Source: Arthrobacter sp. (lineage in GTDB: Bacteria > Actinomycetota > Actinomycetes > Actinomycetales > Micrococcaceae). Taken from it: 64,000 bases of DNA. A model generated the notes under the pieces. It was not told the origin of the DNA. It saw only the letters and a program-made list of their open reading frames with translations, and ran no database searches. Below, one piece after another: positions 1-64,000 of the stretch. The stretch's first letter is position 1. Every line of letters starts with the position of its first letter. The DNA is taken from positions 62,001 through 126,000 of the forward strand of contig JAPLAM010000095.1 in NCBI GenBank assembly GCA_026393275.1, written 5' to 3'. The translations under genes were made by a program, and so were the position numbers.

Positions 1-567
1 ATTCTGACCAGCCTTGCAACAAGCAAGATCCTCATTACGTCGGTGACTGCGGGCGTCATCGCCCTCGGCGGCGGTACCGCGGCGTTCACGAACATCACCA
101 TGATCGACGGCGGCACCCAGCCTGCGGTCACCGCCCCGGCGCCCTCCGAGACGCCGACGGCAACCCCGTCCCCGTCCGCCCCCGAATCGCCGGACCCGGC
201 TCCGACCACGTCCGCCCCGGCTCCCGCTCCGTCGGGCACGGCACCCGAACCCTCCACGCCGGCCGCTTCGGCCCCCGCGCAGGGTGCACCCGCGGACGAC
301 GTCGAGAAGGCGGACGACGCCGTGCAGGGGGCCGACACGGAACAAGGCGAGGACACCGCGAAGCCGGCACCGGCACCGGCACCGTCGGCGCCGACAGCGA
401 CCCCTGCCCCGAGCCAGCCCGTTGTCGTGGCAGCTGCCTCCGAGGAAGAGGAAGCTTCCGAGCGGGCAAAGACCAGGCACGAGGATGACGGGCACCCCGC
501 ACGGGCCGACCGCGACCAGGGCCGGCACGACAGTCACTACGAAGGATCGGACCGCTCCGGCCGCTAA
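1..567 (+). CDS. Pro/Ala-rich membrane-anchored hypothetical protein (5' end cut off)
   Basis: The frame is open to the left edge of the window, so the true start probably lies upstream; the tracked GTG at 43 is internal to the same reading frame. The visible N-terminus holds one hydrophobic stretch (ILITSVTAGVIALGGG) that could anchor it in the membrane. A long low-complexity tail rich in Pro, Ala, Ser and Thr follows, with an acidic patch near residues 80-100 and a His/Asp/Arg-rich end. I see no catalytic motif. This organisation suits a cell-envelope protein with a flexible extracytoplasmic linker, but the function is unknown. Confidence 0.6.
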   Translation: MLTSLATSKILITSVTAGVIALGGGTAAFTNITMIDGGTQPAVTAPAPSETPTATPSPSAPESPDPAPTTSAPAPAPSGTAPEPSTPAASAPAQGAPADDVEKADDAVQGADTEQGEDTAKPAPAPAPSAPTATPAPSQPVVVAAASEEEEASERAKTRHEDDGHPARADRDQGRHDSHYEGSDRSGR

Positions 568-579
568 CAGCCCACACGA

Positions 580-607
580 GGGGAGGGCCTTGGGGGTCTT
601 CCCTTTT
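580..607 (+). terminator. weak intrinsic terminator
   Basis: GGGGAGG can pair with TCTTCCC (two G-T wobbles) across a 10-nt loop, and TTTT follows directly. It lies 13 bases after the stop of the Pro/Ala-rich gene, where a terminator would be expected. Confidence 0.4.
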
Positions 608-814
608 GTGTGCCCGCCGACCAGTCCTCACCGGCCCCAGGACTAACCGCCGGCGGGGACCGGCGCGGATCGGTTGCCTGCCGGCAGAGGCCTGCCTCCC
701 GGGGTCTGTCCGCGCCACCGGGCACGGACATAGACTGGAGCATCCGCGACGCCGGCATTCCGGCCAAGCTGAGCGCGCAACCGAACGTAAAGTGCATATC
801 GGGAGGGTCTGGCC

Positions 815-1639
815 ATGGGTAATGCCTCGGAGAAGGCTAATCGGGCGGTATCCGAAGCCGCGTCGGCGAGCCGAAGCCCCGCCTTGCGAATGCTCGCCCG
901 GACCGGATTCGTTTTCATCGGTCTTGTCCATATCCTGATCGGCGTCATTGCCCTGCAGATCGTCAGGGGGCAGGGCGGTGAAGCCGACCAGTCCGGCGCG
1001 ATTGGATCTCTCGCCTCGAAGCCCGGCGGAACGTTTCTGCTGTGGGCCGGGTTTGCGGCGTGCGCGGCGCTGGCCCTGTGGATGGTCAGCGAGGCCGTCT
1101 TCGAGGCCCGCTCGGAAACCGATTCGAAGAAGAAGCTTAAAGAGGCAGCGGCAGCCGTAGGGAAGGCTGTCGTGTTCGGCTTTCTGGCCTTCACCTTCGC
1201 GGTGTTTGCTTCGGGCGGCAGCAAGAACTCCAGCCAGTCGGCCAGCGACTTCACCGCCAAGCTCATGGCGGCGCCGGCCGGGGTGGTGCTGCTGGTCGCC
1301 GTCGGTCTCGCGGTCATCGGAGCCGGCGTCTACTACGTCTACCGCGGCGTCACCCGGAAGTTCATGGAGGATTTGCAAGACCCGGGTGATGCCCGGACGG
1401 CGGTCGAGTGGATTGGGACTATTGGCTATGCCGCCAAGGGCGTGGTCCTCGCCGTCGTCGGCATCCTGATGATCGTTGCCGCGGCCACCGCGGATCCGTC
1501 AAAATCCTCCGGCCTGGACGGCGGCCTAAAGACCCTCGGCTCCCAGCCGTATGGCGTGTTTCTGCTCGCCGCCATCGCGGCGGGGCTGGTCTGCTATGGC
1601 GTGTACTCGATGGCCCGGGCGCGGTACGGAAGGTTCTAG
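815..1639 (+). CDS. DUF1206 family integral membrane protein
   Basis: A 274-residue protein with six predicted membrane helices at roughly residues 27-48, 72-95, 113-133, 153-178, 198-222 and 245-268. They are arranged as three two-helix units, as expected for DUF1206. Each unit starts with a similar motif (LARTGFVFIGLVHILIG, GKAVVFGFLAFTFAV, IGYAAKGVVLAVVGILMI). A GGAGGG ribosome site lies just upstream of the ATG. The family's biochemical role is unknown. Its partner across the terminator is a CsbD-like stress protein, so a general-stress context is possible, but that is inference. Confidence 0.85.
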   Translation: MGNASEKANRAVSEAASASRSPALRMLARTGFVFIGLVHILIGVIALQIVRGQGGEADQSGAIGSLASKPGGTFLLWAGFAACAALALWMVSEAVFEARSETDSKKKLKEAAAAVGKAVVFGFLAFTFAVFASGGSKNSSQSASDFTAKLMAAPAGVVLLVAVGLAVIGAGVYYVYRGVTRKFMEDLQDPGDARTAVEWIGTIGYAAKGVVLAVVGILMIVAAATADPSKSSGLDGGLKTLGSQPYGVFLLAAIAAGLVCYGVYSMARARYGRF

Positions 1640-1678
1640 CGACCCGTCCCTGTCGGACGCGGATCGCCGGGCAGAACG

Positions 1679-1711
1679 AAGGCCGCACCGCTTTGTCAGC
1701 GGTGCGGCCTT
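1679..1711. terminator. bidirectional intrinsic terminator
   Basis: AAGGCCGCACCGCT and AGCGGTGCGGCCTT form a perfect 14-bp stem around the 5-nt loop TTGTC. It sits between the convergent DUF1206 and CsbD genes. The A/T ends of the stem supply short T tracts in both directions. Confidence 0.85.
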
Positions 1712-1725
1712 CGCCTGCGTTCGGG

Positions 1726-1902
1726 TCAGTCCTTCTTGAAGGCGTCCTTGACCTTCTCGCCGGCCTGCTTCAAATCGCCTTTGGCCTGGTCGGCTTTGCC
1801 TTCGGCCTTCAGGCTTTCGTCGCCCGTGGCGTTTCCGGCAGCTTCCTTGCCCTTACCGCCAGCTTTCTCGGCAGCGTTCTGAATCTTGTCGCCTAGTCCC
1901 AT
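1726..1902 (-). CDS. CsbD family stress protein
   Basis: A 58-residue hydrophilic, Lys/Glu/Ala-rich protein beginning MGLGDKIQNAAEK with the characteristic CsbD pattern (GKGKEAAGNATGDESLKAEGK). I start at 1902 rather than the tracked 1968 because AGGAGG lies 8 nt before this ATG and the upstream 22 codons do not resemble the family. CsbD proteins are small, probably disordered proteins induced by general stress in Gram-positive bacteria; the mechanism is unknown. Confidence 0.85.
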   Translation of the reverse strand: MGLGDKIQNAAEKAGGKGKEAAGNATGDESLKAEGKADQAKGDLKQAGEKVKDAFKKD

Positions 1903-2010
1903 GGTGTTTCCTCCTCTGGTTGGCGGCCGTCCAATCCGGCCATACCCTATCCTAAGCCTACTTAGCATCAGGATTTCAAGTAGGACCCGGCGTGCGGTCC
2001 GACGCCGTGG

Positions 2011-3054
2011 CTATTTGCCCGCAAGAAGGCGCAGGACGCGGGGTTTAACCTCGGTGGCGAGCAGGGTGAGGGATTCGAGGAAATGCTCATGGGGCAGGCC
2101 GCCGATGTCCATCTGCAGGAAGTGGCGCATGTGTCCCATGTGGCCGTGCAGCTCCACGATGCGTGAGGCGATCTCGTCGGGGTCTCCGACGTAGTACGCG
2201 CCGGGGAAGTCGGCCTGTGCCAGGAACTGGCGTTTGTCCGGGGCGGGCCAGCCGCGGAGTTTGCCCATTTCGACGTTCAGGTTGTACCAGCCGGGGTAGA
2301 AGCGTTCCAGGGCTTCGTTCTTGGTGGGGGCGATGAGTCCGAGGGCCGCTACGGAGACTTTGATGTCCTCGCCGGCGTGTCCTGCCTGCGCGGCGGTCTG
2401 CCGGTAGAGATCGGCCAATGGGGCGAACCTGGCGGGGGCGCCGCCGATGATGCCGTAGGAGATGGGCAGGCCGAGCTTGCCGGCGCGGACCGAGGACGGG
2501 GCGCTGCCGCCGGTTGCGAGCCAGAGGGGCAGGCGGCCGGTGACCGGGCGGGGCACGACGGCCAGGCCTTGGAGAGCCGGTCGGACGGTCCCGGACCAGG
2601 TGATGTTTTCGGTTGTGCTGTTGTTGATGGTCATCAGCAGGTCGAGTTTTTCGGCGTAGAGCCGGTCGTAGTCGTTCAGGTCGTACCCGAAGAGCGGGAA
2701 CGTCTCCACCGAGGATCCGCGGCCGGCGGTGATTTCCACGCGGCCGCCGCCGGAGACGGCGTCGGCGATGGCGAACTGCTGGAAGACGCGGACCGGGTCA
2801 TCAGTGCTGACGATGCTCGCGCCGCTGCCGAGCTTGATCTGCTTCGTCGCGGCGGCCGCAGCGGCAATCACGGTCCCCGGTGACGACGCCGGCATGTCCA
2901 CGGTGTGGTGTTCCCCGACCCCGAAGTAGTCCAGCCCGGTCCGGTCGGCCAGCACGATCGCCTCGTGAAGGTTGAGGATGGCCTCCGCGGTGGGCCGAAG
3001 GGTCCCGTCGGCGTTTCGTTGGGTGTCGCCGAAGCTGTAGGCGCCGATTTCCAT
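2011..3054 (-). CDS. LLM class flavin-dependent oxidoreductase
   Basis: A 347-residue bacterial-luciferase-like TIM-barrel protein. Typical marks are the N-terminal strand MEIGAYSFGD, DYFGVGEHH (residues about 42-50), the segment GGGRVEITAGRG, LPLWLATGGSAPSSVRAGKLG near the middle, and a C-terminal YVGDPDEIASRIVELH. Such enzymes use reduced flavin (FMNH2 or F420) to oxidise or cleave small organic substrates. The substrate cannot be read from sequence. It lies downstream of the marR and FUSC genes on the same strand, with a 60-nt gap, and may be co-transcribed with them. Confidence 0.85.
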   Translation of the reverse strand: MEIGAYSFGDTQRNADGTLRPTAEAILNLHEAIVLADRTGLDYFGVGEHHTVDMPASSPGTVIAAAAAATKQIKLGSGASIVSTDDPVRVFQQFAIADAVSGGGRVEITAGRGSSVETFPLFGYDLNDYDRLYAEKLDLLMTINNSTTENITWSGTVRPALQGLAVVPRPVTGRLPLWLATGGSAPSSVRAGKLGLPISYGIIGGAPARFAPLADLYRQTAAQAGHAGEDIKVSVAALGLIAPTKNEALERFYPGWYNLNVEMGKLRGWPAPDKRQFLAQADFPGAYYVGDPDEIASRIVELHGHMGHMRHFLQMDIGGLPHEHFLESLTLLATEVKPRVLRLLAGK

Positions 3055-3114
3055 GATGTACTCCTGTGTGGGGTGCTGCCGGGCGGATTTGCGGATTTGC
3101 AGGTGCGGAGCCGC

Positions 3115-4191
3115 CTATTGCGCTGACGACAGTACCCCGGAGAAAATCCCGGTCCTGCCGTGCACGGCGTCGGCCTTCTCCGATCCCTGCCGGCGTTGCC
3201 GCCGCGTGGTGAGCAGGATGACAAGGAACGCGATTCCGGCGCCTAGGGTGGTTTCCACGGCCCGGTCGGCGACCAGCACCGCGGCCGGCTTGGGGGCGAC
3301 GAATTCGGTCATCATCAGGGCCACCGGCGTCATCCAGACCAGCGCGATGCTGTAGTGACGGATCACGAAGACCTCGCCCACGAACTGCAGGATGGCAAGC
3401 AGGACCGCCAGTTGCAACGGGGACCAATCGATGGTCAGCAGGCCGGCCGTCAGGAGGACTCCGCCGTAGGTGCCCACCGTCCGGTGCACCGCCCGGATCA
3501 GGCCGCCGGTGGCGTCTGCCGCGGCAATCGGCGCCGCTGCTGCCACCATGGCCCAGTAGCTGTGGCCCAGATCGGCCAGCGAGGCGAGCGAACCCGCGAG
3601 GGCGACAGCGGCAACGTAGCGTCCGGCATGGACGAACATCCGTGGCCATGGCCGGTGCGCCGGTTCCTGCAGGCCGCGGCTGGGGTCGAAGCGGCGTGCG
3701 CGCAGCCGTCCGGCGAAACCGAGCAGCAGGACGACGGCGACGCTGCCGGCGGCCGCGGCAGCAGCCTCCCAGCGCTGTCCATGGAACGGGATGGCAGCGC
3801 TGGCGGTGAACGCAAAGAGGAAGAAGAACGGGCCCGCCGGGCGGAGCCGAAGGAAATCGGCCGCCAGCGAGAGCACGCCGGCAAGGCCGGCGCCCAGTGC
3901 AACCAGGACCCAGGGGACTGCCCCGGTGGCTCCGACGGTGACGCCGCCGATGATGCTGGCGCACATGATGATGCCCGCGAAACTTTGATGCTTGAGCCGC
4001 AACCAGTGCCGCTCGGTGCGGCCGTAGACGCCGGTGAGTGCGCCGAGCAGCGCGTAGCTGGTCAGGTCCGTCCTGCCCATCAGGACCAGTGTGACCAGCG
4101 GAATGGCGATGCCAACGGCGACTCGGAGTGCGGGAATTCGGTGGCCGCGGGCGGGCGGAACGTGGAAGAACTCTAGGGTGTGCTGCTTCAC
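3115..4191 (-). CDS. FUSC family membrane protein
   Basis: About 358 residues with two blocks of hydrophobic helices, as in FUSC/aromatic-acid-exporter proteins: RIPALRVAVGIAIPLVTLVL at the start, a middle helix group, then YVAAVALAGSLASL onward. The family is linked to efflux of aromatic acids or other toxic organics. I favour the GTG at 4191 because AGGAGGA lies upstream (13-nt spacing, a little long). The alternative ATG at 4239 overlaps the marR stop as ATGA and would add 16 residues by translational coupling. Placed directly behind a MarR gene, it is a plausible target of that regulator. Confidence 0.75.
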   Translation of the reverse strand: MKQHTLEFFHVPPARGHRIPALRVAVGIAIPLVTLVLMGRTDLTSYALLGALTGVYGRTERHWLRLKHQSFAGIIMCASIIGGVTVGATGAVPWVLVALGAGLAGVLSLAADFLRLRPAGPFFFLFAFTASAAIPFHGQRWEAAAAAAGSVAVVLLLGFAGRLRARRFDPSRGLQEPAHRPWPRMFVHAGRYVAAVALAGSLASLADLGHSYWAMVAAAAPIAAADATGGLIRAVHRTVGTYGGVLLTAGLLTIDWSPLQLAVLLAILQFVGEVFVIRHYSIALVWMTPVALMMTEFVAPKPAAVLVADRAVETTLGAGIAFLVILLTTRRQRRQGSEKADAVHGRTGIFSGVLSSAQ

Positions 4192-4235
4192 GGGTTGGTG
4201 TGCTCCTCCTAGGGGTATGCAGGGAAAGGGTGATG

Positions 4236-4778
4236 TCATCGGGCTGGGCGGGAAGCGTCTGGATTCGGCTCCAGCCCGACCAGCAACGCACGTAGGTTCA
4301 TAGCAAGTTCACCGGCGGCGGGCGGTTCCAGTACGGAGAGCAGAGCCGCCTCAAAATGTAGGACAGACTCCAAGATGGGCCGCAGCAAGTCGCGGGCCTT
4401 CGGGGTCATCTGGACCAGGGCACCACGTCCGTCCTGGGGGTTGTTGTCCCGCTTGACCAGCTCTGCGTCGCGGAGCTTCTTGATGCGCTTGGTCGCGCCG
4501 GCGCCGGAGATCAGCAATTCGGTCGCCAGCTCGGTGGGGGCCATCGGCCTTCCGGTGCGCGCCAGCAGCGAGAGCATGTCGAATTCGGCTCGGGTGATGC
4601 CGTTATCGGCCAGCACAGTGTCGCTGCGTGACTGGACTATCTGCGCGATCCGGTTGATCCGCGCGACGATGTCGACGGAGCCGGTCTCCAGTCCGGGGAA
4701 AATCTGCTCCCACTGCTGCCGCACCTGGTCGACGTAATCCGCCTGGATGTCAGGCCGGTCGTCAGGCTTAGCGGACAT
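4236..4778 (-). CDS. MarR family transcriptional regulator
   Basis: A 180-residue winged-helix protein. A long N-terminal helix precedes the DNA-binding core (about residues 60-125): ITRAEFDMLSLLARTG, TELATELLISGAGATKRIKKL as the recognition helix region, and DNNPQDGRGALVQMTPKA as the wing with the conserved D-x-R-G. MarR proteins are dimeric repressors released by small phenolic ligands. AAAGGG upstream gives a good ribosome site. A TACTTT-N6-AAAGTA inverted repeat in the promoter suggests autorepression and co-control of the downstream FUSC and flavin oxidoreductase genes. Confidence 0.9.
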   Translation of the reverse strand: MSAKPDDRPDIQADYVDQVRQQWEQIFPGLETGSVDIVARINRIAQIVQSRSDTVLADNGITRAEFDMLSLLARTGRPMAPTELATELLISGAGATKRIKKLRDAELVKRDNNPQDGRGALVQMTPKARDLLRPILESVLHFEAALLSVLEPPAAGELAMNLRALLVGLEPNPDASRPAR

Positions 4779-4809
4779 GGCGTAGACCCTTTCTCGAGGT
4801 GTATATATT

Positions 4810-4827
4810 TACTTTACCAGAAAAGTA
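4810..4827. promoter_or_regulatory. candidate MarR operator
   Basis: TACTTT-ACCAGA-AAAGTA is a perfect 6+6 inverted repeat, 32 nt upstream of the marR start. It is embedded in an unusually AT-rich stretch (TATATATTTACTTT) that also offers -10-like hexamers for the minus strand. Position and symmetry fit an autoregulatory site; binding is inferred. Confidence 0.5.
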
Positions 4828-4986
4828 TCTGAACTGCAGGGGTGCGGCTCGGACCGCGGACTATTTCCAACCGCCGGGATGGCCGGTAACGTGAAACTCA
4901 CTCCCGGCAGCGGCGGCTGGCGGCAAGATTGGAGTGACACCCGGCCCGCGATACCCTCAACTTCCGGCCTTTCGAAGGGATCGACA

Positions 4987-5403
4987 ATGAGACTCAGCCA
5001 CATCCCTTTGCGCCTCGTAACGGGCGCGTTCATCCTCAATGCCGGCCTGGGCAAACGCCACCTGGACGAGGAGAGCGCCGCTGGCCTGCAGGCGATGGCC
5101 GTTCGGGTGGTTCCGCAGTTGGGGCGCCTCGAACCGGAACAATTCGGCAAGCTCATCAGTTACGCGGAGACGGCACTGGGAGCCGCCTTGCTGACACCCT
5201 TCCTTCCGAGCCGCCTGGTCGGAGTGGGTCTGGGTGTCTTCTCGGGATCGCTGGTCACCCTGTATTTCAAGACACCCGGCATGACCCTCGACGACGGGAT
5301 CCGGCCCAGCCGCCAGGGAACGGCGCTGGCCAAGGACGTCTGGATGCTCGGCATCGCGGCAGCGCTGGTCCTGGACCCGAAACCGAAGCCGCGAGGTACC
5401 TGA
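4987..5403 (+). CDS. DoxX-like small membrane protein
   Basis: Starts at ATG 4987 (GAAGGGA ribosome site) rather than the tracked 4879, giving 138 residues. About four hydrophobic helices are visible: IPLRLVTGAFILNAGLGK, AETALGAALLTPFLPSRLVG, VGLGVFSGSLVTLYF and the terminal DVWMLGIAAALVLD. The layout resembles DoxX/DUF membrane subunits often linked to redox functions. The specific reaction is unknown. It is followed on the same strand by the MoaF-like and NAD(P)-binding genes, suggesting a small redox-related cluster. Confidence 0.7.
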   Translation: MRLSHIPLRLVTGAFILNAGLGKRHLDEESAAGLQAMAVRVVPQLGRLEPEQFGKLISYAETALGAALLTPFLPSRLVGVGLGVFSGSLVTLYFKTPGMTLDDGIRPSRQGTALAKDVWMLGIAAALVLDPKPKPRGT

Positions 5404-5461
5404 GATCTCTTTCGACCGCCACCGCGCTCACCATGCGGCCCAATCCCATTAGAAAGCTGCC

Positions 5462-5799
5462 ATGTCAGAAAAAAGCAGATCATCGGACGAAAGTATATTT
5501 TCGACTTCGGTGACAATGCCAAGTACGAACTGAATTTTGTGGCCGAGGACAAACTCGAAGTCACCGTGATCACCGATTCCAGCTATTCCGCGGGGACGCT
5601 GAATAAATTCAATATCACCCGCACAGAGCTTCGCCCCGACCTATATCTTGTTACCTGGGTGGAGGAAACGACAGGCAACACCGTTACCCACGTCCAGGAT
5701 TACGAAAACCTGATCGCCTACACCAGTATCACGGACCTGGCTTCCCGCGGGTTCTGGAATCTCAAGGGACGCATAATCCCAGTCGAGGAGCCGCAATGA
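5462..5799 (+). CDS. MoaF-like domain protein with an apparent -1 frameshift near its start
   Basis: The body (tracked from GTG 5539, 86 residues) matches small MoaF-related lipocalin-like proteins: NKFNITRTELRPDLYLVTW, GNTVTHVQDYENLIAY, SRGFWNLKGRIIPVEE. The expected first strand, QIIGRKYIFDFGDNAKYELNF, is encoded in the same frame upstream of 5539, but no ATG/GTG/TTG precedes it in that frame. An ATG at 5462 (MSEK...) lies in the neighbouring frame and would join perfectly if the A6 run at 5469-5474 were A7. So the gene is frameshifted, uses slippage on the A run, or carries a sequencing error. It overlaps the next gene by ATGA. Function unknown. Confidence 0.65.
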
Positions 5800-6440
5800 A
5801 AATCGGCATCATCGGAGCAACCGGCAACGCGGGCCGCGCCGTCGTCGCGCAGGCCCTTGCGCGCGGGCACGACGTCACGGCCATAGTCCGGAATCCGGGG
5901 AAAGCCGCCGAGATGCTGGGTGCCGACCTTCCCGTTCTAAACCGGGACGCGTTCGACCTGACCACGGAAGACCTCCGCACCTTCGACGTCGTAGTCAACG
6001 CCTTCGCCACCGCGCCGGAACAGGCCAGCCGCCACGTGGACCTGGCCCGGAAGCTGGTGGAGCTCACCAGGGGCAATCAATCACCGCGGCTGGTCTTCAT
6101 CCTCGGCGCAGGCAGCCTGAAAACCGGCGCAGACCACCACCTCTTCATCGAGGACCTCCGCCAGTTGCCCAGTGCCGAGGCATGGGTCTCGATCCCCGAG
6201 AACCAGCTCCGCGAGCTTGAGTACCTGCGCAGTGTCGCCGACGTCGACTGGGTCGGCGTCTCTCCCTCGGCGCAGTTTGAGCCGGGGGAGGCGCGGGATG
6301 TTGCGCTTGGCATTGACGAACTCCTCATCACGGGCGACGGGACATCCCACACGACGACTGGCACCATGGCCGTGGCCATCCTCGACGAAATCGAGCAGCC
6401 CGCGCACCGGCGGCAGAGGTTCACCGTGGGCGACCGCTAG
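5796..6440 (+). CDS. NAD(P)-binding oxidoreductase, atypical SDR / NmrA-like
   Basis: A 214-residue Rossmann-fold protein. It starts MKIGIIGATGNAGRAVVAQALARGHDV, with the atypical-SDR dinucleotide motif GxxGxxG near residues 7-13, followed by TAIVRNPGKAAEML. The middle has FDVVVNAFATAP and LVFILGAGSLKTG. The lack of a clear YxxxK pair is usual for the biliverdin-reductase-B/YwnB-like group. It probably reduces a small ligand or quinone, or senses NAD(P)H. Its ATG overlaps the stop of the MoaF-like gene (ATGA), implying coupled translation. Confidence 0.85.
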   Translation: MKIGIIGATGNAGRAVVAQALARGHDVTAIVRNPGKAAEMLGADLPVLNRDAFDLTTEDLRTFDVVVNAFATAPEQASRHVDLARKLVELTRGNQSPRLVFILGAGSLKTGADHHLFIEDLRQLPSAEAWVSIPENQLRELEYLRSVADVDWVGVSPSAQFEPGEARDVALGIDELLITGDGTSHTTTGTMAVAILDEIEQPAHRRQRFTVGDR

Positions 6441-6476
6441 GCCTTACAGCTGGTCATCGGCGTCCACAATGCGGCC

Positions 6477-6980
6477 TTAGGACCGGCTGCCGCGGCCGGC
6501 CCTCCGGGCTTGGTCGAGGGCAACCAGAGCTACGGCGCTGGCTGCGAGTCGGAGAGCGTTGACCCTGTACCACCTCTTTAGCAGGGGCTTGCGCCGCATC
6601 TCGCTCAGCGGCTGGGGACTGAAGAAGAGCCTCGGATTGACGGAACGGAGCAGGTAAACGGTGGCCGCCGCGCCCGCCGTCGAACTCCCGGCAGCCAGGG
6701 CCAGCCACGCCCTGCTGCCGGAGCGGTTCCAGCCGGCCACCAGTGCGGCGATGGCGGCAGGGGTGATGAGCGGCGCGATCGGGGCGTAGTACCGTCCGGG
6801 GCTTCCCGCCCCAAGGGGGGACCGGGGGAGGCCGGGGTTGGATTCCGCCGCGGCAATCCGATCCGGGATCTTAGCGACGGCCTCGTAGAGATTGCCGAAA
6901 AACCAGTGCGCGTGACTGAATACTGCAACGCCCAGGAGGCGATCAACGAGCACGCCCCGGCGGTTCGACGTCTGTGACAT
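6477..6980 (-). CDS. DUF1772-like / anthrone-oxygenase-like membrane protein
   Basis: About 167 residues from ATG 6980 (tracked start 6986 is a GTG two codons earlier). The N-terminal HAHWFFGNLYEAVAKIPDR pattern is typical of small integral membrane proteins of the DUF1772/anthrone oxygenase type. Hydrophobic helices follow around residues 68-85, 90-110 and 145-160. No cofactor motif is evident. It is divergent from the KmtR-like regulator with a 115-nt gap. Function unknown. Confidence 0.65.
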   Translation of the reverse strand: MSQTSNRRGVLVDRLLGVAVFSHAHWFFGNLYEAVAKIPDRIAAAESNPGLPRSPLGAGSPGRYYAPIAPLITPAAIAALVAGWNRSGSRAWLALAAGSSTAGAAATVYLLRSVNPRLFFSPQPLSEMRRKPLLKRWYRVNALRLAASAVALVALDQARRAGRGSRS

Positions 6981-7095
6981 GCCCACAATCTACTCCGGAC
7001 ACCCGGCGCCGGGCCAGAACGGGACGCCTTCTGGTCTTGCCGCACGCACGCCAACGCCGTGGCAACGTTGGCTGCCGGCATGTAAGAATCTATGT

Positions 7096-7461
7096 ATGTA
7101 TGCAGACAAGCAAATATGTGGCCGGGAACCCGACAGCCAGTATGTGGAGCTTGCCGTTGAGGTTTTCGGCATGCTGGCTGACGCCACCCGGGTCCGGATC
7201 ATCCTTGCCCTGCGCGATGGTGAACTGCCGGTCGGCCGGCTGGCAGACATAGTCCATAAATCCCCGGCGGCCGTGTCCCAGCACCTGGCAAAAATGCGCC
7301 TCGGGCGGCTCGTGACCACCAGACAGGACGGGACACGCGTGTTTTACCGCCTGGAGAACGAGCACGCCAGCCAGCTTGTCACCGACGCCATCTTCCAGGC
7401 CGAACACTCCCTTGGGGGTACCCCCCGCCACCACCACTCCGAAAGCACGGATATCCCATGA
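7096..7461 (+). CDS. ArsR/SmtB family metal sensor, KmtR-like
   Basis: A 121-residue winged-helix repressor. The HTH core is VFGMLADATRVRIILALRDGELPVGRLADIVHKSPAAVSQHLAKMRLGRLV, with the wing TTRQDGTRVFYRLENEH. The N-terminal MYAD and the C-terminal AEH...RHHHSES closely resemble mycobacterial KmtR, a Ni/Co sensor using His/Glu ligands in these regions. I start at ATG 7096; three overlapping ATGs in three frames (7092, 7096, 7100) occur here, with no good ribosome site. Its stop overlaps the start of the CDF exporter (ATGA). It most likely represses that exporter until metal binds. Confidence 0.85.
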   Translation: MYADKQICGREPDSQYVELAVEVFGMLADATRVRIILALRDGELPVGRLADIVHKSPAAVSQHLAKMRLGRLVTTRQDGTRVFYRLENEHASQLVTDAIFQAEHSLGGTPRHHHSESTDIP

Positions 7462-8660
7462 GCGCAGGCCACGATCACCACCATTCCGGCCCCGTGGCCG
7501 CTGCCGGCCATCCACACACCGACGACGGCGGGCACGGGCACGGGCACACAAACGATCACCATGACCATGACCACAACCATGACCACGGTCACGGTCACGG
7601 TCACGACCACGACGGTCACGGCCATTCCCATCAGCATCCGACGGGGATCAAGGGATTCTTCTACGGGCTGTTCGTCCCGCACACGCACGACGCTGCAGAC
7701 TCCATCGACGACGCGCTCGAGGCCAGTGTCCAGGGCGTCCGGGCAGTCAAAATCAGTCTCTTCATGTTGCTCGGCACCACCGTTCTGCAATTCCTTGTGG
7801 TGCTCATCAGCGGATCCGTGGCCCTGCTGGCGGACACCATCCACAATTTCTCGGATGCCTTGACGGCGGTGCCGCTCTGGATCGCCTTCATTCTCGCCCG
7901 CCGCCCCGCCAGTCGGCGCTACACCTACGGCTTCGGCCGGGCCGAAGACCTGGCCGGGCTCTTCATCGTCGTCGTCGTCGCGCTCTCCGCCGTCGTTGCC
8001 GGCTGGCAATCGATCGACCGGCTCATCCACCCCCAGCCGCTGCACAACCTTTGGTGGGTGGCTGCTGCGGGGCTGGTGGGCTTCGCCGGCAACGAGGCGG
8101 TGGCCATTTACCGGATCCGCATCGGCAGGAAGATCGGCTCCGCGGCGCTGGTCGCCGACGGCGTGCACGCCCGGATGGACGGCTTCACCTCCCTGGCCGT
8201 GGTGCTCGGTGCGCTCGGGGTGTGGGCCGGCTTCCCGCTGGCGGATCCGATCGTCGGACTGCTGATCGCGGCAGCCATTGTCATCCTGCTGTGGGGAACT
8301 GTCCGGAGCATCGGCCGCCGCCTGATGGATGGCATCGAGCCCGAGCTGGTGGACAGGGCGCGGTCGGCGCTCGCCGCCACCCCCGGGGTAGAGGCCGTCC
8401 CGGCCCTGCAGTTGCGTTGGATCGGCCACCGAATCCACGGCAACGCCACCATCCAGGTCGCGGACATGCCCATCTCGGCCGGTCAGCAGATCGTCCGGGA
8501 GGCCGAGCGCCGACTCGGGCAGGCCCTGCCGAACCTTGACGGCATCGCCGTCCGCACCGCCACGCTGGGCGCCGACGTCGGCTCCCTCACGGGCGCCGCC
8601 ACGCTGGCCGCCGCCGCCGACGCGACCCTACCCGGTGGAACGCGGCGCCACGGAGACTAG
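7458..8660 (+). CDS. CDF family divalent metal cation efflux transporter
   Basis: A 400-residue exporter. Residues 1-62 are extremely His/Asp-rich (HDHDHNHDHGHGHGHDHDGHGH), a probable metal-buffering arm. Six membrane helices follow. The two metal-site motifs HxxxD are in helix 2 (ADTIHNFSD) and helix 5 (ADGVHARMD), as in CDF Zn/Co/Ni antiporters. The C-terminal cytoplasmic domain (about residues 290-370) includes RWIGHRIHGNATIQV. Coupling to a KmtR-like regulator favours nickel/cobalt export over zinc, though specificity is not certain from motifs. It converges on the next gene with overlapping stops (CTAG). Confidence 0.92.
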   Translation: MSAGHDHHHSGPVAAAGHPHTDDGGHGHGHTNDHHDHDHNHDHGHGHGHDHDGHGHSHQHPTGIKGFFYGLFVPHTHDAADSIDDALEASVQGVRAVKISLFMLLGTTVLQFLVVLISGSVALLADTIHNFSDALTAVPLWIAFILARRPASRRYTYGFGRAEDLAGLFIVVVVALSAVVAGWQSIDRLIHPQPLHNLWWVAAAGLVGFAGNEAVAIYRIRIGRKIGSAALVADGVHARMDGFTSLAVVLGALGVWAGFPLADPIVGLLIAAAIVILLWGTVRSIGRRLMDGIEPELVDRARSALAATPGVEAVPALQLRWIGHRIHGNATIQVADMPISAGQQIVREAERRLGQALPNLDGIAVRTATLGADVGSLTGAATLAAAADATLPGGTRRHGD

Positions 8661-9298
8661 CCCAGGATCTTCAGCGCCGTGCCCCAGTTGAAGTTCTCGT
8701 AGGCGGGGTTGGCCTGCAGGGCCATCAGGAGCAGTTGAAAGCCTTCCAGTTCGCGGGCGTGATGCAGGCCGCCGACCTGGAGCGGGCGGAGCCCGGCGGC
8801 GGTGACGAAGTCGGCGACCTCATTGCGGGCGTCCTCGGAATCCGAGGCGATAAAAACATCCAGCGGCTGGCCGGCCACCTCGCCTGCGACCAGGGTGCCG
8901 GCGAACGTGGTGTTGAAGGCCTTCACGACGCTGGCCCCCGCCGGGGCCAGCTTGGCAATCTCCTCCGCTGCGGAGGTGCCCGGGTCCACCACAAGCGAGT
9001 CGAAGGTTTCAAAGTTGATCGGATTGGTGATGTCAATGATGATGCGGCCGTCGAGGGCCTCGCCGTAGCCGCTGACAACCTCCTTGGCGGCGTCGAACGG
9101 CAGGGCGAGTACCACGATGCGGCCGGCGGGAGCCTCGGTGGAAGCTGCACCGGTGGCGCCGGATCCGAGTTCGGCTGCGAGCTTCTGTGCCTCTTCGGCG
9201 CTCTTGTCGAGGACCTGGACGGAACGTCCGGCCGCGACCGCGCGGGTGCCGATGCCGCGTCCCATGTTGCCGGAACCGATGATGGTGATGTCAGTCAT
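8657..9298 (-). CDS. NADPH-dependent F420 reductase-like dinucleotide-binding protein
   Basis: A 213-residue Rossmann protein from ATG 9298 (AGGGAGA ribosome site); the tracked 47-residue extension is not credible. MTDITIIGSGNMGRGIGTRAVAAG is the GxGxxG nucleotide site. IVVLALPFDAAKEVV and GRIIIDITNPINFETFDSLVV are typical of the F420:NADP oxidoreductase / NADP-oxidoreductase coenzyme F420-dependent family. The end (GLHHARELEGFQLLLMALQ) also fits. It may move hydride between NADPH and F420 or another acceptor. It sits 144 nt downstream of a LysR gene on the same strand. Confidence 0.85.
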   Translation of the reverse strand: MTDITIIGSGNMGRGIGTRAVAAGRSVQVLDKSAEEAQKLAAELGSGATGAASTEAPAGRIVVLALPFDAAKEVVSGYGEALDGRIIIDITNPINFETFDSLVVDPGTSAAEEIAKLAPAGASVVKAFNTTFAGTLVAGEVAGQPLDVFIASDSEDARNEVADFVTAAGLRPLQVGGLHHARELEGFQLLLMALQANPAYENFNWGTALKILG

Positions 9299-9442
9299 GA
9301 TGCTCTCCCTAACGAAACGGATCAGGTGAAGATACGGATCATTCAGTGGGGCCAGGCCGTTGATCGGGTAACCAAAGTGGCGATCGAATCTAGTCCGGTC
9401 CCGCTGAAAGTCAACCACTCCGGTGCAAGCCAAGACCACCCC

Positions 9443-10360
9443 TTATTCACTGTGAAGTTGCTGCACCTGCAGGGAAGCGTCGGCCGCAAGGTTGCGGAAT
9501 TCGCCGATCACCACGCGGTCGGCGGCAGTGACCTGGCGGACGGCAGAGTGGGCCAATTGGATGCGCCACACCAGAGGCGTGTGGATGGCCCTGATCCCTG
9601 CCCCTTGGCCGTGCTGCAGCGCCGACTCGGGCAGGAAAGCCACCCCCAGGCCCTCCCGGATCAGGTCCGTGGCCATGGTGAAGGACACCACTTCGGTGTG
9701 GACCGTGCGGTGCAGCCCCGACGTGGCGAAAGCTGCGTCCACCGTGGTGCGGTTTCCCCAGCCTTCGGGAAAGTCAATGAACGGCTCGTCTGCGATCTCG
9801 GCCAGGCTCACGCGCTTCCGGCCGGCCAGATGGTGGGAGTCGGGACATGCAAGGACGATGGCCTCGGCATGCAGCGGGTACAGCTCGACGTCGGGCGCGG
9901 CCTCTTCGGGCACTGACACCAAAGCCAGATCCAGGGCACCGGACCGGACATCCGCCAGGCTGGTGCGGGTTCCCTGGACCGTCTGGCGCAGCTTGATGAC
10001 GATTCCCGGGTAGTCGCGCCGGACTGTCCCCAGGATCTGCAGCACATCGACGGACCCGGCGTAGGCCAGAGTACCCAGGGCCACCGTCCCGCGGACCGTC
10101 CCGCGGACGGCGTCGACGGCGTCCCGCGCGGCCTGCACATCGGCGAGGATGGTGCGGGCGCGGGGGAGCATGGCCTCTCCCGCAGGGGTGAGGCGGATGC
10201 TTCGGCCTTGGCGGATGAACAGTTCCGAGCCGAGTTCGTGTTCGAGCTGGCGGATGGCTGCCGAGACGGCGGACTGGACGATGTTGACCCGCCGGGCAGC
10301 CTGGGTGAAGCTCAGCGCTTCGGCCACCGCGACGAAGTATTCGATCTGAAACAGCTGCAT
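9443..10360 (-). CDS. LysR family transcriptional regulator
   Basis: A 305-residue LTTR starting MQLFQIEYFVAVAEALSFTQAARR at 10360. The tracked 599-residue form is an artefact of an open upstream frame over the divergent MFS gene. HTH at about residues 18-37 (QAARRVNIVQSAVSAAIRQLEHELG), followed by a periplasmic-binding-like effector domain (about 90-295) with VSFTMATDLIREGLGVAFLPES. It is divergent from an MFS exporter across 81 nt and upstream of the F420-reductase-like gene, either of which may be its target. Confidence 0.92.
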   Translation of the reverse strand: MQLFQIEYFVAVAEALSFTQAARRVNIVQSAVSAAIRQLEHELGSELFIRQGRSIRLTPAGEAMLPRARTILADVQAARDAVDAVRGTVRGTVALGTLAYAGSVDVLQILGTVRRDYPGIVIKLRQTVQGTRTSLADVRSGALDLALVSVPEEAAPDVELYPLHAEAIVLACPDSHHLAGRKRVSLAEIADEPFIDFPEGWGNRTTVDAAFATSGLHRTVHTEVVSFTMATDLIREGLGVAFLPESALQHGQGAGIRAIHTPLVWRIQLAHSAVRQVTAADRVVIGEFRNLAADASLQVQQLHSE

Positions 10361-10392
10361 GGATTCATTATCGCCGATGACGATGGATATCA

Positions 10393-10413
10393 GCGTCAAT
10401 AAGCGTTGGACGC
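10393..10413. promoter_or_regulatory. candidate LysR binding site
   Basis: GCGTC-N11-GACGC is a perfect 5+5 inverted repeat in the 81-nt gap between the divergent LysR and MFS genes. It overlaps the likely -35 area of the MFS promoter. Spacing is LTTR-like, but the match to T-N11-A is not exact. Confidence 0.35.
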
Positions 10414-10429
10414 GATTACTTGGGTGGCC

Positions 10430-10435
10430 AATACT
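10430..10435 (+). promoter_or_regulatory. -10 element for a leaderless MFS transcript
   Basis: AATACT lies exactly 6 nt before ATG 10442. The adjacent GGAGG is too close (1 nt) to serve as a normal ribosome site. TTGGAC sits 18 nt upstream. This fits transcription starting at the A of the ATG. Confidence 0.35.
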
Positions 10436-10441
10436 GGAGGA

Positions 10442-11722
10442 ATGACTCACACTCTCACCTCTCCCGCCCTTCGGGCCGACGCATCCCAGCAGGCGCACCG
10501 GCGCCGGCACGGACGCGGGTTCTGGATTGTCACCTTCGTCTTCATGGTCACGATGGCGTTTGCCGCCGCGCCGGCCCCGCTGTACGTGCTGTACCAGCAG
10601 CGGGGCGGGTTCAGCGCGTTCACCATCACCATCATCTTCGCCGCCTACGCTGCCGGTGTGGTGGCGAGCCTGTTTATGGCAGGTCACATCTCCGACAGGT
10701 TCGGCCGCCGCAGGGTAATCGCGCCCGCTGTCCTGCTCAACGTCGTCGCGGCGCTGATGTTCCTGGTTTGGCCGGACCTTCCAGGCCTGCTGCTCGCCCG
10801 GTTCATCTGCGGCCTCGGCATCGGCATGCTCACCGCCACGGCCACCGCGCACATGACCGAACTGCACAGTGCGGCCCGCCCCGGCACCGGGTCCCGGCGC
10901 GCCGAGGTCATCTCCACCGCAGCCAACATCGGAGGCCTGGGCCTGGGCCCGCTCATCACCGGCTTCCTCGCCGAGTATGTGCCGATGCCGCTCTACACCC
11001 CGTACGTGGTGTTCGCGTTTCTCCTGCTGGCCGGGCTGCTGCTGATTGTGACCGTCCCGGAAACCGTCAACAACGTCGACGACACGTGGGTCTACCGGCC
11101 GCAGCGGGTTGTCGTTCCCCGCGCCGCCCGCGGACAGTACGTGGCCGCGGCCATGATGGCCTTCGTCGGGTTCGCCATGTTCGGCTTCTTCACCTCCCTG
11201 GCGCCGTCCTTTGTGGCACGGCAACTGGGCATCACCTCGCACGTAGTGGCGGGCGCAGTGGCCTTCGTCGTCTTCGCCTCCTCGGCAGCGTTCCAGGTGC
11301 TCTCCTCCCGCTGGGAGCGCAGCAGGCAGTTCGTCGTCGGCCTGATCCTGTTGGGCGCAGGGCTCGGTCTTGTCACCGTGTCGATCGCTGCTTCTTCACT
11401 TCCGCTGCTGATCGCCGGCGGCCTGGTCGCGGGTTCCGGGGTCGGGGTGACCTTCAAGTCCGCGATCGGCACCGTCATCGCCATCTCGGCTCCGGAGACC
11501 CGGGGTGAAGCGCTGGCCGGGTTGTTCCTGGTCGGGTATGTGGGCATGGCAGTGCCGGTTGTGCTGCTGGGGCTGATCCTTCAGACGACCGCCCTGGTTC
11601 CGGCCGTTGTGATGTTTGGCGCCGTCATGCTGGCACTGATTGTCATCACCGCTGTCACCCTTGCCCGCGCTTACGGCCGGAGCCGCCCCCTGCCCGCCGG
11701 TTCGCCCGTATCCTCGAAGTAG
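10442..11722 (+). CDS. MFS transporter
   Basis: A 426-residue major facilitator protein starting MTHTLTSPALRAD; the tracked TTG start at 10406 adds an unlikely segment. Twelve hydrophobic helices are expected. Motif A of the family is visible as AGHISDRFGRRRVI between helices 2 and 3, and SRRAEVISTAANIGGLGLGPLITGF resembles motif C of the drug-efflux branch. It probably exports small hydrophobic compounds by proton antiport. The divergent LysR gene is its likely regulator. Confidence 0.85.
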   Translation: MTHTLTSPALRADASQQAHRRRHGRGFWIVTFVFMVTMAFAAAPAPLYVLYQQRGGFSAFTITIIFAAYAAGVVASLFMAGHISDRFGRRRVIAPAVLLNVVAALMFLVWPDLPGLLLARFICGLGIGMLTATATAHMTELHSAARPGTGSRRAEVISTAANIGGLGLGPLITGFLAEYVPMPLYTPYVVFAFLLLAGLLLIVTVPETVNNVDDTWVYRPQRVVVPRAARGQYVAAAMMAFVGFAMFGFFTSLAPSFVARQLGITSHVVAGAVAFVVFASSAAFQVLSSRWERSRQFVVGLILLGAGLGLVTVSIAASSLPLLIAGGLVAGSGVGVTFKSAIGTVIAISAPETRGEALAGLFLVGYVGMAVPVVLLGLILQTTALVPAVVMFGAVMLALIVITAVTLARAYGRSRPLPAGSPVSSK

Positions 11723-11744
11723 CCGATCCAAAGGAGAACCAATC

Positions 11745-12383
11745 ATGGCTGACTGGCAGGACACCCTTCCCCTCTGGGCCGCCGCCTGGGCCGCCGTCCG
11801 CGGGCAGTCCTCGGCCCCGGAGGGAACCGGAGTGGTCACCGCAGCGGCGGGTGCACATTCCCAACCGGAGTACATCCTCGCGTGGCCCGGAACCGGCGCG
11901 GACCGTGCGGCGGAGACCGTCCGTCAGCGGCCCGGCGCGGTTCTGACCCTGGTCACCACCGACGCCGAAGCTGCGCTGAGCTACGCCGCGACCCTCGGGC
12001 TGGCCCCCGTGGGACAGGCCGTGCTGCTCACCGCCCCCACGGAGGACCTGAACGCCGCTCCGGACCTGCCCGAGAACGCCGAGCTTGCCCAGGCACCCCT
12101 GGAGCTGTATGACCTTGTCGAAATTTCCGTTTTCGACCACCCGGTCGCCAGCGGACGGGTCAGGATCGAGGACGGTCTGGCCGTCGTCGGCAGCCTGCAG
12201 GCGGAGGCGCCGGAAGCCGGGAAGGGATTCGAAGCGGCGGTTCTGGCGGCGCTGGCCGACGAGGCGTACGTGCATGGCGCAGACACCCTCTATACGGTCG
12301 TCAGCCAGGACCAGGTGGCGGCCTACACCGCATCGGGATGGACTGCGGCCGCCCAGGTCATCAGCTTCCGCGCCAGCGACTAG
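11745..12383 (+). CDS. GNAT-like acetyltransferase-fold protein
   Basis: A 212-residue protein from ATG 11745 (AAGGAG, 8-nt spacing). The C-terminal half (AVLAALADEAYVHGADTLYTVVSQDQVAAYTASGWTAAAQVISF) has the helix-strand pattern of the end of a GNAT fold, where a residue run ending in a Y-x-x-x-G-W/F motif is common. A clear acetyl-CoA pyrophosphate loop (Q/RxxGxG/A) is not evident. Either the activity is degenerate or the fold call is wrong. It lies 22 nt after the MFS gene and may be co-transcribed with it. Confidence 0.55.
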   Translation: MADWQDTLPLWAAAWAAVRGQSSAPEGTGVVTAAAGAHSQPEYILAWPGTGADRAAETVRQRPGAVLTLVTTDAEAALSYAATLGLAPVGQAVLLTAPTEDLNAAPDLPENAELAQAPLELYDLVEISVFDHPVASGRVRIEDGLAVVGSLQAEAPEAGKGFEAAVLAALADEAYVHGADTLYTVVSQDQVAAYTASGWTAAAQVISFRASD

Positions 12384-12446
12384 GCCTTGAAGCCCGATTT
12401 CTCATCTCGGCGCCCCGCGGACGCCGTGGCGGGGGACTGAAGCGCT

Positions 12447-14594
12447 TCAGCGGACCTGGGCCGGGTTCAGTTTCACCCGCCGCAGCAATTGCGCGTTCAG
12501 GGCGACCACAACTGTGGAGATGGACATCAGGACTGCGCCGGCGGCCGGGGAGAGCACCACCCCGGCGAAGGCCAGCACGCCGGCGGCCAGCGGCACCGAA
12601 ATGACGTTGTAGCCGGTGGCCCACACCAGGTTTTGCCACATCTTCCGGTAAGTGGCCCGGGACAGGTCCACCATCGACAGGACCGCGCGGGGATCATTGC
12701 CTGCCAGCACTACGCCGGCCGATTCCATCGCGACGTCGGTGCCGGCGCCGATGGCGATGCCCACTTCGGCCCTGGCGAGTGCCGGGGAGTCGTTGACGCC
12801 GTCACCGACCATCGCCACCTTTAGGCCTCGCCCCTGCAGCTCGGCAACCTTCTTGTCCTTGTCTGCCGGGAGGACTTCGGCGAAGATCTCGTCGATCTTC
12901 AGCTCCGACCCCACGGCCGCGGCGACCTGCCGCGCGTCCCCGGTGATCATGGCGACCTTGATGCCGCGGTTCTGCAGGGCGGTAACCGCCTGGCGGGACT
13001 CTTCACGCACGGCGTCTTCCAGGCTGACGGCGCCGAGGACCCGGTTCCCGTCAAGGACGTGCAGCACGGCTGCGCCACGGTCCATCCACGCCTTGGTGGT
13101 CGTAGCAAGGACTGCCGGTTCGACGGCGCCGAGTTCCCGGAGCAGTGCGGGGCCGCCCACGGCGATGTCCCGGCCGTCGACGGTAGCGCGGACGCCGCGT
13201 CCCGTCATGGAGCTAAAGCCGGTGGCCAGCGGAACGTCCAGGCCCTGGTCCCGGGCTGCCCGGACGATGGCGCGCGCCACAGGGTGTTCGCTGTCTGCTT
13301 CCACCGCGGAGGCGAGGGCGAGCAGCTCTTCCCGGCTGACGCCGTCGGCCGCGGCTACGTCCTTGAGTTCGGGTTCGCCCTTCGTCAGGGTTCCGGTCTT
13401 GTCGAACAGGACGACGTCGATGGTCCGCATGCGTTCCAGCGCCATCCTGTTCTTGATCAGCACGCCGGCCCGGGCCGCCTGCTCGGTGGAAATGGCGATC
13501 ACCAGCGGAATGGCCAGGCCCAGGGCGTGCGGGCAGGCGATCACCAGGACGGTCACCGTCCGCGTGACGGCCTCGGGGACGCTGCCCAGCAGCGACCAGA
13601 CGATGAAGGTGATGACGCCGGCCCCGGCGGCGAAGTAGAAGAGGAACGCGGCGGCGCGGTCCGCCAGGGCCTGCGCCTTGGAGGAGGACGCCTGCGCCTC
13701 GGCGACCAGGCGTTGGATGCCGGCCAGGGCGGTGTCGTCGCCGATCGCGGTGACCCGCACCCTGACTGTGTTGTCGGTGGCGACCGTTCCGGCCACCACC
13801 GGGTCGCCCGCCGAACGGAGCACGGTCCTGGATTCGCCGGTGATCATCGATTCATCAAACTCAGCCTGGCCGTCAACCACGACGCCGTCGGCGGGCATCC
13901 GGGCCCCCGACCGGACCAGGACGGTGTCCCCGGTCTGGAGTTCCGAGACGCTGACGGTCTCGGTCCCCGCGTCGGTGATGCGTTCGGCCTCGTCGGGCAG
14001 CAGCGCGGCCAGGGCATCGAGGGCGCCCTGGGCGGAGCCGAGGGCTCGCATTTCAATCCAGTGGCCCAGCAGCATGATGGCCACCAGCAGGGCCAGCTCC
14101 CACCAGAAGTCCAGCTCGAAGCCGCCGATGCCCAGGCTGGTGACCCAGGAAGCGATGAAAGCGACGCTGATGGCCATGCCGATTAGCAGCATCATCCCCG
14201 GCTGCCGGGTCTTCAGTTCACTGAGGCCACCCTTCAGGAACGGCATGCCGCCGTAGAAGAAGATCACGGTACCCAGGACCGGCGGGATCCAGGCCGCACC
14301 GGGGAAGGCCGGGGGCATGTAGCCGAGCAGATGCCCGAACATCGGGCTGAAGTAAACGACCGGGACGGACAAGGCCAGCGTCAGCCAGAACCGGTCCTTG
14401 AACATCGCAGTGCTATGCCCGGCGTGCTGGCCGTGGCTGTGGACGACGTGGTCGTCGTCCGTGCCGTGGCCGCCGTGGTGCCCCGGCGCGGCGGTGGCCA
14501 CGGCTGCGGGCGGAGGCGTACTTCCGGCCGAGCCGTGTCCGGGCCCGTGTGAGCCGCCGGCGTGGTGGTCGTGGTGCTGGGTGTGGTTTTCCAA
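12447..14594 (-). CDS. copB: CopB-type copper-transporting P1B ATPase
   Basis: A 715-residue P1B ATPase. The His-rich N-terminus ([24 protein letters not shown]) replaces the usual CxxC domains. The transmembrane metal site is CPH ([13 protein letters not shown]), diagnostic of the CopB/P1B-3 class rather than CPC CopA. Also present are the actuator TGES, the phosphorylated [15 protein letters not shown] (HP motif) and [11 protein letters not shown] start at TTG 14594 because GAGGG lies 6 nt upstream; the tracked ATG 14651 has no ribosome site. It exports copper (Cu2+ in this class) to the outside. A CsoR-type operator lies about 120 bp upstream. Confidence 0.9.
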
Positions 14595-14711
14595 AGGATT
14601 CCCTCGAGACGATCGGTCGGCCGCTTGCCAGCAGTCGGTAAGGCAGCGCACCCGTGGTGGCCGCGAGAGGCGTCGGCCGGGACATGCCAGTTCACTGACA
14701 ACGATTCAAAC

Positions 14712-14728
14712 ATACCCCCAGGGGGTAT
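14712..14728. promoter_or_regulatory. CsoR-type copper-responsive operator
   Basis: ATACCCCCAGGGGGTAT is a perfect 8+1+8 palindrome matching the G-tract/C-tract operators of CsoR/RcnR-family repressors. It lies between the divergent copB and YnfA-like genes. CsoR releases DNA on binding Cu(I). No csoR gene is seen in this window, so the repressor must act in trans. Confidence 0.8.
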
Positions 14729-14783
14729 CAAATGCAAGGGCCGGCCCGTCCCTGCGTGCTTCCGGTGCGGCATGATGAGGGAC

Positions 14784-15125
14784 ATGACCATCGCAAAGTC
14801 CGTGCTGCTGTTCATCCTGGCCGCAGTCGCCGAGATCGGCGGGGCCTGGCTGGTGTGGCAGGCCGTGCGGGAAGGACGCGCCTGGTGGTGGGCCGGGCTC
14901 GGAATCATTGCCCTGGGTCTCTATGGATTCGTTGCGACCCTGCAGCCCGACGCGCATTTCGGCAGGATTCTGGCCGCGTATGGCGGCGTCTTCGTCGCCG
15001 GGTCGCTGGCCTGGGGAATGGCGTTCGACGGATTCCGGCCCGACCGCTGGGACGTCATCGGATCGCTGCTCTGCGTCGCGGGGGTGGCCGTGATCATGTT
15101 CGCTCCCCGCGGCCCCGTTCCCTAG
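14784..15125 (+). CDS. YnfA/UPF0060 family membrane protein
   Basis: A 113-residue protein with four helices. It begins [26 protein letters not shown], the hallmark YnfA start, with a central [21 protein letters not shown] and an end [19 protein letters not shown]. YnfA proteins are small four-helix relatives of the SMR fold; transport activity has been suggested. The tracked upstream codons are not family-like, so I start at 14784. A CATGAT hexamer 7 nt before the ATG could give a leaderless mRNA. It shares its upstream region, including the CsoR-type site, with copB. Confidence 0.88.
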
Positions 15126-15213
15126 GACGCGGCCAGGGAGCCTGCGCGTCAGGCCGTTCCGCCGGTTCGGGATAGTCTGAAGCGGCACCCCACCCCTCGA
15201 GAGGACAGCATTA

Positions 15214-16806
15214 ATGAGCCTGATCCGGCTGCATGACGTCAGCGTCCGCTTCGACAACACCCAGATCCTCCGGGAAGCGTTCTTCCGGCTTGAACCCGGG
15301 GACAGAGTGGGCCTGATCGGCAAAAACGGGTCCGGCAAGACAACCATCCTGAAGCTCATCCTCGACCAGGTGGCACCGGACACCGGAACGGTCAGCGTGG
15401 AGCTCGGGACCCGGGTGGGCTACTTCTCCCAGTTATCCGAGCTGAACGGCGAATCGACCATCACCGAGGTCCTGGACGGACTGTTCGGCGAGATCAAGGC
15501 CGTCGAGTCCGAGCTGGCCGCCATTGACGCGGCCATTGCCGGGGATCCCGCGGCCGAGGAACTGGACCGGCTGATCGGACGTCAGGCCGTCCTGTTCGAG
15601 GACATGGACAGGCTCGACGGCTGGGACTATCCCCGCCGCATCGATACGGTGCTGACCACCCTGGGGTTCGACGAGGCACACCGCCACTGCGCGATCGACG
15701 AGCTGTCCGGCGGCTGGCGCAACCGCGCCGCGCTGGCCAAAATCCTGCTCGAGGGCCCGGACGTCCTGCTGCTCGACGAGCCCACCAACTTCCTGGACGT
15801 GGCCGGCGTCGAATGGCTCGAGGGCTGGTTCCGAGACTTCAAGGGCGCCGCCGTGATCGTCTCGCACGACCGGAAGTTCCTCGACGCCGTCGTCACCCGG
15901 ATCATCGAGGTGGAAAACTTCCACCTGCACGAATACCCTGGAAACTTCGGCGAATACGTCGTCCAGAAGCAGTTCCGGCTCAAGACGCTCGAACAGCAGT
16001 TCGTGCACGAATCCGAACTGCTCGCCTTTGAAGCCGAAGGGATCGCAGACCGCCGCGAAGCCGCCAAGGCCGCGGGCCGGGGACTGGGCAACCAGCTCGC
16101 CAAGATCAAGAAATCCCGCACACCCCGGCCGGTGGACCAGATCGTCACCGAGATCTACGGCGGACTCCACGTAAAGGACGTCCTGTGCCGGGTGGAGGGG
16201 CTGGGCAAGTCCTACGGCGACAAGCTGCTGTTCGACGACTTGAGTTTCGAAATCCGCAAGGGCAACCGGATCGCGGTCCTCGGCGCCAACGGCAGCGGGA
16301 AGTCCACCCTGCTGAAGGTGCTGACCGGCGAGGAGCGCGCCGACTCCGGCGACGTGGCCTGGGCCAAGGGCCCCGGTTTCGTTTCGTACAACCGGATGCT
16401 TGAGGACCTCGACGACGGCGACACGGTGTCCCACGCGGTCAACGCCCTGCCGGACAGCCTGGCCTTCAGCGCCACGAAGAAGTCCGTCAACCGGTTCCTC
16501 GCCATGTTCCAGTTTTCCGAGGCGGACCTCAAGCAGAAAATCGGCAACCTCTCCGGCGGCCAGAAGGCACGCGTGGCCATGGCGCAGTGCCTGCTCTCCG
16601 GCGCCTCGGTACTGCTGCTCGACGAGCCCACCAACCACCTGGACCTCTCCAGCACCCAGGTGATGGAACGGGCGCTGCTGCATTTCCCCGGCGCCGTCGT
16701 GGTGGTCAGCCACGACCGCTTCTTCACCGAGAAGATCGCCACCCGCCGGCTCATCTTCGGTGCGGCCGGCGCCGGTCGTGGCGAAGTGGCGCAGCAAGCC
16801 GCCTGA
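15214..16806 (+). CDS. ABC-F family ATP-binding cassette protein
   Basis: A 530-residue soluble protein with two ABC domains and no membrane helices. Domain 1: Walker A GKNGSGKTT (about residue 36), signature LSGGWRNR, Walker B VLLLDEPTNFLD. Domain 2: GANGSGKST (about 354), signature LSGGQKAR, VLLLDEPTNHLD. A charged linker between them (about residues 250-320) is the P-site-tRNA-interaction-motif region. ABC-F proteins act on the ribosome in translation control or antibiotic protection; which role applies here is unclear. GAGAGGA precedes the ATG. Confidence 0.92.
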   Translation: MSLIRLHDVSVRFDNTQILREAFFRLEPGDRVGLIGKNGSGKTTILKLILDQVAPDTGTVSVELGTRVGYFSQLSELNGESTITEVLDGLFGEIKAVESELAAIDAAIAGDPAAEELDRLIGRQAVLFEDMDRLDGWDYPRRIDTVLTTLGFDEAHRHCAIDELSGGWRNRAALAKILLEGPDVLLLDEPTNFLDVAGVEWLEGWFRDFKGAAVIVSHDRKFLDAVVTRIIEVENFHLHEYPGNFGEYVVQKQFRLKTLEQQFVHESELLAFEAEGIADRREAAKAAGRGLGNQLAKIKKSRTPRPVDQIVTEIYGGLHVKDVLCRVEGLGKSYGDKLLFDDLSFEIRKGNRIAVLGANGSGKSTLLKVLTGEERADSGDVAWAKGPGFVSYNRMLEDLDDGDTVSHAVNALPDSLAFSATKKSVNRFLAMFQFSEADLKQKIGNLSGGQKARVAMAQCLLSGASVLLLDEPTNHLDLSSTQVMERALLHFPGAVVVVSHDRFFTEKIATRRLIFGAAGAGRGEVAQQAA

Positions 16807-16828
16807 GCCGAAGTGTGCGGCAGCGCGG

Positions 16829-16834
16829 GATAAT
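16829..16834 (+). promoter_or_regulatory. -10 element, leaderless
   Basis: GATAAT (5/6 to TATAAT) sits exactly 6 nt before ATG 16841, so transcription would begin at the start codon. Confidence 0.5.
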
Positions 16835-16840
16835 AGGAAC

Positions 16841-17170
16841 ATGGCCGAACAGCGTCGGGATCACGAACGTGACCCGTGGGAAGAATTCGACCGGCTGCAA
16901 CCGGCCCCGCAAGACCGCGTCGGCGGTTTTCCGGGCGGTGAGCCGCACGGCTTCGGCTTCCGCACGGGGGTGCGCAGCGCGCGCGTCGCCGTCGGCTTCG
17001 CCGTGTACGCCCTCGCCCTCGGCACCGTGCTGGTCTCGCTCGGGGCTATCTACTTCATCGGCCACGGCGAGTGGCTCTGGCTGGGTCTGATGGGATTGAT
17101 CGAGACCGGCTTCGTCCTGGCCTTCGTCCGGCTCGTGGCCCAGGCCCGCAACCGCCGCTCAACGCTCTAG
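16841..17170 (+). CDS. small two-helix membrane protein, hypothetical
   Basis: A 109-residue protein. A charged, Arg/Asp/Pro-rich cytoplasmic N-terminus (residues 1-45) is followed by two helices, VAVGFAVYALALGTVLVSLGAIYFIG and LWLGLMGLIETGFVLAFVRLV, and a short Arg-rich tail. No family motif recognised. I start at 16841, where GATAAT-N6-ATG suggests a leaderless transcript; the tracked start at 16760 runs into the ABC-F gene. Confidence 0.7.
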   Translation: MAEQRRDHERDPWEEFDRLQPAPQDRVGGFPGGEPHGFGFRTGVRSARVAVGFAVYALALGTVLVSLGAIYFIGHGEWLWLGLMGLIETGFVLAFVRLVAQARNRRSTL

Positions 17171-17204
17171 CTCACTGCCCTAACCCAACGCTGCCGCCGG
17201 GCTG

Positions 17205-18200
17205 TTAGAGCCAGCCCTTCCGCTTAAAAATGGCATACATGATCGTCGCAGTGACTGCCATCATGCCGATCGCCATCGGGTAGCCGTAGGTCCACTGCAG
17301 CTCCGGCATCCGAACGAAGTTCATGCCGTAGACGCCGGCCACGAACGACGGCGCGAAAAAGATGGCCGCCCAGGAGGAGATCTTCTTGACCTGCTCGTTT
17401 TGTTCCGCGCTGGCCTCGTTCTGACGGTTGGCGGTCAGCGTGCCGTCCAGGGTGAGCGCGTTCTGCAGCAGGTCACGGAAGGAATCGGCGCGGGAGATCA
17501 GCCGCTCCACGTGGTCCTCGACATCACGGAGGCTGTGCCGCAGTTCCGAGTCCACCTCATACTTCTCGAAGCCCCCCCGAAGGTGTTGCATCATGGCCGG
17601 CAACGGATGGATGGCCCGCTGGAAATGGATGACCTCCCGCGCGAGGTCGTAGATGCGCCGCGAAACCAGCGCGTCCCCGCTGAAGAGCTGGTCCTCGATC
17701 TCGTCGATGTCGTTCTCCAGCCCCGCCACCACGGGGAGATAGTCATCCACCACCTGGTCCAGGAGGGCGTAGAGGACAGCTTCGGGGCCAAGGCACAGCA
17801 GGTCCGGGCGGCCTTCCAGCCGGTGCCGGACCTGCCCGACGACGCGCGTTTCGGCATGCCGGACGGTCACCACGAAGTTGCGGCCGGTGAAGACGTGGAG
17901 TTCGCCGAATTCCACGGTCTCCGATTCGTCCAGGTACCGGGCCGGGCGGAGCACGGTGAACAGGTTGTCGTCGTAGCGCTCCAGTTTGGGGCGCTGATGC
18001 GCGGAAATCGCGTCTTCCACCGCCAATTGGTGCAGGCCGAACTCCGCCGAGACGGCGGCCATTTCCTCCTCGGTCGGCCGGTACAGGCCGATCCAGGCCA
18101 TGCCGCCGAGTTCGGTGAGGGTTTCGAAGGTTTGTTCAAGGCTGCTCGGGTCGGCCCGGCGGACGCCGTCGACGTACACGGCGTTGTCAATGATAGTCAC
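17205..18200 (-). CDS. corA: CorA family magnesium/cobalt transporter
   Basis: A 331-residue channel. A long cytoplasmic alpha/beta domain (about residues 1-260) contains AVEDAISAHQRPKLERYDDNLFTVLRP. Two C-terminal helices carry the family signature YGMNF (about residue 295), followed by the second helix and the basic end FKRKGWL. CorA pentamers admit Mg2+ (also Co2+, Ni2+) and are gated by cytoplasmic Mg2+. The GTG start is preceded by GATAAT-N6, inside the end of the upstream lrp gene, so corA probably has its own leaderless promoter despite the 7-nt gap. Confidence 0.93.
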   Translation of the reverse strand: MTIIDNAVYVDGVRRADPSSLEQTFETLTELGGMAWIGLYRPTEEEMAAVSAEFGLHQLAVEDAISAHQRPKLERYDDNLFTVLRPARYLDESETVEFGELHVFTGRNFVVTVRHAETRVVGQVRHRLEGRPDLLCLGPEAVLYALLDQVVDDYLPVVAGLENDIDEIEDQLFSGDALVSRRIYDLAREVIHFQRAIHPLPAMMQHLRGGFEKYEVDSELRHSLRDVEDHVERLISRADSFRDLLQNALTLDGTLTANRQNEASAEQNEQVKKISSWAAIFFAPSFVAGVYGMNFVRMPELQWTYGYPMAIGMMAVTATIMYAIFKRKGWL

Positions 18201-18206
18201 CGGGAC

Positions 18207-18212
18207 ATTATC
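18207..18212 (-). promoter_or_regulatory. -10 element for leaderless corA
   Basis: Read on the minus strand, GATAAT is followed by 6 nt and the GTG start of corA. It overlaps the stop codon region of the upstream Lrp gene. Confidence 0.5.
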
Positions 18213-18765
18213 CAGTGTTTGGCTGGCGTTCCCCGGAAGCGGTGCGGCGCGGGGCGGCCCGGCCGGGGGCGGCGGCGCTGACCTGGGCCAGCCGGCTGAT
18301 GAGTGGTTCGGTGCGGTACTGGATATGCGTGTGCAGGGCGAGCACGGTTTCCGTCCGGATCACACCCTTGATCCTCAGGATGGACCGCAGCGCGGCCTGA
18401 AGGTTGTGCGTGTCGGTTGCCACCACTCGGCACCAGACATCCCCGCGGCCGGAAATTTCGTGCACCTCCAGGACCTGCGGGATCAGGCGCAGCGCGCCCA
18501 CCACGCCGTCGAGTTCGCGGTGGTTCACCTCGATCGTGACGAAGGCGACGACGTCGTAGCCCACCGCCTCGAGGTCGATTTCCCGGCCGCCGTCGTGCAG
18601 CAGGCCGGAGCGCAGCATGCGGCGGACGCGGGACTGGGCGGTGTTTCTGGCGATCCCCAGGGTGTCGCTGAGTTCGCCGATCTGGATCCGCGGGTCCTTG
18701 ATCAGTTCGAGCAGAATCTTGAGGTCGGTGGGGTCCAGACTGTTCAAATCATCACTCCGGTTCAT
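18208..18765 (-). CDS. Lrp/AsnC family transcriptional regulator
   Basis: A 185-residue regulator. N-terminal HTH (SLDPTDLKILLELIKDPRIQIGELSDTLGIARNTAQSRVRRMLRSGLL, residues 9-57) and a C-terminal RAM ligand/oligomer domain (about 70-150: VGYDVVAFVTIEVNHREL, VWCRVVATDTHNLQ). About 35 extra basic residues follow the RAM domain. It is divergent from an MFS transporter. An ATTGA-N13-TCAAT inverted repeat (18776-18798) in the gap is a possible binding site. Confidence 0.9.
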   Translation of the reverse strand: MNRSDDLNSLDPTDLKILLELIKDPRIQIGELSDTLGIARNTAQSRVRRMLRSGLLHDGGREIDLEAVGYDVVAFVTIEVNHRELDGVVGALRLIPQVLEVHEISGRGDVWCRVVATDTHNLQAALRSILRIKGVIRTETVLALHTHIQYRTEPLISRLAQVSAAAPGRAAPRRTASGERQPNTG

Positions 18766-18920
18766 GTTGGGCTACATTGATTGATGGTTTTAGTCAATTT
18801 TGGCACAGAACTTAGTCCGAAAGTTCATGTGTGCCGCATTCTGTAGGTATCCACACTCACCAGGGCTGCCGGCTCCCCACAGGGAACCCGGACGCCCGGC
18901 TTCAATGCAGGGGCTCCGCC

Positions 18921-20153
18921 ATGACAGTCTTCAGCGAACTTCGCATGCGCCCGGCCACAGCAGAACGCTGGGGCTGGGACGCTTCCGTCACCGCCCGGCT
19001 GGTGACGGCCGGCGTCGTCATCTTCACGCTGCTGGTCGGCGCCAACCTCGCGACGCCGATATATCCCTTGCTCCAGGCCAAGCTGGGCATCACGGCCCTG
19101 GACGTCACGGTGGCCTTCTCTGCCTACGTCCTGGCGCTGGTGGCCACCCTGATCCTCGCCGGGCACTGGTCGGACCACATCGGCCGGCGGGCAGCCCTGG
19201 TCCTGGCCGTGCTGGTGGGTCTTGCCGGCGGCTTCGTGTTCGCCGGTGCGGACAGCCTGCTGATGCTGTCCGCGGGCCGGGCGTTGCAGGGAGCCGCGGT
19301 GGCGCTGGCCACCGGGGCGAGTTCCGCCGCCTTGCGCGAACTGCTGCCCACCCGGCCCGAATGGGCCTCGCGGTTCACCCTGTTGGCCTCCGCCGGCGGG
19401 GTGGCGGCCGGACCGGCGATCGGCGGGGCACTCTCCGTGCTTCCCGGTCCGACCTCGACGCCCTACTACCTGCACTCCGTCGTCCTGGTGGGCCTGCTGG
19501 TCCCGCTCTACCTGCTCAAGGCCCGGCCTGCCATCCGGGCGGTCGCGGGGCCGCAGCCGCTGAAAGTCCTTGCACCCCGCCGCCCCTCGGTATCGAGCGA
19601 CGCGCGGGGCGCGTTCTGGCTGGCCTCGGCCGTCGGGTTCCTCAGTTTCGCCGTGTTTGGCTTCTGCCTCTCCCTGGCCCCCGGCTACTTCGCCCAGATT
19701 GTGCACGCCGACTCACGGCCGCTGATCGGTCTACTCGCCGGGCTCACTCTGGCGGCTTCGGCCCTGAGCCAGCTGGTGGCGGTGCGCGGGCGTTTTGTGG
19801 TGCCGGCGGGGTTATCCGTGCTGGCCGTGTCCGTGCTGCTGATTGCGGCGGCCGCGGAGTGGAGCAGCCCCTGGCTGTTGATCGCCGCCAGCATCACCGC
19901 CGGGCTGGGCCAGGGCGTCGCCTTCCGAACCGTCTTCAACGACGTGGCCGGCAAGGTTGAGGCGGCCCGCCACGCCCAAATCGTCAGCACCGTCTACGTG
20001 ATCACCTACCTCGGCAGCGCCTTTCCGGTGATCGGGCTGGGGCTGGCGGCCGGCGTCGTTGGCCTCCAGGCTGCGGTGGCGGGCTTCGTCGTGCTCTGCG
20101 CGATCACTGCCCTGGGCCTGGCGGCCGTCGCCCTGCGCTCGGCCCGGGGTTAG
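18921..20153 (+). CDS. MFS transporter
   Basis: A 410-residue, 12-helix major facilitator protein. I start at ATG 18921 (MTVFSELRMRPATAERW); the tracked 30-residue extension lacks a family pattern. Motif A appears as AGHWSDHIGRRAALVL. GRALQGAAVALATGASSAAL resembles the helix-4 motif of drug/sugar efflux MFS members. Substrate unknown. It is divergent from an Lrp/AsnC gene, which may regulate it. Its stop overlaps the opposite-strand regulator stop (TTAG). Confidence 0.85.
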   Translation: MTVFSELRMRPATAERWGWDASVTARLVTAGVVIFTLLVGANLATPIYPLLQAKLGITALDVTVAFSAYVLALVATLILAGHWSDHIGRRAALVLAVLVGLAGGFVFAGADSLLMLSAGRALQGAAVALATGASSAALRELLPTRPEWASRFTLLASAGGVAAGPAIGGALSVLPGPTSTPYYLHSVVLVGLLVPLYLLKARPAIRAVAGPQPLKVLAPRRPSVSSDARGAFWLASAVGFLSFAVFGFCLSLAPGYFAQIVHADSRPLIGLLAGLTLAASALSQLVAVRGRFVVPAGLSVLAVSVLLIAAAAEWSSPWLLIAASITAGLGQGVAFRTVFNDVAGKVEAARHAQIVSTVYVITYLGSAFPVIGLGLAAGVVGLQAAVAGFVVLCAITALGLAAVALRSARG

Positions 20154-20656
20154 TCCGGCAGGGGGCCGTGGTTGCCCTGGATGTGGTCGAACACCAGGGT
20201 GGTCTCGGTGTGCCCCACCACGGGATCGGTCGCCAGATTGTCCAGCACCCAGTCGCGCAGGTCCTCCGTGGTGGCGACGGCGATATGCAGCAGGTAGTCC
20301 ACCGAGCCGGAAGTGTGGAAGGTGGACAGCACGGCGGGCAGCTTGGGGACCCGTGCGGTGAAGCGGTCGATCTGTTCGCGGTCGTGCGCCCGCAGCCGGA
20401 CGGCGATCAGCGCCTGCACCGAGCGCCCCACCGCCGCGAGGCTGAGTTTGGCTTCGAAGCCCTCGATGATCCCGCGCTCGGACAGGGCCCGGGTGCGCAT
20501 GAGGGCCGTGGACGGGGCTATCCCAACGAGCTCGGCCAGTTGCTTGTTGGAAATCCGGGCGTCCGCCACCAGTGCGGCCAGCAGCCGCTCGTCTATGGCG
20601 TCCAGAGGTTCGGCGGCCCCCGCGACCGGCCGAACATTCTTCGTGGTGTTGCTCAC
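20150..20656 (-). CDS. Lrp/AsnC family transcriptional regulator
   Basis: A 168-residue regulator from GTG 20656, chosen because GAGGAGG lies 4 nt upstream. HTH: LDAIDERLLAALVADARISNKQLAELVGIAPSTALMRTRALSERGII. RAM domain: ALIAVRLRAHDREQ, TSGSVDYLLHIAVATTEDLRDWVLDNLA. It lies divergently from a PLP trans-sulfuration enzyme. AsnC-type regulators next to such genes usually respond to the amino-acid substrate. Confidence 0.92.
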   Translation of the reverse strand: MSNTTKNVRPVAGAAEPLDAIDERLLAALVADARISNKQLAELVGIAPSTALMRTRALSERGIIEGFEAKLSLAAVGRSVQALIAVRLRAHDREQIDRFTARVPKLPAVLSTFHTSGSVDYLLHIAVATTEDLRDWVLDNLATDPVVGHTETTLVFDHIQGNHGPLPD

Positions 20657-20758
20657 GGATCCTCCTCGATGTTGTGTGGGTTCATCATAAACGCCACAAT
20701 CTGACAGTTCCATTCATAAGCCCTTCAAAACTCCGAATTATTGCCAGATACTTACCGC

Positions 20759-20777
20759 ATTCAATGGTGAATATTCA
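20759..20777. promoter_or_regulatory. candidate Lrp/AsnC operator
   Basis: ATTCA-ATGG-TGAATATTCA contains two overlapping inverted repeats (ATTCA-N4-TGAAT and the palindrome TGAATATTCA), directly upstream of the trans-sulfuration gene. Paired AT-rich half-sites suit an octameric Lrp-type protein. Binding by the divergent regulator is inferred. Confidence 0.45.
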
Positions 20778-20785
20778 TAAGGAGC

Positions 20786-21952
20786 ATGGTGCTTTCTCAA
20801 GACTCGCTGGCGGTCCACGCCGGCCGTAACGGCCTCACGGAGCTCGGCGTCCACGCCGTCCCGATCGATCTCTCCACCACCGCCCCGCTGCCCTCGGTCC
20901 ATGACGGCGGCCTCGCCTACGAGCAGATGGCCACCGGCGGGCCGCATCTGGAGGGCCAGAGCACGGTCTACCAGCGGCTCTGGAACCCGACCGTGGCCCG
21001 TTTCGAGGAAGGGGTCGCCCTGCTTGAGGGCGCGCCCGAGGCCGTGGCGTTCGCCACCGGCATGGCCGCCCTGAGCGCGGTGCTGCTCGCCGTCGTCGGC
21101 ACCGGGAAGAGGCACGTGGTGGCGGTCCGGCCGCTGTACGGCGGCAGCGACCACCTGCTGGCTTCCGGGGTGCTCGGCACCGAGGTCACTTTCACGACGC
21201 CCGACGGCGTGCACGCGGCCTTGCGCGCGGACACCGGACTGGTCATCCTGGAGACGCCGGCCAACCCGAGCCTGGAGCTCGTCGACATCGCCGCCGTGGT
21301 GGCCGCGGCGGACGGTGTGCCGCTGCTGGTGGATAACACCTTCGCCACCCCGGTGCTCCAGCAGCCGTACCGGCACGGCGCGGCCCTGGTGCTGCACAGC
21401 GCCACCAAATTCTTCGGCGGCCACGGCGATGCCATGGGCGGCGTCGTCGCGGTGTCACCGGAGTGGGCCGTCCGGCTGCGGCAACTCCGGGCCATCACCG
21501 GCGGCATCCTCACGCCCTGGCCCGCCTACCTGCTGCACCGGGGGATCGCCACGCTGCCGGTCCGGGTACGGGCGCAGCAGGCCGGCGCGGAAAAGGTCGC
21601 GGCCGCCCTGGCAGAGCACCAGCTCATCCGGCGTGTCTACTACCCGGGCCTGCCGGAGTGCGATCCGCTGGGCCTGGTCGGAACCCAGATGGCGGGTCCA
21701 GGTTCGCTGCTGGCGTTCGAGCTGGCCAGCGCCGAGCACGCCGAGCGCGTTCCGGCGGCCGTCGGCATGATCATCCACGCCGTCTCGCTGGGCGGCGTCG
21801 ATACCCTCATCCAGCACCCCGCCGGGCTGACCCACCGGCCGGTGGCCGCGGAGGCCAAGCCGCACGCCGCCCTGCTCCGGGTCTCCGTGGGCCTGGAGGA
21901 TCCGGCAGACATCATCGCGGACCTGGTGCAGGCCCTCGAGGCGACCCGCTAG
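20786..21952 (+). CDS. PLP-dependent trans-sulfuration enzyme (cystathionine/methionine gamma-lyase type)
   Basis: A 388-residue Cys/Met-metabolism PLP enzyme. The cofactor lysine is in LVLHSATKFFGGHGD (about residue 209). VDNTFATPVLQQPYRHGA holds the PLP-contacting Asp, and the substrate-loop arginine lies near the N-terminus (YQRLWNPTVARFEEG). GVDTLIQHPAGLTHR near the end is the usual C-terminal signature. It cleaves or exchanges at the gamma carbon of cystathionine, homocysteine or methionine; the exact substrate is not settled by motifs. AAGGAG is 1 nt from ATG and 4 nt from the next codon, GTG 20789, which may be the true start. Confidence 0.88.
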   Translation: MVLSQDSLAVHAGRNGLTELGVHAVPIDLSTTAPLPSVHDGGLAYEQMATGGPHLEGQSTVYQRLWNPTVARFEEGVALLEGAPEAVAFATGMAALSAVLLAVVGTGKRHVVAVRPLYGGSDHLLASGVLGTEVTFTTPDGVHAALRADTGLVILETPANPSLELVDIAAVVAAADGVPLLVDNTFATPVLQQPYRHGAALVLHSATKFFGGHGDAMGGVVAVSPEWAVRLRQLRAITGGILTPWPAYLLHRGIATLPVRVRAQQAGAEKVAAALAEHQLIRRVYYPGLPECDPLGLVGTQMAGPGSLLAFELASAEHAERVPAAVGMIIHAVSLGGVDTLIQHPAGLTHRPVAAEAKPHAALLRVSVGLEDPADIIADLVQALEATR

Positions 21953-23241
21953 CGCGCGGTTTTCCCCGCCGGGGCGGCGTTCCGGGCGGTGACGTTCTCC
22001 GCGCCGGCGGGATGCACGACGGCGGTGATCACCGCCGTCGTGCAGGCCAGCCCCATCACCGCCAGGGCCAGTGCGGTCCAGCCGAGGGACTGGAAGAGCA
22101 GGCCGCCGGCCCAACCGATGACGCTGGAGCCAAGGTAGTAGGCGAGGTTGTAGAGCGAGGCGGCTTGGGCCCGGCCGGTGCTCGCGATCACCCCGGTCCA
22201 GCCGGAGCCGACGCTGTGGGCCGCGAAGAAGCCGCCGGTGAAAAGCAGGAGGCCGGCCAGGATCAGGACCAGGAGCTGGGTCAGGGTCAGGGCGAGCCCG
22301 GCGACCATGAGCACCGTGCCCGTCACCAGCACGTTGCGCCGGCCGAAACGCAGGGTCAGCCCGGCAGCCCAGCGCGCGGAGACGGTGCCGGACAGATAGG
22401 CCAGGAAAATCAGGCTGATCAGCGTGGCCGGCAGGCTGAACGGCGCCCCGGCCAGCCGGAATCCGAGGTAGTTGTACACCGCCACGAAGCCGCCCATTAG
22501 CAGGAACGCCTGCACGTAGATGGCCAGCAGCCGCGGATTCCGGCAGTGCCCGGCCAGCGTTGAGAGGGCACCGCGGAATCCGGCGGCGGCCGCGGGGATG
22601 AAATTCCGGGCCGGCGGCACCAGGACCAGGAACAGGACGGCTGCGGCCGTCGCCATGACGGAGACGGCCAGCGCCGCGCCCCGCCAGCCCGACAGCTCGC
22701 CGACGGGGCCGGCCACGAGCCGGCCCGCCAGCCCACCGAGGGTGGTGCCCGCGACGTAGGTGCCCGCCGCCAGGGCGGCGTGGGCCTTGTTGACTTCCTC
22801 GTTGAGGTACGCGATGGCGATGGCCGGGATGCCGCCCAGTGCCATGCCCTCCAGGGTCCGCAGGCCCAGAAGGACCGGGAAGCTGGGCGCCAGCGGGGTC
22901 AGCAGCCCCAGGACGGTGGCGGCCGAGATGCCCCATGCCATAGCCCGCACCCTTCCGATGCGGTCGGCGAGGAAGGACCACGGAATCACTGTCACGGCCA
23001 GGCCCACGGTGGCCAGCGACACCGTCAATGCCGCCTCGGCCGCCGTCACCTGGAGCTCGCGCGCGATCAGCGGCAACACGGCCTGGGTGGAATAGAGCTG
23101 GGCGAACGTTGCGACGCCCGCGAACGCCAGGCCAGCTAGGATCCGGCGGTAGGCCACGGAACCCTTGACGTGGCCGGACCAGAGAGCGGGCGACGGCTGG
23201 TGGCCGGTGCGAGGGGAATTGGCGGGCGACGGGCGGGGCAT
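21949..23241 (-). CDS. MFS transporter
   Basis: A 430-residue MFS permease starting MPRPSPANSPRTG at 23241; longer tracked frames (up to 897 residues) are antisense shadows. Features: AQLYSTQAVLPLIARELQV at helix 1, motif A as LADRIGRVRAMAWG, GMALGGIPAIAIAYLNEEV. The layout resembles YnfM/arabinose-efflux-type proteins. Substrate unknown. It is divergent from a LysR gene (127-nt gap) and ends in a CTAG stop overlap with the trans-sulfuration gene. Confidence 0.87.
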   Translation of the reverse strand: MPRPSPANSPRTGHQPSPALWSGHVKGSVAYRRILAGLAFAGVATFAQLYSTQAVLPLIARELQVTAAEAALTVSLATVGLAVTVIPWSFLADRIGRVRAMAWGISAATVLGLLTPLAPSFPVLLGLRTLEGMALGGIPAIAIAYLNEEVNKAHAALAAGTYVAGTTLGGLAGRLVAGPVGELSGWRGAALAVSVMATAAAVLFLVLVPPARNFIPAAAAGFRGALSTLAGHCRNPRLLAIYVQAFLLMGGFVAVYNYLGFRLAGAPFSLPATLISLIFLAYLSGTVSARWAAGLTLRFGRRNVLVTGTVLMVAGLALTLTQLLVLILAGLLLFTGGFFAAHSVGSGWTGVIASTGRAQAASLYNLAYYLGSSVIGWAGGLLFQSLGWTALALAVMGLACTTAVITAVVHPAGAENVTARNAAPAGKTAR

Positions 23242-23267
23242 GGAACCAGCGTAGGCCTTGGCAATAG

Positions 23268-23284
23268 CATGCTTCCAATGCATG
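23268..23284. promoter_or_regulatory. candidate LysR binding site
   Basis: CATGC-TTCCAAT-GCATG is a perfect inverted repeat containing T-N11-A, the LysR-type core. It is 27 nt upstream of the divergent MFS start and within the MFS/LysR intergenic region. Confidence 0.5.
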
Positions 23285-23368
23285 ATTTCTATAGAACATA
23301 TGCCAGATTCGCAAGAATGCCTTGCGGCGAAATCTGGCAGCGACACGACACGACACGACGGGCCGGCC

Positions 23369-24352
23369 ATGGACCTTGAACACAAACACCTGGTGCAACT
23401 GCTGCCGCTGCTGCCGTTGCTCGCCGAGCTCGGGCGCACCCAGCACATCACCGCGACGGCCGACGCGCTGGGCCTCCCGCAGTCCACGGTGAGCCGGGCG
23501 ATTGCGCGGGCCAGCGCCGTCGTCGGCACCGAACTGCTGGTCCGCGACGGCCGGGGCGTCCGGCTGACGGCCGCGGCCAAGGTCCTCCTGCCGCACGTTG
23601 ACGCCGCGCTGGCCGAATTCCAGGCCGGGCTGGACCTGGTCCGGCACGAAGCCGAGGTGGTGCGCGGACGGATCGCGGTGTCCTTCCAGCACACCTTTGG
23701 CGAGGCCGTGCTGCCGCTGCTGATCAGTGCCTTCCGGCAACGGCATCTGCAAACCGAGTTCGCCCTCAGCCAGGGAGCGCGGGACGGGTGCCTGGCCGAA
23801 CTGGCAGCCGGGGACGCGGACCTGGCGTTGACCGCCCCCATCGCGGCGCCCAGCCGGCTGATCTCCTCGGCAGCCTTGTACCGGGAACCGCTGCGACTGG
23901 TCGTCCACCACCGGCACCCGCTGGCCCGGCGCCGGCGCGCCCGCCTCGCGGAGATTCGGCAGGATCCCTTCGTGGCGATGGGCCCTGGCTACGGCATGCG
24001 CTCGCTGACGGACGCACTGTTCCGGGAAGCGGGCTTCCGGCCGCGCATCGCCTTCGAAAGCCAGGACTCCCACACCGCCCGGGGACTCGTCTCGGCAGGG
24101 CTCGGAGTGAGCATCCTGCCACCCGGAGGGCTGACCCCCGGGCGCCACACCCCTGGGCAGGCGGGCGACCTTGGCTGGGTGGAACTCGCACTGGATTCCG
24201 GCCTGGCTTTCCGGGAAATCGGTCTGGCCTGGCGTGAACGGCGCAGGGGAGCGGACGCAGAACCGGACCCGGTGCGGCTGTTCCGGGAGCTGGTGCTCAG
24301 CGAGGGACCTGCCCTGCTGGCAGGCTTTGTCCGCGGCCGCTCCGGCAGCTGA
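23369..24352 (+). CDS. LysR family transcriptional regulator
   Basis: A 327-residue LTTR beginning MDLEHKHLVQLLPLLPLLAELGRTQHITATADALGLPQSTVSRAIARAS. The HTH is at about residues 24-45. The effector domain covers about 95-300 and ends with SAGLGVSILPPGG. A short CGACA tandem run lies directly before the ATG, and no ribosome site is visible, so the exact start is uncertain (an in-frame TTG exists at 23258). The likely target is the divergent MFS gene. Confidence 0.87.
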   Translation: MDLEHKHLVQLLPLLPLLAELGRTQHITATADALGLPQSTVSRAIARASAVVGTELLVRDGRGVRLTAAAKVLLPHVDAALAEFQAGLDLVRHEAEVVRGRIAVSFQHTFGEAVLPLLISAFRQRHLQTEFALSQGARDGCLAELAAGDADLALTAPIAAPSRLISSAALYREPLRLVVHHRHPLARRRRARLAEIRQDPFVAMGPGYGMRSLTDALFREAGFRPRIAFESQDSHTARGLVSAGLGVSILPPGGLTPGRHTPGQAGDLGWVELALDSGLAFREIGLAWRERRRGADAEPDPVRLFRELVLSEGPALLAGFVRGRSGS

Positions 24353-24380
24353 GCCGGCGGCATGTCAGCCCGTCAGCGCG

Positions 24381-25415
24381 TCAGCCCAGCAAGGCCGCCA
24401 GGACCTCCGCCACCGAACCGGCCCGCGCCTGCTGCCAGCCGGTCCCGGCCCAAAGGTTCAGCCGCTCCGCATCCCCGGCTGCCGCCGCGGCCGCGCGCAG
24501 CGGGGCGGTGAGGTGGTGCACGGCCGGGTAGGCGTCCGGCGCGGCGGGGTGGTCCCGGACAAACTCGTTGACCAGTGCCCGGGCGGGCCGTCCGGTGAAC
24601 GCCCGCGTGAGCGCGGTCCGGGTGAAGTGCGGGCTGGCCAGGGCGTCCTTGTGAAGCTGCCGGGCCCCGCTGTCGTCCGTGCGGAGCAACGCCGTGCCCA
24701 GCTGGGCGGCCTGCGCCCCAGCGGCCAGTACCCCTTCCAGGCCGGCGGCGTCCATGATCCCGCCGGCCGCCGCGAAGGGAAGTGCGACGGCGGAGCGCAC
24801 CGCCGCGGCCAGTTCCGCCGTCGTGACCGGCACCGCGGAACCCGCAACCTCGGCACCCGGCAGGAAGGCCGCACTGTGGCCCCCGGCGCAGCCATGCTGC
24901 ACCACCAGGGCATCCACGCCCTGCTCGGCCGCCTGCCGGGCCTCGGCCGCGGTGGTGACCGTGGCAAGCACCGCCGACCCGGCCCGCTGCAGGGCCCGGA
25001 CGGTGTCCCGGCCGGGCAGCCCGAAGGTGAAACTGACCAGTTCCACCGGATCCGCCAGCAGGGCATCGATCTTGCCCTGCCACTCGTCGTCATCATCGAG
25101 CCGAGGCGGCGGGAGTTCCACGCCGTACCGCAGGGCATCGGCGCGCAGCTCCCGCCGGTATGCCTCCAGCTCCGTCAGCACAGCCGCGGACGGCGCCAGC
25201 TGGGACCGGTCCGGGACGAACACGTTCATGCCGAACCGCGCGCCGGACTCCCGGGTGGCACGGATTTCCGCCTGCATGGCGGCAACTCCCTTGTAGCCGG
25301 CGGCCAGGAAACCAAGGCCGCCGGCCGCATACACGGCCCTCACGAAGCCCGGAGTGGAGGTCCCGCCGGCCATCGGCGCTGCGATGATCCGGGTGCCGAA
25401 AATGCCCTGCGACAT
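24381..25415 (-). CDS. nitronate monooxygenase family protein
   Basis: A 344-residue FMN TIM-barrel protein from ATG 25415 (AGGAGC ribosome site). Marks: IIAAPMAGGTSTPGFVRAVYAAGGLGFLAAGY at the N-terminus, the catalytic-His region VVQHGCAGGHSA (about residue 174), and LPFAAAGGIMDAAGLEGVLAAGAQAAQLGTALL as the FMN phosphate loops. It oxidises alkyl nitronates, such as propionate-3-nitronate, to detoxify them. It is divergent from a BadF-type kinase across only 36 nt. Confidence 0.88.
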   Translation of the reverse strand: MSQGIFGTRIIAAPMAGGTSTPGFVRAVYAAGGLGFLAAGYKGVAAMQAEIRATRESGARFGMNVFVPDRSQLAPSAAVLTELEAYRRELRADALRYGVELPPPRLDDDDEWQGKIDALLADPVELVSFTFGLPGRDTVRALQRAGSAVLATVTTAAEARQAAEQGVDALVVQHGCAGGHSAAFLPGAEVAGSAVPVTTAELAAAVRSAVALPFAAAGGIMDAAGLEGVLAAGAQAAQLGTALLRTDDSGARQLHKDALASPHFTRTALTRAFTGRPARALVNEFVRDHPAAPDAYPAVHHLTAPLRAAAAAAGDAERLNLWAGTGWQQARAGSVAEVLAALLG

Positions 25416-25439
25416 TGCTCGCTCCTGTCCGTGATTCAG

Positions 25440-25445
25440 TAGTCT
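25440..25445 (+). promoter_or_regulatory. -10 element, leaderless
   Basis: TAGTCT followed by 6 nt and GTG 25452, in a 36-nt divergent gap with no ribosome site. Confidence 0.5.
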
Positions 25446-25451
25446 GGTCCG

Positions 25452-26384
25452 GTGACCCATTCTGACATCCCGACCCCGGCGGACGCCGGCTCCTCCACCG
25501 CTGCCGGCGCCGTGATCGGCCTCGACATCGGCGGCACCAAGACCCGCGGGGTCCGCTTCGAGGACCGCGCTCCGGTGGCGGATGAATCGGTGGGCAGCGC
25601 CAATGTCCAAAACGTCACAGCTGCGGAAGCCGCCCGCAACCTGGCGGAACTCTTCGCCCGGATCGGCGGGGGAACCGTCGCCCAGGTGTACGCCGGAGCC
25701 GGCGGCATCGACACCGACGACGACGCCGCGGCGCTCGCCGCGCTGATCGCCCCGCACGTGCCGGGCGCCAAAATCACTGTCGTCCACGACTCACGCCTCC
25801 TGCTGGCCGCCGGCGGTGCCAGCACCGGCGTGGCCGTGATCGCGGGTACCGGCTCCGCCGCGTGGGGCAAGAACAGCCGGGGCGAGGAAGCCCGCGCCGG
25901 AGGATGGGGCTATCTGCTCGGCGACGAAGGCAGCGGCTACTGGCTGGGCCGGGAGGCCGTGCGGCACAGCCTGCGCCGGATGAACCAGGGCCTGCAACCC
26001 GATGACCTGACCCGGGCCCTGCTGGACTCCTGCGGCGTGGACCACCCCAACAAACTGATCGCCTTGTTCCATTCACCCGACACCGGACGACGCTTCTGGG
26101 CCCAGCGCGCCCGCCTCGTCGTAGAGGCTGCCGACTCCGGCCACGCTCCGAGCCGAGCGCTGATCGACCAGGCCGGCCGCGACCTCGCAGGCCTCGCCGA
26201 ACAGACGGTCAGGCAGTTGGGCATCGAGGGGCCTGTCATCCTGGGCAGCGGGCTCGGCATGAACGTGCCTCGGCTGCAGGCATCGTTCCGCGAGGGACTA
26301 GCCGCCGCCGGGATCACCGATGTGCGGGTGCTGCAGCAGGAGCCGGTGTTCGGGGTGCTCCAGCTCGTGGCCGAGCAGGGCTAA
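25452..26384 (+). CDS. BadF/BadG/BcrA/BcrD-type ATPase, N-acetylglucosamine-kinase-like
   Basis: A 310-residue ASKHA-fold protein. Phosphate 1: AVIGLDIGGTKTRGVRF (about residue 20). Phosphate 2: VAVIAGTGSAAWG (about 127). GGWGYLLGDEGSGYWLGREAV is the signature of GlcNAc kinases of this family, with adenosine loop GPVILGSGLGMNVPRL. It probably phosphorylates an amino sugar such as GlcNAc at C6 with ATP, feeding cell-wall recycling or catabolism. The GTG start fits a leaderless transcript. Confidence 0.85.
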   Translation: MTHSDIPTPADAGSSTAAGAVIGLDIGGTKTRGVRFEDRAPVADESVGSANVQNVTAAEAARNLAELFARIGGGTVAQVYAGAGGIDTDDDAAALAALIAPHVPGAKITVVHDSRLLLAAGGASTGVAVIAGTGSAAWGKNSRGEEARAGGWGYLLGDEGSGYWLGREAVRHSLRRMNQGLQPDDLTRALLDSCGVDHPNKLIALFHSPDTGRRFWAQRARLVVEAADSGHAPSRALIDQAGRDLAGLAEQTVRQLGIEGPVILGSGLGMNVPRLQASFREGLAAAGITDVRVLQQEPVFGVLQLVAEQG

Positions 26385-26420
26385 GCGGCCAAGACGGGTT
26401 CGGGGCCGGCGCCGCGCGGC

Positions 26421-26426
26421 TAGGCT
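26421..26426 (+). promoter_or_regulatory. -10 element, leaderless
   Basis: TAGGCT, then 6 nt, then ATG 26433 of the Nudix gene; no Shine-Dalgarno sequence. Confidence 0.5.
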
Positions 26427-26432
26427 GGATCA

Positions 26433-26885
26433 ATGACCCTGCCTTTCGACACCCGCCCGGCCGCCTACGCCGTCATCATCCGGGACGACTCACTCCTGCT
26501 GGCGTACTGGAAACAAGGCGGACGCGAGGGCTGGACGCTGCCCGGCGGAGGCCTTGACCTCGCCGAGCATCCGGTGGACGGCTGCCGCCGCGAGATTTTC
26601 GAGGAGACCGGCTACCAGGCCCAGATCGGTGCCTTGCTCGGGATCGACGTCGGGCACTGGCCGGCCGAAACCCGGCTCGACGGCGGCCAGCGCGACTTCC
26701 AGTCCCTGCGGCTTGTTTACGAGGCGAGCATCGCCGGCGGGGACCTGCGGCACGAGGTAGGCGGCAGCACCACCCACGCTGCCTGGATCCCGCTGGCCGA
26801 GGTCGCGGACCTGAACCGCGTCTCGCTCGTCGACGCCGCCCTCCGGCTCCACCGCGAGCGGCCGCTGGACGGCAAGCTCTCCTGA
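26433..26885 (+). CDS. Nudix hydrolase
   Basis: A 150-residue protein with one Nudix domain. The box GGGLDLAEHPVDGCRREIFEETGY (about residues 36-59) has the REIFEETG core that binds Mg2+ and cleaves X-linked nucleoside diphosphates. Substrate not predictable. It is preceded by TAGGCT-N6-ATG, consistent with a leaderless mRNA. It is followed within 90 nt by the rsgA leader ORF. Confidence 0.9.
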   Translation: MTLPFDTRPAAYAVIIRDDSLLLAYWKQGGREGWTLPGGGLDLAEHPVDGCRREIFEETGYQAQIGALLGIDVGHWPAETRLDGGQRDFQSLRLVYEASIAGGDLRHEVGGSTTHAAWIPLAEVADLNRVSLVDAALRLHRERPLDGKLS

Positions 26886-26972
26886 CAATTCCCTAGCCAC
26901 CCGCGGCGCGGGAGGCTACCCTAAAGACACCGCGGGCCGGGACGGCCGCCAGGAGCCGGGGAGGTGGAAGCA

Positions 26973-27053
26973 ATGAATGCAACGGAACTGCGCGCGCAGC
27001 GCACAACCACAAACCACATCATTCTTCCTGCCCCGGCCGTCCGCATCTCCTAG
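26973..27053 (+). CDS. 26-residue leader peptide upstream of rsgA (candidate)
   Basis: ATG 26973 opens a 26-codon ORF preceded by an excellent ribosome site (GGGGAGGTGG, about 6 nt from ATG). The peptide ends in the hydrophobic/Pro segment IILPAPAVRIS. It is too short for the ORF track. The stop is 71 nt before rsgA. GGACGGCCG ahead of the ORF is complementary to CGGCCGTCC near its 3' end, and a stable hairpin follows the stop. This layout resembles translation-coupled attenuators, where ribosome stalling changes RNA folding. Function is inferred, not shown. Confidence 0.6.
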   Translation: MNATELRAQRTTTNHIILPAPAVRIS

Positions 27054-27061
27054 CCCTAATA

Positions 27062-27087
27062 GCTGACCGGTCGTTCTCGACCGCAGC
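27062..27087 (+). promoter_or_regulatory. hairpin between leader ORF and rsgA
   Basis: GCTG plus CGGTCG pair with CGACCG plus CAGC around the loop TTCT, with a 2-nt bulge. It starts 8 nt after the leader ORF stop. There is no T tract, so it more likely affects translation or RNA folding than acting as a classic terminator. Confidence 0.5.
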
Positions 27088-27124
27088 GGGCAAACGCGCA
27101 GCCGGGCCCATCAAAGGGTTTCCA

Positions 27125-28309
27125 TTGACTATTCAGCGCCAGCAACAAACCGGCCTTCAGGGGCCGTCCCGTTTCGGTTTCACCCAAGCCGTTAGGAAAC
27201 TTTTCGCCACCAATCCCGTCCCGGGCGGAACCAGCGCCGGGCGGGTGATCCGAGTGGACCGCAACCGTGTGCTGGTCGCGGACCATGACGGCCAGGCCCA
27301 GCTGCCCTACCCCCGGACCGGTCGCATGCCGGCGACCGGCGACTGGGTCTGGCTCGGCAGCAACGCGGTCGGCGAGCCGACTATCGCGGGCGTGCTGCCG
27401 CGCCGGTCCGAGCTGAGTCGCAAGCGTGCCTTTGAGGGCTCGTCCGAGGCACAGGTGCTTGGCGCCAACATGGACATCGTCGGCGTGGTCGTGCCGGTGG
27501 ACCGCCCGCTCACGCACAACAGGCTCGAACGGACCCTTGTTGCGGCCTGGGATTCGGGCGCCACCCCGCTGGTGGTGATCACCAAGGCAGACCTCGCGGC
27601 GGTGGCGGACGACGTCGTCGGGCAGGTCATGCTGCAGGCCGCCGGCGTGGACGTGGTCACCACCTCTGCCGAGCAAGGCGACGGCCTCGACGAGTTGCTG
27701 GCGTATCTGCCGCGGGGCGCGACCATCGTGCTGCTGGGTCCCTCGGGCGCCGGGAAGTCCACCCTGATCAACGCCCTTGTCGGCTTCGAGGCGCAGGAAA
27801 CGGGTGCGGTCCGGGCCGGCGACGGCAAGGGCCGGCACACCACGACCTCCCGCGAGCTGGTTCCCCTGCCCGGCGGCTCGGTGCTGATGGACACACCCGG
27901 GGTGCGGGGCTTTGGCCTGTTCGACGCCGAGGACGGCATGGACGAGGTGTTCGGGGACTTGGAGGAGCTCTTCGTTCAATGTCGCTTTGCCGACTGCGCT
28001 CACGGCAACGAACCCGGCTGTGCCGTCCAGGCCGCGCTAGCGGAGGGTGCCCTGGACGAGCGACGCTGGTCAAGCTACCTGAAAATGCAGCGCGAACTGG
28101 CTGCCCTGAACCGGCGCCACGACGCCGCGGCAAGGCGGGCGTATCAGCGCGAGTGGCACCAGAAAGTGGTGGTGGCCAGCCGGAGCCAGCGCGCCGCCGA
28201 GCGGCTCAGCGACGAGCAGCCCGGCCGGGGAAACGGAAGGCGAAACGGTAAGGGAAAGGGAAAGGGCAAGGGAAGCGGCACGGCAAACGGCCACGGCCGG
28301 GCGACGTAA
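27125..28309 (+). CDS. rsgA: ribosome small subunit-dependent GTPase A (RsgA/YjeQ)
   Basis: A 394-residue circularly permuted GTPase. The N-terminal OB-like part (about 35-100) is followed by G4 VVITKADL, G1 LLGPSGAGKST (about 205) and G3 DTPGVRGF, in the permuted order typical of RsgA. The C-terminal zinc knuckle is CRFADCAHGNEPGC. An unusual Lys/Gly-rich tail (GNGRRNGKGKGKGKGSG) is probably RNA-binding. It matures the 30S subunit by releasing RbfA. TTG start with AAAGGG 6 nt upstream. A leader ORF and hairpin precede it. Confidence 0.93.
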   Translation: MTIQRQQQTGLQGPSRFGFTQAVRKLFATNPVPGGTSAGRVIRVDRNRVLVADHDGQAQLPYPRTGRMPATGDWVWLGSNAVGEPTIAGVLPRRSELSRKRAFEGSSEAQVLGANMDIVGVVVPVDRPLTHNRLERTLVAAWDSGATPLVVITKADLAAVADDVVGQVMLQAAGVDVVTTSAEQGDGLDELLAYLPRGATIVLLGPSGAGKSTLINALVGFEAQETGAVRAGDGKGRHTTTSRELVPLPGGSVLMDTPGVRGFGLFDAEDGMDEVFGDLEELFVQCRFADCAHGNEPGCAVQAALAEGALDERRWSSYLKMQRELAALNRRHDAAARRAYQREWHQKVVVASRSQRAAERLSDEQPGRGNGRRNGKGKGKGKGSGTANGHGRAT

Positions 28310-28313
28310 CGCC

Positions 28314-28339
28314 GTCCCGGTCCCCGACGGGGCCGGGAC
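28314..28339 (+). terminator. GC-rich hairpin after rsgA
   Basis: GTCCCGG..CCCCG-A-CGGGG..CCGGGAC forms a 12-bp stem with one bulged T, 4 nt after the rsgA stop. It has no T tract, so termination would be weak or Rho-assisted. Confidence 0.5.
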
Positions 28340-28500
28340 CGGGACCGAAGCGCCGCCCATCCGAAACCCCAGGGGCACCGAATACCGACGGGAGTCCCGG
28401 CCCGCCTGACACGATGTTGACAAGAAATCCGGTCCGTTTCTTCGATCCGGGCCGCCGACTTCGTCAGCGCCGCCCGTTAGGCTGGGGCGTACCTGCTTTA

Positions 28501-28536
28501 CAGCCAAAAATCAGCATGCATATGATCAGTTGGCTG
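28501..28536. promoter_or_regulatory. inverted repeat upstream of the compatible-solute ABC operon
   Basis: CAGCCAA and TTGGCTG flank an AT-rich centre that itself contains ATCA...TGAT. It lies 41 nt before the first ABC gene. It may be an operator or a 5'-UTR hairpin for osmotic control; no direct evidence. Confidence 0.35.
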
Positions 28537-28576
28537 GACCGTCCCTTGTTGCCGCCAACAGATAGGTAAGCCCGGA

Positions 28577-29674
28577 ATGGCAGAGGCCATGATCGAGTTC
28601 CAGAGCGTCACCAAGCAGTACCAGGGCGGCCAGGCCGCGGTCGACGATCTGAGCATGTCCATCGACAAGGGCGCCATCACGGTGTTCGTCGGGCCGTCGG
28701 GCTGCGGCAAGACCACCTCCCTGCGGATGATCAACCGGATGGTTGAGCCGACGTCGGGCACCATCACCGTGGACGGGCAGGATGTCACTTCCGTGCCGGC
28801 GGCGCAGCTGCGCCGTTCCATGGGCTACGTCATGCAGTCCTCCGGGCTGATGCCCCACCGCTCCGTGCTGGACAACATCGCCACCGTTCCGCGGCTGAAC
28901 GGGGTGTCCAAAGCGGCGTCCCGCAAGCGGGCGCAGGAACTGCTCGACGTCGTCGGCCTCGCCTCCGGGCTCGGCCGGCGCTACCCCTCGCAACTTTCGG
29001 GCGGCCAGCAGCAGCGCGTCGGCGTGGCCCGGGCCCTGGCCGCGGATCCGCCCGTGCTGCTGATGGACGAGCCGTTCAGCGCGGTGGACCCGGTGGTACG
29101 CGACGAACTGCAGAAGGAGTTGCTGCGCCTGCAGCGCGACCTGGCCAAGACCATCGTCTTCGTCACCCACGACATTGACGAGGCGACCGTGCTGGGGGAC
29201 AAGGTTGCGGTCTTCGCCGGCGGCGGGAAGCTGGCACAGTACGCCGCTCCGGAAGAGATCCTGCGCGCCCCGGCCAACGACTTTGTCGCAGCCTTCGTGG
29301 GCCGTGACCGCGGTTTCCGACATCTGGCGTTCAGCCCGTCGGACGGCGTTACGATCCACCCGGTAGACACCATCAGCCTTGCTGAACTCGAGAGCGACGG
29401 CGGCCCGCGGGCGGATGAGTGGCAGCTCGTGGCGGACGGGGACGGGCGGCCGCTCGGCTGGAGCGCGCCCGGCGCCGGCCCCAGCAAGGTCCCGGGCGGC
29501 TCGCTCTTCCACAAGGGTGAGACGCTCCGGCGGGCGCTGGACGCAGCCTTGTCCTCACCGTCCGGACTCGGCGTGGCCGTGGACGCGGACGGTCGGGTGG
29601 CCGGCGTGATCACTGCCGAAGAAGTGCTCGCCGTGATCGAAACGGCCCGCCGCGTCCGGCAGGGCGCGCTCTGA
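28577..29674 (+). CDS. glycine betaine/carnitine/choline ABC transporter, ATP-binding subunit (OpuCA-like)
   Basis: A 365-residue ABC ATPase. Walker A GPSGCGKTT (about residue 40), Q-loop at YVMQSSGLMPH, signature LSGGQQQR, Walker B VLLMDEPF, switch His in VFVTHDIDEA. A C-terminal regulatory extension ends in a CBS-like segment (LDAALSSPSGLGVAVDADGRVAGVITAEEVL), typical of OpuA/OpuC/ProV osmoprotectant importers. It energises uptake of compatible solutes. First gene of a four-gene operon; its TGA overlaps the next ATG by one base. Confidence 0.9.
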   Translation: MAEAMIEFQSVTKQYQGGQAAVDDLSMSIDKGAITVFVGPSGCGKTTSLRMINRMVEPTSGTITVDGQDVTSVPAAQLRRSMGYVMQSSGLMPHRSVLDNIATVPRLNGVSKAASRKRAQELLDVVGLASGLGRRYPSQLSGGQQQRVGVARALAADPPVLLMDEPFSAVDPVVRDELQKELLRLQRDLAKTIVFVTHDIDEATVLGDKVAVFAGGGKLAQYAAPEEILRAPANDFVAAFVGRDRGFRHLAFSPSDGVTIHPVDTISLAELESDGGPRADEWQLVADGDGRPLGWSAPGAGPSKVPGGSLFHKGETLRRALDAALSSPSGLGVAVDADGRVAGVITAEEVLAVIETARRVRQGAL

Positions 29675-30393
29675 TGGAATGGTTCCTGGCCAACAGCGGG
29701 CAGGTCTTCAGCCTCGCGGGCCAGCATCTTGTCCTGGCGATCCTGCCGATGGTGTTTGGCCTGCTGATTTCCATCCCGCTCGCCCAGTTGGCCCGGCAGA
29801 ACCGGGCCCTGCGCACGGTGATCCTGACCGCCTCCTCGCTGCTGTACACGATTCCCTCGCTGGCGCTCTTCATCATCCTTCCCACGGTGCTGGGCACCAG
29901 GATCCTGGATCCGGCCAACGTCGTGGTGGCGCTGACCATCTACGCCGTCGCACTCCTTGTTCGGGCCGCCCTGGATGCCTTCGACTCGGTCGACGGGGAC
30001 CTCGAGCAGGCCGCCGTCGCCATGGGTTTCAAACCCCTAGCCCGCTTCCTGCAGATCGACCTGCCGCTGTCCCTGCCCGTGATGTTCGCCGGCCTCCGGG
30101 TGGTCTCGGTCAGTAACATCTCCCTGGTCAGCGTCGCCGCCCTGCTCGGCATCGGCAACCTCGGAATGTTGTTCACCTCCGGGCTCCAGCGCGACTTCGT
30201 GACCGAAGTGCTGGTAGGCATCATCGCCATCCTGGTGTTGGCCCTCCTGATGGACGCGGTGCTGGTGCTGCTGGAGCGGATCCTCACGCCTTGGACCCGG
30301 GCCGGCTCCGGCAAGTCCGGCGGCTCCGACGGGTTCGACGAGCCGGCCGCGACCCGCCGGCCGTCCGACTCCGCGGCAGGGGCGTCCGCATGA
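29674..30393 (+). CDS. OpuC-type ABC transporter permease (first)
   Basis: A 239-residue permease with about six helices. The EAA-like loop is VDGDLEQAAVAMGFKPLARFLQIDLPLSLPVMFAGLRVVSV, which docks onto the ATPase. Motif and length match OpuCB/OpuCD and YehW/YehY permeases. Starts TGATG-coupled to the ATPase gene and ends ATGA-coupled to the second permease. A Ser/Gly/Asp-rich tail follows the last helix. Confidence 0.9.
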   Translation: MEWFLANSGQVFSLAGQHLVLAILPMVFGLLISIPLAQLARQNRALRTVILTASSLLYTIPSLALFIILPTVLGTRILDPANVVVALTIYAVALLVRAALDAFDSVDGDLEQAAVAMGFKPLARFLQIDLPLSLPVMFAGLRVVSVSNISLVSVAALLGIGNLGMLFTSGLQRDFVTEVLVGIIAILVLALLMDAVLVLLERILTPWTRAGSGKSGGSDGFDEPAATRRPSDSAAGASA

Positions 30394-31136
30394 GCAACGT
30401 GTTCACCGACACCATCGCCTGGCTGGCCGACCCGACGAACTGGGCCGGCAGCACCGGAATCCCGGTGCGCCTCGCCGAGCACCTGCAGTACACCGGGCTG
30501 GTGATGCTGATCGCGACCGCCATCGCGGTCCCGATCGGCCTCTACGTCGGGCACACCGGCCGCGGCCGGGTTGCGGTGGTGGCCCTCGCCGGGGCGCTGC
30601 GCGCACTGCCGACCCTCGGGCTGCTGACGCTTTTCGTCCTGCTGGTAGGGATCGGGCTGATGCCGCCGGTCTGGGCGCTCGTGATCCTGACGGTGCCTCC
30701 GCTGCTGGCCGGAACTTACGCGGGAATCTCCAGCGTGGACCGGAACGTCGTGGACGCCGCACGGGCCATGGGCATGACCGAACTCCAGGTCCTCTTCCGT
30801 GCCGAATTCCCCAACGCGCTCCCGGTGATGTTCGGCGGCTTCCGCACCGGTGTCCTCCAGGTGATCGCCACGGTGTCGGTTGTCGCGTACATCAACCTGG
30901 GCGGCCTGGGCCGCTATCTCTTCGACGGCCTCGTCCTATCCGACTTCCCTCAGATGCTCGGCGGTTCGCTGCTCATCGCCGGGCTCGCCATCGCCGTCGA
31001 CCTCTTGCTTGTGCTGTTCCAGCGGCTTTTCCTGTTCCGCGGAGCCGCCACCACACCAAACCGGAGCCAGCAGGCTGCGGTTGATCTCACAGACCCCGCG
31101 ACCGCGGAGGCTGTTGTTCAAGGAGGTACGTCATGA
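30390..31136 (+). CDS. OpuC-type ABC transporter permease (second)
   Basis: A 248-residue permease from ATG 30390 (ATGA overlap). Helices include LVMLIATAIAVPIGLYVG and LRALPTLGLLTLFVLLVGIGLMP. The EAA-like loop is VDAARAMGMTELQVLFRAEFPNALPVMFGGFRTG. It pairs with the previous permease as the heterodimeric channel of the osmoprotectant importer. It ends ATGA-coupled to the binding protein. Confidence 0.9.
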   Translation: MSNVFTDTIAWLADPTNWAGSTGIPVRLAEHLQYTGLVMLIATAIAVPIGLYVGHTGRGRVAVVALAGALRALPTLGLLTLFVLLVGIGLMPPVWALVILTVPPLLAGTYAGISSVDRNVVDAARAMGMTELQVLFRAEFPNALPVMFGGFRTGVLQVIATVSVVAYINLGGLGRYLFDGLVLSDFPQMLGGSLLIAGLAIAVDLLLVLFQRLFLFRGAATTPNRSQQAAVDLTDPATAEAVVQGGTS

Positions 31137-32095
31137 AGGAAAACCGCCAACGAGCATTGGGCAGGCGCGCATTCGGCGCCCTGGCCGCCGGCGTGGGCCT
31201 GGCCGTGGCTCTGTCCGCCTGCGGCGGCTCGTCCAACCCCCTGTCCTCGGCACCTGCCAGCGGCGGTTCCTCCGGAGGGGCGGGCGGGGCGCTCGTGGTC
31301 GGGTCCGCCGACTTCACCGAGAGCCAGGTCATTGCCGAGGTCTACGCCGGGGCGCTCAACGCCGCCGGCGTCACGGCGACCACCAAACCGAATATTGGGT
31401 CCCGCGAGGTCTACTTCAAGGCCGTGCAGGACGGCTCGGTCGACGTGGTGCCGGACTACAGCGGAAACCTGCTGCTGCACGTGAACAAGGACGCCACCGA
31501 GGTCTCCGCAGACGACATTGCCAAGGCCCTGCCGGGCAAGCTTCCCGACGGCCTGGCCGTGCTGGACGCCGCCAAGGCCGAGGATAAGGACGCCATGGTG
31601 GTCACCAAGGCCACAGCGGAGAAGTACAAGCTGAAGTCCATCGAGGACCTGGCCAAGGTCTGCAGCCAAGTCGTGGTCGGCGCGCCCGCCACCTTCGGCG
31701 AACGCGCCTACGGGCTGCCGGGCCTGAAGAAGAACTACAACTGCGAGCCCAAGAAGCTGGAGCCCTTCAGCGACGGCGGCGGCCCCATCACAGTCAAGGC
31801 CCTGCTCACGGACCAGGTCCAGGTTGCCGACATCTACACGACGACACCGGCCATCGCGGACAACGACCTGGTGGTACTGGAGGATCCGAAGAACAACTTC
31901 ACCGCCCAGCAGGTCCTGCCGCTGTACAACAAGGCGAAGATGACGGACAAGGCCAAAGAGGCCCTCAACGCCGTCTCCAAGCTGCTCACCACCGATGACC
32001 TGATCAACCTCAACCGTGCCGTCGGCGGCAGCCAGAAACAGAACCCGAAGGACGCCGCGGCCGCCTGGCTTAAGGACAAGGGCCTGGTCAAGTAG
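31133..32095 (+). CDS. glycine betaine/choline-type ABC transporter substrate-binding lipoprotein
   Basis: A 320-residue OpuAC/OsmF-type binding protein. Signal peptide with lipobox LSACGG (Cys about residue 25), a Ser/Gly linker, then LVVGSADFTESQVIAEVYAGAL, the standard start of this fold. SREVYFKAVQDGSVDVVPDYSGNLL lines the ligand cleft. It presents choline-type solutes to the two permeases. Last gene of the operon; a strong terminator follows 10 nt after the stop. Confidence 0.9.
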   Translation: MKENRQRALGRRAFGALAAGVGLAVALSACGGSSNPLSSAPASGGSSGGAGGALVVGSADFTESQVIAEVYAGALNAAGVTATTKPNIGSREVYFKAVQDGSVDVVPDYSGNLLLHVNKDATEVSADDIAKALPGKLPDGLAVLDAAKAEDKDAMVVTKATAEKYKLKSIEDLAKVCSQVVVGAPATFGERAYGLPGLKKNYNCEPKKLEPFSDGGGPITVKALLTDQVQVADIYTTTPAIADNDLVVLEDPKNNFTAQQVLPLYNKAKMTDKAKEALNAVSKLLTTDDLINLNRAVGGSQKQNPKDAAAAWLKDKGLVK

Positions 32096-32105
32096 TCCGG
32101 AAGAC

Positions 32106-32143
32106 GCGCTTCCGCTGTGAGAGGAGTCTCACAGCGGAAGCGC
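32106..32143 (+). terminator. strong intrinsic terminator after the OpuC-type operon
   Basis: GCGCTTCCGCTGTGAGA and TCTCACAGCGGAAGCGC form a perfect 17-bp stem with a GGAG loop. There is no long T tract on the far side. It ends 26 nt before the aminotransferase gene and insulates it. Confidence 0.8.
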
Positions 32144-32156
32144 ATCCGCCTTATGG

Positions 32157-32162
32157 CATATT
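32157..32162 (+). promoter_or_regulatory. -10 element, leaderless
   Basis: CATATT lies 6 nt before ATG 32169. No Shine-Dalgarno sequence is present and a terminator precedes it, so the aminotransferase needs its own promoter. Confidence 0.45.
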
Positions 32163-32168
32163 TGATGA

Positions 32169-33389
32169 ATGGCAGAATTCAAGCAGTCCACCAAGCTTCA
32201 TAATGTCCTCTACGACATCCGTGGACCGATCCTTCAGGCCGCCCAGCAGATGGAGGCGGAGGGTCACCGGATCCTCAAACTGAACATCGGAAACCCGGCA
32301 CCATTTGGCTTTGAAGCGCCGGACGCGATCCTGGTGGACATGATCCGCCACCTGCCGCACGCCCAGGGCTACAGCGATTCCCGCGGTATCTTCTCCGCCC
32401 GCACCGCCGTTTCGCAGTACTACCAGACCCGCGGGATCCAGAACATCCACGTCGATGACATCTACCTCGGCAACGGTGTCAGCGAGCTCATCACGATGTC
32501 GCTGATGGCGCTGCTGGACGATGGCGACGAGGTCCTGATTCCCACCCCGGACTACCCGCTCTGGACGGCGTCCGTGGCCCTGGCCGGCGGCCGGCCGGTG
32601 CACTACCTGTGCGACGAGGACTCCGGCTGGCAGCCTGACCTGGAGGACCTCGAAGCGAAGATCACGCCGCACACCAAGGGCATCGTGGTGATCAACCCGA
32701 ACAACCCCACCGGCGCCGTGTACCCGGAGGAAACGCTCAAGAAGATCGTGGCCCTGGCCGAAAAGCACGGGCTGGTGCTGTTCGCCGACGAGATCTACGA
32801 GAAAATCCTTTACGAGGATGCCGTGCACGTCAACATGGCCAGCCTCACCGGCGACGACGTGTTGTGCCTGACCTTCAGCGGACTTTCCAAGGCCTACCGG
32901 GTCTGCGGCTTCCGGGCCGGCTGGATGGCCATCTCGGGTCCTAAGAAGGACGCCGCGGACTACCTCGAAGGCATTAATCTGCTGGCCAACATGAGGCTGT
33001 GCGCCAACGTCCCGGCGCAGCACGCCATTCAGACCGCCCTGGGCGGCTACCAGAGCATCAATGACCTGGTCCTTCCGGGCGGCCGCCTGCTGGAGCAGCG
33101 GAATAAGGCTTACGACATGCTGAACGCCATCCCGGGGGTCAGTACGCAGCAGGCCCGCGGGGCGATGTACCTGTTTCCGCGGCTGGACCCCGAGGTGTTC
33201 CACATCCGCGACGACGAGAAGTTTGTCTTGGATCTGCTGCGCCAGCAGAAGATCCTGGTCTCCCACGGCCGCGCATTCAACTGGGTGCGCCCGGACCACT
33301 TCCGGATGGTGACCCTGCCGAACGTCAAGGACCTGGAAGAGGCCATCAACCGCATGGGGGACTTCCTGAGCCGGTACCAGGGCAACTAG
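32169..33389 (+). CDS. alaA: alanine-type (AlaA-like) class I/II aminotransferase
   Basis: A 406-residue PLP aminotransferase. LNIGNPAPFGFEAPDAI (about residue 38) and the PLP site VINPNNPTGAVYP (about 175), FADEIYEKILYE, SGLSKAYRVCGFRAGW (Lys about 243) are the family landmarks. FNWVRPDHFRMVTLP near the end carries the substrate-carboxylate Arg. The pattern matches E. coli AlaA/YfbQ and mycobacterial homologues, which interconvert pyruvate/glutamate and alanine/2-oxoglutarate. Probably leaderless. Confidence 0.85.
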   Translation: MAEFKQSTKLHNVLYDIRGPILQAAQQMEAEGHRILKLNIGNPAPFGFEAPDAILVDMIRHLPHAQGYSDSRGIFSARTAVSQYYQTRGIQNIHVDDIYLGNGVSELITMSLMALLDDGDEVLIPTPDYPLWTASVALAGGRPVHYLCDEDSGWQPDLEDLEAKITPHTKGIVVINPNNPTGAVYPEETLKKIVALAEKHGLVLFADEIYEKILYEDAVHVNMASLTGDDVLCLTFSGLSKAYRVCGFRAGWMAISGPKKDAADYLEGINLLANMRLCANVPAQHAIQTALGGYQSINDLVLPGGRLLEQRNKAYDMLNAIPGVSTQQARGAMYLFPRLDPEVFHIRDDEKFVLDLLRQQKILVSHGRAFNWVRPDHFRMVTLPNVKDLEEAINRMGDFLSRYQGN

Positions 33390-33455
33390 GATTCGGGAAA
33401 GCAGCGCTGCGGGGCGGATCGGCCGGCCGGGTGCCCGAACCGGAAAGAGGCTTTG

Positions 33456-34310
33456 ATGGCAGATGTCGTGAACTTCGACAAGCAACCCTCCGAAACCCTG
33501 AAGGCAGGGAAGAAGTTCAGCCTCCAGAAGGTCGATCCGGAGTCCACGCCGGGCTATGCCGGTGACAAGACAGCCGGCGAGGAGCTGCTGAGCGATCAGG
33601 ACAGCAAACTGACCCAACTGCAGGAGCAACTCTTTGCGGAGTCCAGGAACGGCGGCAAGAAGCGCGTTCTGCTGGTCCTGCAGGCGATGGACACCGCCGG
33701 AAAGGGCGGCATCGTCAAACACGTCATGGGCCAGATGGACCCGCAGGGCGTGCAGCTGAAGTCGTTCAAGGCCCCCACCCCGGAGGAACAGTCTTACGAC
33801 TTCCTTTGGCGGATCGAAAAGGAAGTTCCGGCGGCCGGCATGGTGGGGGTCTTCGACCGCTCCCACTACGAGGATGTCCTGATCCACCGCGTGCACCGCT
33901 GGGCTGACGCCGCGGAGCTGGAACGCCGCTACCGGGCCATCAATGAGTTCGAAGCCCGGCAGGCGGCCGCCGGAACGAAAATCCTCAAGGTCATGCTGCA
34001 CCTGAGCCGTGATGAGCAGCAGGAACGGCTGCTCGCCCGGCTGGAGGACCCCGCGAAGAGGTGGAAATACAGCGGAAACGACCTCAAAGAACGGGCTTTC
34101 TGGGACGACTACATGGACGCGTACCAAGCCGCCTTCGAACAGACGAGCTCCGACTTTGCGCCCTGGCACGTGGTACCGGCGAACAAGAAATGGTACGCCC
34201 GGATCGCAGTCCAGCAATTGCTCCTGGAAGCCTTGGAAGGACTGGCGCTTGAGTGGCCCGTCCCGGAACTCGACGTCGAAATGGAGAGCGAGTTGGTGCG
34301 GCGGTCCTAA
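33456..34310 (+). CDS. polyphosphate kinase 2 family protein (PPK2)
   Basis: A 284-residue PPK2 protein. Walker A-like LVLQAMDTAGKGGIVKHVMGQMDPQG (about residue 75), lid and Walker B MVGVFDRSHYEDVLIHRVH, then KVMLHLSRDEQQERLLARLEDPAKRWKYS, all typical. It transfers phosphate between polyphosphate and nucleotides (NMP or NDP class not decided here), supporting energy balance under stress. AAAGAGG precedes ATG 33456. It converges on xseB. Confidence 0.9.
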   Translation: MADVVNFDKQPSETLKAGKKFSLQKVDPESTPGYAGDKTAGEELLSDQDSKLTQLQEQLFAESRNGGKKRVLLVLQAMDTAGKGGIVKHVMGQMDPQGVQLKSFKAPTPEEQSYDFLWRIEKEVPAAGMVGVFDRSHYEDVLIHRVHRWADAAELERRYRAINEFEARQAAAGTKILKVMLHLSRDEQQERLLARLEDPAKRWKYSGNDLKERAFWDDYMDAYQAAFEQTSSDFAPWHVVPANKKWYARIAVQQLLLEALEGLALEWPVPELDVEMESELVRRS

Positions 34311-34354
34311 CGGGGCCGTTCGCCGGTCAACGTTCTCCGGTCAACGTTCTTCGG

Positions 34355-34597
34355 TCAGCCGTCCTGGGCGGCCTGGTCACGGGCGGCGGCGAGCCGCTTG
34401 CGGGCCCCTTCGAGCCACTGCTCGCAGCGCTTGGCGAGGGCCTCTCCACGCTCCCACAGGGCGAGGGAGTCCTCGAGGCTGGCGCCGCCGGCCTCGAGCT
34501 TGCTAACCACGCCCACAAGCTGTTCGCGGGCCTCCTCGTAGCTCAGTCCGTCAACGTCCGTGTTCGACTTGGCGGGTGCCGCGTTCTCTGCTGCCAT
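34355..34597 (-). CDS. xseB: exodeoxyribonuclease VII small subunit
   Basis: An 80-residue helical-hairpin protein. [52 protein letters not shown] is the full XseB signature. Several copies bind the C-terminal helices of XseA and stabilise the nuclease. It follows xseA by 84 nt on the same strand, the usual operon arrangement. Confidence 0.95.
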
Positions 34598-34681
34598 GTT
34601 GGTTCTCCTTGTCTGGGACCCGGCGGGGACCCGTCGTTGCGGGGCCGGGAAGGCTAAATTCTGGAATTATCGGGCGGACGC

Positions 34682-35965
34682 TCAGTCCTCGGCGGGCTCC
34701 TGGCCGCCGGTGGATTCGGCAGTAAACCCGCCGCCGGCCACGCGGACCGCCAAGGGGGTGCCGGCCGGCACCTGGTCCGGGTGGCGCACCACCTTGTGAT
34801 GCGCCAGGCCCGGGACCCCGTCGTCGAGTTGAACGACGGCGTAGCCGCGGTCCAGCGTTTTTTGCGGCGACAGGGCGCGCACCTGTGCGTTGAGGTGGAC
34901 CAGCTGGTCGGTGGCCCGGACGACGGCGGTGGTGACCGCCGCCTGGGACCGGCCCTTAAGCCGTTCGACGTCGTCGTGCCGGACGCTGACCATGACCTCA
35001 GGGGACGCGAGCGCAGGACGGGAGCGGAGCGAGGCGAGGCGGTCCGTTTCCCGCTCCACCAGGCGGGTCACCCCGCGGCGAAGCTGGTCGCGTGCCTGAC
35101 GGACCCTGGTGAGTTCCTCGACGACGTCGGGGACGATCCGCTTCGCGGCGTCGGTGGGCGTTGATGCGCGCAGGTCGGCGACGTCGTCGAGGATGGGGCG
35201 GTCCGCCTCGTGGCCGATCGCGCTGACGACCGGCGTGGCGGCGGCAGCCACGGCCCGGATGAGTTCCTCGCTGCTGAACGGGAGCAGGTCCTCCAGGGCG
35301 CCCCCGCCGCGGGCGATGACGATGACGTCCACCGCCGGATGGGCGTCCAGTTCCCGCAGTGCGCCGAGGACTTGGGCCACTGCGGTGTTGCCCTGGACGG
35401 CCACCTCGCGGATTTCGAATTCGACGGCGGGCCAGCGCAGTGCCGCATTGCGGAGCACGTCCTTCTTGGCATCGGAGTCGCGGCCGGTAATCAGGCCGAT
35501 CCGGTGGGGGAGGAGCGGCAGGCGCTTCTTGCGCGAGTCGGCGAAGAGCCCCTCCGCCGCGAGTGCCTGGCGGAGCCGTTCAATCCTGGCCAGCAGATCG
35601 CCGAGCCCCACCGGCCGGATGTCCTTGACCGACATGTTCAGCCGGCCCGTCTTCAGCCAGAACTCGGCCTTCAGCAGTGCCACAACCCGGGAGCCGCGCT
35701 CCAGCGGCGTGGCCTGACGGTCCAGGACGCTGGTCCAGACCGACGCGGGGAGGGAAATCTCCGCGTCAATATCCCGGAGCGTGAGGTAGGCGTTGGTGCC
35801 GCGCCGATTGAGCTCGATGACCTGGCCTTCGACCCAGGCCGCGGGGGCACGGTCGATGTACGTCTTGAGGTTTTGCGAGAGCAGTTGCAGCGGCCAGGGG
35901 TTGTCCGGGCTGGTGCCGGCAGCGGTGGTCGGCAGGGTGCTGGCTGCGGCGGTCTCTTCAGACAT
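34682..35965 (-). CDS. xseA: exodeoxyribonuclease VII large subunit
   Basis: A 427-residue nuclease subunit. N-terminal OB domain (NPWPLQLLSQNLKTYIDRAPAAWVEGQVIELNRRGTNAYLTLRD). Catalytic domain with PHRIGLITGRDSDAKKDVL, DVIVIARGGGALEDLLPFSSEELIRAVAA and VSAIGHEADRPILDDVADLRASTPTDAAK, all highly conserved. A coiled-coil region and a C-terminal LDRGYAVVQLDDG follow. Degrades single-stranded DNA from both ends in repair. Divergent from the hypothetical membrane protein gene. Confidence 0.95.
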   Translation of the reverse strand: MSEETAAASTLPTTAAGTSPDNPWPLQLLSQNLKTYIDRAPAAWVEGQVIELNRRGTNAYLTLRDIDAEISLPASVWTSVLDRQATPLERGSRVVALLKAEFWLKTGRLNMSVKDIRPVGLGDLLARIERLRQALAAEGLFADSRKKRLPLLPHRIGLITGRDSDAKKDVLRNAALRWPAVEFEIREVAVQGNTAVAQVLGALRELDAHPAVDVIVIARGGGALEDLLPFSSEELIRAVAAAATPVVSAIGHEADRPILDDVADLRASTPTDAAKRIVPDVVEELTRVRQARDQLRRGVTRLVERETDRLASLRSRPALASPEVMVSVRHDDVERLKGRSQAAVTTAVVRATDQLVHLNAQVRALSPQKTLDRGYAVVQLDDGVPGLAHHKVVRHPDQVPAGTPLAVRVAGGGFTAESTGGQEPAED

Positions 35966-36091
35966 GCCGGTAGCCGCCGGCGGAGTGGGCCTGGTGCATG
36001 TGCGTGGAGTCCTTTTTGCGGAGACTGACAGTGACTGACGGGGACTGCCGGGGACGGGGGATCTGCTTCAACTCTATCCATAGCTATACCT

Positions 36092-36124
36092 GCGGGGCCG
36101 GACGTTTTGCGTGGCCCCGCTTTT
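36092..36124 (+). terminator. terminator-like hairpin in a divergent leader
   Basis: GCGGGGCC and GGCCCCGC pair over a 13-nt loop and TTTT follows. It lies between the divergent xseA and membrane-protein genes, so it cannot end either one. It could be an attenuator in the plus-strand leader or a remnant. Confidence 0.4.
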
Positions 36125-36183
36125 CGGTTGGCCGCAACGCCCCCGTAGGATGGCACTACTCCCAACCCTCCTAGGAGACTTTC

Positions 36184-37074
36184 GTGCGCACTTTTGTCTC
36201 AGCCGTTGCCGTGCTGATCGGCCTCGCCATGGCGGCCGTCGCCGTCCCGGCCATGTGGGTGGAACGCAACATTGTCCAGGAGGACGGCTTCGTCGCGCTC
36301 ACCGCGCCGCTCGGCAAGGACCCCGCCTTCCAGCAGCGGCTGGCTGCGGCCGCCGTGAACAGCATGGGCTTCGGCGGCCAGCAGCTTCCCGGCGCCCTCG
36401 CCGCGGTGGTCAAGCCGATCCTGGACGACGCCGCGCAGTCCCTCACCGCCATGCCCGGCTACTCTGACGCCTGGGCGGAGACCCTGCGCAGGAGCCACCG
36501 GCTGAGCTTCGCCGACCCGCGCACCCTCCCGCCCGAGGTGTCCGGCACCACCTCCCTGACCCTGGATGTCGCCCCGCTGGTGGGGCTGGTGGTCGCGCGG
36601 GTCTCGGCCGTCTCGCCCGTGCCGCTGAAGGCCCCGGACCAGGTGCGGATCGGCATCGGTCAATCCGACCAGCGTCAGCTGATTGAACGTGTCTCGGCCT
36701 ACGCGCCGATGGGGTCCGCCGTGGCCGTGGGTTCGGCGATCGCCTTCATCCTGGCTTTCGTCGCGGCCCGGCGGAAGTGGACGGTCCTCGCCGGAACCGG
36801 GATCGGGGCCCTCGTCCTGGCAGCGGTGTGGAAGTTCGGCGCGGATGCAGCAGGCCGGCTGGTCCTGGGGACCGGAAACGGCGATGACGTGGCGGAGATT
36901 TTCAAACGCGAATTCGTGGCCGCTTCGACGGCAGGCTTCGGACAGTGGATTACGGCCGCGCTGGTGGCAGGAGCGGTCCTGCTGGGTGCCGGGATCGTGC
37001 CCCGCGTTGTCGGTGCCCGCCGGCCGGCGCCAAATGTCCGGCGGGCAACGAACACCGGTAGCATGGGGGCATGA
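36184..37074 (+). CDS. hypothetical membrane protein upstream of ispH
   Basis: A 296-residue protein. An N-terminal signal/anchor helix ([23 protein letters not shown]) precedes an extracytoplasmic segment of about 140 residues with repeated [15 protein letters not shown]-type patterns. Three more helices follow (about residues 180-198, 204-222 and 258-278). No known domain recognised. AGGAG precedes the GTG start. Its end overlaps the ispH start (ATGA), so translation may be coupled, though ispH also seems to have its own promoter. Confidence 0.75.
37059..37064 (+). promoter_or_regulatory. -10 element for leaderless ispH
   Basis: TAGCAT lies 6 nt before ATG 37071, inside the end of the upstream gene. 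Confidence 0.45.
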
Positions 37075-38156
37075 CCTCCACCGCTGTTTCCATTCCGATG
37101 CCCTCCGTTCCGCGACGTCGGCGGACGCCGGAAGAAGTGCTGGCGGCGGCACCCGTGACCGGACCGAAAAGGGTCCTGCTGGCCGCCCCGCGCGGCTACT
37201 GCGCCGGCGTCGACCGTGCTGTGATTGCGGTGGAAAAAGCACTGGAGCACTACGGCCCGCCCGTCTACGTCCGCAAGCAGATCGTCCACAACGTCCACGT
37301 GGTGAGCTCCCTGGAGGAAAAGGGTGCGATCTTCGTTGATGAAACCGATGAGGTCCCCGAGGGCGCCCTGGTGATCTTCTCGGCACACGGCGTCTCGCCG
37401 GCGGTCGTGCAGTCCGCCGAGGACCGCGGCCTGCGGACCATCGACGCCACCTGCCCGCTGGTCACCAAGGTGCACCGTGAGGCGGTCCGCTTCGCGAAGG
37501 ACGATTTCGACATCCTGCTGATCGGCCATGACGGCCACGAGGAAGTCGAAGGGACCGCCGGTGAGGCGCCCGAACACATTCAGATCATCAACGGCCCGCA
37601 TGAGGTGGACAAGGTGACTGTCCGCGACCCGGAGAAGGTCATCTGGCTCTCACAGACCACCCTGAGCGTGGACGAAACCATGGAGACCGTACGCCTCCTG
37701 AAAGACCGTTTCCCGACCCTGCAGGATCCGCCCAGCGATGACATCTGCTACGCCACCACCAACCGCCAGGTCGCCATCAAGAAGATCTCGCCCCAGGCTG
37801 ACCTCGTGATTGTGGTGGGGTCGGCCAACTCCTCGAACTCCGTGCGCCTCGTCGAGGTGGCCCTGGAATACGGCGCCAAGGCCTCCTACCGGGTGGACTT
37901 CGCCAACGAGGTGGATGAGGCCTGGTTCGAAGGCGTCGCCACCGTCGGTGTGACTTCCGGGGCCTCCGTCCCCGAAGTGCTCGTCAAGGACGTATTGCGG
38001 CTCCTGGCCGACTACGGCTACGGCTCCGTCGAGGAAGTTGTCACGGCGGAGGAGGACCTGCTGTTCTCCCTGCCGAAGGAGCTCCGGGCCACCCTGAAGC
38101 AGGCCGGCGACGTCACCCGCGCCCTCGGCGGCCGCGGCACCCGCCCCGCGAATTAG
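37071..38156 (+). CDS. ispH: 4-hydroxy-3-methylbut-2-enyl diphosphate reductase (IspH/LytB)
   Basis: A 361-residue [4Fe-4S] enzyme. The three cluster cysteines are in [26 protein letters not shown] and [25 protein letters not shown] and SAHGVSP are also conserved, and [14 protein letters not shown] and [11 protein letters not shown] contact the diphosphate. It makes IPP and DMAPP in the last step of the MEP pathway. About 40 N-terminal residues precede the core, as is common in actinobacteria. Confidence 0.96.
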
Positions 38157-38158
38157 TC

Positions 38159-39436
38159 CTAGGCGGCAGACTCCTCCCCGGAGTCTTCCGCGCCGGCGTC
38201 GCTGGCACGCTCCGCGGTCGCGTCACGGGAACCGTTGCCCGGCTGCAGTTCCGGCGCGGCCACCGAACGCGGCGTCGCCTCGACCGTGAGCGGGGTCGCC
38301 AGTCCGGACGCGTCCAGGGCATTGAGTTTCCGGGCCGTGGGCAGCACCCGGGCTTCCAGCGTTCCGACCAGCGAGTTGTAGCGGTCCACCGAGGTCTTCA
38401 GCGACGCGCCCAGCTTTGAGACGTTGTCACCCAGGGTGCCCATCCGTTCGTACAGCTGCTGGGCCAGTTCGAAGAGCTCCCGCGCACTGTCGGTCAGCAC
38501 GTCCTGCCGCCACGTGAACGCCACGGACTTGAGCACTGCCAGCAGCGTCCCGGGCGAGGCGAGGACCACGTTTCTGGACAATGCGTAGTCCAGGAGGGCG
38601 GGATCCGCTGTAAGGGCGGCTGCCAGGATCGACTCCGCCGGCAGGAAACAGACCACCAACTCGGGGGCGTTGCCGGGGATGTCCCAGTACTTCTTGTTGC
38701 TCAGCGCGTCGACGTGCGCCTTCAGGGCCTTCGCGTGGCTCGCCAGCAGGGACTGCTGGTTGTGCTGGGCGCTCTGGCCGGGGCCGCGGCCGCCGGCGGC
38801 GGTGCCGAGTTCTTGCGCTTCGAGGTACGCCGTCAACGGCACCTTGGCGTCCACAACCAGCTGTTTTCCGCCGGGGAGCTGCACCACGAGGTCGGGCCGG
38901 ACGGTGTTCTCGGCCCCGGCGCTGTGCAGCTGCTCGTGGAAATCCACGTGCCGGAGCATCCCGGCCGCCTCCACCACCCGGCGCAGCTGCACCTCGCCCC
39001 ACTGGCCGCGCGCGCTGTTGGACCGCAGGGCCGATTCGAGCGCATGCGTTGACCGCAGCAGCTGCTCGTCGGAGAGTCGGGCCTCCTGCAACTGCTGGGC
39101 GAGCTGGCCGTACTGTTCCAGCCGGTCCCGCTCAAGCAAGGACACCTGCTGCTGGACAGCGGTGAGCTTCTCGGCCACGGGCGCCAGTGCGCGCAGCACA
39201 CTGCCGTCCTGGCTCCTCGCGTCGCCCAGCTCTCGGTTCTGGGCCGAGAGCAGCCGGCGTTCGGCGTCGGCCGCGGCGAACTGGGCGCTGACCTCGGAGA
39301 GCCGGGCGGAGACGCCGTCGAAGTCCTCTTCCAGGGCGGCGCTGCGGCGCCGGGACATCACGAAGGTGAAGGCGGCGCCGGCAACGGCACCGATCAGCAG
39401 CATCAGGAGGGCAAGAATGAGTGCGAAAGCGTCCAT
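38159..39436 (-). CDS. rmuC: DNA recombination protein RmuC
   Basis: A 425-residue protein from ATG 39436; the tracked N-terminal extension overlaps ychF. An N-terminal membrane helix (LILALLMLLIGAVAGAAFTFVM) is followed by a long coiled coil (about residues 35-150) and the RmuC nuclease-like core: GQWGEVQLRRVVEAAGM, VRPDLVVQLPGGKQLVVDAKVPL (catalytic Asp/Asp-x-Lys), LSNKKYWDIPGNAPELVVCFLPAE. It limits inversions at short inverted repeats. It converges on ispH with a 2-nt gap. Confidence 0.93.
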   Translation of the reverse strand: MDAFALILALLMLLIGAVAGAAFTFVMSRRRSAALEEDFDGVSARLSEVSAQFAAADAERRLLSAQNRELGDARSQDGSVLRALAPVAEKLTAVQQQVSLLERDRLEQYGQLAQQLQEARLSDEQLLRSTHALESALRSNSARGQWGEVQLRRVVEAAGMLRHVDFHEQLHSAGAENTVRPDLVVQLPGGKQLVVDAKVPLTAYLEAQELGTAAGGRGPGQSAQHNQQSLLASHAKALKAHVDALSNKKYWDIPGNAPELVVCFLPAESILAAALTADPALLDYALSRNVVLASPGTLLAVLKSVAFTWRQDVLTDSARELFELAQQLYERMGTLGDNVSKLGASLKTSVDRYNSLVGTLEARVLPTARKLNALDASGLATPLTVEATPRSVAAPELQPGNGSRDATAERASDAGAEDSGEESAA

Positions 39437-39558
39437 GACTTCACTCTGGCACGCAGCACTGACACTTTTAGCCAGTGACGCACTCGACGCCGGCGACCGG
39501 ACCGGCGTCGACGGCATCGGGTGCCCCGGCGCCGCGGAGGGACGGCCCCGTTTACCGG

Positions 39559-39564
39559 TAGAAT
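39559..39564 (+). promoter_or_regulatory. -10 element for leaderless ychF
   Basis: TAGAAT (5/6 consensus) lies 8 nt before GTG 39573, with no ribosome site. Confidence 0.5.
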
Positions 39565-39572
39565 CTATACTC

Positions 39573-40658
39573 GTGGCTCTTACTATCGGCATCGTCGGAC
39601 TGCCCAACGTCGGCAAATCAACTCTTTTCAACGCACTGACCCGCAACCAGGTGCTCGCGGCGAACTACCCGTTCGCCACGATCGAGCCGAACGTCGGCGT
39701 CGTGAACCTGCCGGACCCGCGGCTCAAGCAGCTCGCGGAGATTTTCGGCTCCCAGCGCCTGCTGCCCGCGCCGGTGTCGTTCGTGGACATCGCCGGCATC
39801 GTCAAGGGCGCGTCCGAGGGTGAAGGCCTGGGCAACAAGTTCCTGGCCAACATTCGCGAGGCCGAAGCCATCGCCCAGGTGGTCCGCGTGTTCGATGACC
39901 CCGATGTCATCCACGTCGACGGCAAGGTGGATCCCCGCTCGGACATGGAAACCATTAACACTGAGCTGATCCTGGCTGACCTTCAGACCATCGAAAACGC
40001 CATTCCGCGGATCGAAAAAGAAGTCAAGATCAAGAAGCGGGAAGCAGCCGAGCTCGCAGCCATCAAGGCGGCCCAGGTGGTTCTGGAACGCGGGGACACC
40101 ATCTTCTCCTCGATCACCCGCGACAAGCTGGAAATGGAGCACCTCAAGGAGCTCAGCCTGCTCACTGCCAAGCCCTTCATCTACGTCTTCAATGCGGATG
40201 AGGGAATCCTGGGCAGCCCGGAGAAGCAGGAAGAGCTGCGGGCCTTGGTAGCGCCGGCGGACGCCATCTTCCTCGACGCCAAGCTCGAGTCCGACCTCGT
40301 TGAACTGGACGAGGAAGAAGCCCGGGAAATGCTGGAGATGAACGGCCAGGATGAGTCCGGCCTTGACCAGCTGGCCCGCGTCGGCTTCCACACCCTCGGA
40401 CTGCAGACCTACCTCACCGCCGGTCCCAAAGAAACTCGCGCCTGGACCATTCACCAGGGCGACACGGCCCCGCAGGCAGCCGGTGTGATCCACTCCGACT
40501 TCCAGCGTGGTTTCATCAAGGCCGAGGTTGTCTCCTTCAACGACCTGATCGAGGCCGGTTCCATGGCGGAAGCCAAGGCACGCGGGAAGGTCCGGATCGA
40601 AGGCAAGGAATATGTCATGGCCGACGGCGACGTGGTTGAATTTAGGTTCAATGTTTAA
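39573..40658 (+). CDS. ychF: redox-regulated ATPase YchF (OLA1 family)
   Basis: A 361-residue P-loop protein. G1 [12 protein letters not shown]3 [26 protein letters not shown], and the altered G4 FNADE that favours ATP over GTP. A central coiled coil and a C-terminal TGS domain follow, ending DVVEFRFNV. The tracked start at 38670 is a shadow extension; GTG 39573 fits the family and a leaderless promoter. The last eight codons (GTT GAA TTT AGG TTC AAT GTT TAA) are AT-rich with a rare Arg codon, unlike the rest of the gene. This suggests the 3' end was replaced during integration of an element. Confidence 0.95.
40630..40643 (+). repeat. att-like direct repeat, copy 1 (inside ychF 3' end)
   Basis: ACGTGGTTGAATTT at the ychF 3' end. 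It is identical to copy 2 at 41661 and differs at two positions from copy 3 at 44543. Interpreted as one boundary of a decayed integrated element. Confidence 0.6.
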
Positions 40659-40680
40659 AGTCTGGCTTTAGCAATGCAAT

Positions 40681-40718
40681 AACGCAGCTCAGGCGATGGT
40701 ATTCGACTGAGCTGCGTT
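40681..40718 (+). terminator. intrinsic terminator after ychF
   Basis: AACGCAGCTCAG and CTGAGCTGCGTT form a 12-bp stem with a 14-nt loop, followed by GTTTTG. It starts 22 nt after the ychF stop. Confidence 0.8.
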
Positions 40719-40864
40719 GTTTTGTGCCCGCACAACACTGTGCCGATAGGGCTGATCGGTGAGGAATAGCATCATCGCTGCCACCGCGCTTGGCGTCGGG
40801 CGCTGCTTCGGGTTTCACTGCCAGTTTTGGTTGAACTTGCAAGCGGTCACTCCCGGCCGGGGAA

Positions 40865-41449
40865 TTACCCTTCCGGAACGGTGCCCACCTGCTTTGCTGG
40901 CACCCCAACGACCACTGCCCCCGCGGGAACGTCCTTTGTGACGACCGCACCCGCGCCGACTACTGCCCCATCGCCGATCGTCACCCCTGGTAACACCGTG
41001 ACGTTGGCCCCGAACCACACGCCCAGGCCGATCACGACGCGTGCCGGGTGCATGTCGGCTCGTCGGCTCGGCAGCATGTCGTGGTTCAAGGTCGTGATTA
41101 CCGCGTTGTGGCCGATGAGGCTACCATCGCCGATTTCTATACCGCCCTGGTCCTGAAACCGGCAGCCGCTGTTGACGAACACATCCGCGCCGAAACGGAT
41201 GTTCTTGCCGAAGTCAGCGCTGAACGGCGGGAAGAGTTGAAAGGACGCGGGGACTTCGCGCCCGGTCAACTCACTAATTAGGGCCCGCACCTCACCGGGG
41301 GAGTGGTAGCGCCCGTTGAGCTCGGAGGTGATGCGCAGCGACTCCTGGCTCGCGGCGTGCATAGCCTCATGGTGCGGCGATCCTCCGGGAATCGTCTCTC
41401 CGGCGTTTAGTGCAGTCAGAAGGTCGTCGAGTCCGCGAATTTCGGCCAT
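40865..41449 (-). CDS. maltose/galactoside O-acetyltransferase-like protein (NodL/LacA family)
   Basis: A 194-residue left-handed beta-helix acetyltransferase from ATG 41449; the tracked 58-residue extension is unlikely. An N-terminal Mac-type segment (about 1-65) is followed by hexapeptide repeats. [39 protein letters not shown] contains the catalytic His, and [49 protein letters not shown] is the C-terminal hallmark. Transfers acetyl from acetyl-CoA to a sugar hydroxyl. It is the best-preserved gene in the putative ychF-associated island. Confidence 0.88.
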
Positions 41450-41660
41450 ATGAACACGGTATCGTTTCCTTGGCTGCACCTGAGTACCCATCCAAATGAA
41501 TTCAACAGAAGCTCCCGAATTGGTCCACCCACGACAAACTTTCGTCATCGGGCTGCCGCGAGACGTGTTGCCGGGACGACCTGGCTTCCAGGCTGTCCCG
41601 CAGGACCCGTGTGCCGATGCCACTGGCGCTGGTGGGTTCGTGAGGATCTTCGGGTACGGA

Positions 41661-41674
41661 ACGTGGTTGAATTT
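41661..41674 (+). repeat. att-like direct repeat, copy 2
   Basis: ACGTGGTTGAATTT, identical to ychF copy 1. Its left flank TACGGA matches that of copy 3, not that of ychF. It is located between the acetyltransferase gene and the tatC fragment. Confidence 0.6.
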
Positions 41675-41725
41675 TGATTCGCGCTCTAACCTCTCGCGGT
41701 GGTGCCAGTTCGCGTGCGCGGTTGA

Positions 41726-42022
41726 TTAGAGGTTCTGAAGCTCGGAGTCGGGGGTTGGCGGCGTCCGCGGTGGCTTCGGTCTGCGCCGCGAGCCTGGCGG
41801 CACGGCGTTCCCGGCGTTGGTCGTTGAGCACGCATAGGCCGATGGCGGCAAAAACAGGACCAGCAGGGGCGCCGCAAAGTAGAACATGCTTGTGGCATTG
41901 GCGCCGGGGGCCGCCACGGCGGAGAACAGACACACAAGGAAGACGGGGATGCGCCAGCACTTGGAGATCTGGCGTCCTTTGACGATACCTGCGAAGTTGA
42001 GCCCGACCAGGACGACCGGCAG
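41726..42022 (-). pseudogene. tatC: tatC 3'-end fragment with two frameshifts
   Basis: LPVVLVGLNFAGIVKGRQISKCWR, VFLVCLFSAVAAPGANATSMFYFAAPLLVLF and then, in the next frame, AAIGLCVLNDQRRERRAARLAAQTEAT reproduce the last third of an actinobacterial TatC, including the last two membrane helices and charged tail. The N-terminal two thirds are absent. The frame breaks in a five-base A run at 41850-41854 (a sixth would restore it). It returns to the original frame across a five-base G run at 41750-41754, ending ELQNL. It is a non-functional fragment of the Sec-independent translocase gene, probably carried or captured by the element. Confidence 0.75.
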
Positions 42023-42363
42023 CAGGTCGCTCTCGCGCTCGATCGAAACTCCCAACACGTACTTACTTCTCGTGCAGTGGGACAGTTTGGATGACCACAT
42101 CGTCGGATTCAGGGGATCCCGCAGTATCAGCAGTGGCGGGAGATACTGCACAAGTTCCAAGAGCCGTTTCCTTTAGTCGAACACGACGAGCTCGTAAACT
42201 CTGCTTCTCGGTCGAGCGGTCACAGGCTGGCCGTCGTCCCGGAAGCGGATCCTTGTCCGGCCTTTCGCGGAGAGCCATGAGCGAATCAACCAGCTCACCT
42301 TCCACGGGACTCTTGTCACCGGCTCGGGCGTGAATGCGTGCCGAAGTTGTTTGGTTCCGGGGT
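42023..42363. other. gap without recognisable gene
   Basis: About 340 bp between the tatC fragment and the beta-helix gene. Tracked ORFs 42063-42305 and 42091-42333 overlap each other on opposite strands and have no recognisable motif or good ribosome site. I see no terminator or promoter I can support. Confidence 0.4.
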
Positions 42364-43689
42364 CTATTCGGTGGCTGTGGGTTGGCCGTTGGGGGCCTCC
42401 AGCGTCAGGCCCTCCAGGCTTGGAACTTGCAATCCCGCGACTCGCACGGCCGTGGCGCCCGCTCCGTTGGCGATGATCTTCCCGCCGACGGTCAGTGTGC
42501 CGACGGGGCCTTCCAGGTCCACGCTGGCCAGACCGTCGCCGTCGGTGGAGATGTCCGCGCCGATGTCAACGGAGCCGATGTGTCCGGTGGGCTTCACGCT
42601 CAGGGCGATAGCCGAGAGGGGCATGAGGACGCCCTTGACCAGACTTTCGCCGGTGCCGCCGGAGGTGGACAGGCTGCCCTTGATGGTCAGTTTGGGCAGG
42701 TCACGGCTGACCTGAACCCCCACGGATCCATCGCCCCGCGTAGTGATGGAGTCGAAGATGGCCTCGTTCAGCGAGCCATCGTAGACGTTGAATCCGCGCG
42801 CGCCCAGGCCTGTGGTTTCAATGGGCGCCTCAACCCTTAGGACTCCGATGTCGCCGAAATTCACGAAGCCGATGCCGCTGGGTCCGCGCGAGGTGACTTT
42901 GGCCTTGGCCGTCCAGTTCTCCACGGCGCCCCAGTTGTCCAGCACCATGTCGTTCTGGCCGAACGTGGTGGTGGTGCCTAGGTTCAGCACTTCCGCGGCA
43001 TGGGCGCCGCTGATGATGAAGACGCCGCCGCTGATCAGGTCCGGGGTGCCGGGGGCGATGCCGCCGTCGGAGAAGACGTCTCCGGTGGAGAGCAGTTCGA
43101 CGGCGACCGTGCCGCCGTCGGCCTTGCCCGCCCGGTCCCCGTGGCCGCCGACGAAAACGCCGCCGCCGCGCACCGGGGCCCCGGCACTGCCGGCGGAGAT
43201 GTTTTCCAAACGCGCGGTGAGGACCACGCCCCGATCAGGCTGCCGGTTCCAGAGGGTGAAGGCGCCCTGCAGGGCCTCGACGCCGAACCCGGTGGGCCGG
43301 TCCGCGCGGCCCCGGGTGTCGGCCTCGGCGACGTGCACGCCCTCGGCCTCGATGCGGCCGGCACGGATGCTGCCTTCCGCGGTCAGGTAGACCTGCCCGA
43401 AGCTGGTGACGTTCTTCAGCCGGAGTGTGCCCAGGTCCTCCACTGTGGGGTCGTTGTAAATGGCGAGCTCATGCGCCGAGGTGCGGACGGTGACATTCTC
43501 CACCGAGTTATCGCTCGTCAGCCGCAGGCCCTTGGCCCCAAAGACCAACTCCCCTCCGCGCAACGCCACCCCGGGCGGCAGTGTCACCGAAGGCATCCCC
43601 TTCAGGATTCCGGAGATTTCCACTTCCGTGGCACCCGAGGACAAAGCCTCATTGAGCTGCGCAACGTCTGATACCCGGGTCCAGGACAC
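42364..43689 (-). CDS. right-handed beta-helix repeat protein, hypothetical
   Basis: A 441-residue protein made of repeated short beta-strand turns rich in G, N, D, V and I, for example LRLKNVTSFGQVYLTAEGSIRAGRIEAEGV, AEVLNLGTTTTFGQNDMVLDNWGAVENW, GSVDIGADISTDGDGLASVDLEGPVGTLTVGGKI. This is the pattern of a parallel beta-helix such as pectate-lyase-like or adhesin folds. There is no signal peptide and no catalytic residue set I recognise. The N-terminal VSDVAQLNEALSSGATEVEISG resembles the capping strand of such folds. It may be cytoplasmic or exported by another route. Confidence 0.65.
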   Translation of the reverse strand: MSWTRVSDVAQLNEALSSGATEVEISGILKGMPSVTLPPGVALRGGELVFGAKGLRLTSDNSVENVTVRTSAHELAIYNDPTVEDLGTLRLKNVTSFGQVYLTAEGSIRAGRIEAEGVHVAEADTRGRADRPTGFGVEALQGAFTLWNRQPDRGVVLTARLENISAGSAGAPVRGGGVFVGGHGDRAGKADGGTVAVELLSTGDVFSDGGIAPGTPDLISGGVFIISGAHAAEVLNLGTTTTFGQNDMVLDNWGAVENWTAKAKVTSRGPSGIGFVNFGDIGVLRVEAPIETTGLGARGFNVYDGSLNEAIFDSITTRGDGSVGVQVSRDLPKLTIKGSLSTSGGTGESLVKGVLMPLSAIALSVKPTGHIGSVDIGADISTDGDGLASVDLEGPVGTLTVGGKIIANGAGATAVRVAGLQVPSLEGLTLEAPNGQPTATE

Positions 43690-43736
43690 AACGACACCAC
43701 CATTCTTCGGATCGGAATTTCAGGGCGAGGCCCACA

Positions 43737-44192
43737 TTAGCGCGGGCCGCTCGTGGTTGTAAGCCTTTGGCTGTGGGGCCAGACCGTAAAGGTTGCGAAG
43801 GTCGGTTCTAGAAAGCGATTCGTCTGACGCCCAGCTGACCAACGCACCTTTAAGTATCGCCGGACGCCGATGGGAGGAAAACCGGCTGATCGTGCGCCCA
43901 TTACGAGGCCGGGATCAGCGTTCCGTGCACCCATGGCAAGGTCGGCTGCGGGCGACGGGCCGTCTGTGGGGCGATCAAGGTGTGGGTACAGCTTTTTTTG
44001 GGTCCTTGAGAGGGGTGGCAGGATGGCGCTGAACGCGAGTGCGAGCATGAAGGCCATGCCGATTTTAATGCTGGTGTCCGTAAGAATGCCGGTCCCCCAA
44101 GGGCTGTTGGTGCCGCTGTAAGCGATGAGCTGGAACAGTGACCCGATCACCGTACCGGTCGCCGGCCAGCCAGTTGCCGTGCCGGCCGACAC
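43737..44192 (-). CDS. uncertain small ORF with membrane segments, possibly a gene fragment
   Basis: A 151-residue open frame. The first third contains hydrophobic stretches (TVIGSLFQLIAYSGT, SIKIGMAFMLALAFSAILPPL) that look like part of a real membrane protein. The remainder is irregular and Arg/Pro-rich, as in shadow frames. It overlaps the TetR fragment on the opposite strand by a few bases. It probably represents the remnant of a transporter gene; it may not be expressed. Confidence 0.3.
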   Translation of the reverse strand: MSAGTATGWPATGTVIGSLFQLIAYSGTNSPWGTGILTDTSIKIGMAFMLALAFSAILPPLSRTQKKLYPHLDRPTDGPSPAADLAMGARNADPGLVMGARSAGFPPIGVRRYLKVRWSAGRQTNRFLEPTFATFTVWPHSQRLTTTSGPR

Positions 44193-44366
44193 CGGGAGCC
44201 GCGCCCTCGATCGCGGCTGTTCGCCGCGGTTGCCGCAGCGCTGCCCGGAGGAGCGGATGACGAGATCGCCTCAGTGGTCGGCGTTGTGTGGCGCCAGATC
44301 CACGGGCTGGTGTCACTGGATCTGGCCAGCGCAACGGCGGCAGGCTGGACCTGGGATGCGGCCTAG
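44181..44366 (+). pseudogene. TetR-family regulator C-terminal fragment
   Basis: In the frame ending at TAG 44364-44366, RLFAAVAAALPGGADDEIASVVGVV followed by WRQIHGLVSLDLASATAAGWTWDAA matches the C-terminal (WHG-type) ligand domain of a TetR/AcrR regulator. No HTH is found upstream; the preceding sequence is unrelated. The ORF track missed it because there is no start codon. It is a truncated gene left in the island. Confidence 0.65.
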
Positions 44367-44542
44367 GACGCCGCGTCCGGCAGACTGGCCGCTCGCTGGG
44401 ACGCTAAGGAAGATCAGTCCTCAACCATCCGGCGGACGACGGCCTCGGCGATCAGCCGTCGAAAACCCGGATATCGTGACGACCGGCGAGCAGGTTCATC
44501 AGCGTAAACCTCCTGTGCTGCGACAGGTTGTTCAGCTACGGA

Positions 44543-44556
44543 ACGTGGTGGAGTTT
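44543..44556 (+). repeat. att-like direct repeat, copy 3
   Basis: ACGTGGTGGAGTTT, continued by GGGTTCAACGTCTAA. Translated it reads NVVEFGFNV-stop, almost the exact C-terminus of YchF (DVVEFRFNV-stop), in GC-richer codons. It looks like the displaced original ychF 3' end, marking the right boundary of the island. Confidence 0.65.
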
Positions 44557-44778
44557 GGGTTCAACGTCTAATTACTGACCTCCTGAGACCTTTCGTGATG
44601 GCCGCTGAGAGCATGTGTTCAAAGGGGCCATGTGCTTTCTGTGAGGTGTGAGGGATTCACGGACGAGGCGGGCACCGGCCGTTGACGATCGCTGGAATCC
44701 GCACCTGTTCTTCCAAGACCGGAAAGATTCGGGCCAGCCAAGGGTCTTCGCCCCGCCGCGCTAATGGATTGGCCCGGG

Positions 44779-45474
44779 CTATGAGGCGGACTCAAGCCAG
44801 GAGCTAACGGCGTCCCGTGCCGCGGCCGGCTGCTCGTGGAACAGGAAGTGGCCGGCACCCTCGACGACGGTGAACCGGGCCGTAGGCAGTGCTTCTGCTA
44901 TTTCTTCGGCAGCGTTGAGAGGGATGAAGCGGTCCTGGGCTCCGTGGATGATCGCAGTCGGGCAGGCGATGGACGGCAGAATCGAGCGGAGATCGGCGCG
45001 CTGAACGACTGCCCGCTGCTGTCGGAGAAAGGCTTCTGCGCCGACGGGGATGGTCATCGAGCGCCAGGCGGCCAGGAGCGCATCGTCAGATTCGTTGCCT
45101 GCCGCGACGATGCCTGGGAAGGCGGCGTCGACCAGAGCGTCGAAATGGCCGCCTTCAACTAGCGCAGACTGGCGCGCCCGCGCTTGGATCTGCTGCGTGG
45201 TGTCGGCTCGGGCGGAGGTGCTGACGAGTGCGAGTGCGGAGACACGCGTAGGCGCTTGTCGGATGACTTCGAGGGCGACGTATCCTCCCATGCTTGTTCC
45301 GAGAACAGCAATGTCGCCGACGTTCTCGCGAAGGATCCGTTCCGCCATGGCCGCGATGGTGTTGTCGTGCCGGGTGTCGGCCAAACTGACCGACCCGCGC
45401 GCCCAGACGGTATCCAGCACCGGGGCGTAAGCGAGCGGAGAGCAGAGCAGCGGCGGTATGAGGACGATCTTCAC
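44779..45474 (-). CDS. alpha/beta hydrolase
   Basis: A 231-residue alpha/beta hydrolase. The nucleophile elbow is AVLGTSMGGYVAL (Ser about residue 61). The acid is in IIHGAQDRFIPL, and the catalytic His is in VEGAGHFLFHEQP near the end. Short length and lack of an extended lid suggest a small-ester or lactone hydrolase. GTG start. It lies 107 nt downstream of the LLM oxidoreductase on the same strand, so the two may act on related compounds. Confidence 0.88.
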   Translation of the reverse strand: MKIVLIPPLLCSPLAYAPVLDTVWARGSVSLADTRHDNTIAAMAERILRENVGDIAVLGTSMGGYVALEVIRQAPTRVSALALVSTSARADTTQQIQARARQSALVEGGHFDALVDAAFPGIVAAGNESDDALLAAWRSMTIPVGAEAFLRQQRAVVQRADLRSILPSIACPTAIIHGAQDRFIPLNAAEEIAEALPTARFTVVEGAGHFLFHEQPAAARDAVSSWLESAS

Positions 45475-45581
45475 GTTCTCAGTCTTGCTGCTGCCGTCGA
45501 CATTTACCTAACGCAGGCGTTCTGGCTCACGGGAAGCATTTCCCGCTGATTGAGCGTGGCTACGAAGTGCGTCCCGCCTGC

Positions 45582-46625
45582 TCAACCCCCGGCCGGAGAC
45601 CAGCCCAGGGCGGGACCCAACTTGGTGGCGATGTCAGTCAGGATCTGGACGTAGTCCTCATGGTCGAAGCTGAAGGGCAGCGCGAACGCCACCTCGTCGA
45701 CCTCCTGAAAGCCGGCGTGCGCGTATAACTGCTCGGCAATCTGATCGCTGGTGCCGATGAGATCGGCGGCGAACAGCATCGCTTTTGGCCCCTGCGGCGC
45801 ACGGGTTCGGGGAGTGCGTTCATCGACGTACCGTTGGTATTTTTCCCGCTGTTTCGCTGACGCCGCATCGGTCGGAATTACCACCAGGCCTTGCGAGACC
45901 CGGGCCTGTCCGTGCGCTGCAGCCGATGTCGCGGCAGCTTCACGGTAGGCGCGGATTTGTGACCGCTGGAGTTGGGCAAACGCCGGTTCCTCATTCGTTT
46001 CGGCGAACATCACGCTGCTGGAGAGCAGATTGAATCCGTTTGCCCCGGCCCAGATGGCCGACTTCTTGCTTGCCGCCCCATACCAAAGACGCTCGCGTAG
46101 CCCGGACGAGTGCGGCTCGACGCGGTTGGAGAATTCCTCGACGACACCCTGCTTGCCGGAAAATTCCCGGACCTGTTCGCCCGCAATCAAACGGGCAAGC
46201 CGATCCAAGCGTGCGTAGCTGAAGTCCTCCAACTCGGCGGAATCCGGGTACAACTCGTGCTTTACCGTGTCGTAGTGCATCGGTTCACCCACACTCAGGC
46301 CCGGATTGATCCGTCCGCCGGCGAGCAGATCCACGGTGGCCAGGTCCTCGGCCAGGCGCAACGGGTTTTCCCAGCCCATCGGGGTCACTGCGGTTCCAAG
46401 CTCGATCCGGGAGGTGCGCTGGCTGGCCGCTGCCATGATCGCAATGGGGGAGGAGATGCCGAACTGCAGATGGCGGTGGCGCAGCCAGGCGCTGTCGAAG
46501 CCAAGCCGCTCGCCCAGTTCGATGACCTGCAACGTCGATTCGTGCCCCGCGGCTGGATCCGCCGGATCGAACAGGCCGATCGTGAGGAATCCAAGCTTGC
46601 GCAGCGGTCGTGAGGAGTCAGGCAT
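45582..46625 (-). CDS. LLM class flavin-dependent oxidoreductase
   Basis: A 347-residue luciferase-like TIM barrel. LGFLTIGLFDPADPAAGHESTLQVIELGERLGFDSAWLRHRHL at the N-terminus, SRIELGTAVTPMGWENPLRLAEDLATVDLLAGGRINPGLSVG in the core, and IGTSDQIAEQLYAHAGFQEVDEVAFALPF near the end are family-typical. It probably uses FMNH2 to oxygenate an organic substrate. AGGAAG precedes the ATG. A GGGATC-N11-GATCCC inverted repeat at 46638-46660, just upstream, could be an operator. Confidence 0.87.
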   Translation of the reverse strand: MPDSSRPLRKLGFLTIGLFDPADPAAGHESTLQVIELGERLGFDSAWLRHRHLQFGISSPIAIMAAASQRTSRIELGTAVTPMGWENPLRLAEDLATVDLLAGGRINPGLSVGEPMHYDTVKHELYPDSAELEDFSYARLDRLARLIAGEQVREFSGKQGVVEEFSNRVEPHSSGLRERLWYGAASKKSAIWAGANGFNLLSSSVMFAETNEEPAFAQLQRSQIRAYREAAATSAAAHGQARVSQGLVVIPTDAASAKQREKYQRYVDERTPRTRAPQGPKAMLFAADLIGTSDQIAEQLYAHAGFQEVDEVAFALPFSFDHEDYVQILTDIATKLGPALGWSPAGG

Positions 46626-47067
46626 GGGCTTCCTTTAGGGATCGGTGTACGGCTGATCCCCATGTTATGTGGGCGGCCGGGGTTCCTACCGGCAACGGCG
46701 GGAAGTTACCCTCCACGATACTGACGGTGGAAGAGGGCCGTTCGTCCCGAGGGTTCCCCGAGCAGTAATGGCTGATTAACTCTAAAAACCCTGATTCACA
46801 AGAAGCGCGGCTTTTCTGCCTTTGTCCTTATCCCGAAGTTTCACATCCGTCAATGAATTTCGACAAGATTTTACATACGAGGCCGTCAATTGTTGCAGCT
46901 CGATAACGAACCATATCTGCGGTCAACTTTCCTGCCGTTCCGCGCCGCTGTGGGCTTACGCTTCATGCCATGTGAGACGGGCCACACTGCCGCTGGGGGA
47001 GTGTGGGACGTCTGCCTGGTGCCCTTCAGCGCCGGTCTCATCCACACCACAGAAACAAGGAGGCGGA
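46626..47067. other. 442-bp intergenic region between divergent genes
   Basis: Holds the upstream regions of the LLM gene and of the first dipeptide-type binding protein. GGGATC-N11-GATCCC (46638-46660) is the only clear inverted repeat. The middle is AT-rich (about 46780-46910), likely containing the plus-strand promoter, but I cannot pick one -10/-35 pair with confidence. Tracked ORFs here are N-terminal extensions or shadows. Confidence 0.5.
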
Positions 47068-48846
47068 ATGCGCTTCGGTCGTATTTCCAAAGCAGTGGGG
47101 GTCGCGGCGGCAGCTGCACTCGCACTGAGTGCCTGCGCGGGCAATGGCGGCGGGTCAACCCCGTCGACTGCTGCGGCAGCCAAGTCAGGCGGATCGGCAA
47201 CGGTCGTCGAGGTGAACGCGTTCAACACGTTCAACCCGAACACCGCTGACGGCAACACTGATATCAACTCGAAGATCAGCTATGCCACCCACTCCGGGTT
47301 CTACTACATCGATAACAAGCTGAACGTTGTTCGCAACGAGAAGTTTGGCAAGATGGAGAAAACCTCGGACAACCCGCTGACGGTCAAGTACACCATCAAC
47401 GACGGCGTCAAGTGGTCCGACGGCACCCCCGTCACCGCCGCCGACCTCCTCCTGCAGTGGGCCGCCTTCTCCGGCTACTACAACGACGCCGACGCAGACG
47501 CCAAGACCGGAACGTCCTACTTCTCCTATGCCGGCGACCCGACCGGCATCGCGCTCACCGATTTCCCGGAAATGGGTGCCGACGGCCGCTCCATGACCAT
47601 CAAGTACTCCAAGCCCTTCGCTGACTGGGAAATCGCCCTCGGCGGCCCCGGCGTCGACATCCCGGCCCACGTGCTCGCCAAGAAGGCCGGCCTGGCCGAT
47701 ACCAAGGCATTCGTCGACCTGCTCAAGGGCATGCCTCGCGGCGACGCGAAGGCCCCGAAGCCGGCAAATGCCCAGCTGAAGACGATGTCCGACATGTGGA
47801 ACACCGGTTTTGACACCAAGACCCTGCCGGCAGACCCGAGCCTGTACCTGTCCAACGGTCCGTTCATCGTCAAGAGCGTCAACCAGGACCAGTCCCTGAC
47901 CATGGTCAAGAACAAGGACTACAACTGGGGCCCGGCAGCAAACCTGGATGAGATCACCGTCCGCTACATCGGTGAGGCTCCCGCTCAGGTCCAGGCATTG
48001 AAGAACGGCGAAGCAGACATCATCGCACCGCAGGCTTCCGCCGACACGGTGGACCAGCTGAAGGCGCTCCAAAGCCAGGGTGTCACTGTCGACGTGGGCA
48101 ACCAGCTCGCTTATGACCACCTCGACCTGAACTACAGCGGACCGTTCGCCGACAAGAACGTGCGCGACGCGTTCATGAAGGTTGTTCCGCGCCAGGACAT
48201 CGTTGACAAAATCGTCAAGAAGCTTGACCCGAAGGCGGCCCCGCTGGATTCCCAGCTGTTCGTCCCGGACCAGGCTTCCTACGCCGATTCGGTGAAGAAC
48301 AACGGATCCTCGGCCTACAAGGCTGCAGACGTCGACGGCGCCAAGAAGCTCCTCAACGGTGCCACCCCCGAAGTTCGCATCATGTACAACAAGGACAACC
48401 CCAACCGCGTTGACGCCTTCTCCCTGATCCGCGAGTCTGCCACCAAGGCCGGCTTCAAGATCGTCGACGGCGGCCTTGGCAAGTCCGACTGGGGCAAGGC
48501 CCTGGGCAAGGGCGGCTACGACGCCACCATCTTCGGCTGGAGCAACCCGGGTGTCGGCGTCTCCGGCGTTCCGCAGATCTTCAAGACCGGCAACGACTCC
48601 AACTTCAACAAGTTCACCGATCCCGAAGCCGACAAGCTGATGGACGAACTGATTGTCACAACGGACAAGAGCAAGCAGGACGGACTCATCCAGCAGATCG
48701 ACAAGAAGATCTGGGATTCCGCCTACGGCCTGCCACTGTTCCAGTCGGTCGGCGTGGACGCCTACAGCGACCGCATCACCGGCGTGAAGTACATGCCGAA
48801 CCAGACCGGCGTCTGGTGGAACTTCTGGGAGTGGGCACAGAAGTAG
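47068..48846 (+). CDS. peptide ABC transporter substrate-binding lipoprotein (family 5), cluster 1
   Basis: A 592-residue SBP_bac_5 protein from ATG 47068 (AAGGAGG). Signal peptide with lipobox LALSACAG, a Gly/Ser/Thr linker, then the family body: LTVKYTINDGVKWSDGTPVTAADLLLQW, NGPFIVKSVNQDQSLTMVKN, and a C-terminal YGLPLFQSVGVDAYSDRI. It captures oligo/dipeptides or similar solutes for the permeases downstream. The first codons and ribosome site are near-identical to those of the cluster 2 binding protein. A strong hairpin after it would lower read-through into the permease genes. Confidence 0.9.
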   Translation: MRFGRISKAVGVAAAAALALSACAGNGGGSTPSTAAAAKSGGSATVVEVNAFNTFNPNTADGNTDINSKISYATHSGFYYIDNKLNVVRNEKFGKMEKTSDNPLTVKYTINDGVKWSDGTPVTAADLLLQWAAFSGYYNDADADAKTGTSYFSYAGDPTGIALTDFPEMGADGRSMTIKYSKPFADWEIALGGPGVDIPAHVLAKKAGLADTKAFVDLLKGMPRGDAKAPKPANAQLKTMSDMWNTGFDTKTLPADPSLYLSNGPFIVKSVNQDQSLTMVKNKDYNWGPAANLDEITVRYIGEAPAQVQALKNGEADIIAPQASADTVDQLKALQSQGVTVDVGNQLAYDHLDLNYSGPFADKNVRDAFMKVVPRQDIVDKIVKKLDPKAAPLDSQLFVPDQASYADSVKNNGSSAYKAADVDGAKKLLNGATPEVRIMYNKDNPNRVDAFSLIRESATKAGFKIVDGGLGKSDWGKALGKGGYDATIFGWSNPGVGVSGVPQIFKTGNDSNFNKFTDPEADKLMDELIVTTDKSKQDGLIQQIDKKIWDSAYGLPLFQSVGVDAYSDRITGVKYMPNQTGVWWNFWEWAQK

Positions 48847-48876
48847 CCGACGACCGCAAGTAGCACTTAGCTAGCT

Positions 48877-48916
48877 AAAGGCGTCGGGACCACGGCTCTA
48901 CGGTCCCGACGCCTTT
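48877..48916 (+). terminator. intrinsic terminator between binding-protein and permease genes
   Basis: AAAGGCGTCGGGACC and GGTCCCGACGCCTTT form a perfect 15-bp stem with a 10-nt loop; the right arm ends in TTT. It probably attenuates, giving excess binding protein over permeases. Confidence 0.8.
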
Positions 48917-49029
48917 CTAGCGGCACCACCCGACGATGGCTTGGCCGCCACCGAATCCCCGCGGCACCCGGCCGAACTCTGCGACCGGTCCTGGCAATCC
49001 CTGGGCCCGAATACCGAGGTTCTTCTTCA

Positions 49030-50571
49030 ATGGTGACTTACATAGTCCGGCGGCTTATGACAGCAGCCCTCATTCTTCTCGGCGCCTCCTTCCTGGTGTA
49101 TCTCCTGACAGCGGCGTCCGGAGACCCCCTCGAGGAATTCCGCGCCAACAACTCGCCGCAAAAACAGGCGTTGATGGACTCGCGCACCCAGCTCCTGCAA
49201 CTCGACGTCCCCGCCCCTGTCCGCTACTTCAAGTGGCTCGGCGGCGCGGCCCAGTGCCTCATCCCGTTCGCCAACTCCTGTGACCTTGGCAAGAACATCG
49301 CAGGCCAGCCCGTCACCGACGCGCTGGGCCATGCGCTCATCCAGACCCTGACGCTGGTCACCGGCGCCACAGTGCTGGCCATCCTGATCGGAATCACGCT
49401 GGGCATCATCACCGCCCTGCGCCAGTACAGCACCTTGGACTACGGCGTGACGTTCATGGCCTTCCTGTTCTTCTCGCTGCCGATCTTCTGGGTCGCCGTC
49501 CTGCTCAAGGAATTCGGCGCCATCGGCTTCAACAACTTCCTACGGAGCCCGGACGTGCCGTTGCCGGTGGCACTGGGAATCGGCGTCGGGCTGGGAATCG
49601 TGGCTGCCGTCGCCTCCGGCGGCGCTCCGAAGCGGCGCCTGACCGTCGGCGGTGCAGTGTTCGCCTTTGTCAGTGCGGTGCTGATCTACTTCTCCGCCAC
49701 CGAATGGTTCAAGACGCCGGGCCTTGGTCCGGTCGTCATCGCCATCGCGGGTGTCGGCATCGCCTTCGCCGTCACCCTGCTGTCCGCCGGACTGAAAAAC
49801 CGCAAGGCGCTGCAGTCGGCGCTGATCGCCGTCGGCGTCGGCGTGATCCTGTACTTCTTGGTCCAGCCGCTGCTCAATGAGGCGACCTTCCTCATGATTG
49901 TGCTGCTGGCCATTGCCGCCATCGCAGTGGGCCTGGGGATCGGTTACGTGATGGGCGGCTACGACCGCGGCCAGTCCATGCGTGCCGCCGCCATCACGTC
50001 CTTCCTGGTCGGATTCCTGATCCTGCTGGACCGCTTCATGCAGGCCTGGCCGAGCTACTTCAACAACAGCCGGGTACGGGGCCGGCCGATTGCGACCATT
50101 GGGGCCGGCACGCCGAACATCGAAGGCGACTTCTGGGTCCTCGGCCTGGACTCGTTCACCCACCTGATCCTGCCGACTATGGCCCTGATCCTGATTTCCC
50201 TGGCCAGCTACACGCGGTTCACCCGGGCCTCGATGCTGGAAATCATGAACATGGACTACATCCGGACCGCGCGCGCCAAGGGCGTCTCGGAGCGCACCGT
50301 CGTGATGCGGCACGCCTTCCGTAACGCGCTGATCCCGATCGCCACCATCGTGGCCTTCGATATTGGCGGCCTGATCGGCGGCGCGGTCATCACCGAATCA
50401 GTCTTCTCGGTCCGGGGCATGGGTTTCCTCTTCCTGGACGGCATCTCCCACATCGACCCCAACCCGGTCATGGGCGTCTTCGTCTGTGTGGCCATCACGG
50501 CCATGGGTTTCAACCTCGTAGCGGACCTCGCCTACTCCGCACTTGATCCGCGCGTAAGGGTAAAAGCATGA
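49030..50571 (+). CDS. Dpp/Opp-type ABC permease (DppB-like) with large insertion, cluster 1
   Basis: A 513-residue permease, against the usual 310-340. N-terminal MVTYIVRRLMTAALILLGASFLVYLL and the first helices are standard. The C-terminal EAA loop is YIRTARAKGVSERTVVMRHAFRNALIPIATI. Between them, at about residues 175-345, lies an insertion with roughly five or six extra hydrophobic helices (for example VALGIGVGLGIVAAVAS, VVIAIAGVGIAFAVTLLS, FLMIVLLAIAAIAVGLGIG). Forms the peptide channel with the next gene. Stop overlaps the next start (ATGA). Confidence 0.9.
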   Translation: MVTYIVRRLMTAALILLGASFLVYLLTAASGDPLEEFRANNSPQKQALMDSRTQLLQLDVPAPVRYFKWLGGAAQCLIPFANSCDLGKNIAGQPVTDALGHALIQTLTLVTGATVLAILIGITLGIITALRQYSTLDYGVTFMAFLFFSLPIFWVAVLLKEFGAIGFNNFLRSPDVPLPVALGIGVGLGIVAAVASGGAPKRRLTVGGAVFAFVSAVLIYFSATEWFKTPGLGPVVIAIAGVGIAFAVTLLSAGLKNRKALQSALIAVGVGVILYFLVQPLLNEATFLMIVLLAIAAIAVGLGIGYVMGGYDRGQSMRAAAITSFLVGFLILLDRFMQAWPSYFNNSRVRGRPIATIGAGTPNIEGDFWVLGLDSFTHLILPTMALILISLASYTRFTRASMLEIMNMDYIRTARAKGVSERTVVMRHAFRNALIPIATIVAFDIGGLIGGAVITESVFSVRGMGFLFLDGISHIDPNPVMGVFVCVAITAMGFNLVADLAYSALDPRVRVKA

Positions 50572-51686
50572 GCCAGCCAAGCCAGCAGGACGAAATCATG
50601 GCCGAGGACGCCGTGTTGAACAGTGCCCCGGCGGCCGGCATCGAGCCCGTCCTCGAGTCCAAGGGCCTCAGCCAGGGCCAGATTGTCCGCAAGCGCTTCC
50701 TCGGACACTCCGGCGCGATCATCGGGCTCGTGGTCTTTGCCCTGATCTTCCTCGTCGCCTTCACCTCGGTGGGATACCTGGGCATCCCGGGCTGGTGGAA
50801 ATACAACCACGAGCAGGTATCGTCGCTGGTCAACGACGGCGCACCCACCTCCTCGCTCTGGCCGCTGGCCTGGGGCGAGCACCCCTTCGGCCAGGACCGG
50901 ATCGGCCGGGACCTGTTCGCGATGACCATGCGCGGCGCGCAGCAGTCCATCACCGTCATGGTCGTGATCGGTCTCATCGCCGGCCTGATCGGCGTTGTGG
51001 TAGGCGCCATCTCCGGGTACTTCCGGGGCTGGTCCGAGGCCATCCTGATGCGCCTCACCGACGTCATCATCATCATTCCCGCCCTGCTGCTGGCCGCCGT
51101 CATGGCCCAGATGGCGGGCCGCCGTGACTCCGGAAGCTGGTTCGCAGCCTTCGCGAGCACCAACGGTGTCCTGGCCCTGGGCATCTTCCTGGGCCTGATC
51201 AGCTGGGTCAGCCTGGCCCGGCTGATGCGCGGCGAGTTCCTCTCCCTGCGCGAACGCGAGTTCGTGGATGCTGCCCGGATCTCCGGCGCGAGCAACGCGC
51301 GGATCATCTTTAAGCACATCCTGCCCAACGCCGTGGGCGTGCTGATCGTGAACGTCACGCTGACCATGTCCGCCGCCATCCTCACCGAAACGGCGCTGAG
51401 CTACCTCGGCGTCGGCGTCAAGGCTCCGGACACGTCCCTGGGATTGCTCATCTCGCAGAACCAGCAGGCCTTCGCCACCCGGCCCTGGCTGTTCTGGTTC
51501 CCGGGCCTGTTCATCGTGTTGATTTGCCTGAGCATCAACTTCATCGGCGACGGGCTGCGGGATGCCTTCGACCCTCGGCAGAAGAAATTCAATGCCAAAA
51601 AGGCGCGCGCAGGCGCGGCGTCAACCGCAGGGACGCCCCCGGAGAAGACCGCAGTCAGTGCCTTCGACGGATCCAAGGACAGCTAG
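50568..51686 (+). CDS. Dpp/Opp-type ABC permease (DppC-like), cluster 1
   Basis: A 372-residue permease. The N-terminal OppC-like segment GQIVRKRFLGHSGAIIGLVVFALIFLVAFT precedes WGEHPFGQDRIGRDLFAMTMRGAQQSI, the conserved DppC motif. The EAA loop is REFVDAARISGASNARIIFKHILPNAVGVLIV. Dimerises with the preceding DppB-like protein. Coupled to it by ATGA. The operon is then interrupted by an opposite-strand gene before the ATPase. Confidence 0.93.
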   Translation: MSQPSQQDEIMAEDAVLNSAPAAGIEPVLESKGLSQGQIVRKRFLGHSGAIIGLVVFALIFLVAFTSVGYLGIPGWWKYNHEQVSSLVNDGAPTSSLWPLAWGEHPFGQDRIGRDLFAMTMRGAQQSITVMVVIGLIAGLIGVVVGAISGYFRGWSEAILMRLTDVIIIIPALLLAAVMAQMAGRRDSGSWFAAFASTNGVLALGIFLGLISWVSLARLMRGEFLSLREREFVDAARISGASNARIIFKHILPNAVGVLIVNVTLTMSAAILTETALSYLGVGVKAPDTSLGLLISQNQQAFATRPWLFWFPGLFIVLICLSINFIGDGLRDAFDPRQKKFNAKKARAGAASTAGTPPEKTAVSAFDGSKDS

Positions 51687-51710
51687 ATGCGCCGCAGCTT
51701 TGTGCTGATG

Positions 51711-51770
51711 GGCGGCGGCCCGCTGGGCGACGGCCCGCTGGGCGAGGGGCTGCTGGGTGACGGACCGAAC
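51711..51770 (+). repeat. 15-bp minisatellite, four imperfect copies
   Basis: GGCGGCGGCCCGCTG, GGCGACGGCCCGCTG, GGCGAGGGGCTGCTG and GGTGACGGACCGAAC run head to tail, 24 nt after the DppC-like stop. In plus frame they encode GDGPL-type pentapeptides (tracked ORF 51687-52508), but no gene is supported there. Confidence 0.7.
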
Positions 51771-51791
51771 TGTCGGCCACCCAGCGGCCGC

Positions 51792-52421
51792 CTACTGGGC
51801 GGCGACCGTCCAGTAGCTGGCCGCGAGCAGGACCACGACGACGCCGACCGCGGCCCAGCGGGGCGTGACGGCCGCCGCCGTGGAGCCGGCTTCCCCTATG
51901 GCGAGGGTGCCGCTTTCCACCAGCCCCTGCCAGCGGGTGCGTACCAGGCGGGCGGCCTGGCCGGAATCGGTGGTCTTCAGGTCACCGGGCCGCACCGACT
52001 TTCCGGGGCCGTAGCTGGTGTCCGGGAGTCCGTGCAGGTCTTCTGGACGGGCATTGCGTCCGCCCCAGATACCGGGCGCCGGAGCGGCCCAGGCTGCGTA
52101 GCTCTTGTGCGCCGTGACGAGCGTCAGGGCATAGCGGGTGTCCACGTGCACCAGGGCCGCCCAGGGCACCAGGACGGTACGGAACGGGTTCTCCAAGGTG
52201 ACCCCGCCGTCGTGCACCACGACGGCGGGCAGCCAGAAGAACTGCCAGCCCAGGAACGCAACCAGCAGCAACGGCGCCGTGCTCAGCAGCCCCTCCGGGC
52301 CGGCCGAGGCGACAGTGGCCGTCACGCCGACGGCCGCCACAGCCCAGGACAGCCAGGCGAACCACTTGTTCGCCCGGCCCTTGAAGATTTCAACATTTCC
52401 GGCGTCGGGCACAGTGCTCAT
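51792..52421 (-). CDS. PH-domain-like membrane protein, hypothetical
   Basis: About 209 residues from ATG 52421 (an in-frame ATG at 52430 is the alternative). VEIFKGRANKWFAWLSWAVAAVG starts a two-helix hairpin. GWQFFWLPAVVVHDGGVTLENPFRTVLVPWAALVHVDTRYALTLVTAHKSYAAWAAPAPG is the bacterial PH-like beta core. A last helix (WAAVGVVVVLLAASYWTV) closes the protein. Function unknown. It lies antisense inside a peptide-transport operon, separating the permease and ATPase genes. Confidence 0.75.
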   Translation of the reverse strand: MSTVPDAGNVEIFKGRANKWFAWLSWAVAAVGVTATVASAGPEGLLSTAPLLLVAFLGWQFFWLPAVVVHDGGVTLENPFRTVLVPWAALVHVDTRYALTLVTAHKSYAAWAAPAPGIWGGRNARPEDLHGLPDTSYGPGKSVRPGDLKTTDSGQAARLVRTRWQGLVESGTLAIGEAGSTAAAVTPRWAAVGVVVVLLAASYWTVAAQ

Positions 52422-52500
52422 GCCCCCCATAATTCAGTATTCCGGGTCACAGCACTAATCACCGGTGCGACGGCGGCCCGGGCGGAAGGAAGAACCCATC

Positions 52501-54324
52501 ATGACTGACTTCATCACCCTGGATCCGGCTCCGGCTCCCGTGCCCGGAAAAGGTGACACCGTCCTGGAAGTCCGCGATCTCAGCGTCGACTTCGGCGTGG
52601 ACAAGAAATGGGTTCCCGCGGCGATCGCCCTCAACTACGAGGTGCGTGCCGGCGAGGTCCTGGCGATCGTGGGGGAGTCCGGCTCCGGTAAGAGCGCCAG
52701 TTCGATGGCGCTGTTGGGCCTGCTGCCGAGCAACAGCCGGGTCAGCGGCAGCGTGAAGCTCGCAGGCAAGGAACTGCTCGGCGCCAATGAATCGAACATC
52801 CGCGCGGTGCGCGGCAAGGACGTCGCGGTCATCTTCCAGGAGCCCATGACGGCCATGAACCCGGTCTACACCGTGGGCGCGCAGATCGTGGAGACCATCC
52901 GTCTGCACAACGAGGTTTCACCGGAGCAGGCCCGGGACCGGGCCCTGCGGATGCTGGAACTCGTGGAGTTGCCGGACCCGGGAAAGGCCTTCAAGTCCTA
53001 CCCGCACCAGCTGTCCGGCGGGCAGCGGCAGCGCGCCATGATCGCCCAGTCGCTCTCCTGCGACCCCAAGCTGCTCATCGCGGACGAGCCCACCACGGCC
53101 CTCGACGTCACCGTCCAGGCGGAAATCCTTGACCTCATGCGCAACCTGCGCAACAAGCTGGACAGCGCGATCGTCCTGATCACCCACGACATGGGTGTGG
53201 TGGCGGACCTGGCGGACCGGATCGCCGTGATGCGCCGGGGACGGATCGTCGAGTCGGGCACCGCCACGGAGATCTTCCACAACCCGCAGCACGAGTACAC
53301 CAAGGCGCTTCTGGCCGCCGTCCCGCACCTCGGCCAGGGCGGTGAGAATGACGAGGACGTGGACGTCACGGCCGCCCTCGCCGCCGCCACCCAGGCCGAG
53401 ATCCAGGCCATCCCGCGCTCGGAGCTGCTGCGGCGCGAGCGCGAAAACTCGGCCGCACTGGCCGCCGCGGAAACGGTCAAGCCGCAGGGGGAACCCGTCC
53501 TGGAGCTCACCGACGTGGCTATCGAGTACCCCAAGCAGGGCCGGGTGCCGGCCTTCCGCGCGGTTGAGGGCGCCAACCTCGCGATCTACCCCGGCCAGGT
53601 CGTCGGCCTGGTCGGCGAATCGGGCTCCGGCAAGACCACGATCGGGCGTGCCGCCGTCGGACTGCTGCCGGTTGCCGCGGGCACCATGAAGGTGGTGGGC
53701 CAGGATATTTCGGCCGCGAAGAAAAACGGCCGGCAGCTGCACGAGATGCGCCGGCACGTCGGCATGGTCTTCCAGGACCCCTCGTCGTCGCTGAACCCGC
53801 GCCTGCCGATCGGTGAAAGCATCGGCGAGCCGATGTTCCTCGCCGGAGTCGCGAAGGGCGCCGTACTCCAAGGGCGCATCGAAGCGCTGCTGGACCAGGT
53901 GGAGCTGCCCCGCGACTACCGCAACCGCTACCCGCACGAACTCTCCGGCGGCCAGAAGCAGCGCGTGGGCATCGCCAGGGCACTGTCGCTGAAGCCGAAG
54001 CTGATGGTGGCGGACGAACCCACATCGGCGCTGGACGTCTCGGTCCAGGCCAAGGTGCTTGAACTCTTCCAAAACCTGCAAAAGGAGCTCGGCTTCGCCT
54101 GCCTGTTCGTCACCCACGACCTGGCCGTGGTGGACGTCCTGGCCGACCGGATCTGCGTGATGCAGCGCGGCCGGATCGTGGAACAGGGCAGCCGGGACCA
54201 GATCCTGCGGAACCCCCAGGAGCCCTACACACAGCGGCTCCTTGCCGCCGTCCCGCTGCCGGATCCGGAGAAACAGCGCGAGCGGAGGGAGCTCCGGGCG
54301 CAGCTGCTCTCAGGCGCGAACTAG
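52501..54324 (+). CDS. peptide ABC transporter, fused double ATP-binding protein (DppD-DppF type), cluster 1
   Basis: 607 residues from ATG 52501 (GGAAGGA upstream). Two complete ABC modules. NBD1: GESGSGKSASSMALLGLLP, signature LSGGQRQR, LLIADEPTTALDVTVQ. NBD2: GESGSGKTTIGRAAVGLLP, signature LSGGQKQR, LMVADEPTSALDVSVQ. Each ends with the OppD/F tail motif YTKALLAAVP / YTQRLLAAVP. Fusion of DppD and DppF in one chain is common in actinobacteria. It drives uptake through the DppB/DppC-like permeases upstream. Confidence 0.93.
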   Translation: MTDFITLDPAPAPVPGKGDTVLEVRDLSVDFGVDKKWVPAAIALNYEVRAGEVLAIVGESGSGKSASSMALLGLLPSNSRVSGSVKLAGKELLGANESNIRAVRGKDVAVIFQEPMTAMNPVYTVGAQIVETIRLHNEVSPEQARDRALRMLELVELPDPGKAFKSYPHQLSGGQRQRAMIAQSLSCDPKLLIADEPTTALDVTVQAEILDLMRNLRNKLDSAIVLITHDMGVVADLADRIAVMRRGRIVESGTATEIFHNPQHEYTKALLAAVPHLGQGGENDEDVDVTAALAAATQAEIQAIPRSELLRRERENSAALAAAETVKPQGEPVLELTDVAIEYPKQGRVPAFRAVEGANLAIYPGQVVGLVGESGSGKTTIGRAAVGLLPVAAGTMKVVGQDISAAKKNGRQLHEMRRHVGMVFQDPSSSLNPRLPIGESIGEPMFLAGVAKGAVLQGRIEALLDQVELPRDYRNRYPHELSGGQKQRVGIARALSLKPKLMVADEPTSALDVSVQAKVLELFQNLQKELGFACLFVTHDLAVVDVLADRICVMQRGRIVEQGSRDQILRNPQEPYTQRLLAAVPLPDPEKQRERRELRAQLLSGAN

Positions 54325-54601
54325 GCGAATATTCCGGGGATTTTCGGTTAACGACGCGTAACCGGAAGATGAAGACTGCGAATCATACCAGCCAGTAACG
54401 TGTGACTTGAAACAGGTTGCGGTTGACGCTGGCTGTCACGAGATTGTCGGGTCACGGTTTGGCAACAGAGTTCCATCATTCGGACTTTTTGCGGTTAGGC
54501 TACTTCCATATGTAGGCCACGTCACAGGATAGTTCTGTGCCCGGACCTGCCGGGAAGCACAAGTCTTTCCCTACGAACTCCCACAACTCTTAGGAGGCGG
54601 A
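54325..54601. other. 277-bp promoter region of cluster 2
   Basis: No gene. AT-richer than its surroundings, holding the promoter of the second binding protein. An imperfect repeat GGCTAC..GTAGGCC around CATATG (54498-54517) is the only symmetric element I can see. The ribosome site AGGAGG precedes ATG 54602. Confidence 0.5.
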
Positions 54602-56242
54602 ATGCGTTTCACGCGCACTTCCAAAGCACTGGGCATGGTGGCTATCGCCACTCTGGCCCTGACCGGTTGCGGCGGAGGCGGTTCCAACACCGCCGGCGGC
54701 AGCACCGGTGGCGACACCAGCAAGGTCATCGTCGCCGACGGCTCGGAGCCCCAGCGCCCGCTGATGCCGGCCGACACCAACGAGGTTGGCGGCGGCAAGG
54801 TCATCGACATGATGTTCTCCGGCCTTGTCAGCTACGACCCCAGCGGCAAGCCCGTCAACGAAATGGCCGAGTCCATTGAAGGCAAGGACGGCCAGCACTT
54901 CACGATCAAGATCAAGAAGGACCAGAAGTTCACGAACGGCGAGGCCATCACTGCCAAGACCTTCGTCGACTCCTGGAACTTCGGCGCGGCTGCCAAGAAC
55001 GCACAGCTCAGCGGCAACTTCTTCGAAAGCATCAAGGGCTACGACGAGGCGAGCAAAGAAGGCTCCACCGTCGAGACCATGTCCGGCCTGAAGGTCGTCG
55101 ACGACCAGACGTTCACCGTCGAACTCGCGCAGCCGGAATCCGACTGGCCGCTGCGCCTCGGCTACACCGCCTTCGTCCCGGTTCCGTCCGGTGCCCTGAA
55201 GGACCCGAAGGGCTTCGGCGAGAAGCCGGTCGGCAACGGCCCGTACAAGATGGCGGACGGCGGCTGGCAGCACAACGTGCAGATCCAGCTCGTTCCGAAC
55301 CCGGACTACAACGGCCCGCGCAAGGCCAAGAACGCCGGCGTGACGTTCAAGATCTACCAGAACGACGACGCCGCGTACCAGGACCTGCTGTCCAACAACC
55401 TGGACATCCTGCAGACCATCCCCACCAGCGCTCTGAAGAACTACAAGTCAGACCTCGGGGACCGCACCATCAACAAGCCGTACGCCGGCAACCAGACCAT
55501 CGCCATCCCGGAATACCTTCCGGAGTGGAGCGGTGAAGCCGGCAAGCTGCGCCGCCAGGCCATCTCCATGGCCATCAACCGCGACGAAATCACCAAGGTC
55601 ATCTTCAGCGGCGCCCGCCAGCCCGCCAAGGACTTCACCGCCCCCGTCCTGGACGGTTACAGCGACTCGATCCCCGGATCAGACAACCTGAAGTTCGACG
55701 CCGCCAAAGCCAAGGACGCCTGGACCAAGGCTGACGCGATCCAGAAGTGGGACGCTAACGAGACGTTCACCATCGCCTACAACGCCGACAAGGGCGGCCA
55801 CAAGGCATGGGTCGAGGCTGTTGTGAACCAGCTCAAGAACACCCTCGGCATCAAGGTTGAGGGCAAGCCGTACGCCACCTTCAAGGAAGCCCGCAACGAC
55901 GCAACCGCGAAGACGCTGACCGGTGCCATCCGCGCCGGCTGGCAGGCTGACTACCCGTCGCTGTACAACTTCCTTGGCCCGATCTACAAGACCGGTGCAG
56001 GGTCCAACGACGCGAAGTACGCCAACCCGGCGTTCGACAAGGCCGTCTCCGACGGCCTGAATGCCTCCTCCGTCGCCGACGGCAACAAGGCCATGAACAA
56101 GGCCCAGGAGATCCTCCTGACCGACCTTCCGGCCATCCCCCTGTGGTACCAGGTTGCCCAGGGCGGCTGGAGCGACAAGGTTACCAACGTTGACTACGGC
56201 TGGGACGGCGTCCCGCTGTACTACAACATCTCCGGCAAGTAA
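54602..56242 (+). CDS. peptide ABC transporter substrate-binding lipoprotein (family 5), cluster 2
   Basis: A 546-residue SBP_bac_5 protein. Signal peptide MRFTRTSKALGMVAIATLALTGC with lipobox LTGC, Gly-rich linker, then VIVADGSEPQRPLMPADTNEVGGGKVIDMMFSGLVSYDPSGKP, typical of peptide-binding proteins. ITAKTFVDSWNFGA, VGNGPYKMADGGWQ and LRRQAISMAINRDEI are family motifs. Ligand is probably oligopeptide. The ribosome site and first codons resemble those of cluster 1, indicating duplication. An intrinsic terminator follows the stop. Confidence 0.92.
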   Translation: MRFTRTSKALGMVAIATLALTGCGGGGSNTAGGSTGGDTSKVIVADGSEPQRPLMPADTNEVGGGKVIDMMFSGLVSYDPSGKPVNEMAESIEGKDGQHFTIKIKKDQKFTNGEAITAKTFVDSWNFGAAAKNAQLSGNFFESIKGYDEASKEGSTVETMSGLKVVDDQTFTVELAQPESDWPLRLGYTAFVPVPSGALKDPKGFGEKPVGNGPYKMADGGWQHNVQIQLVPNPDYNGPRKAKNAGVTFKIYQNDDAAYQDLLSNNLDILQTIPTSALKNYKSDLGDRTINKPYAGNQTIAIPEYLPEWSGEAGKLRRQAISMAINRDEITKVIFSGARQPAKDFTAPVLDGYSDSIPGSDNLKFDAAKAKDAWTKADAIQKWDANETFTIAYNADKGGHKAWVEAVVNQLKNTLGIKVEGKPYATFKEARNDATAKTLTGAIRAGWQADYPSLYNFLGPIYKTGAGSNDAKYANPAFDKAVSDGLNASSVADGNKAMNKAQEILLTDLPAIPLWYQVAQGGWSDKVTNVDYGWDGVPLYYNISGK

Positions 56243-56248
56243 CAACTG

Positions 56249-56294
56249 AACGACGGCGGGGGCTGCCTGGATTGGGGCCTCCGCCGTCGTTTTG
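56249..56294 (+). terminator. intrinsic terminator after cluster 2 binding protein
   Basis: AACGACGGCGG and CCGCCGTCGTT form an 11-bp stem with a G-rich 21-nt loop, followed by TTGGTTT. As in cluster 1, it sits between binding-protein and permease genes. Confidence 0.75.
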
Positions 56295-56403
56295 GTTTCA
56301 CCCCGTTTTATCCCTGATGGCCCAAGCCTCGGGCGTACTTTCGCAGCCCGGCGACCGTGTCTGTTCCGGCGTCGGACCGCATCATTACTGAAAAGGTTCT
56401 TTG

Positions 56404-56463
56404 ATGAACAACTCCGCCGCATCCCAAGACGGGATGCTTGCTGACAAGGGTGGGCTTCGCTGA
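56404..56463 (+). CDS. 19-codon ORF translationally coupled to the cluster 2 permease
   Basis: ATG 56404 is preceded by AAAAGG at 7-nt spacing and opens MNNSAASQDGMLADKGGLR. Its TGA overlaps the DppB-like ATG by one base (TGATG). The permease itself has only a weak site of its own, inside this ORF (GGTGGG). So ribosomes finishing the small ORF may re-initiate on the permease. The peptide has no recognised function and may only serve coupling. Confidence 0.5.
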   Translation: MNNSAASQDGMLADKGGLR

Positions 56464-57392
56464 TGTCGACCTACATCCTAAAACGCTTTCTCCAACTCAT
56501 TCCCGTCTTCCTGGGCGCAACGCTGCTGGTCTACTTCCTGGTCTTCAGCCTCCCCGGGGACCCCATCGTCGCCCTGTTCGGCGACAAGCCGGTCAACGAG
56601 GCCGTCGCCGCGAAACTGCGGATCCAGTACCACCTGGACCAGCCGTTCTGGATGCAGTACCTGCTCTACCTGAAGAGCATTTTCACCTTCGATCTCGGCC
56701 AGGACTTCTCCGGCCGGCCCATCGCCGCGGTGCTGGGCGAGGTCTTCCCGGTGACCGCCAGGCTCGCCGTCATGGCACTGGTCTTCGAGGCCGTCTTCGG
56801 CATCATCTTCGGCTTGATCGCCGGTCTGCGCAAAGGCAAGTTCTTCGACGCGACCGTCCTGGTTGCTTCGCTGATCGTCATCGGCATCCCGATCTTCGTC
56901 CTGGGCTTCCTGCTGCAGTTCACCATCGGGGTGCAGCTGGGCTGGGCGAAACCGACGGTCAGCTCGGCGGCCACGGTGCAGGACCTCATCCTGCCTGCGA
57001 TTGTGCTGGGCCTGGGCTCCTTCGCCTACGTCCTGCGCCTGACCCGCACGAGCGTCATCGAAAACATGAGCGCTGACTACGTGCGCACCGCCACCGCGAA
57101 GGGCCTGTCCCGCTTCCGCGTGGTCCGGGTCCACATCCTGCGCAACTCCCTGATCCCCGTCATCACGTTCCTGGGCGCCGACCTGGGCGCACTGATGGGC
57201 GGCGCGATCGTCACCGAGGGCATCTTCAACGTGCCCGGCGTGGGCAACCGGCTGTACCGTGCGGTGCTGTCCGGCGAGGGCCCCACGGTGGTTTCGATCG
57301 TCACCGTGCTGGTGCTGATCTACTGCCTCTCCAACCTGCTCGTTGACCTGCTGTACGCCTGGCTTGACCCGAGGATCCGCTATGACTCCTGA
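56463..57392 (+). CDS. Dpp/Opp-type ABC permease (DppB-like), cluster 2
   Basis: A 309-residue permease of normal family length. MSTYILKRFLQLIPVFLGATLLVYFLVFSLPGDPI is the standard DppB start, and DQPFWMQYLLYLKSIFTFDLGQDFSGRPI the conserved periplasmic loop. The EAA loop is YVRTATAKGLSRFRVVRVHILRNSLIPVITFLG, with the end LVDLLYAWLDPRIRY. Pairs with the DppC-like protein, whose start overlaps its last codons by 11 nt. Confidence 0.94.
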   Translation: MSTYILKRFLQLIPVFLGATLLVYFLVFSLPGDPIVALFGDKPVNEAVAAKLRIQYHLDQPFWMQYLLYLKSIFTFDLGQDFSGRPIAAVLGEVFPVTARLAVMALVFEAVFGIIFGLIAGLRKGKFFDATVLVASLIVIGIPIFVLGFLLQFTIGVQLGWAKPTVSSAATVQDLILPAIVLGLGSFAYVLRLTRTSVIENMSADYVRTATAKGLSRFRVVRVHILRNSLIPVITFLGADLGALMGGAIVTEGIFNVPGVGNRLYRAVLSGEGPTVVSIVTVLVLIYCLSNLLVDLLYAWLDPRIRYDS

Positions 57393-58374
57393 TTCCAACA
57401 CCGCAAGGCAGGACGCTTCGGCGCCCGCCACGCGCCACATCGAGCACTTCGTCGCCGACTTTGCCGAGACGCCGCTGCAGGCCACGGACAAGGTCAAGGA
57501 GGACCAGGCCCCGCTGAGCCTGTGGGCCGAGGCCTGGCGGAACCTGCGCCGGCAGCCCCTGTTCCTGATTTCCGCGTTCCTGATCCTGGTGGTCGTCGCC
57601 GTGTCCCTCTTCCCGGGGCTCTTCTCGCCGATCGATCCGACGTCCGAGGCATGCCAGCTGGCCAACTCCGACGGCGGCCCCTCGTCCGGGCACCCGCTGG
57701 GCTACACCCAGCAGGGTTGCGACGTGTACGCGCGCGTCATCTTCGGCACGCGTTCCTCCGTCACGGTCGGCTTGTTCACGACCATCGGCGTCCTCCTGAT
57801 CGGCGGCATCATGGGTGCCCTGGCCGGTTACTACGGCGGCTGGGTTGACGCCGTGCTGGCACGTATCAACGACATCTTCTTCGCGCTGCCGCTGATCCTC
57901 GGCGCCATCGTCCTGATGCAGCTGCCGATGTTCCGGGCCCACCGCACGGTCTGGACCCTGGTCCTGATCCTGATCACCTTCGGCTGGCCGCAGATCGCCA
58001 GAATCACCCGCGGCGCCGTCATCGAGGTCCGCAATGCGGACTTCGTGACCGCGGCACGGTCCCTTGGCGTCTCCAAGTTCGGCGCCCTCACGCGCCACGT
58101 CCTGCCGAACTCACTCGCCCCGATCATCGTGGTCGCGACGATTTCGCTCGGTACCTTCATCGTCGCGGAGTCCACGCTGTCCTTCCTGGGCATCGGACTC
58201 CCGCCCAGCGTGATGTCCTGGGGTAACGACATCCAGGCCGCGCAGGCGTCGCTGAGGTCCAACCCGATGCCGCTGCTGTACCCGGCCATCGCCCTCTCCA
58301 TTACCGTTCTGAGCTTCATCATGCTGGGCGACGCCCTCCGTGATGCTCTCGATCCCAAAGCGCGCAAGCGATGA
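57382..58374 (+). CDS. Dpp/Opp-type ABC permease (DppC-like), cluster 2
   Basis: A 330-residue permease from ATG 57382; the tracked start at 57343 lies deep in the previous gene. SLWAEAWRNLRRQPLFLISAFLILVVVAVSLFPGLFSPIDP, HPLGYTQQGCDVYARVIFGTRSSVTVGL and the EAA loop ADFVTAARSLGVSKFGALTRHVLPNSLAPIIVV identify DppC. The end is FIMLGDALRDALDPK. It is followed at once by the ATPase gene. Confidence 0.94.
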   Translation: MTPDSNTARQDASAPATRHIEHFVADFAETPLQATDKVKEDQAPLSLWAEAWRNLRRQPLFLISAFLILVVVAVSLFPGLFSPIDPTSEACQLANSDGGPSSGHPLGYTQQGCDVYARVIFGTRSSVTVGLFTTIGVLLIGGIMGALAGYYGGWVDAVLARINDIFFALPLILGAIVLMQLPMFRAHRTVWTLVLILITFGWPQIARITRGAVIEVRNADFVTAARSLGVSKFGALTRHVLPNSLAPIIVVATISLGTFIVAESTLSFLGIGLPPSVMSWGNDIQAAQASLRSNPMPLLYPAIALSITVLSFIMLGDALRDALDPKARKR

Positions 58375-58385
58375 AAGGGGATGCC

Positions 58386-60101
58386 ATGAACGCCCCTGTT
58401 GAAATCCATGAAGAAGGTGCGTCCGCCCGGCGTCCGCTGCTTGAAATCAGGGACCTGGCGATCAGCTTCAAAACTAGCGGCGGCGAGGTCAACGCCGTCC
58501 GCAACGCCCACCTGACCGTGATGCCCGGCGAAACCGTCGCCATCGTCGGCGAATCCGGTTCCGGCAAGTCGACGACGGCGCTGGCCGCCATCGGCCTGTT
58601 GCCCAGCAACGGCCGGGTCTCCGGCGGGCAGATCCTGTTCGACGGCGAGGACATTTCCCACGCCAGCGAAAAGCGGATGATCGAACTGCGCGGCAACAGC
58701 ATCGGCATGGTCCCGCAGGACCCGATGTCCAACCTGAACCCGGTCTGGAAGATCGGCTACCAGGTCCGCGAGACGCTCAAGGCCAACGGCCTCCCGGACA
58801 GTGCGGACGACGTCGCCAAGGTGCTCTCCGAGGCCGGACTGCCCGACGCCGCTCGGCGGGCCAAGCAGTACCCGCACGAGTTCTCCGGCGGCATGCGCCA
58901 GCGGGCCCTGATCGCCATCGGCCTGTCTTGCCAGCCGCGCCTGCTCATCGCCGATGAGCCGACGTCGGCCCTGGACGTGACCGTGCAGCGGCAGATCCTG
59001 GACCACCTGGACAAGATGACCACCGAACTGGGTACGGCCGTCCTGCTGATCACCCACGACCTCGGCCTCGCCGCCGAACGCGCGGACAAGGTGGTGGTGA
59101 TGTACCGCGGCCAGGTCGTCGAAGCCGGTCCCTCGCTGGAACTGCTGCAGAACCCGCAGCACCCGTACACCAAGCGCCTCGTCGCCTCGGCGCCGTCGCT
59201 GGCCTCGCGCCGCATCCAGGCGGCCAAGGAACTCGGGATCGAATCCGAGGACCTGCTGGCACCCGACGAGGACGTCGTCGTCGCCTCTTCCATGCCGGAT
59301 GAGGTCCTCCAGATCGAAAACCTGCGCAAGGTCTTCAAGCTGCGTTCGGGCCTGGGCCGCTCCACCGACTTCACCGCGGTGGACGACGTCTCCTTCAGCG
59401 TCAAGCGCGGCACCACGACGGCGATCGTGGGCGAGTCGGGCTCCGGCAAGTCCACCGTGGCGCAGATGGTCCTGAACCTGCTGGCGCCGACCTCCGGCAA
59501 GATCATCTTTGACGGCGTGGACACCTCCACGCTGAACAGCAAGGAGATCTTCGCCTTCCGCCGCCGCGTGCAGCCGATCTTCCAGGACCCGTACGGTTCC
59601 CTCGACCCGATGTACAACATCTTCCGCACCATCGAGGAACCGCTGCGGACCCACAAAATCGGGGACAAGGCCAGCCGCGAGAAAAAGGTCCGGGAACTGC
59701 TGGACCAGGTGGCGCTCCCGCAGTCCACCATGCAGCGCTACCCGAACGAGCTCTCCGGCGGCCAGCGCCAGCGCGTGGCAATCGCGCGTGCCCTGGCCCT
59801 CGATCCCGAGGTCATCATTTGCGACGAGGCCGTCTCGGCTCTCGACGTGCTGGTGCAGGCGCAGGTGCTGAACCTGCTCGCCGAGCTGCAGTCCCGGCTG
59901 GGCCTGACCTACCTGTTCATCACCCACGACCTCGCGGTGGTCCGGCAGATCGCCGACCACGTGTGCGTGATGGAGCGGGGCAAGCTCGTCGAGACCGGCT
60001 CCACGGACGACGTCTTCGACTCGCCGCAGCAGGAATACACGAAGGCCCTGCTCAACGCCATCCCCGGCGCCGGCCTCATGCTTCCTCCGGAAGTTGCCTG
60101 A
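58386..60101 (+). CDS. peptide ABC transporter, fused double ATP-binding protein (DppD-DppF type), cluster 2
   Basis: 571 residues from ATG 58386, chosen because AAAGGGG is 5 nt upstream; ATG 58371 (ATGA overlap) is the alternative. NBD1: GESGSGKSTTALAAIGLLP, signature FSGGMRQR, LLIADEPTSALDVTVQ. NBD2: GESGSGKSTVAQMVLNLLAPTSG, signature LSGGQRQR, VIICDEAVSALDVLVQ. Note DEA rather than DEP in the second Walker B extension, which OppF-type domains tolerate. It energises the cluster 2 permease pair. Confidence 0.94.
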   Translation: MNAPVEIHEEGASARRPLLEIRDLAISFKTSGGEVNAVRNAHLTVMPGETVAIVGESGSGKSTTALAAIGLLPSNGRVSGGQILFDGEDISHASEKRMIELRGNSIGMVPQDPMSNLNPVWKIGYQVRETLKANGLPDSADDVAKVLSEAGLPDAARRAKQYPHEFSGGMRQRALIAIGLSCQPRLLIADEPTSALDVTVQRQILDHLDKMTTELGTAVLLITHDLGLAAERADKVVVMYRGQVVEAGPSLELLQNPQHPYTKRLVASAPSLASRRIQAAKELGIESEDLLAPDEDVVVASSMPDEVLQIENLRKVFKLRSGLGRSTDFTAVDDVSFSVKRGTTTAIVGESGSGKSTVAQMVLNLLAPTSGKIIFDGVDTSTLNSKEIFAFRRRVQPIFQDPYGSLDPMYNIFRTIEEPLRTHKIGDKASREKKVRELLDQVALPQSTMQRYPNELSGGQRQRVAIARALALDPEVIICDEAVSALDVLVQAQVLNLLAELQSRLGLTYLFITHDLAVVRQIADHVCVMERGKLVETGSTDDVFDSPQQEYTKALLNAIPGAGLMLPPEVA

Positions 60102-60137
60102 TCTGACCGGTGCGTTAGGCCAGGGGCGTTAAGCCGA

Positions 60138-60175
60138 GGAGCCGGTGTCCACCCCGCGGGGTGGACACCGGCTCC
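60138..60175. terminator. strong terminator closing the second peptide-transport operon
   Basis: GGAGCCGGTGTCCACCCC and its exact complement GGGGTGGACACCGGCTCC form an 18-bp hairpin, followed by TTCGTTTT. It serves the plus-strand operon and could also stop the convergent SGNH hydrolase transcript. Confidence 0.9.
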
Positions 60176-60221
60176 TTCGTTTTAAACATTCGTGTTGACC
60201 GGTGGGCGGGTGCGCCGGAAC

Positions 60222-61127
60222 TCAGCCGGCGGTGGCGGCGTCGTCCGCCCGGATTCCCATTTCCTGCAGCCGCTTGCCGAGCAAGGTGCCCAGGGCCGCG
60301 TGGCCCTCGGGGTTCATGTGCACGCCGTCGGCCAGCAGCCGGGTGAGGTCGTACTTGGTGAGCCAGTCACCGACACTGACGAAGGGGATTTTCTGCTTGG
60401 CCGCGATGGTGCCGAGCAGCGTGTCCACCTGGGTGCGCCGGCCACCGCCGTAGTTCGCACCGCGGGCCAGGGTGCCGATCATCAGCATTTTGGCGCCGGG
60501 GTAGCGCTGCCGGAGGGCGGCGATCAGGCGGTCCGCGTTGGCGGCGATCTGGGCGTCGGTCGCGCCGCGGGCAGCGTCATTCCCGCCGCCCTCGATCACC
60601 ACCAGGGGAGGGGCGCCGTAGGGCAGCTTCCAGTCACCGCGTTGCAGGGCGTCGATGTAGTTTCCGGTCTTGCCGTTCGCCACCACAAAACCGGTGCCCC
60701 CGAGGCCGCAGAAGTACACGCCGTAGCCGGCCCGGCCAAGTCCCTGCCGGGGCCAGCCGGTGACGGGTTCGGACTGCGAGTCGCCGATCAGCACGGCCGT
60801 GTGCCGGATGTCCTTGACGATCACTTCGTCGCGGCCGTTGGCGGGATTGCGGTACACGGAACCGGCGGGCAGCGATTCGGGATCCAGGCGGGGGATGAGC
60901 CCGGCCTTCGGGCCTGCCCCGGCCGCGACGGGCTCGCCCGGGGCGCCGGCGGGAACGCGGCTGGCCTTGCCGCTGGCGGCGGGCAGGGCGCTGGCGTCGG
61001 AGGAGGCGGCGGTGTCCGAGGACGGAGCCGTGTCGGATTGGGGCGGGGTCTGGCCGCAGCCGCCCAACAGTACGCCTACGGCGATCATCGGTGCGACGAA
61101 GCGGAACAGGGCCGAGGCGTTGCGCAT
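60222..61127 (-). CDS. SGNH/GDSL-type hydrolase lipoprotein
   Basis: A 301-residue secreted protein from ATG 61127 (GGAGA upstream). Signal peptide with lipobox VLLGGCG, a Ser/Ala/Pro-rich linker to about residue 80, then the SGNH domain. Block I is VLIGDSQSE (Ser nucleophile), a Gly block is GLGGTGFV, VVIEGGGND holds the Asn, and block V is DGVHMNPEGHAALG with catalytic Asp and His. It probably removes acyl or acetyl groups from cell-envelope polymers; substrate unknown. Confidence 0.87.
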   Translation of the reverse strand: MRNASALFRFVAPMIAVGVLLGGCGQTPPQSDTAPSSDTAASSDASALPAASGKASRVPAGAPGEPVAAGAGPKAGLIPRLDPESLPAGSVYRNPANGRDEVIVKDIRHTAVLIGDSQSEPVTGWPRQGLGRAGYGVYFCGLGGTGFVVANGKTGNYIDALQRGDWKLPYGAPPLVVIEGGGNDAARGATDAQIAANADRLIAALRQRYPGAKMLMIGTLARGANYGGGRRTQVDTLLGTIAAKQKIPFVSVGDWLTKYDLTRLLADGVHMNPEGHAALGTLLGKRLQEMGIRADDAATAG

Positions 61128-61190
61128 TGATGTCTCCGGGCTGGCGTGCTGTTGTCTCAGCAATCATGGGGCATGGCCGGATCAAAACCT

Positions 61191-61206
61191 AGTGACGTTG
61201 CTCACT
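61191..61206. promoter_or_regulatory. CRP/GlxR-like site
   Basis: AGTGA-CGTTGC-TCACT is a perfect inverted repeat with the GTGA-N6-TCAC core of cAMP-responsive CRP/GlxR sites. It lies between the divergent SGNH hydrolase and typA genes. Confidence 0.5.
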
Positions 61207-61289
61207 TTGTAGGCGTGTTTCGCGCCACGCCGCTGGCGCCGGGGTTAGGCGGCAGCGTCGGTTTTTAGGCCAATAAATGCCGGAGCGTC

Positions 61290-61295
61290 TAGAAT
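61290..61295 (+). promoter_or_regulatory. -10 element of typA
   Basis: TAGAAT about 100 nt before the typA ATG. It implies a 5'-UTR near 95 nt. No convincing -35 element was seen. The UTR lacks a clear ribosome site next to the ATG. Confidence 0.4.
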
Positions 61296-61397
61296 GGGGG
61301 GAAGGAGCCCTGTCTTTATGGGTTGATCCGTCGTGCGTTCCGGTTGGAAATGTCGCGATACAACAGCTGACTTCACCACTGAATCGAGCACTTACGC

Positions 61398-63326
<1,929 letters not shown>

Positions 63327-63353
63327 TCCGGGCCTCCGGGCTCCGGCTTTAAC

Positions 63354-63728
63354 GTGACCAAGAGAGCTGCCGGCAGGGCAGGCGGCATTGCCGCCGCCCT
63401 GCCGGCAGCTCTTTTTGTTGCCCTGGCCGGCACCGTCCTGCACCGCCAGGACGTGCAAGTAGCCGGCATCGCGCTGCCCTGGGGTGCCGCGGCCGCGCTG
63501 GTGTTGCTGGCGTCCGTGGAGCTGCTGCTGGGGGCAGCGTTCCGCTCCATTGTGCCGACGGCGGTCTGCGGCGCCGGGTGCTACGCGCTGACCGGCTGGT
63601 GGGCCACGCTGGAGCCCGGCCGGCGCCTGATCCTCGGCGACCTGGCCGGCAACCTCTGGATCTTAGGGATTGCCGTGGTCACGGTAGTCATGCTCACCTG
63701 GTGCCGCCGCTACGCCCGCCGGGGCTAG
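63354..63728 (+). CDS. small four-helix membrane protein, hypothetical
   Basis: A 124-residue protein with about four helices: AALPAALFVALAGTVL, PWGAAAALVLLASVELLLG, FRSIVPTAVCGAGCYALTGWW and LWILGIAVVTVVMLTWC. The GTG start at 63354 has no evident ribosome site, and codons 3-20 lie inside the typA terminator hairpin. A later start is hard to place without losing the first helix. Function unknown. Confidence 0.65.
   Translation: MTKRAAGRAGGIAAALPAALFVALAGTVLHRQDVQVAGIALPWGAAAALVLLASVELLLGAAFRSIVPTAVCGAGCYALTGWWATLEPGRRLILGDLAGNLWILGIAVVTVVMLTWCRRYARRG
63361..63414 (+). terminator. typA intrinsic terminator, overlapping the next gene's start
   Basis: AGAGCTGCCGGCAGGGC pairs perfectly with GCCCTGCCGGCAGCTCT, with an inner GGCGGC/GCCGCC stem and ATT loop, one bulged A, and a T5 tract. 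It is one of the strongest hairpins in the window. Confidence 0.9.
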
Positions 63729-63819
63729 TGTCTCAGCATCGCTGTCGCGCCGTCGTGGCGGGGTGGCCGGTTGGTCACGGGGGTACGCGACATCTGGGCG
63801 CTCGGATATCTGTGCGCTC

Positions 63820-63964
63820 GGGACATGCCCAGTGTTGGTTCCTGCCTTGGGACATGCCCACTTTTCGTGCCTGCGGGTGGGCATACTGGCATCATGTCCG
63901 CTGGCTGCGCGAAGCGCCGGACATGTCCCTGAGCTGACCGGGGGACATGCTCAGCGCTCATGTC
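63820..63964. repeat. cluster of GGACATG / CATGTCC motifs
   Basis: Six copies on both strands within 145 bp: GGGACATGCCCA at 63820 and 63849 (29 nt apart), CATGTCC at 63893, the palindrome GGACATGTCC at 63919, GGGGACATGC at 63941 and CATGTC at 63959. No gene is credible here; tracked ORFs are shadows. It could be an intergenic repeat family or clustered protein-binding sites. Confidence 0.6.
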
Positions 63965-64000
63965 GGGGACCGCGCTAGCGCTTTTGCACATAGCGGAAAC

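Follow-up and report, generated by a model that had tools for sequence, protein, structure and literature searches.

In the genus Arthrobacter, the gene of an RsgA-type GTPase, here named rsgA2, is preceded by a widely kept upstream open reading frame (uORF), the last codons of which are complementary to a segment adjoining the hairpin that holds the Shine-Dalgarno (SD) sequence of rsgA2. On balance, we read this leader as a uORF-controlled, ribosome-position-dependent translational attenuator of rsgA2. The window, as used below, is the whole stretch of 64,000 nucleotides that was analysed; all coordinates refer to it.

Organization of the leader

The leader and its gene comprise the following features.

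26894..26922, + strand: predicted promoter, read from the sequence (-35 TAGCCA at 26894-26899, 17-bp spacer, -10 TACCCT at 26917-26922), with the same layout in L010-L014
26958..26967, + strand: near-perfect SD of the uORF, GGGGAGGTGG; GGAGGTG in nearly all loci
26973..27053, + strand: uORF of 26 codons plus TAG (ATG at 26973, stop at 27051-27053), encoding MNATELRAQRTTTNHIILPAPAVRIS
26989..27003, + strand: possible small hairpin in uORF codons 6-10 (UGCGC/GCGCA), from the sequence
27032..27044, + strand: segment 2, the uORF tail, with CCCGGC at 27032-27037 (helix A) and GUCCGC at 27039-27044 (helix B), from RNAduplex and the RNAalifold consensus
27062..27087, + strand: hairpin after the uORF stop (GCUG..CGGUCG-UUCU-CGACCG..CAGC), from the sequence; similar hairpins were seen by eye in close relatives
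27086..27106, + strand: segment 3, with GCGGGC at 27086-27091 (partner of helix B) and GCCGGG at 27101-27106 (partner of helix A), from RNAduplex and RNAalifold
27107..27118, + strand: rsgA2 SD hairpin, CCC at 27107-27109 with GGG at 27116-27118 of the SD AAAGGG (27113-27118), from aligned ribosome-binding site (RBS) boxes and the cognate-arm test
27125..28309, + strand: rsgA2, an RsgA-type GTPase and paralog of the housekeeping RsgA, 394 aa, TTG start at 27125 (PF03193, E-value 1e-45)

The first-pass annotation had pointed to a 26-codon ORF with a very strong ribosome site before an rsgA-type gene, to a hairpin following its stop and to a TTG start of the gene, and all three are present at these positions. 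In the window, segment 3 lies directly 5' of the rsgA2 SD hairpin. The stability of the whole leader is unexceptional (z-score of -1.4, with 17 of 200 shuffles as good); since it has no advantage over shuffled sequence in folding, the argument depends on comparison. No match to an Rfam covariance model was obtained for the leader, either at the gathering threshold or at E <= 1, and the search for second copies in the genome of the window gave one other match to the SD-start pattern, with 2 mismatches.

Identity of the downstream gene

The target had initially been taken for the rsgA of 30S assembly, that is to say the housekeeping gene, and this assignment is corrected by the genome search. 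Two RsgA-type proteins are encoded in the genome of the window (G000), the second one on contig C63, directly after aroA. The position adjacent to aroA is the place of the housekeeping rsgA in actinobacteria, so that the window gene is ruled out as the housekeeping copy. In BLAST comparisons, the RsgA of the window has its closest matches among the second copies of other families (46-48%), single copies being more distant (33-42%). On these sequence relationships, the window gene is a paralog of the housekeeping rsgA, hence the name rsgA2. The same gene is found in Arthrobacter sp. 9V with 73% identity, and it is missing from some genomes of the genus, where the best match reaches only about 1e-25.

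A pair of RsgA/EngC paralogs has been reported in Streptomyces coelicolor, namely SCO6149, which is activated by WblC and induced by tetracycline, and SCO5211 (PMC7157823). In the sampled Streptomyces, a protein of the rsgA2 type is detected at 334-402 bits and another one, in some genomes, at 143-151 bits; SCO6149 is thus probably of the rsgA2 type. The product of rsgA2 probably acts on the small subunit.

Conservation of the uORF

The genus Arthrobacter, in the sense of GTDB, provided 70 orthologous rsgA2 loci. A strong, GGAGGTG-like SD, an ATG and an in-frame stop are kept in 67 of them, with an ORF of 24-30 codons. Among 300-nt pieces taken at random from the window, 0.49% contain an ATG ORF of 15-40 codons with an equally strong SD. 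Since the genus loci so far exceed the level of about 0.5% in random pieces, the uORF is no accident. The loss of start and stop among relatives, an outcome that the first-pass annotation had named as contrary to its proposal, was therefore not seen. Before this one gene there is thus a short ORF that keeps its SD, its start and a stop in frame, as expected of a uORF-controlled cis-regulator.

Beyond Arthrobacter, this layout is present before rsgA2 in 30 of 36 Streptomyces loci by the strict rule, and four other Streptomyces loci (L255, L266, L285 and L286) display an overlap variant, in which a uORF with a similar beginning (MTVVATGRARTRK...) enters or overlaps the start of rsgA2. The layout is likewise present in Acrocarpospora, Nocardia and Parafrankia, and in 15 of the 41 other rsgA2 loci of the window's order for which the upstream regions were read. 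Less certain are the strong-SD short ORFs situated before rsgA2-like genes in two Chloroflexota metagenome-assembled genomes (L166 and L167), the tail pairing being supported in L167 only.

In the window's order, a uORF is missing from roughly two in three of the other rsgA2 loci whose upstream regions were read. Many of the genes lacking it sit a few bases from a predicted -10 box, several with a GAAAWY-type box. This arrangement was noted for L133-L135, L143, L146, L149, L232, L242 and L248, some with GAAAAC-type boxes; judging from these predicted elements, rsgA2 is probably leaderless there and transcribed from WhiB7-type promoters. The uORF leader and the leaderless promoter would then probably be two alternative ways to express rsgA2.

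Conserved RNA structures

The arms of the rsgA2 SD hairpin change together between loci (CCC/GGG, CCUC/GAGG, CCUU/AAGG and ACCCUU/AAGGGU). Among 55 leaders, cognate arms pair better than mixed ones (z -7.4, p 2e-5, kinship being partly controlled). In the local fold, 72% of the rsgA2 SD bases are paired, an enclosed SD being a character of the ermC-type attenuators.

The second conserved structure is the pairing of segments 2 and 3 (2:3 pairing). Unguided RNAalifold returns it, together with the SD hairpin, in the clade of the window, where 2:3 is invariant. In permutation tests, in which sequence relatedness is only partly controlled, the cognate 2:3 pairing is better than the non-cognate one in Arthrobacter (p 4e-4, 24 representatives below 78% identity), in Streptomyces (p 0.004), in 18 leaders of other families (p 4e-4) and in all groups pooled (z -6.0, p 2e-5). 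The controls, made with a reversed segment or with the first codons, were not significant (p 0.07-0.79). Tested separately with fixed windows, helix A and helix B were not significant, whereas the joint test was; perhaps the helix boundaries shift between clades.

The Streptomyces 2:3 helix corresponds to GUGGCC.CCGGC/GCCGGGGCCAC. Compensatory changes are observed in L280 (GCGGUC/GAUCGC), in L276 (GUGGUCCC/GGGACCAC) and in L292, where a perfect helix of 10 bp is formed (GCGGCCUCCG/CGGAGGCCGC). In the hand-anchored alignment of the Streptomyces segments, from which L275 and L292 were omitted for the pair count, 96.6% of the cells are paired, and once the segments are slid the value does not exceed 49%; the pair-wise covariation counts alone are modest. 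The window's own 2:3 helix is complementary, yet no stronger than with foreign partners (residual +0.2), and in the predicted fold of the window the uORF tail pairs with the 5' flank instead of segment 3.

A different fold-back pairing over the ORF had been proposed at first. Its two strands, GGACGGCCG (26940-26948) and CGGCCGTCC (27034-27042), are indeed complementary in the window, but L010, the nearest relative, has CGGCAGTCC, which disrupts the pairing, and L011 lacks GGACGGCCG. The pairing was therefore rejected as a conserved structure; it is the 2:3 pairing that is conserved. In the possible hairpin of codons 6-10, the Streptomyces counterpart of which is GGGC/GCCC, the arms are nearly invariant within each genus.

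Ribosome position and the proposed control of rsgA2

The proposed attenuator would work as follows. The uORF, with its very strong SD, would be the place where ribosomes enter. Its last codons (segment 2) are complementary to segment 3, next to the hairpin holding the weak SD of rsgA2. Ribosomes crossing the uORF tail would occupy segment 2 and leave segment 3 free to strengthen the closed start of rsgA2. Ribosomes halted early in the uORF, or missing, would allow 2:3 to pair, the start region would open more easily and rsgA2 would be made. This scheme supposes that the uORF is translated and that the pairing controls translation.

A modelled ribosome, represented by masked bases, abolishes the 2:3 pairing when placed in the second half of the uORF. 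In Streptomyces, the predicted cost of opening the RBS rises from 8.2 kcal/mol with the ribosome on codon 9 to 9.9 kcal/mol with the ribosome at the stop, a difference of about +1.6 (Wilcoxon, 7e-9). In the window, it goes from 6.0 to 9.0-9.6 kcal/mol for ribosome positions from codon 16 up to four codons short of the stop, and with the ribosome exactly at the stop it is 6.3, nearly the open value. No significant shift was obtained with the Arthrobacter representatives (p 0.66) or with all 58 sequences (p 0.08). The mean accessibility of the SD is about 0.30 in every modelled ribosome state. A simple on/off switch of the SD by pairing probability was therefore rejected, the mean SD pairing being unchanged with ribosome position, and because of this constancy the direction of control comes only from the opening-cost measure. 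According to this model, early-stalled or missing ribosomes would favour rsgA2, and the inducer would probably be translation inhibitors or a shortage of working ribosomes.

The opposite direction is given by a positive translational coupling, in which ribosomes on the uORF tail melt 2:3 and pass to the start of rsgA2, so that good translation of the uORF yields rsgA2. We give this explanation roughly one chance in five. The pairing of the uORF tail with a segment adjoining the RBS, its loss whenever a ribosome occupies the uORF beyond its midpoint and a stop-to-start spacing that is often only 27-90 nt all agree with coupling; the predicted opening cost, however, rises and does not fall when the tail is occupied, and the spacing reaches 164 nt in L018.

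Control at the level of transcription, by which translation of the uORF would shield a C-rich and G-poor leader from Rho or govern pausing of the RNA polymerase, appears rather unlikely. The composition from codon 10 to the end of the uORF (47% C, 17% G) is suitable, and uORF-controlled transcription attenuation is known for wblC and ABC-F genes (PMC7157823, PMC12421871). Against this, the intercistronic hairpin is not followed by a U-run, and no intrinsic terminator was seen by eye in 27054-27124. The direct enclosure of the rsgA2 SD by the conserved structure points to translation.

Selection on the peptide or on the RNA

The first-pass annotation had proposed a possible ribosome-sensing leader peptide and had pointed to its hydrophobic and Pro-containing end, IILPAPAVRIS. 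A nascent-peptide sensor, in which the C-terminal uORF peptide arrests the ribosome and triggers rsgA2, is consistent with the IIPAPA-like ends frequently seen in one part of the genus, and with the PAPA ends that recur in L233-L239, from an 8-Mb genus of the window's order. However, the ends differ elsewhere: IPVPASACQN is present in another part of the genus, neither of the two in the third Arthrobacter clade (L066-L078), and the Streptomyces uORF ends with ..IKSTSVAAG. Of the one-base codon differences in the uORF, 12% are synonymous in Streptomyces and 32% in Arthrobacter; for the rsgA2 genes of these two genera the figure is 83-86%. Within the uORF, variation is lowest at third codon positions. 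The purifying selection on the amino-acid sequence expected of an arrest peptide was thus not found (0.12-0.32 vs 0.83-0.86). Where the end of the uORF is constant, it is so at the nucleotide level, within the paired segment. Since the IILPAP end is confined to a part of the genus and shows no sign of amino-acid selection, it was rejected as a general arrest motif, and a peptide sensor is improbable. Of the earlier proposal of leader control, what stands is a real conserved uORF, located on structures that could regulate the ribosome site of the following gene; sensing by the peptide is unlikely. The short ORF is widely kept before rsgA2, but its end motif is not general.

The low synonymous share argues that the constraint falls on the RNA and on keeping an SD, a start codon and a stop in frame. 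The RNA pairing may account for a part of the missing synonymous changes, and a weak selection on the peptide may exist as well. That only the RBS hairpin matters, at a weak start site with a TTG or GTG codon, the uORF being a translated by-product, is very improbable: the strongest covariation signal does come from this hairpin, and the uORF is dispensed with at roughly two in three of the other loci read in the order, but this reading would leave unexplained why SD, ATG and stop are kept almost universally in Arthrobacter and Streptomyces and why the tail shows its specific complementarity.

Promoter and WhiB7/WblC setting

The WblC box was taken as GAAAWY located 3 nt before the -35, as given in PMC7157823. 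The scan gives matches only, its shuffle control being too lenient for a p-value; good boxes were matched upstream of rsgA2 in Streptomyces and in the 8-Mb genus of the window's order. In the window, the AT-rich GACAATT just 5' of the predicted -35 is a weak match (5/6), with a poor -35. Each of the 25 genomes of the genus that were checked (G000-G024), including that of the window, encodes exactly two WhiB proteins, and WhiB7 was not found among them. The two proteins of the window's genome are presumably WhiB1- and WhiB2-like. Up to 7 WhiB proteins per genome were counted in other families of the order. Since the genus is devoid of WhiB7, the WhiB7-type box of the window is of doubtful use. 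Membership in the WhiB7/WblC regulon supposes a good box and a WhiB7 in the genome, and this combination was not found for the window. The leader is thus the only visible candidate for a stress control of rsgA2 in the genus.

Comparison with known systems

The rsgA2 leader resembles the attenuators of the ermC type (ermCL) by its strong-SD uORF, the hairpin enclosing the main gene's SD, the alternative pairing with a segment proximal to the uORF and a product that probably acts on the ribosome. It differs from them in that the peptide is not conserved and no inducing drug is known, the main gene codes for an RsgA-type GTPase and the switch is predicted. The uORF attenuation by which actinomycetes control whiB7/wblC and ABC-F genes (cited in PMC7157823 and PMC12421871) also involves a uORF leader, placed before a gene that belongs to the response to translation inhibitors, but proceeds via premature transcription termination, whereas no terminator was seen in the rsgA2 leader. 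With the WblC/WhiB7 regulon (SCO6149, PMC7157823), rsgA2 probably has the protein family in common, and GAAAWY-type boxes are present in Streptomyces and in some other members; the difference is that the window's genus has two WhiB proteins and no WhiB7. Finally, the ilvB-II uORF motif of Corynebacterium (PMC10272879, PMC11109978) is also an actinobacterial uORF with conserved RNA discovered by comparison, associated with a different gene and a different motif.

The main text of PMC7157823 does not connect its uORF, which is that of wblC, with SCO6149, and rsgA is not mentioned in the main text of a 2024 survey of bacterial RNA and uORF motifs. In the openly accessible main texts found on rsgA, no such leader is described. 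A proteomic study of S. coelicolor has suggested that genes of the WblC regulon may also be under translational control, the element being unnamed for most of them (PMC12421871). For this question, the rsgA2 leader provides a concrete and widely conserved candidate element.

A more speculative extension, which we advance tentatively, is that the leader senses ribosome traffic independently of any peptide. The uORF would exist only to put ribosomes on its own last codons, which are an arm of the RNA switch, and rsgA2 would answer any loss of working ribosomes and not one drug. Such a device would be kept across Actinobacteria, perhaps also in Chloroflexota, and would substitute for the WhiB7 control where WhiB7 is missing. 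A leader that answered to ribosome traffic with no selected peptide involved would be a sensor of translational distress in general, and would offer a handle on the intrinsic tolerance of actinobacteria to ribosome-targeting antibiotics.

Two further observations concern the surroundings of the leader. A NUDIX hydrolase gene (26433-26885) ends just 5' of it, and a similar sequence precedes the leader in L003, L159 and L229. At the other end, rsgA2 is closed by a low-complexity Gly/Lys tail (RNGKGKGKGKGSG; window positions 28230-28300).
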